Positions 1 through 37,116 of a DNA stretch of 37,116 bases are shown here, one piece after another. Position 1 is the first letter of the stretch; each line of letters begins with the position of its first letter. The DNA is from an uncultured Desulfomonile sp. (GTDB lineage Bacteria > Desulfobacterota > Desulfomonilia > Desulfomonilales > Desulfomonilaceae). Under the pieces are notes generated by a model, which saw only the letters and a program-made list of their open reading frames with translations, did no database searches and was not told the DNA's origin. Position numbers and translations under genes: made by a program. Location: contig CAJBEZ010000074.1 in the NCBI GenBank assembly GCA_903952205.1, positions 10,001-47,116 of the forward strand. Direction: 5' to 3'.

Positions 1-614
<614 letters not shown>

Positions 615-710
615 CCCAAAAAAAGTATGTTGTGTCCTCGATCTCCTATTTGGTTGATATATACGCCGGCAATTTATGTCGGCATTGCTATCATCCTTTG
701 TTTTTCAGCT
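615..710 (+). other. 23S-5S internal transcribed spacer
   Basis: This spacer of about 95 bases between 23S and 5S holds no tRNA-like sequence. A short hairpin, GCCGGC paired with GTCGGC with one G-U pair around 666-684, may be part of the precursor processing stem. Nothing else is recognised. Confidence 0.6.
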
Positions 711-829
711 TCCCGGTGACTATGGCGGAGGGGAAACACCTGTTCCCATACCGAACACAGAAGTTAAGCCCTCCAGCGCCGATGGTACTGCGTTGGGTAA
801 CTGCGTGGGAGAGTAAGTCGTTGCCGGGA
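711..829 (+). rRNA. rrf: 5S ribosomal RNA
   Basis: The sequence matches the 5S consensus. The ends TCCCGGTGAC (711-720) and GTTGCCGGGA (820-829) pair as helix I. Internal landmarks are CCCATACCGAACACAGAAGTT, CAGCGCCGATGGTACTG and GGGAGAGTA. The length of about 119 nt is normal. Its position right after 23S and before a terminator is the usual end of an rRNA operon. Confidence 0.96.
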
Positions 830-838
830 TATCCTTCA

Positions 839-872
839 CCCCTGTTTCGTTTAACACGGAGCGGGGGTTTTT
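839..872 (+). terminator. Terminator of the rRNA operon
   Basis: A hairpin starts 9 nt after 5S. CCCC (839-842) and TGTT (843-846) pair with AACA (853-856) and GGGG (63-67 of the same line, i.e. 863-867), with a CGGAGC bulge on the 3' arm. A run of five T follows at 868-872. The position and the T-tract support intrinsic termination of the rrn transcript. Confidence 0.72.
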
Positions 873-913
873 AATTTATTGGCTTCCAGCGTTATAGGGG
901 AGGTTTTTTAGGT

Positions 914-1378
914 ATGGCGCCTCTGTCTGTTGGGCCAGGCGACGATGTCGACGCCTGGTGTGGAAAATGCCTCATGGTGATGAGCCATCGAATAATTGCT
1001 GTTGTCGGCAGCCAGATAAAAAAGGTTGAGTGTCTAACTTGTCATGCCATTCACGCTTATAAGTCGGCTCCAGGCGCTAAGAACGAAAGAGGCGCTTCCC
1101 GGAATGCGGTCGACGTGCCATTAAGGGCTTCCAAGGGGAAGACGCCTCGTGCGTCAAGAGTGGAAAGTGAATGGAATGTATTTATGGCCGAGAAGGCCCC
1201 AGAACACCAGGCTCGCCCATATATGGTCACAGAATCCTTTGCGATTACGGAATTTGTTGAACATCCCATATTTGGGGTAGGCCGAGTCCTGGAAATTACC
1301 GGGGCTGAAAAGATGGTCGTCATCTTTAAGGAAGGTAGAAAGACCCTTCTTTGCAATCGTGTTCCGAGGGTCCCTTAG
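914..1378 (+). CDS. Zinc-ribbon protein with C-terminal SH3/CarD-like barrel segment, unknown function
   Basis: 154 residues, with ATG preceded by a good Shine-Dalgarno (AGGGGAGG, about 9 nt upstream). The N-terminus has two CxxC pairs (C16-x2-C19 and C40-x2-C43), which would form a small zinc ribbon. A basic Ala/Ser/Lys-rich linker follows (about 50-85). The last 45 residues (EHPIFGVGRVLEI and a KTLLC strand) resemble the small beta-barrel seen in CarD-type and UvrD C-terminal domains. The combination suggests a nucleic-acid- or RNA-polymerase-associated protein, but that is inference. It stands alone just after the rrn terminator. I do not recognise a named family. Confidence 0.8.
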   Translation: MAPLSVGPGDDVDAWCGKCLMVMSHRIIAVVGSQIKKVECLTCHAIHAYKSAPGAKNERGASRNAVDVPLRASKGKTPRASRVESEWNVFMAEKAPEHQARPYMVTESFAITEFVEHPIFGVGRVLEITGAEKMVVIFKEGRKTLLCNRVPRVP

Positions 1379-1465
1379 TTTGTTTTTTTTCTGGACATCG
1401 TTTGAACTTTTTTAAATTGCTTTTTTCTGCTGTGGACGCTACAATGACTCACATCGGAGTCTTGA

Positions 1466-1720
1466 ATGAAGAAATTATCAATTACCTTATTGATCATTAC
1501 CCTGGCAGTCGTTTTTTCGGGCTTTTCGGCCAGCGCGGAGGACTTTCCTTCACAGGCCGCTACGCTTTCTCACAGTCAGACTCCACCTCAAAATCCCACT
1601 AAACCCTTTGAAGGTTACGTGCCGCCTCCTCCGATTCGACATACGTGGCCAGGAGGTTACAAAGTAATATTCCATGAAATGATGAACACCCTCATGGAAC
1701 ATGTGATCGGCCACTATTGA
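1466..1720 (+). CDS. Small secreted protein, unknown function
   Basis: 84 residues. The N-terminus is a clear signal peptide (MKK, then a hydrophobic core of about 16 residues, ending FSASAED with likely cleavage after ASA). The mature part is about 60 residues and Pro/His-rich (YVPPPPIRHTWPGG), with no cysteine. The start at 1466 has CGGAG about 7 nt upstream. It resembles in style, not in detail, the two secreted proteins at 15568 and 16132. No function is recognised. An overlapping frame at 1351-1602 lacks a signal or RBS and is rejected. Confidence 0.65.
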   Translation: MKKLSITLLIITLAVVFSGFSASAEDFPSQAATLSHSQTPPQNPTKPFEGYVPPPPIRHTWPGGYKVIFHEMMNTLMEHVIGHY

Positions 1721-2045
1721 ACGAATCCCCTCCAAAACAGTTTTAGGCTATTATTCCTAACTTCAGGCCTGTGAATCCGTCGTGTCTTCAGGATTCGTTT
1801 CTCTCCTATACCCTTTCCCAAGTGAATAACTAAACTTCTTACCTGATGCTGATGATGAATCGGGATCTCACTGCAAAGCTTGATTGGTCGTCCAGACAGC
1901 AGGCATACCGGTCGGGGGTCAAAGTTTCAAAAGGGAATCGCCTACAAGGTATTTTTCCGCTGGTTTTTGAAGGAAACATTGCGATGTGAATCCTTTCTGT
2001 TGCTGCGGTCTCTATATGTAATAGATCGTATTGGAGGTAGTAGTA
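1721..2045. other. Intergenic region with an inverted repeat
   Basis: 325 bases without a credible gene. It contains a perfect 9-bp inverted repeat, AACGAATCC at 1720-1728 and GGATTCGTT at 1791-1799, separated by about 62 nt. No T-run follows, so it is not a classical terminator. The 3' end holds the strong Shine-Dalgarno GGAGGT (2033-2038) of the next gene. Confidence 0.5.
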
Positions 2046-2411
2046 ATGGATGAAAATATAATATTGTCGGAAGAAGGGGGTGGTTGTTTAAATAACGAAG
2101 GGTCGATTGTTTCGCAGGATTGTTGCGACTGCAAACCCAAAATGGCCCTGACATTTGAAGAGCAGGGAATCCTTGATCAGCTCCGCCTTATCAAAAGTGC
2201 GGCGCGGGCCACGTTAGCAGACATCAAGGATATAGAGTTGCGCAGATTCGAACGGGATAAGTCTGATCGGATGTCTATTGAAGACGAATGGCTTAGACTG
2301 TCCCAGAAATTGGAAGAACTCAGATCAAGGTGGACGGAATGGTCAAGCCGACTGGATGCCGCAACCGAGAGAAAACTGATCATGCTTGGGCATCGGGAGC
2401 CCAGGGCGTAA
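2046..2411 (+). CDS. Small predicted coiled-coil protein, unknown function
   Basis: 121 residues from ATG 2046. This start is chosen because GGAGGT at 2033-2038 lies 7 nt upstream; an in-frame TTG at 2031 would sit on top of that ribosome site. The first 33 residues are Glu/Gly-rich with a short CCDC cluster. Residues about 35-115 are charged and helical (LxxIKxxARATLADIKDIELRRFERDK), consistent with a coiled coil. There is no signal peptide or membrane segment. It lies 69 nt before the GNAT gene on the same strand, so the two may be cotranscribed. No family is recognised. Confidence 0.72.
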   Translation: MDENIILSEEGGGCLNNEGSIVSQDCCDCKPKMALTFEEQGILDQLRLIKSAARATLADIKDIELRRFERDKSDRMSIEDEWLRLSQKLEELRSRWTEWSSRLDAATERKLIMLGHREPRA

Positions 2412-2480
2412 TTTTGACCGGGCGGCGATTCCGATATTTGTTTTCCGGTTTTTAGTAATAAAACGGGTAAGGATTGTGAA

Positions 2481-3986
2481 ATGGTGGAAGAACCGATCGC
2501 CTCTTTGACGCTGTCGACTCAAAGTAATTTCATTGCCTTTCTGAAGCCTTTTGTGAAATCAGTGGCCGAGTCTATCTCGTTCAACGAAAAGGACTCGGCC
2601 GAACTCGGAGATCTGATTCAAAGCCTTGCCCTTCGACTGTCGCAATTTAGCTCAGATGGAGATAACAACCAATCAATAAATTTAAACCTATTTATTAGAA
2701 TCAACGAACTTGTTATAGCGATTGAGCACAAGGGTGTTCCAGTGGAAATTGAAGAGGGCGTATCGGACAACTTGTCAGCTTTTGCGTTATCCGTCCAATC
2801 CAAAGCCATCGACCACGTTCGGCTTATAAATCTCGGAAAGTCAGGCCAACGCCTTGAACTATCAAAAGTTATTCCTCATTTTATGTTGGAGCCCGTTAAT
2901 AGAGAAACAAACAGGAAACCCAAAAATCGCGAAACAGACGAATCAAAGAATGACCGACCACTTGAGATAAGGTTGATCAAGTCATCTGAAGGGCTCAATC
3001 TGTCTCGCTGCTTCTTTAGGGTTTATGGATACACTTATGGACCTGGTTACGTCTATGACCCAGAACTTCTTAAATCCCTAGTTGAAGAAGGACTTTTGGT
3101 GTCCGCCGTGGCCATCGATTCCCGAGGCGAATTTGTCGCCCATGCGGCTATAAGGATTGACAAAACTAAACCTCGAATCGGTGAACTGATTTCTCTAGCG
3201 GTAGATCCCGCCTATCGCAACTTAGGTCTGGCAAAAAAAATTCATTCGCACCTTTTGGAACAGGCCAGGGAGCTGAAACTGGATGGGCTTTTTGGCGAAG
3301 CCGTTACACTCCACCCTTATTCTCAGCGCCTCTGTCTTGCTCTTTCAGGAAAGGAGTCAGCCATAATGGTGGGTTACGTGCCTCCAGCGAATTACAGGCA
3401 AATATCGGAAGGAGCTTTTACGAAGCGACAAATGGCAATGGTCTATTTCTTTGGTTTGTCGAACGGCGATGGGAGTAAGAGAGTTTTTATTCCGGAGAAC
3501 CACCTGTCGATGATTGAGAAGATCTATTTGCATTTAAATCTTAAAAGGATATTGGAGCCTGAAAACGTTCTTCCTACCGGCGCTTCATGCGGAGATACCG
3601 CTTTTGATCTAAAAGTAAATAATGACATCAGCACTGCGGCGATCACCATTAATGTATACTGTCCTGACACAATAAGACTTGTTGGATCTAAAATAAAAGC
3701 TCTTCTAGAATCTGAAATAGAATACGTATACCTCGACCTACCCTTGTCCAGCGCATTGACCCCATATTTCGCAGGGGAGTTCGAGTCGATGGGCCTTTTC
3801 TTTTCGGGAGTTATTCCTTATCTTAAGGACGGCGATTATCTACGCTTACAGTTTTTGAATACATCGCAGATCAATCTTGATAGCGCGATAGTCGTTTCTG
3901 ATTTTGGACGGGAAATGTCAGACTACGTGAGATTGATGAAGGAAAGATCCCCGGGTTTTCAGCAGAAGGCTGTTGAATCACATTGA
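2481..3986 (+). CDS. GNAT acetyltransferase with degenerate RsbW-like ATPase front domain
   Basis: 501 residues. Residues about 15-133 have the size and strand pattern of an RsbW/SpoIIAB-type HATPase domain. A segment VIAIEHKGVPVE stands where that family has its D-x-G loop, and the end is GLxL-like (FALSVQSKAIDHV, INLGKSGQRLEL). The Asn-box and G1 Asp are not evident, so ATP binding is doubtful. After a polar linker (about 135-160), residues 161-300 form a GNAT domain with the acetyl-CoA loop R246-N-L-G-L-A following the beta4 strand LISLAVDPAY. The last 170 residues resemble a second, weaker GNAT-like or partner domain. It could be a stress-signalling acetyltransferase; its substrate is unknown. 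RBS is GGGTAAGGA. Confidence 0.75.
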   Translation: MVEEPIASLTLSTQSNFIAFLKPFVKSVAESISFNEKDSAELGDLIQSLALRLSQFSSDGDNNQSINLNLFIRINELVIAIEHKGVPVEIEEGVSDNLSAFALSVQSKAIDHVRLINLGKSGQRLELSKVIPHFMLEPVNRETNRKPKNRETDESKNDRPLEIRLIKSSEGLNLSRCFFRVYGYTYGPGYVYDPELLKSLVEEGLLVSAVAIDSRGEFVAHAAIRIDKTKPRIGELISLAVDPAYRNLGLAKKIHSHLLEQARELKLDGLFGEAVTLHPYSQRLCLALSGKESAIMVGYVPPANYRQISEGAFTKRQMAMVYFFGLSNGDGSKRVFIPENHLSMIEKIYLHLNLKRILEPENVLPTGASCGDTAFDLKVNNDISTAAITINVYCPDTIRLVGSKIKALLESEIEYVYLDLPLSSALTPYFAGEFESMGLFFSGVIPYLKDGDYLRLQFLNTSQINLDSAIVVSDFGREMSDYVRLMKERSPGFQQKAVESH

Positions 3987-4127
3987 AAGGAATTGCCTAT
4001 CAGAACTCGCTACCCGGCCGATGAAAATCTGCTGGACACCTTGCACGGCAGGTCCCCCGTATTCTGTTAAGCAAATCTTTGAAAGAGAATTTGATTCTGG
4101 GATTTTGTGGAATCCATGCGATATTCT

Positions 4128-4156
4128 TTGATACAATTCTACACAATGTGATAAGA
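4128..4156 (+). promoter_or_regulatory. Possible sigma-70 promoter for the response regulator
   Basis: TTGATA at 4128-4133 and ATAAGA at 4151-4156 are spaced by 17 nt, about 120 nt upstream of the receiver gene. The -10 match is weak. The rest of the 292-base gap 3987-4278 shows nothing else I can support. Confidence 0.25.
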
Positions 4157-4278
4157 ATAAGTCGCATGCTTTTCTGAGGCTGTAAGCAAGTTGGGGCTGT
4201 ATCTGAAGTGTTTGTCCTCAATGAGCCAATATCTGAGGGTCGTTTCGTGCAAATCAATATTGAAAGGGGGGTTCCATA

Positions 4279-4650
4279 ATGACTAGGGTATTAATCGTTG
4301 ACGATGAAGCTTCGATACGGGGTTTGTTGCGTCAAGCTTTTGAAATGAATAGTTTTGAAGTTATTGAAGCGTCTAACGGGGAGGAGGCGGTTCGGACATT
4401 TCGTGAAGGTGGAATCGATCTTGTGATCACCGATATAATAATGCCTGACAAGGAAGGCCTCGAATCCATAATGGATTTGAAGGAAATAGATCCCGATGTG
4501 AAGATCATCGCAATATCTGGAGGCGGAAGACTGGAGCCCCATTCTTACTTACAGATGGCTGCAAAATTTGGAGCGAAAAAAGTCTTTCAAAAACCCCTAT
4601 CGATATCTTTGCTTATTGAAGCGGCGAAAGAGCTGACAGAATCCGATTAG
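4279..4650 (+). CDS. Stand-alone response regulator receiver (CheY-like)
   Basis: 123 residues, a single REC domain. Visible landmarks are the acidic pair D8-D9, phospho-acceptor D52 in VITDIIMP, the switch Ser S80 in AISGGG, and K105 in the QKP loop. There is no output domain, so it would act by protein contact or in a phosphorelay. Its kinase is unknown; the only kinase in the window is the hybrid at 25798-29274, which is far away. The start has a strong AAAGGGGGG ribosome site about 9 nt upstream. It converges with the CAP-domain gene. Confidence 0.93.
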   Translation: MTRVLIVDDEASIRGLLRQAFEMNSFEVIEASNGEEAVRTFREGGIDLVITDIIMPDKEGLESIMDLKEIDPDVKIIAISGGGRLEPHSYLQMAAKFGAKKVFQKPLSISLLIEAAKELTESD

Positions 4651-4721
4651 CCGTGAATTGGAATGTTGTTTGATCTTACGCAGAGGCCATAGTTTTGCAG
4701 GTCCGGCAGGATTTGAGGTGT

Positions 4722-5351
4722 TCACTCACTCGGGTCTCGAGACGCGAACAACTGAGTCACATAGCCATTGAAAATGCCTATCCCCATTCTGGAAAAATTC
4801 AGATGCAGTATGTTTTTTCTGTGTTTCTCGCTAGTCATCCAGGCATGCACCATTTTTCTCGCATAGTCATTTCGTTCCGTTGCTTTGGAAGGAAGATTAG
4901 CGCTAGACCAAAAGACGTTCTCGCCGAAGACCATCGGTGGAACAAATTTGAGCTTTTTCATTCTTTCTTCAAAAGTTCTCCAGCCCTTGGGGAAATTCTC
5001 TGAATCGTGCGCCATCACGCCAGACGTCGCCTGATTACGAGAATGGATTTGCGCCAATTTTCCCAACGTGGGATTGATCTTCAAAATGGGTAAGCGCCTT
5101 CTCTGTCGTTCCTGATTGGTCCATTTGAGAACGTATAGTTCAATATCTTTCCGAGTATTCTCCTCGATATTTTGAGTTCTAACTTTGTCTGAGTACTTTG
5201 TTGCGGGCGTGTCTCTTACCGAAACATTGAAATCATTCGGGATCTGATCTAATGAGCTTCCAATTGCTGTAGAAATTGGGAATAATGTCCAAAATAGGCA
5301 AACGAAGAGCGAAATGGTCATACTACCGCCTAACTTAATCTCTGATTTCAT
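4722..5351 (-). CDS. CAP (SCP/PR-1-like) domain protein, exported
   Basis: 209 residues. A hydrophobic segment at about 11-32 acts as signal peptide or anchor. The start at 5351 has AAGGAA 3 nt upstream; M11 (5321) is an alternative. Residues about 75-205 form a CAP domain: NQERQRRRLPILKINPTL, LAQIHSRNQ, an MAHDS histidine, the GENV glutamate, AWMTSEKHRKNIL with the second histidine, and MGIGIF. The His/Glu cavity of the CAP fold is preserved. Extracellular role is unknown; bacterial CAP proteins are common and mostly uncharacterised. Its ATG overlaps the stop of the upstream GSCFA gene by 4 nt, so the two are translationally coupled. Confidence 0.88.
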   Translation of the reverse strand: MKSEIKLGGSMTISLFVCLFWTLFPISTAIGSSLDQIPNDFNVSVRDTPATKYSDKVRTQNIEENTRKDIELYVLKWTNQERQRRRLPILKINPTLGKLAQIHSRNQATSGVMAHDSENFPKGWRTFEERMKKLKFVPPMVFGENVFWSSANLPSKATERNDYARKMVHAWMTSEKHRKNILHLNFSRMGIGIFNGYVTQLFASRDPSE

Positions 5352-6307
5352 CGTTCCTTCGGTGAGTACGCTTCAAAGAAATGTTTCATGATGAACCTTA
5401 CCGTATCACGATTTACATGAAAATTCTCTCTACCTTCGACGTAAATGTTGTGCCCCCTCATAGGTCTGAAAATGGAAGCCATCTCGAATGCTGGGAAGTA
5501 GGTTACATTGGGGTGCGAAGAAGTGAATTCATCAGCTACCGCCCTTAATGTGGATTTCGAATTGCAGCTTGCGGTAACGACGTCGCAGTCGTCTCTGAAT
5601 GTAGCCCAAAGATGAACGGGAGAGACTGTTAGAAAAATATGACACAGTGGATTGTGTTTCATGAGCAGGGCGTGGATGCGTTCCAAGTTCTCTAGGTTTT
5701 CCCGGTAGCGAGATACCCTGAATTCGTAACGACACATGTCTCCACCCTCGTTGACATAAGGACCGGATGGTAGACAAATTACCGAACCATCAACGCTGTC
5801 CTGCCATATTTCAGTGAGTCCAAGCGTTAGTATAAGAGCCTCAGCCGATTCTAGAGCACGACGTGAACACTGGACATGATGTTTAAAATCCTTCTGCGCT
5901 TCGGCCTCCGATTCATACAGAATTATTCTTCTGTACGGATCCTGAACTGTTTCCGACTGGGGCGCTATCCACCACCGGACTTCTGGATTGAATTCTCCAA
6001 ATGTGTATTCAAAAATCTGACGCATCGAGAAGGTATTGTACAATCTTTCCCAGGCGGCTGAGGCGTGCTTGGAAGCGGGATGGCCAGTTTCCTCAGTAAT
6101 GTAAGCGAAACCTTCCTTTAGCAATTCGGACTTTATCTCCCGAGCAAAGCAGGAACCCATGGAGGCTATCCTGGTGGTTCTCGATATTTTGGGACCACAA
6201 TACGGAACCATAACAAAGGTATCGCCACAGGCAGGGTTGTCGTACGATCCCGGCCAAACTTGCCATGGTTCAAAAAGATGGAATGGGTGAACATCTGAAC
6301 GAGACAT
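5348..6307 (-). CDS. GSCFA-family protein (SGNH hydrolase-like)
   Basis: 319 residues. The family signature Gly-Ser-Cys-Phe-Ala is at 51-55 in IASMGSCFAREI. Further family features are the ALILTLGLTEIW stretch, the conserved SGPYVNEGG-like loop, LTVSPVHLWATF and a late ENFHVN histidine region. GSCFA proteins have the SGNH/GDSL esterase fold and are proposed to act on polysaccharide or acylated substrates; the actual substrate is unknown. No signal peptide is seen. It is first in a two-gene unit with the CAP-domain gene (4-nt ATGA overlap). The RBS is GGCAGGAAATGG. Confidence 0.9.
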   Translation of the reverse strand: MSRSDVHPFHLFEPWQVWPGSYDNPACGDTFVMVPYCGPKISRTTRIASMGSCFAREIKSELLKEGFAYITEETGHPASKHASAAWERLYNTFSMRQIFEYTFGEFNPEVRWWIAPQSETVQDPYRRIILYESEAEAQKDFKHHVQCSRRALESAEALILTLGLTEIWQDSVDGSVICLPSGPYVNEGGDMCRYEFRVSRYRENLENLERIHALLMKHNPLCHIFLTVSPVHLWATFRDDCDVVTASCNSKSTLRAVADEFTSSHPNVTYFPAFEMASIFRPMRGHNIYVEGRENFHVNRDTVRFIMKHFFEAYSPKER

Positions 6308-6454
6308 CCATTTCCTGCCTTACTTACAAAGATCTTGGGTCATCGGCGTCAAGGTATCGTCCGTCTATCCCATGCAAAAAGACAAACACGAATTTCCGTA
6401 ACTGATTTCTGAATGATCGCTCATGTTGCTCAAACTTCGGTTGTCAAAAAAACA

Positions 6455-7672
6455 TCAGGCTCCATACTTCACCTGACGTAAGGCGTGAGCGGTAATAAGT
6501 TTCATAAGATTTGACGCGTTAAATTGCCCGAGCGCGCCTTTGAGACATTGCGACTCTCCAAAACCTGTGACATCAGGATTAGATCTCGTCATCCCAGGAG
6601 CCCAGAGAATTATGGGAACAGGATGCCAGCTATGAGATTTCAAAACAGCCGGAGTAGAATGATCACCGGTAATAACTAGAACGTCCGGGCAAAGTTGAAG
6701 TATCCTGGGAATTATGGCGTCCACTTTTTCAATCTCTTTGACCTTCGCGTCAAAATCTCCGTCTTCTCCCCGACTGTCAGTATATTTATGGTGGAAGAAA
6801 AAGAAGTCAAATTCAGTCCATTTTTGCTCCAGGACCGCCAGCTGATCATCTAGGTTTCTGAGTCCATTTACACAAGTCATTCCCACAAGGCTGGCTAGTC
6901 CCTTGTACATCGGATAAACAGCAAGAGCGACAGCTTTCATCTTGAAGACATCTTCAAACTTGGGTAGGCCTGGTTCACTTGACCATCCTCGCAGAGTGAC
7001 CATATTTGCCGGTTTCTGGTCCCTGATTCTTTCGGAAGCCTCGGCAACCCATTGGTTCACCAGATCAGCGGTGTTGCGCGCCTCGAGTGAACCGTCAAGA
7101 GGCCTTAGCTTGAGAGGTTTGATACCAACCTTTTGCGGGTCCGTTTCATTCAAGGCTGAAGACAGCCGTGGCCCCCTCAGTATCAACACAAAACGGTAAT
7201 CCTGAACGGTCTTGACGATAACTTCAATTCCCGGAAGCTTTATGTCGTCAATGAGTGAAACCATCCTTGCGCATTCTTCCGTTGAAATCCTCCCTGCACG
7301 CCTGTCTGTTATTAAACCGTTTTCATCGACTGTGCAAAAGTTGCCTCTCGCAGCCACGTCCTGTTCTGTGAGTGTCATGCCTATTCCAACAGCTTCCAGA
7401 ACTCCCCTACCAATAAGATGTTTAAGAGGATCGTAACCGAACAGTCCAAAATGTCCTGGTCCGCTCCCAGGTGTTATACCAATATCTACAGTGTTGATGA
7501 GCCCGACTGACGACTCCCTGGCAAGTTTATCCATATTTGGAGTGAAAGCGGCTTCCAGCTCAGTTGGCCCGCCAATTTCCCTGGGCAATCCACCTAAACC
7601 ATCCAGTACAAGTAGTATTGCCTTTGTATTTCCAGCCTGTGTCAACGATTTCATAAGTTCAATGTCCTGCAT
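6455..7672 (-). CDS. apgM: 2,3-bisphosphoglycerate-independent phosphoglycerate mutase, archaeal type
   Basis: 405 residues, the usual length for this type, which is shorter than the approximately 510-residue GpmI form. It interconverts 3- and 2-phosphoglycerate in glycolysis and gluconeogenesis. Alkaline-phosphatase-superfamily landmarks are present: metal Asp D24 in LVLDGLGG, the phospho-acceptor Ser S70 in TPGSGPGHFGLFGYDP, an HHKYTDSRGEDGD segment, and TGDHSTP...SHSWHPVP supplying Asp/His ligands. It is a single gene with a GAGGAAG ribosome site, divergent from the UbiA gene, and 147 nt from the GSCFA gene. Confidence 0.95.
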   Translation of the reverse strand: MQDIELMKSLTQAGNTKAILLVLDGLGGLPREIGGPTELEAAFTPNMDKLARESSVGLINTVDIGITPGSGPGHFGLFGYDPLKHLIGRGVLEAVGIGMTLTEQDVAARGNFCTVDENGLITDRRAGRISTEECARMVSLIDDIKLPGIEVIVKTVQDYRFVLILRGPRLSSALNETDPQKVGIKPLKLRPLDGSLEARNTADLVNQWVAEASERIRDQKPANMVTLRGWSSEPGLPKFEDVFKMKAVALAVYPMYKGLASLVGMTCVNGLRNLDDQLAVLEQKWTEFDFFFFHHKYTDSRGEDGDFDAKVKEIEKVDAIIPRILQLCPDVLVITGDHSTPAVLKSHSWHPVPIILWAPGMTRSNPDVTGFGESQCLKGALGQFNASNLMKLITAHALRQVKYGA

Positions 7673-8043
7673 GATGCTTCCTCAAAATTTTTGATAGTAT
7701 CGGGATCAAATTCAGGCCCCCATAAAATAATTCATAAGGGGCGCTTTAGACAAACGCTATTTGTTCTTGTATTCCAACGCATACTAAAAAGGTAATGTTG
7801 GTAAATGGTTACTGATCAGGACTGAAAAACATTCGGCCACTCGTAAAAAACTTTCGCAATATCGATACCATGTCACATGAATATTTGTTCAAATGAGAGA
7901 GTATCGGAAATTCAATGAGTTGAGACGTTGCATTAGAGTTTACATTTACTATCGGAATCTAGTGTGATAGTAAGCTTCGAACTTAATTGGCGCGTTGTAA
8001 ACTCTCTCATTCGGATGCGCAGAACAGTCGAGAAATAAAATAG
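7673..8043. other. Divergent intergenic region between apgM and the UbiA gene
   Basis: 371 bases. The apgM-proximal half shows only the apgM ribosome site. The UbiA-proximal half (7892-8011) holds three interlocking inverted repeats, described separately. Two copies of TATCGGAA (7902-7909 and 7950-7957) are spaced by 48 nt. Both promoters must lie here, but I see no convincing -35/-10 pair. Confidence 0.6.
7892..8011 (+). promoter_or_regulatory. Putative structured leader with alternative stems before the UbiA gene
   Basis: Three perfect inverted repeats are present. Stem A pairs AATGAGAGAGT (7892-7902) with ACTCTCTCATT (8001-8011). Stem B pairs GAGTTTACA (7936-7944) with TGTAAACTC (7996-8004). 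Hairpin C pairs TTACTATC (7947-7954) with GATAGTAA (7966-7973). A and B share bases 8001-8004 and so exclude each other, while C fits inside either. The element ends 32 nt before the start codon. This could be a switching mRNA leader or a DNA operator; no known riboswitch class is recognised. Confidence 0.4.
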
Positions 8044-8925
8044 ATGAACAGCATAGCTTCATTGATCAAATTAATCAGACCGCAGCAGTGGGTCAAGAAT
8101 GGATTTGTGCTGATGCCCCTGGTATTCAGTGGGCGACTCTTCTGCCCCTATGATTCAGTGAAGACCCTTGGTGTTTTCATAGGTTTTTGTCTAGCAGCGT
8201 CTGCAGTTTATATTATAAATGATTACATGGACATAGGCCAGGACAGAATCCATCCCCTGAAAAAAAAGCGTCCACTGGCTTCCGGCGCAGTTTCTCCGAC
8301 TATGGGCCTGGTTGTCTGCGCCGTCCTGATAATATTGATGTTGATTAACTCATTATTATTCAGACTGCCACTTTTTACGATTGGGGTCCTCGTCGGCTAT
8401 GTGATTCTGAATTGGCTATATTCATGGAAACTAAAGCACTTTGTGATCATAGATGTTTTGGTAATCTCGACAGGATTTCTGCTCCGCGTGCTTGCCGGAT
8501 CATCAGCGCTGAGTGTTGGAGTGTCGAGCTGGTTGGTGCTTTGTACATTCTCTGTTGCCACACTTTTAGCCTTTGGAAAGAGAAGGCACGAAGTCATGTT
8601 TTTGAATGGAGAGGCTTTTAGCCATAGGCCGGTGCTGGAAAGTTACAGCGTCGGTTTTCTTGATCAGCTTCTTCAGGTTGTTACAACTTCTACGTTCATT
8701 TTCTATTGCCTTTACTCGGTAAAGGCAGGACCCGGAACAGACATACAGTCGGAAAAAATGATGGTAACAATCCCATTTGTAACTTATGGGATATTCAGAT
8801 ACCTTTACCTGATTTATCATAAGAAAGATGGTGGTTCCCCGACTGCTCTATTACTGACTGATCCTCCCCTTCTGGTATGTGTGACATTGTGGTTATTGTC
8901 GTGTATCTATGTCATGTATTGCTAG
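8044..8925 (+). CDS. UbiA-superfamily decaprenyl-phosphate phosphoribosyltransferase-like protein
   Basis: 293 residues with about eight hydrophobic helices spread over the whole length. The first Asp-rich site is N59-D-Y-M-D63 followed by D67-R-x-H-P and KKRPLASG. That HPxKxxRP form is typical of the Rv3806c-like branch, which attaches phosphoribose from PRPP to polyprenyl phosphate, rather than of quinone-making UbiA. The second Asp-region is IIDVLVISTGFLLRVLAG. It acts in the inner membrane. The partner oxidoreductases that make decaprenyl-phospho-arabinose are not in the window, so the end product is unclear. The ribosome site (GAGAAA) is weak and lies after a structured leader. Confidence 0.85.
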   Translation: MNSIASLIKLIRPQQWVKNGFVLMPLVFSGRLFCPYDSVKTLGVFIGFCLAASAVYIINDYMDIGQDRIHPLKKKRPLASGAVSPTMGLVVCAVLIILMLINSLLFRLPLFTIGVLVGYVILNWLYSWKLKHFVIIDVLVISTGFLLRVLAGSSALSVGVSSWLVLCTFSVATLLAFGKRRHEVMFLNGEAFSHRPVLESYSVGFLDQLLQVVTTSTFIFYCLYSVKAGPGTDIQSEKMMVTIPFVTYGIFRYLYLIYHKKDGGSPTALLLTDPPLLVCVTLWLLSCIYVMYC

Positions 8926-8990
8926 GGATGGGCATCGGTTTTGAATTTCCAACAACGTTTCGAGCCATCACAAATTACAGAGGGGATTAA

Positions 8991-9281
8991 ATGATTCGCA
9001 AATTTCTTGTCGTGATATATTTCTTCCTGCTGGCCGGAATAGGCGTTTTGCTCGGATGTTTTATTCACGCCCAGAGAGTCAACCAGACTACTGTTATGAG
9101 TGGGGTTGCGTTGGTTCGCGAACTTCCATACGGTGAGTGGCTGGTCGGAAATATCGAGACTACGGTATTTTCTTATCAGGAAAAAAAGGATCTGCAAGAG
9201 TTCAAGGAGAAATTTAAAGGCCAAATTCATATTGATCCTGAAGTATTACGGCGTCACAAGGAACTGTACGGCACTAAATAA
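8991..9281 (+). CDS. Small single-pass membrane protein, unknown function
   Basis: 96 residues with ATG after AGAGGGG. Residues about 5-27 are a strongly hydrophobic helix (VVIYFFLLAGIGVLLG), either an uncleaved signal anchor or a lipoprotein-like signal (LLGC at 20-23 is a weak lipobox). The remaining 65 residues are soluble and charged, ending in KEKFKGQIHIDPEVLRRHKELYG. It lies 65 nt after the UbiA gene on the same strand and may be cotranscribed. No family is recognised. Confidence 0.72.
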   Translation: MIRKFLVVIYFFLLAGIGVLLGCFIHAQRVNQTTVMSGVALVRELPYGEWLVGNIETTVFSYQEKKDLQEFKEKFKGQIHIDPEVLRRHKELYGTK

Positions 9282-9310
9282 TGTCAATGATATTTAATAA
9301 TATAAGGGTA

Positions 9311-9341
9311 TTGACAAAAATAATAAAACCAATACTTGACA
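9311..9341 (+). promoter_or_regulatory. Two TTGACA boxes in near-repeat, possible promoters
   Basis: TTGACAAAAATAATAA (from 9311) and TTGACAATAAATAAGA (from 9336) are near-identical direct repeats 25 nt apart in an AT-rich gap. Each contains a perfect -35 hexamer, but neither has a clear -10 at 16-18 nt. They could be tandem promoters or an operator repeat for the gene at 9442. Confidence 0.3.
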
Positions 9342-9441
9342 ATAAATAAGAGGTGTGTTAACCCCTTCCTCGACGCCGGATTCCCGGATCCTGTCAGTTA
9401 GCGCATTAAAATCCCAAGAATTAATAGCTAGTGGAGCAGCC

Positions 9442-9924
9442 ATGAGAATGGACAAATCCGCCCAGGATATGGACCTGTCTTCTATTCCCTCAGAATTTAG
9501 AGAAAACTATAAATTTCTAAGTGAATTGATAGAATGCAAAGAAAAAAACAATATTGCGTCAATGGGACTCGAGTTCATGGCCGAAGAGAGACTTCGTCAA
9601 CTCCGTGATAAGTTGAACCGGCGACAGGTTAGAATACTCTCTGATTATCTCAGTCAGCCGAATGATCTGGAGAACGGCTCTATTACACCACCAGTTCCGG
9701 CAGAGCTGGAAGCATCCATTAGAATAAGGAAACGGGGAGCATGGTTGCCGTGGGAAGCTGAAGCAATACGTAAGATAGAGCGTTGGCGCGTAGATGTCGG
9801 AGAAATCGGAATCCTCTGGAACAGTCAGACTACTGGTTCCAGTTCGGGAGCATTTTCAAAAGTCACATTGATGAGATCCGGTTCAAAATGTAATGTTACA
9901 CTCCAGCTAAAAACATCTTCCTGA
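9442..9924 (+). CDS. Hypothetical protein, unknown function
   Basis: 160 residues from ATG 9442, chosen because GGAG at 9433-9436 precedes it by 5 nt; an in-frame GTG at 9355 would add 29 residues but has its AGAGG only one base away. The first half is charged and helical (FRENYKFLSELIECKEKNN, EERLRQLRDKLNRRQVRIL). The second half carries RIRKRGAWLPWEAEAIRKIERWRVDVGE and a Ser/Gly-rich tail. There is no signal peptide. Its 3' end overlaps the convergent malQ stop region by 18 nt. I recognise no domain. Confidence 0.6.
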   Translation: MRMDKSAQDMDLSSIPSEFRENYKFLSELIECKEKNNIASMGLEFMAEERLRQLRDKLNRRQVRILSDYLSQPNDLENGSITPPVPAELEASIRIRKRGAWLPWEAEAIRKIERWRVDVGEIGILWNSQTTGSSSGAFSKVTLMRSGSKCNVTLQLKTSS

Positions 9925-12105
9925 TTCTTCAACGAGTCTTCTAAATTCTGAAGCCATTCTAACTGCTTCAGGATGGTTTTTAAGTTCCTGGATGGTAAAT
10001 TTGGTTTTTGTCACCCAGTTGGGATGCTCAGACGTTGTTCCCGGGAGATTTTGCTGCCTCGTATCCATAAAGAGGTCTTCGAAACTGATCAGGGCTAGCC
10101 TGCAAGGGGTCTTGAGTATAAACAGGAGCGCTGCTTGGCGCAGTTCAGGGGTGAGTGTTACCGATTCCCACGCATGATGCGCCACCTCGGCGCGCAGAGT
10201 CCCGTCGCGGACCAGTCTCTCGATTATCTTAGCCTTGTGATCTTTCCTCTCGGAACGGATTTTTGTCTCTTCTTGAGGCGCCAATGCCCCTATCGCTATT
10301 CTGGTGTCTATGTCCAACCCTTCCCAGAACCCGGCTAGTGTCGGCAAGTCGTGTGTGGATAGTGAGACTAGTGCGCTCTCAGGGTAATGGTAAAATGGAA
10401 TCTGATTAAGGCCGCCATCTCTTTCAAAATAAAAGATCCTGTATGAAAGTATTCCCCTGTCCATCAATCGTTCACGGAAGTTAAACGGTAATGTTCCCAG
10501 GTCCTCTCCCACAACTATTGTTTCGGTCTGAGAACTTTCCAAAGTCAGGACATTTAGAAGATCGGATTCGCAGTCTTTTACATAGACTCCGTCTTTAGCC
10601 TTTTTACCCTCCGGTATCCAAAAAAGATGGTGAATCTGCATTACATGATCTATACGAACAGCGCCGCCATAATTAGAAGCTGCTTTGAGGCTTTCTCTGA
10701 ACGTAGAAAATCCTGAGTTCTTAATTTCATCAGAGTTTGGTGCCTGAAATCCCCAATCCTGTCCTTCTGGAGCAAACGAGTCTGGAGGCGCTCCGACGCG
10801 AAAACCCTTAATGAAAAGTTCGGGTTTTGACCAACTGTCCGCGCCATTCGGATCAACAGCCAGGGCGACATCATGATATAGACCGATCAACATCCCTTTG
10901 TCTAAAGAGTATGAATGAGTCTCAGCTAGTTGAGTCTCAGCTATCCACTGGACAAATTGCTGGAACTGGATTTCCACGCGATGAACAACCTTGAACAGCC
11001 TGACAGCGTCGTATTCAGGGTGACTGAAGCTTTGAGGCCAGTCCTTCCAGCTATGAATTCCACGTGATTCGTCAAAAAAATGATCTCGGAGGACGCAAAA
11101 TGTAGCGAATCTTTCTAGATCGTCCCCCTTGATCTTCACATAATGTTCGAATTCCCTCCACTTGAATGAATAACTTTCCAACTCCCTGTTCGCAAAAAAA
11201 TGCTCGAAAATTTGCCTAAGAACCTGAATCTTGAGGCCGGAAACACCATGATAATCAACATGTGCAACCTCCCTTAATTTACGCGCGCGTTCCATAATAT
11301 CTGGATTGGTCGATATCTGATCTGATAGGACCTCTGAAATTAACGAAGCGGCCTTCTGAACATCTATGTAGATGTAATTGTAGAAAATACGACTTGAAGG
11401 CATGTAAGGACTACAGTTATAAGGACTAGTGTTGAAAAGCGCGTGCAGTGGATTTAATCCTACAAAATGAACTCCGAGATCTTGAATTGCCCAGTCTATA
11501 ATTGCTCGCAGATCAGTAAAGTCCCCAACTCCCCAATTCGATTCGGATCTCACACCATAGAGTGACACAGCTACCCCCGCCACCTTTTGCCCCTTCGTGA
11601 GTGGCGTAGGCATATAGGCTCTGTTTGGCCCCAGTATAAGTCTGAATTCCCCGGACAAGGCGTACGAGTCCATGGCTATGCAGACCCTGACAAGATAATC
11701 ACCTGGGGCCACTTCGGAAGGGATAGGGACCGTGAAGCGGGTTAATCCCGTGTGCTCATCGAATTCCAGGGAAACCCTCTCATCTTCTCCGTGAAACGAG
11801 AAGTTGACAAATTTCCCTGAGCTTTCGCTGAATGTAAGTGAACCTTTTTGTCTCAACTTTGGAATGAGATCAGACGTGAATTCCATGAAAAAAGAAATTT
11901 CGTTAATACAGCATCCACATTGCGACGTTATGGTCTCGGGGCTAGATTCAAAAAAATGTGGGGCCAGCTTAACCCCTTTTGCCTCAAGTATGTCCTTCAT
12001 CACAGACACTTGCGTTGGGAAAGTCTCTCCCGAGTTATCCGTATATTCAAGTTCCACCCCAAGATCGTGAGCAAGAGACCTGAACGATTGATAGGGACTT
12101 TTCAT
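9907..12105 (-). CDS. malQ: 4-alpha-glucanotransferase (GH77 amylomaltase)
   Basis: 732 residues. The enzyme transfers alpha-1,4-glucan segments between maltodextrins or glycogen-derived chains in the cytoplasm. The N-terminal 170 residues are the extra beta-domain typical of the longer E. coli-type MalQ. The GH77 barrel follows with WGVGDFTDL near 191-199. Catalytic residues are visible: nucleophile D486 in AVRIDH, acid/base E534 in VVGEDLG, and the third Asp D586 in LSTHDLPTL. Other glycogen genes are absent nearby, so it appears as a single transcription unit, divergent from the acyl-CoA dehydrogenase gene. Confidence 0.96.
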   Translation of the reverse strand: MKSPYQSFRSLAHDLGVELEYTDNSGETFPTQVSVMKDILEAKGVKLAPHFFESSPETITSQCGCCINEISFFMEFTSDLIPKLRQKGSLTFSESSGKFVNFSFHGEDERVSLEFDEHTGLTRFTVPIPSEVAPGDYLVRVCIAMDSYALSGEFRLILGPNRAYMPTPLTKGQKVAGVAVSLYGVRSESNWGVGDFTDLRAIIDWAIQDLGVHFVGLNPLHALFNTSPYNCSPYMPSSRIFYNYIYIDVQKAASLISEVLSDQISTNPDIMERARKLREVAHVDYHGVSGLKIQVLRQIFEHFFANRELESYSFKWREFEHYVKIKGDDLERFATFCVLRDHFFDESRGIHSWKDWPQSFSHPEYDAVRLFKVVHRVEIQFQQFVQWIAETQLAETHSYSLDKGMLIGLYHDVALAVDPNGADSWSKPELFIKGFRVGAPPDSFAPEGQDWGFQAPNSDEIKNSGFSTFRESLKAASNYGGAVRIDHVMQIHHLFWIPEGKKAKDGVYVKDCESDLLNVLTLESSQTETIVVGEDLGTLPFNFRERLMDRGILSYRIFYFERDGGLNQIPFYHYPESALVSLSTHDLPTLAGFWEGLDIDTRIAIGALAPQEETKIRSERKDHKAKIIERLVRDGTLRAEVAHHAWESVTLTPELRQAALLFILKTPCRLALISFEDLFMDTRQQNLPGTTSEHPNWVTKTKFTIQELKNHPEAVRMASEFRRLVEESGRCF

Positions 12106-12394
12106 AAAAAATGCCTCGTTGTAAATGTGAGTTGTAAGATAGCTCGAATCTTTTAATTTTCATTGACTCATAGGTCAAAGAATAGCTAATAATTGAGTGA
12201 AAATCATAGTGTCTTCGAGACAGATATCAAGCAAATCACGTTAACATAAACTTTGCCTCTGGTCCAAACTCGTTTTCGTCACGGCCCCGGGCCCCAAATC
12301 AGTGGAGGCTGACACGGACCTTCAAGCCTAGGTTGAGAGTCCTGTCGGTTAAAATGAGTAATTACAATCCACAACACTTCTCGGGAGATTCTTC

Positions 12395-13561
12395 ATGGAT
12401 TTTAAGCTTAACGATGAACAGCGGTTGATACGTAAAGCCGCAAGAGATTTTTCCACAAAAGAGCTTGCTCCCAACGCAAGAGAATGGGAAGAGTCGCACA
12501 CCTTTTCCAGAGCCGTCTTTGATAAAATGGGACAGCTGGATTTAGCTGGTCTGTATGTTCCAGAAGAGTATGGCGGGACTGGAGTAGGCAGATTAACCGC
12601 AGCCCTCATTTTTGAAGAGCTTGCGAAAGGGTGTTTTGCGACCGCTGTTTACATGAGTGTTCACAACATGGTGGTAAATCTGGTTTACCAGTATGGAAAC
12701 GAGGAACAAAGGGAGTTATTTGTGAAGCCCCTGGCGATGGGAGAGAAATTGGGGGCCTATTCCCTGACTGAGGCTGAAGCTGGATCGGACGCCTCCAATG
12801 TGAGCTGCAAGGCTGTGAAGGTCGATGGCGGATATGTTGTTAACGGCACAAAACTTTATGTCACCAGCGGCGGTGTTGCAGACTTTTACGTTGTAATGGT
12901 ACGGACTGACGAAAGCCAAAAACAAAAGGGAATAAGCGCTATCTTGGTAGAAAATAAAACCCCCGGTTTTTCGTTCGGGCCACACGAACCCAAGATGGGC
13001 CTGAACGCTTCGCCCACTACCGAACTGAATTTTCAGGACTGTTTTATTCCCGAGAGCCATCGGATAGGAGAAGAGGGTAAGGGAATCAACATGGCTCTTG
13101 GGGCGCTCAATGGTGGTCGAGTAGGAATTGGCGCTTGCGCTGTGGGTCTGGCCCAGCAGGCCTTTGACTACTCGTTGAACTATGCGCAAAAGAGAGTTCA
13201 GTTTGGTCGTCCCATCGTATCCTTTCAAGGCCTGCAGTTCCTCATAGCGGACTTGGCCGCTGAAATCGAAGCCGCCAGACTTATGATCTATAGGGCCGCT
13301 TCTTTAATGGACGAAGGGGAACAATGCGCATTGGAAGCGGCCATGGGGAAAAGGTTCGCAACTGATATGGCTATGCGCGTAACCACGGAAGCCGTTCAGA
13401 TTCTGGGAGGATACGGATATATGAAATCATATCCGGTGGAAATGTATATGAGATTTGCCAAGATTTCCCAAATTTTTGAAGGAACAAATCAGGTTCAACG
13501 AATTGTAATAGCCAGAGAGTTAACCAAGACGAAGGGCGCAAAGAGACCAGATCTTTATTGA
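12395..13561 (+). CDS. Acyl-CoA dehydrogenase
   Basis: 388 residues, standard length for the short/medium-chain family. This FAD enzyme introduces the C2-C3 double bond in acyl-CoA thioesters. Seen motifs are AYSLTEAEAGSDASN (120-134, the TEPGAGSD-type signature with Ala-Glu in place of Pro-Gly), the YAQKRVQFGRPI segment, and catalytic base E362 in QIFEGTNQVQR near the C-terminus. The start has GGGAG about 8 nt upstream. It is followed 58 nt later by an XRE-cupin regulator, then a FabG-like reductase, suggesting an acyl-CoA or fatty-acid or aromatic-acid degradation unit. Exact substrate cannot be read from sequence. Confidence 0.94.
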   Translation: MDFKLNDEQRLIRKAARDFSTKELAPNAREWEESHTFSRAVFDKMGQLDLAGLYVPEEYGGTGVGRLTAALIFEELAKGCFATAVYMSVHNMVVNLVYQYGNEEQRELFVKPLAMGEKLGAYSLTEAEAGSDASNVSCKAVKVDGGYVVNGTKLYVTSGGVADFYVVMVRTDESQKQKGISAILVENKTPGFSFGPHEPKMGLNASPTTELNFQDCFIPESHRIGEEGKGINMALGALNGGRVGIGACAVGLAQQAFDYSLNYAQKRVQFGRPIVSFQGLQFLIADLAAEIEAARLMIYRAASLMDEGEQCALEAAMGKRFATDMAMRVTTEAVQILGGYGYMKSYPVEMYMRFAKISQIFEGTNQVQRIVIARELTKTKGAKRPDLY

Positions 13562-13619
13562 TCTTTGCTTGATCGCCTGTACTGAGTTCGAAATAATAAA
13601 ATTTGAGGGGAGACCATTC

Positions 13620-14162
13620 ATGGCAAAAAAGCCTAGCAAAACCCTTAGCGTTGGCGACAAGATCCGGCAGATGAGGGAAAATCTCAAAATGGCTTTGGAT
13701 CAACTGGCTGAGAAGACAGGATATCAAGTCGATTATCTGCAGGCGGTTGAAGAGGGAGCCATTTCGCCCGCGGTAGGAAATTTGATCCAGATTTCTAGAG
13801 CGCTTGCGCTGGATTCTGCTTCCCTGCTTTCCGAAGACAGGAAAGTGGAGAGGCGGAAGAGTCATCTGAAGAGAACCAAGGCTTATTCATACAAAAGTCT
13901 CACACCAGACGCTGATGACAAGCATCTGTGGGCGTATCTCGTCACTCTGGATCCCAAGAAAGAACACGAAATGGTTGCTTACAAGCATGAAGGCGAGGAA
14001 TTCATGTTTGTGATAGAAGGACGGGTAGAGGTTAAGGTAGGGGAAATCGTTCATGAACTCAAAAAGGGGGCGAATCTCCATTTTGATTCTGGCGTGGCGC
14101 ATCATTTAAGAAATTTGAGTTCTAAGACCTCAAAGCTTTTGGTAGTGGTATTTACCCCATGA
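13620..14162 (+). CDS. XRE-family transcriptional regulator with cupin sensor domain
   Basis: 180 residues from ATG 13620, which has GAGGGGAGA 7 nt upstream; upstream in-frame codons lack such a site. Residues about 11-65 are a helix-turn-helix of the Cro/CI type (VGDKIRQMRENLKMALDQLAEKTG). Residues about 105-178 are a cupin_2 barrel (KHEGEEFMFVIEGRVEVKVG and ANLHFDSGVAHHLRN) that would sense a small ligand. This architecture is common beside acyl-CoA metabolism genes and probably regulates its neighbours. The ligand is unknown. Confidence 0.9.
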   Translation: MAKKPSKTLSVGDKIRQMRENLKMALDQLAEKTGYQVDYLQAVEEGAISPAVGNLIQISRALALDSASLLSEDRKVERRKSHLKRTKAYSYKSLTPDADDKHLWAYLVTLDPKKEHEMVAYKHEGEEFMFVIEGRVEVKVGEIVHELKKGANLHFDSGVAHHLRNLSSKTSKLLVVVFTP

Positions 14163-14366
14163 GTTTTACCACATGTGAGAAATTTAAATATTTTCTCGGG
14201 CAAGAGCAAAACTCTGGAACCTTTCGTGCATGCTACTGTCCCCTTTAATAAGGGTTAAGTGGAAAGCGAATCCAAAAAGATTCAAAAATTACCTGCAGAT
14301 TAAAGCCCGTGCGGGAGAGCTGGGACGAGCAACAACACGAAAACCCATATCCATACCTCCTTTTAC
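14163..14366 (+). ncRNA. Candidate small RNA or long structured 3' UTR
   Basis: About 200 bases after the XRE-cupin stop hold a series of short stem-loops ending in a strong terminator at 14367. Stems: GAGAAA/TTTCTC (14177-14197), CCCTT/AAGGG (14241-14254), GAATC/GATTC (14268-14283), and CGTG/CACG around 14308-14338. Just before the terminator is CCATACCTCCTTTTACG (14351-14367), whose CCTCCTTTT is complementary to Shine-Dalgarno sequences, as in some trans-acting sRNAs. No start-codon-bearing frame of note is seen. No separate promoter was identified, and no named RNA family is recognised. Confidence 0.35.
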
Positions 14367-14396
14367 GCCCTGAGAATATCTCAGGGCTTTTTTTTT
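14367..14396 (+). terminator. Strong intrinsic terminator
   Basis: GCCCTGAGA (14367-14375), loop ATA, TCTCAGGGC (14379-14387), then nine T. It ends the XRE-cupin transcript and any sRNA, and separates it from the FabG-like gene. Confidence 0.93.
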
Positions 14397-14467
14397 GAAC
14401 GTATCTCTGTTAATTTTTGCGTTACCAGTAACAAGTAAATCACGTGGTCGATTTTTCAGGAGGCGCT

Positions 14468-15220
14468 ATGAAACTTGCGGGCAGGGCGGCGGTAGTGACG
14501 GGTAGCAGTAGGGGCGTTGGACGTAGTATCGCGTTAGCTTTCGCAAAAGAGGGGGCGGACGTTTTGGTGAATTACGCATCCAGTGAAGGGCCGGCGCTGG
14601 ATGTCGTCAATGAGATAAGAGCCATAGGAAGAAAATCCTGCGCTGTTAAAGCCGACGTGGCTGTCAAGACGGAAGTCGAGAACATGATGAACACCGCCAA
14701 ACAGGAGTTTGGGCGTCTGGATATAGTCGTGAACAACGCTGGTTTTACAAGGCCGGCAATGTTGACAAAAATGTCCGAAGAGCAGTGGGACGCTGTGGTG
14801 GACGCGCATCTAAAGGGACCTTTTCTGTGTATTCAGGCGGCTTCGAGGTATTTCCAGGAACAACAGTATGGCAAGATAATAAACGTCAGCTCGGTTGCAG
14901 GATTAGTAGGGACAGTAGGGCAGGTAAACTATTCGGCCGCCAAAGGCGGAATCCTCAGCCTGACCAAAAGCGTCGCTCGGGAAATGGCGCGTTACAATGT
15001 CAGTGTGAATGTGATTTCCCTAGGAATAGTTGAGACGGACATGACTGAGAAGATCAGGAGCGACGAAAAATTAAAAGAGATCTACATGAATCGAATTTTG
15101 TTGAAGCGTTTCGCTACGGCCTCAGACATAAGCCCTGCTTTTGTTTTCTTGGCTTCGAGCGGGTCGGATTATATCACTGGGCAGTTGCTTTGTGTGGACG
15201 GTGGTTACGGTATGACCTAG
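14468..15220 (+). CDS. Short-chain dehydrogenase/reductase, 3-oxoacyl-ACP reductase (FabG)-like
   Basis: 250 residues from ATG 14468, chosen because AGGAGG at 14458-14463 lies 4 nt before it; an upstream GTG at 14444 would place the site inside the gene. The Rossmann motif TGSSRGVG is at 11-18, NNAG at 89-92, the active-site Ser in NVSSVAG (about 141-142), and Y155-x3-K159 completes the triad. The C-terminus GQLLCVDGGYGMT is FabG-like. It would reduce a 3-oxoacyl thioester with NAD(P)H. Context with the acyl-CoA dehydrogenase suggests a catabolic 3-hydroxyacyl role, so fabG is not assigned as symbol. Confidence 0.93.
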   Translation: MKLAGRAAVVTGSSRGVGRSIALAFAKEGADVLVNYASSEGPALDVVNEIRAIGRKSCAVKADVAVKTEVENMMNTAKQEFGRLDIVVNNAGFTRPAMLTKMSEEQWDAVVDAHLKGPFLCIQAASRYFQEQQYGKIINVSSVAGLVGTVGQVNYSAAKGGILSLTKSVAREMARYNVSVNVISLGIVETDMTEKIRSDEKLKEIYMNRILLKRFATASDISPAFVFLASSGSDYITGQLLCVDGGYGMT

Positions 15221-15259
15221 CATGAATCATAATCATTTGGCCGGGAAGTCAAAAAAACC

Positions 15260-15288
15260 TTGACTTAGTTCACAACCTTTGATAAAAA
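15260..15288 (+). promoter_or_regulatory. Possible promoter for the 36-residue ORF
   Basis: TTGACT (15260-15265) with TAAAAA at 15283-15288 (17-nt spacer) or GATAAA at 15281. It lies about 45 nt before the small open frame at 15329. The weak -10 keeps confidence low. Confidence 0.3.
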
Positions 15289-15328
15289 TCGTTAGCGTCA
15301 ATAAACTTTTGAATACAAAAGGGTTTCT

Positions 15329-15439
15329 ATGAGGCGGTCGCCCCGTGATTTATTTTATGACCGCAATGTTGAACTGAACCCAAAGGTAGTCCAAAGGGTT
15401 CAATTGGCACGATGGCTAGAGGCGTCAGGCAAAAAATAG
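15329..15439 (+). CDS. Possible 36-residue small protein
   Basis: An open frame ATG 15329 to TAG 15439 encodes a 36-residue basic peptide (begins MRRSPRDLFYDRN, ends RWLEASGKK) with a plausible amphipathic helix in NPKVVQRVQLARWLEASG. A weak purine-rich site AAAAGGG is 5 nt upstream. The same stretch contains two hairpins, GCGGTC/GACCGC (15334-15364) and GAACCC/GGGTTC (15376-15401), so a structured RNA is an alternative. It fills most of the otherwise empty 15221-15567 gap. No homolog is recognised. Confidence 0.4.
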   Translation: MRRSPRDLFYDRNVELNPKVVQRVQLARWLEASGKK

Positions 15440-15440
15440 C

Positions 15441-15469
15441 TTGACATTTTCTATGCGATTTGATACCAA
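15441..15469 (+). promoter_or_regulatory. Promoter of the secreted Cys/Pro-rich gene pair
   Basis: A perfect -35 TTGACA at 15441-15446 with TACCAA at 15464-15469 (17-nt spacer; GATACC at 15462 is the alternative). It sits about 100 nt before ATG 15568 and just after the small ORF stop. An AT-rich spacer supports it. Confidence 0.5.
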
Positions 15470-15567
15470 AAATACATTCCGGAATATATCGGATTTCAAC
15501 CGGGAATGTTTTTTACGGGTCTCCCGAGCGGTTGTTGGGAGGAACTGTTGAAAGGAGGATTTAGGGT

Positions 15568-16059
15568 ATGGTTAAACGTTTGTTTCTTCTGAGCCTTTTG
15601 GTTCTCGCGCTGTGCGGCGCTAACACGATGTCGTTCGCCGGTGGTCCCGGCGGAGGTAGCGCCTGTATGCCGCCCCCCCCAGGATTGCCACCAGTGTGTG
15701 GTCCTGCAGCCACAAATTATTCCCAGGTAACGGAAGTGATTACCCCTGTTCCAGCGCAGCTGAGAAAAGTTAGGGTGGTTGCTCCTTATCTAGCGGGAGT
15801 AGCGTGGCCGCGCACCCCCCTTGCATTTTTTGGCAACCCCCAAACTTTTCCGAATCCTGTCGCCCCTGGTCGCTATGAGTGGCTGGTGCCGGTAACCGAT
15901 ATCAAGGTTGAGCACTTTGATACCTGGATGGATCCTTGCTGCAAGGAAGTTAAAGTTCCGCGTTGCGTATACGTGAAGGCGAACTACATCAAGATGAAAC
16001 CAGTTTGTGGCGTTCCAATGGCGCCTCCGCCTCCAATGCCTTGCAAGGTCAAGAAGTAG
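15568..16059 (+). CDS. Secreted Cys/Pro-rich protein, unknown function
   Basis: 163 residues. A signal peptide (MVKRLFLLSLLVLALCGAN, cleavage near SFA-GG) leads into a Gly/Pro/Cys-rich start (GGPGGGSACMPPPPG, PVCGPA). The middle has a beta-like segment with PGRYEWLVPVTDI. The C-terminal third contains DPCCKEVKVPRCVYV and KPVCGVPMAPPPPMPC. The mature part has seven cysteines, so disulfides in the periplasm or outside are likely. The ribosome site GAAAGGAGG is excellent. It precedes a smaller relative at 16132 with an almost identical start region. No family is recognised; a surface or envelope role is inference. Confidence 0.78.
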   Translation: MVKRLFLLSLLVLALCGANTMSFAGGPGGGSACMPPPPGLPPVCGPAATNYSQVTEVITPVPAQLRKVRVVAPYLAGVAWPRTPLAFFGNPQTFPNPVAPGRYEWLVPVTDIKVEHFDTWMDPCCKEVKVPRCVYVKANYIKMKPVCGVPMAPPPPMPCKVKK

Positions 16060-16098
16060 GCATTACGAGCGCAAACCATGACTTTAGAGTTACTAAGA

Positions 16099-16104
16099 TA
16101 TAAT
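16099..16104 (+). promoter_or_regulatory. Perfect -10 hexamer before the second secreted gene
   Basis: TATAAT at 16099-16104 lies 28 nt before ATG 16132. No good -35 is found at 16-18 nt (region reads CCATGA), so an internal promoter is possible but unproven. Confidence 0.35.
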
Positions 16105-16131
16105 GAGTGTTTCGAAAGGAGGATTAAGGGT

Positions 16132-16488
16132 ATGGTTAAAAAGTTAGCGATTCTCGGTTTCATCCTGGTCGCCGTTGCATCGGCGGGTGTGGTGTGGGCC
16201 GAGACATTTGCGGGCGCAGTCGCAGCGCCAGAGCCCATGATTATGCCGGCTTCGGCTCCTGCTTGCGGCGTGGGTGGCTGTCCACCTCCTCCGGTTCCCA
16301 AAGTGGTGAAAGCCCAGAAACCGAAGAAGCTGACAACATCCATCCAGGTTAAAATGCAGTATCCGGCTCCTCAAATGCCGGTGTGCGCTCCCGTTAGCTG
16401 CGGGCCACCCCCAATCCCTGTGGCCGTGCCAATGTGGAAGTTCATCGTGCCTTGGCCGCCGTTCGTATACTATCTGCCGGTTGAATAA
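16132..16488 (+). CDS. Second secreted Cys/Pro-rich protein, unknown function
   Basis: 118 residues from ATG 16132. The start is set by GAAAGGAGG about 10 nt upstream; in-frame codons further up lack a site. Signal peptide is MVKKLAILGFILVAVASAG with cleavage near VWA-ET. The mature part has CGVGGCPPPPVP, a basic stretch KVVKAQKPKKL, then PVCAPVSCGPPPIPV and an aromatic tail WKFIVPWPPFVYYLP. It shares the CGPP-type motif, composition and translation leader with the gene at 15568, so the two look like diverged paralogs. The unit ends in a strong terminator. Confidence 0.78.
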   Translation: MVKKLAILGFILVAVASAGVVWAETFAGAVAAPEPMIMPASAPACGVGGCPPPPVPKVVKAQKPKKLTTSIQVKMQYPAPQMPVCAPVSCGPPPIPVAVPMWKFIVPWPPFVYYLPVE

Positions 16489-16508
16489 TATAGGGCAGAT
16501 CCAAAACT

Positions 16509-16547
16509 GAAACAAAAAGCCCCCTCAAAAAGGGGGCTTTTTGTTTC
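16509..16547. terminator. Very strong, bidirectional-type terminator directly before hisA
   Basis: GAAACAAAAAGCCCCCT (16509-16525), loop CAAAA, and AGGGGGCTTTTTGTTTC (16531-16547) form a perfect 17-bp stem with an A-tract on one side and a T-tract on the other. It ends the secreted gene pair. It finishes only 13 nt before the hisA start codon. Confidence 0.93.
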
Positions 16548-16560
16548 CCAACGAAAATCA

Positions 16561-17283
16561 ATGATAATAATTCCTGCTATTGATCTCAAAAATGGTAAAT
16601 GTGTCCGCCTTAAACAGGGGCGCATGGATTCATCCACAACCTTTAACGAAAACCCGGTCGATCAGGCTATGAAGTGGCAGGATATGGGGGCTAAGATAAT
16701 CCACATAGTTGATCTCGATGGATCAATTGGCGGTCTCCCCAAAAACCTTTCTCTAATTCGGTCCATGGTCACATCTATTAACGTGCCGGTTGAACTGGGG
16801 GGTGGAATAAGAAATCTCGCAACAGTTCAGATGTATTTGGATGCCGGAGTAAACACGGTCATTCTAGGTACCATCGCTGCCAAGAACGCGGAACTCACTG
16901 CAGAAATTCTTTCAAAGTTTAAAGAAAATGTAGCCATTGGAATTGACGCAAAAGGAGGGAAAGTGGCTGTAGAAGGATGGACCGAAGCCACCTCTCTGGA
17001 TGCCGGTGAACTGGGACTTTATTATGATCCATTTAATCCTGCGGCCTTTATTTTTACTGACATAGAACGTGACGGCATGATGAACGGGCCAAGTTTCTTG
17101 CCTACTCGTGATTTTGCCAGAATTCTCAAAACATCTGTCATTCTCTCAGGCGGTGTAACAACAATTAGTGATGTCGAGAATGCCTTGGAGCTTGAAAAAG
17201 ATGGAGTTACGGGTATTATAATCGGCAGGGCGCTTTACGAGGGCTCTATAGATCTCAAAGAAGCGATTGCGTTAACAGAGTGA
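16561..17283 (+). CDS. hisA: 1-(5-phosphoribosyl)-5-[(5-phosphoribosylamino)methylideneamino]imidazole-4-carboxamide isomerase
   Basis: 240 residues, standard length. It catalyses the Amadori isomerisation of ProFAR to PRFAR in histidine synthesis. The (beta/alpha)8 barrel shows catalytic D8 in [14 protein letters not shown] and D129 in [14 protein letters not shown], with phosphate loops GGGIRN and SGGVTT. The N-terminus MIIIPAIDL fixes the start at 16561, yet no Shine-Dalgarno is visible and a terminator ends 13 nt upstream, which is unusual. hisF follows after 4 nt. Confidence 0.97.
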
Positions 17284-17287
17284 ATCG

Positions 17288-18052
17288 ATGCTGGCAAAAC
17301 GAATAATCCCATGCCTCGATGTTAATCAGGGCAGAGTCGTAAAAGGTGTAAACTTTGTGGACCTTAGAGATGCGGGAGATCCGGTTGAGAATGCGCGATT
17401 TTACGACGAAGAGGGCGCAGATGAACTAGTTTTTCTGGACATAACAGCTTCACACGAGAAACGGGACATCATTTTAGACGTTGTGGCCAGAACGGCGGAC
17501 CAGGTTTTTATGCCGCTAACCGTAGGGGGTGGTGTAAGAACGACGAAGGACATAAGGAGACTTCTGAACGCAGGCGCTGATAAAGTCTCTCTAAATACCG
17601 CCGCTGTGAACGATCCTGACATCATTCGAGAGTCGTCGCTAATGTTTGGTAGTCAATGCATAGTTGTTGCGATTGACGCGAAGAAGACAGGAAATACTCC
17701 GTCGGGATTCGAAATATCTATCCATGGCGGACGGACCATGACGGGAATTGACCTAATCCAATGGGCGCTAAAGGTCGAGGATTTCGGAGCAGGAGAGATC
17801 CTGCTGACAAGTATGGACGCTGATGGAACAAAAGAGGGTTACGACATCCCTATGACCAAGGCGGTAACCAGTACGGTCGGAATTCCTGTAATCGCCTCGG
17901 GAGGCGCCGGATCGGCCGAGCACCTCCGGGACGCCATCACCAACGGAGGGGCTGACGCTGCGCTGGCAGCTTCTATATTCCATTTTCGTGAAATCCCCAT
18001 TATGGAACTGAAAAAGTACCTGGCAAGTCAAGGGGTTCCTGTTCGCTTGTGA
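17288..18052 (+). CDS. hisF: Imidazole glycerol phosphate synthase subunit HisF
   Basis: 254 residues. With HisH glutaminase it turns PRFAR and ammonia into imidazole glycerol phosphate and AICAR. Barrel landmarks are D11 in [19 protein letters not shown]130 in [14 protein letters not shown] and ASGGAGS phosphate-binding loops. It starts 4 nt after hisA, so the two are cotranscribed. hisH and the other his genes are not in the window, so the histidine pathway is split across the genome. Confidence 0.97.
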
Positions 18053-18179
18053 CCGAAATGAAAACTGATTTCTCTCTTCGCCTGCTTGATAGGTTTTTAA
18101 CCGTGAAAGGTTTTTAAAGCGCTGCCCTTTTCCTTACCACCTGAATTTGCTAACCCCTGTGCAAAGAATTGAGGAATAG

Positions 18180-20519
18180 ATGTCGGATGTCGTCAATGAC
18201 AGCATGATAGCGCTGGAATTACCCGCCGTTTTGGATGAAGTGGCTGTTTTTGCTCAGTCCATGTCCGGTAAGCTTAGTGTTAAGCGTTCCAAACCGGAAA
18301 CAGACGCATCACTCATTAAGGACCATTTGGATCTTACCCGTGAGATGAAGGAAGCCATTTCAATCAGAGGCTTATTTGGGTTTTCAGGACTTGCGCCTTT
18401 AAAGGGTGTTTTCGAACAACTCCGTGGTGTGAGTTATCTGCTGAATGCTGAGGAGTTACTGGCTATCCGAGAAATGCTCAACATGACACATTCAACCAGA
18501 AATGGGATCGAAGATCTTGATGATCGTTTCCAGAAGCTTAAGAATTTTAAAAATCACTTGCATATTATTCCAACACTTAGGGCTACTCTTAAGAAAACAT
18601 TGGATGAACACGGTTCTGTGCGGCCGGACGCAAGCCCGGAATTGACCCGGATTCACAGAGAAATTGTGGGCCAAAGGGGTAAAATTAACAAGCGCCTTGA
18701 TTCCATGATCAAAAACCAGGATCTGGCCAGAGTTGTTCAGGAGGATTATATTACGCTGCGAAATGACAGATACGTCATTCTACTACGGCCTGAATTTAAG
18801 GGTTTGTTAAATGGGATAGTCCATGACCACTCTCGATCCGGGGCCTCAGTCTACGTCGAACCATTTGAGGTGGTTGAGGACAACAATCGAATGGCTTCTT
18901 TAGCCGATGAGGAGCGAGACGCCGTTCTCAAGGTTTATCGCTGGCTCACGGAAGAAATTAGAAATTCCATAGATGAACTAAACGAAAACATTGATACTTT
19001 AACTGAATTGGATTCGTGCCAGGCCAAAGCTGAATACGCCATCCGGATGGATTGCCACGCACCTGAACTGGCGCCGCTCGGATTCCGTATAATGGGGGCC
19101 AGACACCCTTTGCTCTTAGCCGCAAAAGATGCGGATGTAATTCCCATGGACATTATTATGGATTCCGACACCGTTGTTACCATAATCAGCGGTCCCAACA
19201 TGGGGGGAAAGACAGTAGCGCTTAAGATTGCGGGATTATTCCCTTTAATGGCCAGATGCGGTCTGCTGATACCTGCCAAAGAAGGATCTAAGATTCGGGC
19301 GTTTTCTTGCATCATGGTGGATATTGGAGACGAACAGAATATAAGAGGGAAGGTATCATCGTTTTCAGGCCACATCGCTAAAATCAAAGCGATACTGGAA
19401 TTTGCGCAACCTGGGGATCTAGTCTTGCTCGACGAGTTGGGTGGGTTTACGGATCCCGACGAGGGAGCCGCCTTGGCAATGGCGATAGTTGACGAACTCA
19501 GAGCCAATGGCGCCAATGTATTGGTTACAACGCACCTCACTCAATTAAAGGCTTATGCCTTGTCTAAATCCGGCGTAAAAAATGTTAGCGTTGAATTTCA
19601 GCCAATTACGCTAAAACCTACTTTCAAGTTGCTTTACAATCTTCCAGGGGAAAGCCATGCAATTACCACTGCCGAAAGCATGGGGTTGCCTAAAAGTTTG
19701 ATAGAGAAGGCGAGAATTTACGCTGACCACGCCGCGGGAGGCAGCACAGCCCTTATCGCCGGTCTGAGAGAAAAACTCATCGTCCTGGACTTGTTGCGCG
19801 AGGAGAATGAACGCCTCAAAGAGAAACTGAACCAAGAATTAATGGAAACTTCGGAAAAAAGAAAGGAACTCGTGGAGCAATTCAGGAAAGAAGCTTCAGA
19901 TCTTATAAAAAAGGCCGAGCGAGATCTCTCCAGTCTCAGACAGTCGATAAAATCCGGACACATTAATTCAGGAAAGGAAATCCACGAAAAGTTTCATGAG
20001 GTAAAATCCGAAATAGTTGAGAAACTTCAGATTCCTCTAGCCAAGTCACGACAAAACTGGGAAGAGGGTTCTCTGGTGAGCATCCAATCTCTGGGCAAAC
20101 AGGGTGTGATTACCTCAGCGAGAGACCGGGGTAAAGTGGATGTGCTGGTCGGAAAGATCACAGTTCGGGTCAATTCAGACGACTTAATTCTAATTAAAAG
20201 ACCCACTGACAAAAAAAAACCTTCAAAAAATTCTGTTATTGGGGTAGAAAGCCCACTGACCATGGCCACGCCGGGTTGGGAAATCAATGTTATTGGGATG
20301 CGCGTTGATGAGGCCATTCCAGTGGTCGAAAAATCCATAGATAACGCGATCCTTGGCGGATTAACCTCCCTGAGAATAATTCACGGCAAAGGTACCGGTC
20401 GGCTTAGACAGGCAATTGTCGAGTATTTGTCTACTCATGGACTGGTGTTAAATTATCGAAGCGGGCTCCCACAGGAAGGTGGCGCTGGTGCGACGATAGT
20501 GGATTTAAGGCCGGAGTAG
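18180..20519 (+). CDS. mutS2: MutS2 family ATPase with C-terminal Smr domain
   Basis: 779 residues, typical MutS2 length and lacking the mismatch-recognition domain. In Bacillus and Thermus relatives the protein acts on recombination intermediates or on collided ribosomes. Walker A GPNMGGKT is at 338-345 and the Walker B region LVLLDELGGFTDPDEGA at about 414-430 (DE 418-419). A long coiled coil spans about 520-630, and the Smr domain occupies about 703-779 with the HGKGTGRLR signature. Oddities: the usual DELGAGTDP reads DELGGFTDP, and the Smr entry motif LDLRG reads INVIG. Start has GAGGA. The gene runs into dnaG after 4 nt. Confidence 0.95.
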   Translation: MSDVVNDSMIALELPAVLDEVAVFAQSMSGKLSVKRSKPETDASLIKDHLDLTREMKEAISIRGLFGFSGLAPLKGVFEQLRGVSYLLNAEELLAIREMLNMTHSTRNGIEDLDDRFQKLKNFKNHLHIIPTLRATLKKTLDEHGSVRPDASPELTRIHREIVGQRGKINKRLDSMIKNQDLARVVQEDYITLRNDRYVILLRPEFKGLLNGIVHDHSRSGASVYVEPFEVVEDNNRMASLADEERDAVLKVYRWLTEEIRNSIDELNENIDTLTELDSCQAKAEYAIRMDCHAPELAPLGFRIMGARHPLLLAAKDADVIPMDIIMDSDTVVTIISGPNMGGKTVALKIAGLFPLMARCGLLIPAKEGSKIRAFSCIMVDIGDEQNIRGKVSSFSGHIAKIKAILEFAQPGDLVLLDELGGFTDPDEGAALAMAIVDELRANGANVLVTTHLTQLKAYALSKSGVKNVSVEFQPITLKPTFKLLYNLPGESHAITTAESMGLPKSLIEKARIYADHAAGGSTALIAGLREKLIVLDLLREENERLKEKLNQELMETSEKRKELVEQFRKEASDLIKKAERDLSSLRQSIKSGHINSGKEIHEKFHEVKSEIVEKLQIPLAKSRQNWEEGSLVSIQSLGKQGVITSARDRGKVDVLVGKITVRVNSDDLILIKRPTDKKKPSKNSVIGVESPLTMATPGWEINVIGMRVDEAIPVVEKSIDNAILGGLTSLRIIHGKGTGRLRQAIVEYLSTHGLVLNYRSGLPQEGGAGATIVDLRPE

Positions 20520-20523
20520 GGAC

Positions 20524-22284
20524 ATGAGAATTCCGGAATCTAAAATCGCTGAAATCGCTTCTACAGCCGATATTGTTCAGGTCATATCGAGCTACATTGA
20601 GCTAAAGAAGGCGGGGAAGGACTACAGAGGAGTATGTCCGTTTCATGGTGACAAAGATCCTTCTCTGTATGTGTCACCGCAGAAGAACATTTTTCATTGT
20701 TTTGGCTGCGCAGTGGGAGGCAGTGTCTTCAATTTCATAATGCGAATTGAGAACTTGTCTTTTGTAGAGTCTGTAAAGCTACTGGCTCAACGTTATAGCG
20801 TAAGACTTGATTTGGAAAATGGGAATCCAGCTAGGCAAGATTCGAGAGAGAAGCTGTTCAAAATTCTTGAACTAGGGCGTTCCTACTTTGTGCAGAGCTT
20901 AAATAAAGTTCCAGAGGCTACTAATTATCTTCTTGAAAGAGGGATTAGCGGTGAATGGATCAGCCAGCTCGGATTAGGTTTCGCCCCGGACCAATGGGAT
21001 GGCTTGTGTAATCGTCTGTCCGCCCTGGGAGCCCCAATACCGGAAGCTTTGAGCGCAGGGCTCATCCGCAAAAAAGCCGGCGGAGGCTATTATGATTATT
21101 TCCGAAGCCGCATAATGATCCCCATCCGTGGATTGAACGGAGAACTGATAGCCTTTGGGGGAAGAATCTTTGGCGAAGGCGACCCTAAATATCTCAATTC
21201 GCCTGAATCTGAGGTTTTCAAGAAGAAGACCATTTTATTCGGCCTCGAGGCGGCAAAGGATTCCATCAAGAAATCAGGATTCCTCATTCTGGTTGAGGGT
21301 TATTTTGATCAAATCTCACTTCGTATACGCGGAATAGAAAACGTCGCCGCTCCGCTTGGCACATCGCTCACAAGCGAGCATGCCAAGCTGTTAAAACGTT
21401 TTTCGGAACGTGTAATCACTATCTTTGATGGAGACGAAGCGGGAATACGAGCAGTTAAGCGATCCATGCCAATACTGCTGGCTGAGGGTTTTGAACCGCA
21501 ATGTGTCATCCTCCATGAAGACAAAGATCCGGATTCGGCAATTAACAGAATTGGAACGGACGGATTCCAAAGATTGATAGAGTCTTCTTGTTCTATGATT
21601 GATTTTTTTCTGGATCACATTCAGTCGCAGTACGATTTTTCCGGAATATCAGGGCGCAACCAGGCAATCCAAGAATGTGTTCCTTTATTGAGACAGATTG
21701 CCGATTCACCTGAGCGGGATTATCTTATAGAAAGGTTTGCTTCGCGCATCAGGGTCAGGGAAGACCAATTACGTAAGGCTATAAGAAATACCGGAGTTAG
21801 TCAGTTTGTTCAAGGCGGCGCTTCAAGAAAACGCGGCTCGAGTCTTTTCGATTTTCCCGCGGACGAGCGAAATGTTGTTCGGGGGATGATTCTCAGCGGA
21901 GGATTTATCGAGAAGGTTAAGAAAGCGGGAGTTTTGAGTGAGATAGAAAATGCCACTTTATCGCGTTTAGCGAATTCGCTCATAAGGTTCTCAGAAGAAA
22001 GAGGGACCTTTGATTCCCGCAGTTTCTGTATCGCGCTTGAAGAATCAGATCTGGCCGCTCTGGTTGCGAGTTGGCTTCAGCCAACACCTGAAGAAGATGA
22101 TCTTAGGGCTGAAGTGGACGGCGAGATCACAATTAATGAATCAATGGAGCGCCTCAGATCCAAAAAGATCTTACGACGAAAATCCCAAGTTGAAGAGATG
22201 TTAAGAAAATGCGAACCGGGAGATCAGGAATATAATGATCTGGCCCGCGAACTCTTGAATATAGGCCGCCAGTTTAGGCGCTAG
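20524..22284 (+). CDS. dnaG: DNA primase
   Basis: 586 residues. It makes RNA primers at the replication fork. The CHC2 zinc finger is C38-P-F-H41 with C59-F-G-C62. The TOPRIM core has E258 in ILVEGYFDQ and D302-G-D304 in ITIFDGDEAG, with the RNA-polymerase basic motif FGGRIFGEGDPKYLNSPES before it. A helicase-binding C-terminal region (about 430-586) is present but divergent. It overlaps functionally with mutS2 (4-nt gap, ribosome site GGAGTAGGG inside the mutS2 end) and is followed by rpoD, the classic primase-sigma arrangement without rpsU. Confidence 0.97.
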   Translation: MRIPESKIAEIASTADIVQVISSYIELKKAGKDYRGVCPFHGDKDPSLYVSPQKNIFHCFGCAVGGSVFNFIMRIENLSFVESVKLLAQRYSVRLDLENGNPARQDSREKLFKILELGRSYFVQSLNKVPEATNYLLERGISGEWISQLGLGFAPDQWDGLCNRLSALGAPIPEALSAGLIRKKAGGGYYDYFRSRIMIPIRGLNGELIAFGGRIFGEGDPKYLNSPESEVFKKKTILFGLEAAKDSIKKSGFLILVEGYFDQISLRIRGIENVAAPLGTSLTSEHAKLLKRFSERVITIFDGDEAGIRAVKRSMPILLAEGFEPQCVILHEDKDPDSAINRIGTDGFQRLIESSCSMIDFFLDHIQSQYDFSGISGRNQAIQECVPLLRQIADSPERDYLIERFASRIRVREDQLRKAIRNTGVSQFVQGGASRKRGSSLFDFPADERNVVRGMILSGGFIEKVKKAGVLSEIENATLSRLANSLIRFSEERGTFDSRSFCIALEESDLAALVASWLQPTPEEDDLRAEVDGEITINESMERLRSKKILRRKSQVEEMLRKCEPGDQEYNDLARELLNIGRQFRR

Positions 22285-22368
22285 GCATATTTGTGTATTA
22301 ATCAGATTTTCATCTATCAGCGCCAGGAATGTAGGCGCTACGAATTGGTCAAAAGGAGAAAAGGTTTT

Positions 22369-24153
22369 ATGCCTGAAACGAAGTTCAAATCCGAGTTCAA
22401 GGATCTTTTCGATCTGGCCAAAACCAGAAAATATCTTACCTACGACGAAATCAACAAACACATACCCCCTGAAATGGTTGGGGAAGCTCAGATTGACGAA
22501 CTTCTAATGAAGATAGTGACGGAATTCAATGTAGAGCTCGTTCCATTTGACAAGAAAGTTTCGGTCACTGACCCTAAGGCCAGAGACATTGACCTGGAAA
22601 AACCCGACGATGAGGAAGAGGATGACGAAGTTAAGGCGGCCGAACCCGATTCAGTGGTCAGGGGGAACGATCCGGTCAAAATGTATTTACATGAAATGGG
22701 TGGAGTCTCCCTTCTTACGAGGGAGGGCGAAGTAGAAATTGCTAAGAGGATTGAACAGGGAGAACAGCAGGTCTTCAGCGTAATAATAGGCTGTCCAGTG
22801 ACAATCAAAGAAGTTCTTGCTATCGGCGACAAGCTCAGAAAAGGGGCCATCCGTGTTAAGGAGATCATCAGAGGCTTTGAAGATGAAGAAATGCCGGATG
22901 GCGACGACTCTGCCGTTGTTGACAGAATATTAAATTTGATTCAGCAGTTGAAAGACTTGGAAGTTAAGTATCAATCGGTTGTAAACCTCAAGAAAAATCT
23001 TGACCAATCAGCTCAAGCTGAGGAATTTGAAAAGTTTGACATAGAAATTGAAAAGAGACGGTCTGAAGTTATAGCCTGTCTCAAAAATATCAACCTCAAT
23101 AGCAACATGATCGACCATATAGCAGGAAAACTAAAATTCCTGGTTCGTAAGCTGGAAACCGCCAGAGAAGAGCTTAGAGCAGTCGAATATGAACTAAAGA
23201 TGCCCCTCGATAAGGCTCTGGAGAGCATTACCATCTGGAAAACCCTGATTGACGACCGAAAGGGGCTAAAAAAACACACCAACATCTCTCCTCAGAAGAT
23301 AATCGATCTGGAAACAAAAATTCATAACGGTATCCGCAAGATCAATAAACTACAAACAGAAGCGGGTATGGACGATTATCATTTACGAGAAGCTCTAGGT
23401 CGCTGCCGAGAAGGTGAAAGGCTTGCTAGAATTGCGAAGAGCGAACTGGTCCAAGCTAACCTAAGGTTGGTGGTCAGCATAGCCAAAAAATATACAAATC
23501 GTGGTCTACAGTTCCTTGATCTCATTCAAGAAGGCAATATCGGACTCATGAAGGCAGTGGATAAATTTGAATATCAGCGCGGGTACAAATTCAGCACATA
23601 TGCCACATGGTGGATCAGGCAGGCAATTACAAGAGCCATTGCAGATCAGGCGCGCACAATACGAATTCCTGTACACATGATAGAAACCATCAACAAGCTG
23701 ATAAGGACCTCCAGATACCTTGTACAGGAATACGGACGTGAACCTACACCAGAAGAAATAGCTGAAAAAATGGAGTTCCCTCTTGAAAAGGTTCGAAAAG
23801 TCCTGAAAATTGCCAAGGAGCCAATCTCCCTGGAAACGCCTATTGGTGAAGAAGAAGATTCGCATTTAGGTGATTTTATTGAGGACAAGAAAATACTCTC
23901 CCCGTCGGACGCCGTGGTAGGAATGAGTCTCACGGAGCAGACCAGAAAAGTCCTTGCCACGTTGACACCCCGAGAAGAAAAGGTCCTCAGAATGCGTTTT
24001 GGGATTGGAGAACGCGCCGACCACACCCTTGAAGAGGTAGGTCAGGATTTTGATGTGACCAGGGAAAGAATCAGACAAATTGAAGCCAAGGCTTTAAAAA
24101 AATTGAGACACCCCTCACGCAGTAAGAGGTTACGTCCATTTCTGGAAGGATAA
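22369..24153 (+). CDS. rpoD: RNA polymerase primary sigma factor (sigma-70)
   Basis: 594 residues from ATG 22369, chosen for AAAAGGAGAAAAGG just upstream; in-frame codons from 22291 have no site. Region 1.1 is present (about 5-55, [20 protein letters not shown]), an acidic linker follows ([16 protein letters not shown]), region 1.2 is [21 protein letters not shown], and a non-conserved region of roughly 200 residues is helical. Regions 2 to 4 are intact: [19 protein letters not shown] for 2.3/2.4 and [20 protein letters not shown] for 4.2. It directs housekeeping transcription. Confidence 0.98.
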
Positions 24154-24182
24154 CGGAGTCTTGTCGTATCCCCGAGATTCCA

Positions 24183-25784
24183 ATGACATGTGTGGCTGGC
24201 CTCCATCTTTGTGAAAGTGCGCATCAACAAATAACCGTCTATGGGAAGTTAGTGTCTGGATCACTCGTAGTCACTGTCCGGTTAGTGTGTGTCGCCACCT
24301 TTCTTGCCCTGCTCACGCTTTTCTTGCCGCTTTTGTCCCGAGCGGAAGCTATAGATCCGACCATTGAGACAAAAGTCCTCAGAGTCTTTACTACCAAGAA
24401 AGCTCCTTATTACCACAAGCCGTGGAAGAGTCCTGATTTTACAAGTGTGAAAGCAAGCGCATTCTTTTTCACGGACAACAAGCTATTCCCAGGGCGCAGA
24501 GGTCTTATCCTCACCAATGCGCATGCCGTTTCGATGGCAGAGAGCATTAGAGTGTCCAATGGCAAGGAAAAAAGACAGTACGACGTTAAGCTGGTTGGGG
24601 TCTGTAATTACGCTGATTTTGCAGTTCTGGAAATGTCAGCGTTGGATATGGATGTTTATGAATCTCTCAATGGTAGAGTGGAGCCTTTGGAGTTCGGGGA
24701 TAGTGATACTCTCAGAGTTGGAGACAAGGTGCAAGGTTGGGGATATCCCCTTGGTGGAGAGAGAATAAGCAAATCTGAACAAGGGGAGATAAGCCGAATA
24801 GAGGTGAAGAGGTACGCTTATTCACACGAACTGTGGTTGATGGTCCAGGCCTCCTTGCAACAAAACCAGGGCAACTCTGGAGGGCCGGTTCTCAAAGATG
24901 GAAAAGTCGTTGGGATGGCTTTTCAAGGGGTTAGGACGGGTGACCGGATCAATTATTTCATCCCCATAAATGTGGTCAGGCACTTGGTTCCACTTATGGC
25001 TGACCAAAAACTCATTCCCACATGGAGATACGCCGTTCAGTTCATGTTTCCACGTTTAAAGGAATATTATCATTTAGATGAAAATCAAGGAGGAGTTCTC
25101 TTAAATTACATTATCCCTGGTGGAGGACCTTACTCGTTTGGGCTTAGGGCTGGGGACATCATTACAGAGATTGATGGATTTGAAATAGATAACTACGGGG
25201 AGATCTATTTCAAACCGTTGATGCAAAAACTTTATTTTTCGGAAATTATAAACAGAAAGAGAGTTGGAGATCCTTTATCGATCAACGTTTTCAGAGATGG
25301 AAAAACAATGAATATTGTGGGTAAAGTGACCGAAGGTTTACCTCGTTTGGTTCCTCAGATCTTTACTATGGCAAATTATTTCATATTCGGTGGGATAGGA
25401 TTTGTTGAATTGACAATGAATTGTATTGAAAACCTTGGGCAATCCGGTGACACGTTCAAGGCTCGATATGCGGAGTCATTTCCAGAATACCCTTACCAAA
25501 AAATAGTAATAATTTCTGAAATATTCCCGGATTACGGACTAATTGATTCTACAGGTTTTATGAACCGAGTGATGCGAGTTGGTGATCAGGGCGTGGTCAA
25601 TATTCAGCAACTCTACGAGACCTTTGAAGATCTTAAATCCAAAGGACAAAAAAGGGTTCTTCTTAAAATCTGGCCGGATCTGACCCTTCCAATCGATTTA
25701 TCCGGCGCAGTAGAACTGGACGCTCATATAAAAGAAAAATATGGGATTCTATACATGAAAACTCCAGGAGGCTTCAACCCTTAG
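24183..25784 (+). CDS. HtrA/Deg-like serine protease with PDZ domain, exported
   Basis: 533 residues. A hydrophobic signal lies at about 28-55 (VCVATFLALLTLFLPLL ending SRAEA). The start is uncertain: ATG 24183 has no clear ribosome site, and GTG codons near 24252 would give a more usual signal peptide. The trypsin-like domain has the triad H114 (LTNAHAV), D145 (NYADFAVLE) and S232 (QGNSGGPV). The YPLGGERISKSEQGEISRIE region resembles Deg9-type proteases. A PDZ domain spans about 295-375 (GGVLLNYIIPGGGP, LRAGDIITEIDG), with a second, weaker PDZ-like stretch after 440. Role: periplasmic quality control (inference). It converges with the hybrid kinase, stops 13 nt apart. Confidence 0.9.
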   Translation: MTCVAGLHLCESAHQQITVYGKLVSGSLVVTVRLVCVATFLALLTLFLPLLSRAEAIDPTIETKVLRVFTTKKAPYYHKPWKSPDFTSVKASAFFFTDNKLFPGRRGLILTNAHAVSMAESIRVSNGKEKRQYDVKLVGVCNYADFAVLEMSALDMDVYESLNGRVEPLEFGDSDTLRVGDKVQGWGYPLGGERISKSEQGEISRIEVKRYAYSHELWLMVQASLQQNQGNSGGPVLKDGKVVGMAFQGVRTGDRINYFIPINVVRHLVPLMADQKLIPTWRYAVQFMFPRLKEYYHLDENQGGVLLNYIIPGGGPYSFGLRAGDIITEIDGFEIDNYGEIYFKPLMQKLYFSEIINRKRVGDPLSINVFRDGKTMNIVGKVTEGLPRLVPQIFTMANYFIFGGIGFVELTMNCIENLGQSGDTFKARYAESFPEYPYQKIVIISEIFPDYGLIDSTGFMNRVMRVGDQGVVNIQQLYETFEDLKSKGQKRVLLKIWPDLTLPIDLSGAVELDAHIKEKYGILYMKTPGGFNP

Positions 25785-25797
25785 ATCTAGATAATCT

Positions 25798-28700
25798 CTA
25801 GACTTTCTCACGATATCCTATATATAAATCAATCTTCTCAAGCAATTCTTCCACATTGACCGGCTTTGAAATATAATCATCCATTCCTGCAGCCAGGCAC
25901 TTTCCTCGATCGTCACTCAAAGCATGAGCGGTCATGGCAATTATCGGAATGTGGGTTCCGTCTTTCTTCTCTGCGTCGCGTATTCTACGAGTCGCTTCAA
26001 AACCATCCATCTCCGGCATTGAAATATCCATTAAGATCATGTCGAATTTTGCGTCAGCCATTAACTTTAGAACTTCCAACCCGTTTTCGGCGCAAGTAAC
26101 CTGGTGTCCAGCCTTTTGCAGAATTCTTATGGCGAGGGTTCGATTAATAGCGTTGTCCTCTGCAAGCAATATATTGGCGGTACCATGTTCAGACACGTGG
26201 AAGCGGGGTTTTTGGTCTTCCAAACCTTTGCCTACCCATGGTTTGGGTTCGCCTAAAATAGTCAGCAGGCACGTCAACAGCTCAGATTGTTTAACGGGTT
26301 TAACCAGACATGCTTCGAGACCAAATTCTTTTCTTTCCGCCGCATTTCCAACCTGTATGGCTGAAGTCAACATGACCAGCCTGACGTCTTTCAGGTCGGG
26401 AGAACCCTTTATCACCGAAGCCAGTTGAAACCCATCCATTTCCGGCATCATGCAATCAACTAACGCAACCTTGAAAGGGGTGTTTTGAAAATGGAAATTC
26501 TTCATAATCTCAAGCGCTTCCCTACCGCTATCGGCCAAGGTTACGAGCATGCCCCAATTAGATAACTGTCCGAGCAGAATTCGTCTATTGGTCAGATTAT
26601 CGTCGACAACTAGCGCTCTAACACCATGGAGGGCCTCAGGCGACGCAAGATCTATACTGGTAGTTGCATGAGTTTGTTTTGAAAATCGCACCGTAAAATG
26701 AAATTTGCTCCCTCGTCCCAATTCACTATCAACCCAGATTTCTCCATGCATAAGCTCTACAAGACGCGTTGAGATTGAAAGTCCGAGACCTGTGCCTCCG
26801 TATCGTCTTGTGGTAGATGTATCGGCCTGATCGAATGGCCTGAAAATCTTTTCCATTTGTTCTGTCGTGATACCAATCCCCGTATCCGACACACAAAAAT
26901 GAATTTTCACAAAAGGATCATCCTCACTCTGTGCGCTTGCGCTGACTACAATCTCTCCTTTTACGGTAAATTTTATGGCGTTTCCTACAAGGTTGAATAT
27001 GACCTGGCGTAAACGGATGGGATCGCCGATCAAGTTGTCCTGAACGTCTTCATCAACCTGGAACAATAACTCTAGACCCTTTTCATCAGCCTGTACAGCC
27101 AATCCACGAATTGTGTCCGCCAATGTGTCTCGAAGCTTGAAGTCAACGAAGTCAATTTCCATCTTGCCTGCTTCGATCTTGGAAAAGTCCAAAATATCAT
27201 TAATAAGTCTCAAGAGGAGATCTGATGATGACTTGACAGTGTTCAGATAGTCCCTTTGTTCATGGGTCAAATCAGTATCAAGCGCAAGTTGTGTCATCCC
27301 GAGGATACCGTTCATGGGAGTACGTATTTCGTGACTCATATTGGCCAGGAATTCACTCTTTGCTCTTGATGCTTGTTCGGCACGTTCCCTGGCGTCAATT
27401 AGTTTCTGCTCAAATTCTTTCCTGTCACTTATATCTCGAATTATGCCAAGGAGCATCTTTTGAGCGCCCATTCTGATTTCGCTAATTGAAAGTTCAACCG
27501 GAAACGAGCTCGAATCTTTTCTTTGGGCAATCACTTCAGTCTTCTGAGAAAACGGTCTTTCGAAACTCTGACGAAGGGCCTTTTTCACAAATGAATCAAA
27601 GCCGGACGCGTAAGGTTCCGGCATCAATGCGCTTGCGCTTTTTCCTACGAGCTCTCTGTTGGAAAATCCAAACATGGTCTCCGCTGCCGGATTGAATGTT
27701 TCCACATTGCCAGACATATCGACAGTGATTATACCGTCCAGAGCGTTGTCAACAACCGACCTGAGACGAATTTCACTTCTTTTTAATTCAATCTCGGTTT
27801 TCTTTTTTTCAGTGACATCTTCGACTACAGTAACGGCCCCAGTTACTGTGCCGGACTCTACGATAGGCGCTGTGGACAACGAAACCTGCACTACAGTGTC
27901 AGTCGCCAGAATCCTCAAATTCGACTCCTCAGAGACTTTTGCCACGGTTTCAATCGCTCTCAGGGAAGGGTCCGGAACGACCACTGTTTCGGAATTCACA
28001 TTCGACTCAAATTGAAAAAAAAGATCAGCTCGTTGCCCCAATAACTCCCTGGCCGACGAACCCAGAAGAATTTCCGCCGCCGGGTTTACAAACATGATCA
28101 ACCCAGACCGATCTATTACATAAAGAGCTTCCCCCATATTGCTTGTTATATTTTGGAGCCTCAGACTTTGTTCTTCGATTTGTCTGTTTTGTTCAGCCAA
28201 TTTCTTGCGGCTGTGTTCACTCACAAAGATCAATGCTAAAAATACAGCTAAACAGACAGTAAAACCACCAAATTTCATTAAGAAATCATTCCAACGGGTT
28301 GAAAAAGACGAGTCTTCAACCAAGGAAAACAAGTACCCTGAGTGACTGCCTCCTATACTGATAATTGGTAGAAACGTAACGACGTAATCTTTTCCCTCAA
28401 TTGAGACTTCGATGCAGAACGGATCTCCATTATCAATTTGGGTTCTTGCAACTTTGTTGACTTGCCCGATGATCAGTATTCTCATCAGAGCATCCAATCG
28501 TGAGTTTTTACCTCCTAGAAAACTGTCTCCGTTAATGGATTCATATACATATTCATCACTTAATTCGGTGAGTCGATATTTTTGTTTCTCTTCTGAAAAC
28601 ACTGTCTTCTGGATGGCTTCCTTCTTTATCATGAGAGCAAAAGTCTGAGGCGCATACAGTTTTTCCAGGGAATCCCTCAGTGCGTCGAAAGAAACCCCTA

Positions 28701-29274
28701 GTTCCGCGCTTCCCAAATGGAGCCCTTCATAGGTAATAGGAAAAACAAATCGAAACCCGGAGTGACCAGGTCCCACCTCAAATCCTTCGACCTTGGTTTT
28801 TTTAGTGTTTACAATCTTAATCGATGCTCTGGTTTCGAACAGGTTATCTCCGAATTTTGATGGCATGTGGAAGCGTAGAAAACTTATTCCATTGGGCAGA
28901 TGAAACTGGAACTGTCTAAAACCCTTGTCAACGAGTCTTTGATACGTGTCACTGAGTCTGGCGAAGAGTTTGCCCCGATTTATCGCCAGAATTTTAGAAT
29001 CATTTGATGAGTAAGCCTCTTTGAGGATTACCGTCACTTCCGGTCTATCAATAACCTCCTGGAAAATTGTGTTCGTTAGGAGACTGTAGGAGTTCAGGGT
29101 TGCGAAGTATTGATTGTGCAAGTTCTGAATGGCGGCCTTTTGGAGACTCGACACCCTGTGTGTATAATCAGTGTAAATTATCAGGAATCCGATGAGTTCC
29201 AGAAATATGAACGCCGGAAGAGCAAGTCGCAATGAATTGGGATTTCTAAGCATGGACCGTAGCAATTTGACCAA
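25798..29274 (-). CDS. Hybrid sensor histidine kinase with CACHE sensor, two PAS and two receiver domains
   Basis: 1158 residues. TM1 about 17-35 and TM2 about 333-352 enclose a periplasmic dCACHE_3-like sensor (HSGFRFVFPITYEGLHLGSAELG at about 171-193). PAS domains follow at about 375-490 and 498-620. HisKA holds H648 in NMSHEIRTPMNG, and the ATPase has N765 in NLVGNAIKFT, DTGIGI and GGTGLGLSI. Two receivers follow with phospho-acceptors D940 (VDCMMPEMDG) and D1083 (LMDISMPEMDG). There is no HPt domain, so phosphate would leave via a separate HPt protein. The ligand is unknown. The gene stands alone and its partner is not obvious. Confidence 0.95.
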   Translation of the reverse strand: MVKLLRSMLRNPNSLRLALPAFIFLELIGFLIIYTDYTHRVSSLQKAAIQNLHNQYFATLNSYSLLTNTIFQEVIDRPEVTVILKEAYSSNDSKILAINRGKLFARLSDTYQRLVDKGFRQFQFHLPNGISFLRFHMPSKFGDNLFETRASIKIVNTKKTKVEGFEVGPGHSGFRFVFPITYEGLHLGSAELGVSFDALRDSLEKLYAPQTFALMIKKEAIQKTVFSEEKQKYRLTELSDEYVYESINGDSFLGGKNSRLDALMRILIIGQVNKVARTQIDNGDPFCIEVSIEGKDYVVTFLPIISIGGSHSGYLFSLVEDSSFSTRWNDFLMKFGGFTVCLAVFLALIFVSEHSRKKLAEQNRQIEEQSLRLQNITSNMGEALYVIDRSGLIMFVNPAAEILLGSSARELLGQRADLFFQFESNVNSETVVVPDPSLRAIETVAKVSEESNLRILATDTVVQVSLSTAPIVESGTVTGAVTVVEDVTEKKKTEIELKRSEIRLRSVVDNALDGIITVDMSGNVETFNPAAETMFGFSNRELVGKSASALMPEPYASGFDSFVKKALRQSFERPFSQKTEVIAQRKDSSSFPVELSISEIRMGAQKMLLGIIRDISDRKEFEQKLIDARERAEQASRAKSEFLANMSHEIRTPMNGILGMTQLALDTDLTHEQRDYLNTVKSSSDLLLRLINDILDFSKIEAGKMEIDFVDFKLRDTLADTIRGLAVQADEKGLELLFQVDEDVQDNLIGDPIRLRQVIFNLVGNAIKFTVKGEIVVSASAQSEDDPFVKIHFCVSDTGIGITTEQMEKIFRPFDQADTSTTRRYGGTGLGLSISTRLVELMHGEIWVDSELGRGSKFHFTVRFSKQTHATTSIDLASPEALHGVRALVVDDNLTNRRILLGQLSNWGMLVTLADSGREALEIMKNFHFQNTPFKVALVDCMMPEMDGFQLASVIKGSPDLKDVRLVMLTSAIQVGNAAERKEFGLEACLVKPVKQSELLTCLLTILGEPKPWVGKGLEDQKPRFHVSEHGTANILLAEDNAINRTLAIRILQKAGHQVTCAENGLEVLKLMADAKFDMILMDISMPEMDGFEATRRIRDAEKKDGTHIPIIAMTAHALSDDRGKCLAAGMDDYISKPVNVEELLEKIDLYIGYREKV

Positions 29275-29491
29275 CCAAGATAGGATGGGAATAAGGGTCT
29301 AAGAATCAACTCGAAAGTAAATCTTAGTTGAAAAGACACTAGAAGTCATCTTATTCTAGGCGCCCGTCAGACATATCGTGGCTCAATCAATAACCTGTTC
29401 GTGAATCTAGGGTTCGAGATCGTCCCGTAAAATTGGAATCTTCCATGAGAGCGACAATCCTTGCTTAGGATGAAGGGATTACATCATAGTG

Positions 29492-32464
29492 TCAGGTGGA
29501 TTCGCCATATTTATCGGTGTCACAAGAGCCAAGTGATTCTGGAAAGTCCCATTTAACGGGGATCCTCACGGTTTGGCCGTCCCTACGTTTATATTTCACA
29601 AAACCATTTTCAACTGCGAAATTATAAAGATCTCTCGTAATGATGACGTCGTCTGTGCAGTATTTCTGAAGTAAATCGAGACGGCCCTCACGAAACCATC
29701 GAGGCGCGTCTACTCCACTTCCACTTTTCTTACGGCCAAGCGTGAATTGCGCCAGATGGTCCAGGCTTAACCGATGTCCTATCAGTTTCTGGATTTCAAT
29801 CAGCATGTCCAGATTCTGGTACTTTCTAAGGTTCTCATTCGTATATGCGCTAAGCACTTCATAATCGAATTTCACCTGATTGAATCCTACAATCAGATCA
29901 GCCCTAGACAAAGTTCTTACCAGTTCTCCAACCGACTCTTCATTAAAGCTTTGGAATCCCTCAACGTCGGAATATGTAACCGCCACTGACAGCATCATCT
30001 TGGATATATTTCTCCATCCACCCACATCATCAGCCAGTTTTTGGGTTTCTAGATCGAAAAACACGATTTCCGGAGAAGGTTCTTTATTGACATTCATAGC
30101 AATTTCCTTAATTGGGCAGGGAGTTTCACCCCTTGAAACCTGATCGACCGTTTCGACGGAAACACCCGCATGTTTGTAATGGACAGGCGATGACTTCGCC
30201 ACAAGTGTTTTACGTTGACTTGACAAAGTGTTGGGATGCAGAAGATAATCAAGGATTGCCTCACAGGCTTTCTTGTCGAGTGGTTTGTTCCCTGATCCGC
30301 ACTTCGGAGAATGGATACAGGAAGGACATCCTGTTTCGCAATGGCATCCTTTGACCATGTCAAAGGTCGTCCGCAAAAGTTCTTCAAGAACATCGAAAGC
30401 CTTGCTTGAGAGACCAACGCCTCCAGGATGGCCATCGTAGATAAATACAGCCGCTCTGCAAACCTGTTCATGTTCCGGACAACTAATACCACCGATGTCG
30501 TCGCGTTCACAAAGAGCAAACAGGGGAAACATGGAGATAGCAGCGTGTTCCATCGCATGTATGCCTCCTATGAAATGAAGGCCTGACGCCTTTATTGCCT
30601 GTTTGACCTCATCAGAAATTTCTATCCATAGTCCTATTGTCTCAAATACAAGCGGTGGAAGATTGAGATCCAAAACCCCAATCAATTCTTGACCTCTTGT
30701 CCGTCGCTTTTCATAACCGTTAACATGCTCTGTAACTCTCAACCTGGCTTCTCTAGCCAAAAAACCGGAAAACTCGCGAGACCTCAACGGAGCTCCAAGG
30801 ATTTTAGTGTCTTTTTCAGACCTTGATCTGGTGTAGTAACTTGCGGTGGAGGGCCTGACAAAGACGTTTCTCCTCTCCATATCAAGTTTTGTAACCACAT
30901 ATTGTTTTGTTCTGTGGAGATAAATTGCCCCTTCATGACATTCATGAAAGACTCTTGCGCCCGAAGATACCCCAATGGGTTTAGAGCCTCCCTCGAGGAA
31001 TATGGAATAAGAATTCCCGACATTTCTAAGATCTACCTCTCTATGAGGACGAGGGTTGACGGACATTACCGCTCCATCGGGGGATCGGTAAATAATCCCG
31101 TCATCCATCAAGGAGTCCATGGCTCTTTGCGCTTCTACTGGCCTAATCCAGCGTTCGGAGGGTTTTATGGGGATCTCAGCGGCGGCGCAGGGAATATGCT
31201 TTTTTAGAACCTCGACGTTTAACGGATCCAGCGTCGCCTGTTCACATGGGCGAGCAAAAAAATCGGACGGATTGCGAATAAAATATTGGTCAAGAGCGTC
31301 CTGACCAGCCACCATGACGATTGCGCTCTGACGCCCCTGTCTTCCGACGCGGCCACCTCTCTGCCAGGTGTTTACAATTGTGCCGGGATAACCAACCAGA
31401 ATGCAAAGATCCAGACCACCGACATCAATGCCCATTTCCAGGGCTGAAGTAGAAATGACTCCATCGAGTTCTCCTGAAAATAATCTTGATTCGATTTCAC
31501 GCCGTTCTTCGGGTAAGAAGCCTGCCCTGTAAGAACTTATTCGGTGTCTCAGGCGAGGGGCTTCATTCATAGCCCACAAAGTAATGAGTTCGGTGATCTT
31601 TCTAGATCTCGTGAACACTATCGTCTTAAGCCCGGAGTCTATGGCTCTGACGAAAAGCGATGAAGCTACCGTATAAGGGCTCAATAAGGGGTTTAGAAAT
31701 ACGAAGTGTCTCTGAGGAGAAGGGGCCCCGGATTTGTCCACCACGCTAACTTCATCACTGATCAACGAGGAAACGAACTGCCCGGGATTCCCTATGGTGG
31801 CTGAACAGGAGACAAACGTGGGCTCATTTCCATAAGAACGGCAAATTCTCTTTACTCTGAGCAAAACCTGAGCCACATGGCTTCCAAATATGCCCTTGTA
31901 GGTATGAACTTCATCAAGAACGATTAAGGAAAGTTTCCTGAAGAAGCGCATCCATAATTCATGAAAAGCCAGCAAACCGAGGTGAAGCATATCTGGATTG
32001 GTGATAAGAACTTTGGGAGGGCTAGACCGGATCCGTTTCCGCTCGGATTCAGAGGTGTCTCCATCGTAAATCGCTGCGCTAATTCCTGTCTTCTCGGAGA
32101 GATTCAGAAACGAATCCAGTTGATCCCTTTCCAGTGCTTTAAGAGGGAACAACATCAACACGTGGGAATCCGGCTCTCGGACAAGTCGATCCAATGCGGG
32201 AATTTGATAACACAGAGTTTTCCCACTCGATGTGCTGGTAGAAAGAGCTACGTTCTTTTTCTGGAGGGCCTTTTCAATGGCGTCAACCTGGTGACAATAC
32301 AACGATTCTATCCCGGTCGAATCAATAAGATCTTTTATGGAGAAATGAAGATTATGGGGAGTTTTTTTGAATATAGGGGTTTTTTCGGGCAGGATTTCGT
32401 GATGAACTACCTCCCAATTCGTTCCAGCGCTCTTTCTAAGCCATTCTAAATAATCGTTAACCAA
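29492..32464 (-). CDS. DEAD/DEAH helicase with DUF1998 zinc domain fused to DEDD exonuclease (MrfA-MrfB-like)
   Basis: 990 residues. RecA domain 1 has STSTSSGKT (75-83), DEVH (184-187) and SAT (221-223). RecA domain 2 has ALEMGIDVGG and QRGGRVGRQG (368-377). A DUF1998/MZB-type region with Cys cluster C707, C709, C713, C716, C722 (CHCETGCPSCIHSPKC) follows, as in Bacillus MrfA (YprA). After a linker (about 745-797), residues 798-950 form an RNase H-like exonuclease with DEDDy residues D804 and E806 (FFDLET), D867 (GFNQVKFDYE), and Y935/D939 (YCTDDV), as in MrfB (YprB). In Bacillus these are two adjacent genes acting in mitomycin-lesion repair. Here they are one chain. Start is at 32464; an unknown gene lies 83 nt upstream. 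Confidence 0.92.
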   Translation of the reverse strand: MVNDYLEWLRKSAGTNWEVVHHEILPEKTPIFKKTPHNLHFSIKDLIDSTGIESLYCHQVDAIEKALQKKNVALSTSTSSGKTLCYQIPALDRLVREPDSHVLMLFPLKALERDQLDSFLNLSEKTGISAAIYDGDTSESERKRIRSSPPKVLITNPDMLHLGLLAFHELWMRFFRKLSLIVLDEVHTYKGIFGSHVAQVLLRVKRICRSYGNEPTFVSCSATIGNPGQFVSSLISDEVSVVDKSGAPSPQRHFVFLNPLLSPYTVASSLFVRAIDSGLKTIVFTRSRKITELITLWAMNEAPRLRHRISSYRAGFLPEERREIESRLFSGELDGVISTSALEMGIDVGGLDLCILVGYPGTIVNTWQRGGRVGRQGRQSAIVMVAGQDALDQYFIRNPSDFFARPCEQATLDPLNVEVLKKHIPCAAAEIPIKPSERWIRPVEAQRAMDSLMDDGIIYRSPDGAVMSVNPRPHREVDLRNVGNSYSIFLEGGSKPIGVSSGARVFHECHEGAIYLHRTKQYVVTKLDMERRNVFVRPSTASYYTRSRSEKDTKILGAPLRSREFSGFLAREARLRVTEHVNGYEKRRTRGQELIGVLDLNLPPLVFETIGLWIEISDEVKQAIKASGLHFIGGIHAMEHAAISMFPLFALCERDDIGGISCPEHEQVCRAAVFIYDGHPGGVGLSSKAFDVLEELLRTTFDMVKGCHCETGCPSCIHSPKCGSGNKPLDKKACEAILDYLLHPNTLSSQRKTLVAKSSPVHYKHAGVSVETVDQVSRGETPCPIKEIAMNVNKEPSPEIVFFDLETQKLADDVGGWRNISKMMLSVAVTYSDVEGFQSFNEESVGELVRTLSRADLIVGFNQVKFDYEVLSAYTNENLRKYQNLDMLIEIQKLIGHRLSLDHLAQFTLGRKKSGSGVDAPRWFREGRLDLLQKYCTDDVIITRDLYNFAVENGFVKYKRRDGQTVRIPVKWDFPESLGSCDTDKYGEST

Positions 32465-32547
32465 TGCGACAAATCCGGGTGTGTGTTTTTCATCGATACC
32501 TAGGAGGGTAAAATGAGTTTTCCGTGTAGCCTCTCAAACATAACAAT

Positions 32548-33030
32548 CTAATGTGATGTTTCCCGATCCCATTCGGGAAAAATCAGCATCTGACCAACCA
32601 CTACGGCGTCCTCACCCTCTATCATTTCATGAAACGAATATACACGACCAAGCCCATTCCTTGCATACTTCTGCATGACAACGTAAGGTTGACCACCCTG
32701 TATCGAAGTCGCCAATACGAGCGCCTCTTCACCAGCGCCAGACCTGCAATCGATAACGATGGAATTGGTTATAGTTGTTACCGCATAAGCGTTTTTCTCC
32801 AGCGCTTCCTTTTTGACAAACTCGACGACCTCTTTTTTCTCATCCGGATTTTCGTAAGACATTACTATAGGAAAAAAACCTGATACAGTGTGAAGAATTG
32901 CAGTAGGGCTATGGGTTCCCGACAGCTGTAGAGTTTGACGGGCAATCGGAGCAATTTTTCGCACTGATTCGACAATGATTTCTTTAACGGCTATAATCTT
33001 GGTTAGAATGATAAGAGGTTCAATGTTCAT
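32548..33030 (-). CDS. Hypothetical protein, unknown function
   Basis: 160 residues with no signal peptide or membrane segment. Alternating alpha/beta character: a helical start (IIVESVRKIAPIARQTL), strands in TAILHTVSGFFPIVMSY, then EKKEVVEFVKKEALEKNAYAVTTITNSIVID and QPYVVMQKYARNGLGRVYSFHEMI, ending in VVVGQMLIFPEW. The start has GAGAAAGAATT a few nt upstream. It lies 83 nt before the helicase gene on the same strand and may share its transcript. I do not recognise a family. Confidence 0.75.
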   Translation of the reverse strand: MNIEPLIILTKIIAVKEIIVESVRKIAPIARQTLQLSGTHSPTAILHTVSGFFPIVMSYENPDEKKEVVEFVKKEALEKNAYAVTTITNSIVIDCRSGAGEEALVLATSIQGGQPYVVMQKYARNGLGRVYSFHEMIEGEDAVVVGQMLIFPEWDRETSH

Positions 33031-33399
33031 GTAATTCTTTCTCCAATAATCATGGGAGCGTCTTTGCCTTGAACCGACATTAATTAACTACTCAGCTACA
33101 AATTCAATAATGCAACTGAGTAGGGAACGCAAGTGCGGATATCTGTGAAAAACTTATATCCATTTGTGTTTGAACAGTTAACATACAAATAACCGCATGA
33201 TGAATGCCCTTCTCCGTGGGAGACACCAAGCCGTCAAATCTTATTTCAGGACCACAGTCAGTGTAATGTTACTTTTATCCGTAAGCAAAATGTTATTGGG
33301 GGTTGAATTTGACGATCCCGCCAATTTCCAATACAATAAACTACTGCGTTCTATCAAAAAAACGGCGGATCAATCTTAAAATCGATAAGGATCAGATCT
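33031..33399. other. Divergent intergenic region with an inverted repeat and a doubtful 60-residue frame
   Basis: About 370 bases. CTACTCAG (33088-33095) and CTGAGTAG (33116-33123) form a perfect 8-bp inverted repeat with a 20-nt loop, possibly an operator. A 60-codon frame at 33197-33379 (+) contains a short hydrophobic stretch (TVSVMLLLSVSKMLLG) but no Shine-Dalgarno; I do not call it. AAGGA at 33386-33390 serves the MMPL gene. Confidence 0.45.
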
Positions 33400-35781
33400 T
33401 TGGTGAACAATTCCGGTGACAAGCTTGATCTATCCAATCCCAGCTTCCTCGACTCGATAATTGATTATCGAAGATTTCTCGTATCAATAATTGCCATATT
33501 CTCAATTGTATTAGGGTATTATGCGATTCAACTCGAGACAGATCCATCGCTAAAGACTGGCGTCGATACGACATCCAAGGCTTATGAAAAATACAAGGAT
33601 TTCGTAGGCGCCTTTGGCAGCGAAGAGTTTACCTTGGTGGTTGTAAAGACTCGTCTTGGAATATTTGATTCGAAAACCCTAGACGTGATTGATAGCCTTA
33701 CGAGGAAAGTGGAGGCGATTGACGGAATTTCCGAGGTTATCAGTCTCTCAAATCTTCGTATTTTCCATGAACGTAATGGATCATTCGGAAACCTTCCTTT
33801 ATTTGAACGGGTTGAAGGCAAGGCATCTCCTGTTGACGTAAGTTCTCTTGAGAAATTGCGCCAGTCGCTACCTATGATGAATCTCCTGATATCTCATGAT
33901 TTCAGTACCATTGGTATCGCCATAAAAGTCGAAGAACAACACAAGTATGATGATTCTGTTTACGGGAAAATAGTTCAGGTAGTGGATCAGGAGTTCAAGA
34001 AAAATGACGCTGTCCAGGAATTCAGGATAGTCGGTCCCCCATTCATCCGAAAAACCATTGTTAGATACAGTATTCAGACTGGGGTTGTATTTGGAACCCT
34101 TTGCATGCTCATTGGAACAGTAGTTTCTGTTTACATTTTCAAGAGTTTCCGAGTCACGTTGGTGACTAATTTCATATTGGGGTTGTGTGTGCTGTGGGTG
34201 CTTGGTCTGATGGTGGCGATGGGCATTCCATTGAACTCAACCACAGCGCTTGCTTTCGGGTTCGTGCCAATAACAACGATTGAGATAGTTATTCACATGG
34301 TGGTTCGATATCACCAGTTTCACAAGATTACCCAAGACAAAATTCAAGCATTGAAAAAATCTGTGAGATGGTTAGCCAGACCCTGTTTCATTTGTGTGGC
34401 GACAACATCGGTGGGATTTGGAACGCTCATGATAAGTTCCGTTCCCATGGTTAGGGAATTGGGATTCATAATGTCTCTGGGAGTATTGATTGCTTATGGC
34501 CTGGCAATCATTCTGACCCCAGCTTTCTTCTCGGTGATGAAAACCTTGAACCAGTCAGAATCGAGCGACGTACTTGTCGACTGGCTGGAGAAATCTCTTA
34601 AGAATATTGAATGGTTTATTTCAGACAGACCCAAAACTATAGTCATTTTTGCCGTGGTGCTCACCGTTTTTCTGCTTGCAGGGTCGCCAAGAATTGAAAG
34701 TGATGCCCAGATTTTCAGGATGCTGGATGAATCTACAAAGACCATTCAAGACATACGATTCGTTCAGAAGAATCTTTCACCGGCGCAAGCATTGGAGCTT
34801 TTTCTCGAAGCAGAGCCCGGGGCGTTCAAAAACGCGGAGATTTGGAAAAAGATCAGTGACCTGGAGACACGCATAAAGAGCCTGCCAGACGTCATGGTCA
34901 CCGATTCGTACGCCAGCGTGCTGATTTATCTGAACCAAGTCGCCTCAGGAAAGTCAGGCGAGTCGGGAGACATTTATTCGGACGCCAATCTTATCCCGCA
35001 ACTTCTTTTCCTGTCCTCACTCAGCGAGGGAGGCAAAAGGATTACGGAAAGATATATTAGTGATAGTTTCGACAAGGCCAGAATATCAATCATGATCAAA
35101 AATGATCCGAGTCACCCGATAGGTGAAACAATTTCGCAAGTGCAAGATGCTGCTGACGACATCATGGGGCCTGATGTCGCCGCCTCAGTAACCGGTGATA
35201 TGGTCCTGGTCTATTCGCAAACCGAAATGCTGATTCGTGATCAGGTTAAATCAATATTTATTGCGGCCTTACTGATCACGATACTCATGATGATCCAGTT
35301 GCGATCATTTGTACTGGGATTGATTTGCCTAATACCAAACATTCCTCCAGTAGCTGCGGTCTTTGGCTTGATGGGTTGGTTCGGCATATCTCTAGACATG
35401 GTGACTGTGTTTGCCGCAACAGTAGCGATTGGTTTAGCCGTCGACAACACCATCCACTATCTTACTCAGTTAAAGAGGGAAATAACGCTCAATCCTGAAT
35501 TGTCGGTTGAAGAAAATGTTTTTCGAACCTATCGATATACTGCTCGTCAAATAGCGTCCTGGTCTGTTGTTGTGATCCTGGGGTTTCTCGCTCTTACTGT
35601 ATCGCCATTTCGTCCAGTAGTCTTTTTTGGCATACTGGGATCTTTCGCTATCATCTTGGGACTTTTCGGAGACCTGGTTTTTCTGCCCGCGCTAATACTT
35701 ACATCGAAACGAATCCGCAAAACCATAATCACAATATGTGAACGCGAAAGTAAAAGCCACATCTCTGGAAATGTGGCATAG
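33400..35781 (+). CDS. MMPL/RND-superfamily exporter
   Basis: 793 residues. Layout is the usual duplicated one: TM1 near 25-44, a periplasmic loop to about 215, five or six helices to about 370 (SIQTGVVFGTLCMLIGTVVS, TALAFGFVPITTIEIVIHM), a TM near 413-430, a second loop, and five helices from about 615 to 780 (FAATVAIGLAVDNTIHYL). The conserved GxxxDxxxH-type helix in the second half is visible as AVDNTIHY. The transporter would move lipids or hydrophobic molecules using proton motive force; the cargo is unknown. The start is TTG 33400 or GTG 33403; AAGGA lies 9 or 12 nt upstream. Confidence 0.92.
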   Translation: MVNNSGDKLDLSNPSFLDSIIDYRRFLVSIIAIFSIVLGYYAIQLETDPSLKTGVDTTSKAYEKYKDFVGAFGSEEFTLVVVKTRLGIFDSKTLDVIDSLTRKVEAIDGISEVISLSNLRIFHERNGSFGNLPLFERVEGKASPVDVSSLEKLRQSLPMMNLLISHDFSTIGIAIKVEEQHKYDDSVYGKIVQVVDQEFKKNDAVQEFRIVGPPFIRKTIVRYSIQTGVVFGTLCMLIGTVVSVYIFKSFRVTLVTNFILGLCVLWVLGLMVAMGIPLNSTTALAFGFVPITTIEIVIHMVVRYHQFHKITQDKIQALKKSVRWLARPCFICVATTSVGFGTLMISSVPMVRELGFIMSLGVLIAYGLAIILTPAFFSVMKTLNQSESSDVLVDWLEKSLKNIEWFISDRPKTIVIFAVVLTVFLLAGSPRIESDAQIFRMLDESTKTIQDIRFVQKNLSPAQALELFLEAEPGAFKNAEIWKKISDLETRIKSLPDVMVTDSYASVLIYLNQVASGKSGESGDIYSDANLIPQLLFLSSLSEGGKRITERYISDSFDKARISIMIKNDPSHPIGETISQVQDAADDIMGPDVAASVTGDMVLVYSQTEMLIRDQVKSIFIAALLITILMMIQLRSFVLGLICLIPNIPPVAAVFGLMGWFGISLDMVTVFAATVAIGLAVDNTIHYLTQLKREITLNPELSVEENVFRTYRYTARQIASWSVVVILGFLALTVSPFRPVVFFGILGSFAIILGLFGDLVFLPALILTSKRIRKTIITICERESKSHISGNVA

Positions 35782-35911
35782 AGAAATTGCAGATTGTCCT
35801 GACGATAGATTTGTAAAGGCCATCCCTCCGCTTATGCCCTTTTGCCTCCGCACAAGTAACATTGCGCCTGTTCAAACGAAAAATTGCTAATCAAGCGGAA
35901 AATTATCCCTC

Positions 35912-36550
35912 CTACTTCTCCGCTTCTCTACCCCATTTAAACTTCATGGAGTGAGGTGGTTCGATGACCGGTCCAGAGATTTCCCTGAGGTTCTCCAAGC
36001 TGGGTAAGGAAGCATCTTTTCTCAAAGCGGTTCCAGCAGGGACCCCCCAGATATATTTCTTCTGGGGCGTAACCTGATTAGGCTCGGACGGAGATTGCCC
36101 GTCGGTCCGGTGCTCAACTCTCAATACTGGTACGGTGGGCAGATCGGCAATGATGAAGTTGGCTTTTACCTGGACGCTCTTTGCCGAAATCTGCTCAGGA
36201 AACGAGGCGAAAGGGGCGGCGGATCTTATTGCGCTGATAAGAGATCTGTCCATTTCCGAATTTCCGGACCCACGAAGGAGTCGCACACTTGCGAGAGATC
36301 CGTCTCGCTCTATTTCATACATCACTGCCACCTTGCCCTTTAACGCGTCGGCAGTGACTAGATTTATGGGAGTGGTCCAAACACTTTGAATTCTGTCCCT
36401 AGTTGACAGCGCATACTTGTTAAGGGTCGGATTGACGGTGGTTTTATCTATGATTACCGCATCCGTAGGTTGGAATGGCTGTTCGGAAGCGAGCGCGATG
36501 GATCCTAAACTGAGAACAAGAATGGAAGTAATGACAACGAGACTCTTCAT
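35912..36550 (-). CDS. TonB C-terminal-domain-like periplasmic protein
   Basis: 212 residues. A signal peptide (MKSLVVITSILVLSLGSIALA-SE) replaces the usual TonB N-terminal anchor. Residues about 40-135 look like a TonB C-terminal fold: KYALSTRDRIQSVWTTP, VMYEIERDGSLASVRLLRGSGN and MDRSLISAIRSAAPFASFP. The last 70 residues are a Pro/Lys-rich tail without recognisable domain. No ExbB/ExbD genes are in the window, so energy transduction is doubtful; it may be a stand-alone envelope protein. The start has AGAGGG about 7 nt upstream. It converges with the MMPL gene across 130 nt. Confidence 0.82.
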   Translation of the reverse strand: MKSLVVITSILVLSLGSIALASEQPFQPTDAVIIDKTTVNPTLNKYALSTRDRIQSVWTTPINLVTADALKGKVAVMYEIERDGSLASVRLLRGSGNSEMDRSLISAIRSAAPFASFPEQISAKSVQVKANFIIADLPTVPVLRVEHRTDGQSPSEPNQVTPQKKYIWGVPAGTALRKDASLPSLENLREISGPVIEPPHSMKFKWGREAEK

Positions 36551-36973
36551 TTTTAGCCCTCTCTGACGGCTTCTATTGATTTTTGGCGCGAACGCCGGAA
36601 CTTTATAACGATCATAAAAAAACTAGTTTAAATAATTATTTGATTCTAATAAGATATCTAATAATTGATAAACTGCTACCAATACATTGAAATAAGGTCA
36701 AGAGAAAAATGAGATAGTCTGAATATTATTTGTGGATATTGCCAGTGCGGTAGGAGTCAGATTCTTGCCGGCTGATCAGCGGAATCGCGTTATGACGGTG
36801 GAATGGGACGAACCGCTACAAGTTCCGTTTTACTCACTGTGAATGCGGTCCGTCATAACGTTATTTGTAGGTTACCTGTTCGAGAGAGAAAATGTATCAA
36901 GAGTGGGACGTTTTGGCTGCGCAGGGTTTCCCATGTTGTCAAACAATCAAAATCAGTGGTTCAATGAGACCGT
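36551..36973. other. Non-coding region with a structured inverted repeat
   Basis: About 420 bases. The part nearest the TonB-like gene (36600-36700) is AT-rich and probably holds its promoter. Then CGTTATGACGG (36788-36798) and CCGTCATAACG (36850-36860) form a perfect 11-bp inverted repeat. Inside it ACCGC (36811-36815) can pair with GCGGT (36845-36849). No T-run follows. CTGCGCAGG occurs at 36917-36925 and again at 36993-37001. No credible gene is seen. Confidence 0.55.
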
Positions 36974-37116
36974 TCAGGCCGCTAACTTCTCTCTGCGCAG
37001 GATTTGACCTTGACCGCTTATTACGATCTTTTCCACAGGTATTTGCTTGCCGGCCTTTTGCATCCCCATTCTTACGATTTCAGGCAGACCAGAGCAGCAA
37101 GGCACTTCCATCACGG
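36974..37116 (-). CDS. C-terminal fragment of a putative 4Fe-4S/ferredoxin-type protein (continues beyond window)
   Basis: Reading from the window edge gives 46 residues ending at TGA (36974-36976): the visible part starts VMEVPCCSGLPEIV, continues RMGMQKAGKQIPVEKIVIS and ends LRREKLAA. The VPCCxGL followed by an amphipathic helix and a KIVIS strand is what I recall from the C-terminus of iron-sulfur binding proteins common in sulfate-reducing and related bacteria. The rest lies outside the window, so the cluster-binding part cannot be checked. Confidence 0.6.
   Translation of the reverse strand, partial: VMEVPCCSGLPEIVRMGMQKAGKQIPVEKIVISGQGQILRREKLAA

Follow-up and report, generated by a model that had tools for sequence, protein, structure and literature searches.

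The closest described counterparts of the protein analyzed here include MrfA and MrfB of Bacillus subtilis, a YprA-type helicase with an MZB domain and its DEDD 3'-5' exonuclease partner, which are encoded there by two genes. The literature describes a 3'-5' helicase activity for MrfA and SftH and a 3'-5' exonuclease activity for MrfB (PMC12458937, PMC11194089); B. subtilis MrfB is a DEDDh enzyme with His258, and MrfAB is reported to act independently of UvrABC (PMC11194089). Complementation reportedly requires closely related alleles (PMC12458937). Fusions of YprA to MrfB/YprB homologs are mentioned in one clause of the preprint of Bell et al. (2025; PMC12458937), and these probably include the architecture reported below; the main text of that preprint apparently does not distinguish the fused nuclease from MrfB or give its spread by phylum. 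The fusion itself is already in print, in passing, and the nature and spread of its exonuclease appear not to be treated in that main text. Exonuclease and helicase are also combined in one chain in S. aureus DinG (SaDinG), which differs in having an N-terminal DEDDh exonuclease and the opposite helicase polarity, and human WRN likewise joins a 3'-5' exonuclease to a helicase. The WRN exonuclease is DEDDy-type and N-terminal, the WRN helicase belongs to the RecQ family, and the enzyme both unwinds a strand and trims that strand at its 3' end. The resemblance of WRN to the protein described here is one of analogy, not kinship.

The window, that is, the whole stretch of 37,116 nucleotides of DNA that was analyzed, contains a gene that carries helicase and exonuclease domains in a single chain. 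Its features are as follows.

29492..32464, minus strand: helicase-exonuclease gene, 990 aa with a probable TTG start, an intact open frame to the stop.
31790..32293, minus strand: DEAD/DEAH helicase domain (RecA1), residues 58-225 (Pfam PF00270, E 1.8e-29).
31334..31639, minus strand: Helicase_C (RecA2), residues 276-377 (Pfam PF00271, E 2.8e-16).
31022..31228, minus strand: Hrq1-type winged helix (WHD_HRQ1), residues 413-481 (Pfam PF22982, E 4.8e-7).
30314..30550, minus strand: MrfA zinc-binding domain (MZB, DUF1998), residues 639-717 (Pfam PF09369, E 2.8e-23).
30080..30229, minus strand: weakly conserved helicase-exonuclease linker, residues ~746-795 (alignment with L006 and L007).
29621..30064, minus strand: predicted DEDDy 3'-5' exonuclease domain, residues 801-948 (Pfam PF13482, PHROG 403, structural model and fold match).

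The Pfam domains lie along the 990 residues in the order DEAD, Helicase_C, WHD_HRQ1, MZB (DUF1998) and RNase_H_2, each above its curated cut-off, so that the domain search proposed with the original prediction returned both of the families named there; the MZB match, for example, scores 82.8 bits against a cut-off of 24.2. The SF2 core is complete, with Walker A (K82 within SSGKT), a DExH box (DEVH, 184-187) and motif VI (QRGGRVGRQGR, starting at 368), and the top PDB match of the helicase is YprA (6znp; E 1.7e-133, residues 18-719). The curated cut-off of TIGR03817, a hypothetical equivalog for a putative DEAH-box helicase, was missed (673 against 874.1 bits). Taken from its sequence, the helicase half is supported as a YprA/MrfA-type SF2 helicase, and the earlier description of it as complete holds. 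The cysteines assigned to a DUF1998-type site between C707 and C722 are present in that span, and the assignment needs one adjustment: the zinc set is C707, C709, C713 and C716 (CxCx3CxxC), and C722 is an additional cysteine.

That helicase and exonuclease share one polypeptide is borne out by the single intact frame and by the same architecture in many other genomes. Because this one-frame fusion recurs so widely, a chance reading frame, a frameshift or an assembly join is ruled out as its source. A TTG stands at the start codon, preceded by CCGGAT or CCGGAAT, in the window gene and in all four genus relatives compared (L006, L009, L010 and L011), which makes TTG a plausible start of the 990-aa frame. 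Structure prediction of the full-length protein, made from three sequences, gave a mean pLDDT of 42.4, too poor for the mutual placing of the two domains in the model to be used.

The exonuclease half could be modeled on its own with a pLDDT of 93.6 (residues 795-976). The five catalytic residues named in the original prediction, D804, E806, D867, Y935 and D939, are all present and are identical in 36 of 36 aligned fused domains, the alignment from which the profile A1 was made. The catalytic Tyr sits in a long helix (135-159 of the modeled fragment), and according to the MrfB paper a Tyr within a long helix is the arrangement of DEDDy enzymes (PMC11194089). Among the best 50 matches of the PDB fold search, the highest-scoring solved folds are PolB-family polymerases, with 5mdn (Z 14.9, rmsd 3.7, 164 aligned residues in a range that extends past the exonuclease domain) on a par with 8s87 (Z 14.8, rmsd 3.2, 159 residues aligned within 132-344). 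The likeness to the PolB proofreading domain is one of fold: identity across those 50 matches is 14-21%, and the fused protein has no polymerase. MrfB, whose structure was solved in an inactive form, is absent from the best 50 matches in both PDB fold searches, an absence that counts neither for nor against kinship because those are the top matches alone and because of that inactive form.

At the level of sequence families, the fused domain belongs with RNase_H_2 (PF13482), which is matched by all 36 fused domains at E up to 0.1. The same threshold is reached by 34 of 36 for DNA_pol_A_exo1 (best 7.4e-8) and by 33 of 36 for DNA_pol_B_exo2 (best 8e-7). The window exonuclease scores 35.9 bits against PF13482 (E 9.4e-9), compared with 120.7 bits for the YprB-like protein L054, and when the whole genome was searched with RNase_H_2, the places listed were two others with stronger matches, and the fused domain was absent from that list. 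Its best sequence-family match is PHROG 403, annotated as "DNA polymerase exonuclease subunit" (E 1.6e-15); these small phage proteins, like that of Bdellovibrio phage phi1422, differ from the window protein in being unjoined to a YprA helicase. A phmmer search of the PDB with the exonuclease domain alone and an NCBIfam scan of that domain returned noise only.

The same genome also encodes, on contig C98, a separate YprB-like protein of 289 aa, which has no PHROG match at E up to 0.01 and whose sole PDB match is MrfB (E 0.014). As a positive control, a profile of the 13-member YprB-like family found MrfB in the PDB at 2.1e-8. The A1 profile gave eight weak PDB matches within an E limit of 10, the best at E 0.19 and one, at 0.23, to a 3'-5' exonuclease-like "ancestor of diDNase"; MrfB (8un9) is missing from them. 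A direct comparison of A1 with the YprB-like family by hhalign gave a probability of 92.9 and E 3.6e-7 at 15% identity, as expected of a remote homologue. MrfB ends in a TPR tail; a Pfam scan of the window protein, in which 42 residues remain C-terminal of the RNase_H_2 match, found no TPR, and across the 36 fused members there was one TPR match at chance level (E 0.066).

Two simpler marks were tried and dropped. The DEDDh set of MrfB was not found in the fused domains, since Tyr and not His occupies that position in 36 of 36, but the residue cannot by itself separate the two families because Tyr is also found in the phylum's stand-alone YprB-like proteins (13 of 13). L810 of the window protein corresponds to the Leu wedge of MrfB (D+6), a feature that was set aside as a marker because Leu is present in only 25 of 36 members. 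Since profile-level homology exists, and since the nearest structures of MrfB also include PolB proofreading domains (PMC11194089), the distinction between the fused domain and MrfB is one of degree. The two belong to the same superfamily and to different subfamilies; they are cousins. The original description of the domain as MrfB-like is therefore partly supported: the shared Pfam family and the remote YprB-like homology stand, and the missing MrfB match, the DEDDy rather than DEDDh set, the lack of a TPR match and the better matches to PHROG 403 and PolB domains favor the softer wording of a DEDDy exonuclease of PolB-proofreading type, a cousin of MrfB.

The fusion is widely conserved in two phyla, Thermodesulfobacteriota and Acidobacteriota. 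In a near set made up of the window's own genome and 40 relatives, a match with E no higher than 1e-20 was obtained in 34 of 41 genomes. The window's own family contributes 18 genomes, the window genome among them; 15 have both domains in one frame, two are truncated where a contig begins (G003, G004), and one lacks a match (G008). In the other family of the same class, 17 of 23 genomes match, with helicases that lack the exonuclease. Across 297 sampled genomes of the phylum, the helicase was present in 130 (E up to 1e-60) and the exonuclease domain in 85 (E up to 1e-8). Helicase and exonuclease sequence share one open frame in 83 of these 85, a count that includes pieces broken by contig ends (G283, G239, G066) and one helicase broken by stops (G088); the remaining two are pieces on two contigs (G322) and a stand-alone exonuclease of 219 aa (G261). 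The second phylum, to which the Acidobacteria record L007 belongs, was sampled with 149 genomes, and 31 of these gave a match at E up to 1e-10. Of these matches, 23 are in frames of at least 945 aa, with helicase sequence in the flank of all 12 loci searched; seven are stand-alone exonucleases in frames of 172 to 702 aa, without a helicase match within the 8 to 13 kb analyzed, and the one left over, G419, is a fragment of 64 aa at the start of its contig. This survey of fused and split forms, which the original prediction had proposed, saw no neighboring separate pair: a helicase match accompanied none of 10 stand-alone exonuclease loci and none of 20 YprB-like loci, the latter covered for ~1.5 kb on each side. 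The 160-aa gene upstream of the fusion gene was considered as a conserved partner and rejected, as it has a relative only in two same-genus loci among eleven compared loci of other genomes.

In a midpoint-rooted helicase tree of 61 rows (60 different), all 42 fused rows fall within one clade (98/96), the positions of the long-branched rows L007 and L124 being less certain. The only row in this clade labeled unfused, L154, has a frame that ends at the contig end just past the zinc domain, and this label is why the tree tool scores the fused state as changing twice and not once. The sister group consists of seven unfused relatives, whose genomes are not among the 85 exonuclease-bearing ones and whose loci are without an exonuclease match. 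A single fusion event for the helicase clade is the simplest reading of this tree.

Stand-alone relatives of the exonuclease occur in both cellular and viral sequences. The window's own genome has, on contig C12, a stand-alone relative of 182 aa with 52% identity over residues 790-973, and a genome of the same genus (G006) has, beside its fused gene, a second exonuclease copy in a 295-aa frame, so that fused and stand-alone forms coexist. On the viral side there are at least nine loci with stop-to-stop frames of 133-242 aa, the shortest of which stops before the last catalytic motif, and the nine loci listed showed no YprA helicase match in the stretch analyzed. Annotated phages gave three weak matches, of which two are to Bdellovibrio phage phi1422 records with a "putative exonuclease" (30.3% identity, E 2e-4), and searching plasmids with the exonuclease domain returned a single weak match. 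The best viral fold match is a protein of 214 residues (TM 0.79 on the query, 26% identity). This protein equals the phi1422 exonuclease in length.

These data bear on where the nuclease came from. One account holds that the gene is a true fusion of mrfA and mrfB, in which the exonuclease would be a fast-changed MrfB orthologue that has lost its TPR tail and N-terminal part; the shared Pfam family, the hhalign link and the clause in Bell et al. (PMC12458937) all speak for it, and yet a 36-domain profile misses the structure that a smaller, 13-protein YprB-like profile finds. Because MrfB goes unmatched, because phage and PolB families fit better, and because a separate YprB-like gene is present in the same genome, a join of this kind is improbable, and the window gene is, as judged from sequence, probably not a joined form of Bacillus mrfA and mrfB; the absence of adjoining separate pairs from the loci surveyed also counts against what we regard as an unlikely origin. 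We favor instead an origin in which an MrfA helicase would have joined a small stand-alone exonuclease whose family has phage members too, with a direction of domain transfer that we infer. A much smaller chance is given to processing of RNA or hybrids, to which the breadth of the DEDDy fold, spanning RNases D and NrnC, and the DNA_pol_A_exo1 matches of the fused members would lend themselves. The DNA_pol_A_exo1 family includes RNase D, but the closest folds (among the best 50 matches) and the PHROG matches are DNA polymerases and the helicase comes from a DNA-repair family, which leaves this reading very improbable.

An antiphage helicase-nuclease like ARMADA, TALON or Druantia, systems with C-terminal nuclease domains, would agree with the viral contigs on which relatives of the exonuclease are found and with the fused nucleases borne by the YprA helicases of several defense systems (PMC12458937). 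However, the helicase is short (~742 aa aligned) beside a Druantia-like protein of 1616 aa elsewhere in the genome, and the PADLOC matches look like those of a general helicase, the top one among the best 25 of 46 being BrxH with 151.4 bits over 41-381. TALON YprA proteins are described as having an inactivated C-terminal RNase H domain (PMC12458937), whereas the site here is intact. MutS2-, DnaG- and RpoD-type genes lie within the window, 8 to 14 kb from the fusion gene, and such surroundings weakly favor housekeeping over defense. On balance a defense function appears distinctly improbable.

The reading that we prefer, and consider somewhat probable, is that of a single-chain helicase-exonuclease for DNA damage that resembles MrfAB and WRN in its working and combines MrfA with a different, PolB-type exonuclease. 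The polarity, coupling, substrate and repair role that we infer are as follows. Like its relatives, the YprA/MrfA-type motor would translocate 3' to 5' along single-stranded DNA, and the linker of ~50 residues would tie it to the DEDDy 3'-5' exonuclease of PolB-proofreading type. Because both activities would run 3' to 5', the exonuclease could trim the 3' end of the strand tracked or opened by the motor, for example in clearing a damaged stretch once it has been unwound. By analogy with MrfAB, the role would most likely be the processing of chromosomal DNA damage; the repair of crosslinks or adducts is putative, as the original prediction itself held.

In a wider sense, MrfA-type helicases may have gained a DEDD exonuclease at least twice, in Bacillus as the neighboring DEDDh MrfB and in Thermodesulfobacteriota and Acidobacteriota through a single fusion to a phage-type proofreading exonuclease in a WRN-like layout, a proposal for which we see the chances as evenly poised. 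A naturally occurring single chain, with its two parts fixed at 1:1, would be a convenient protein with which to test how helicase and exonuclease are coupled in MrfAB. The finding would also suggest that evolution retains the combination of this helicase with some 3'-5' exonuclease and not a given family of exonucleases.

Within the fused gene's own genome, G000, five sequences were noted on contigs C12, C48, C98 and C99, and two further features lie at or directly upstream of the start of the gene itself.

C12, 59384-59932 (L002, a locus read from this contig, 1501-2049): stand-alone DEDDy exonuclease, 182 aa
C12, locus L118, 3348-8195: YprA-type helicase, 1616 aa
C98, locus L049, 1243-2112: YprB-like DEDDy protein, 289 aa
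C99, locus L050, 520-3531: 1139-aa frame, of which 1004 aa lie inside the locus
C48, 18327-18641 (locus L053): third match to MZB (DUF1998), lying within a frame of 624 aa
Window, 32446-32493, minus strand: ATG frame of 15 codons, out of frame, overlapping the TTG start of the fused gene
Window, 32548-33030, minus strand: gene for a 160-aa protein, immediately upstream of the fused gene

The family profile of the 289-aa YprB-like protein retrieved MrfB, and this protein also carries a weak helix-hairpin-helix match. No YprA helicase was found in the 3.4 kb read around its gene, where the neighbours by eye resemble methyltransferases and an amine oxidase.

The 182-aa exonuclease is 52% identical to the corresponding domain of the fused gene. 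Upstream of it is a 333-aa frame, presumably RmuC-like as judged by eye, and 2-4 kb downstream are a WYL regulator and an ARPP-1 protein. The 1616-aa helicase, separated from this exonuclease by ~11 kb, scores 726 bits to Druantia DruE1.

The C99 frame contains a strong RNase_H_2 match (117.5 bits), and its second half appears helicase-like by eye; it is possibly a TM0106-type RecB-like nuclease-helicase. The 624-aa frame on C48 is possibly a split DrmB-like protein, this name being a guess.

At the start of the fused gene, the same-genus locus L006 has no ATG at the place of the 15-codon frame. The 160-aa gene gave no match in a Pfam scan with E up to 0.1, and it adjoins the helicase in both same-genus loci compared.
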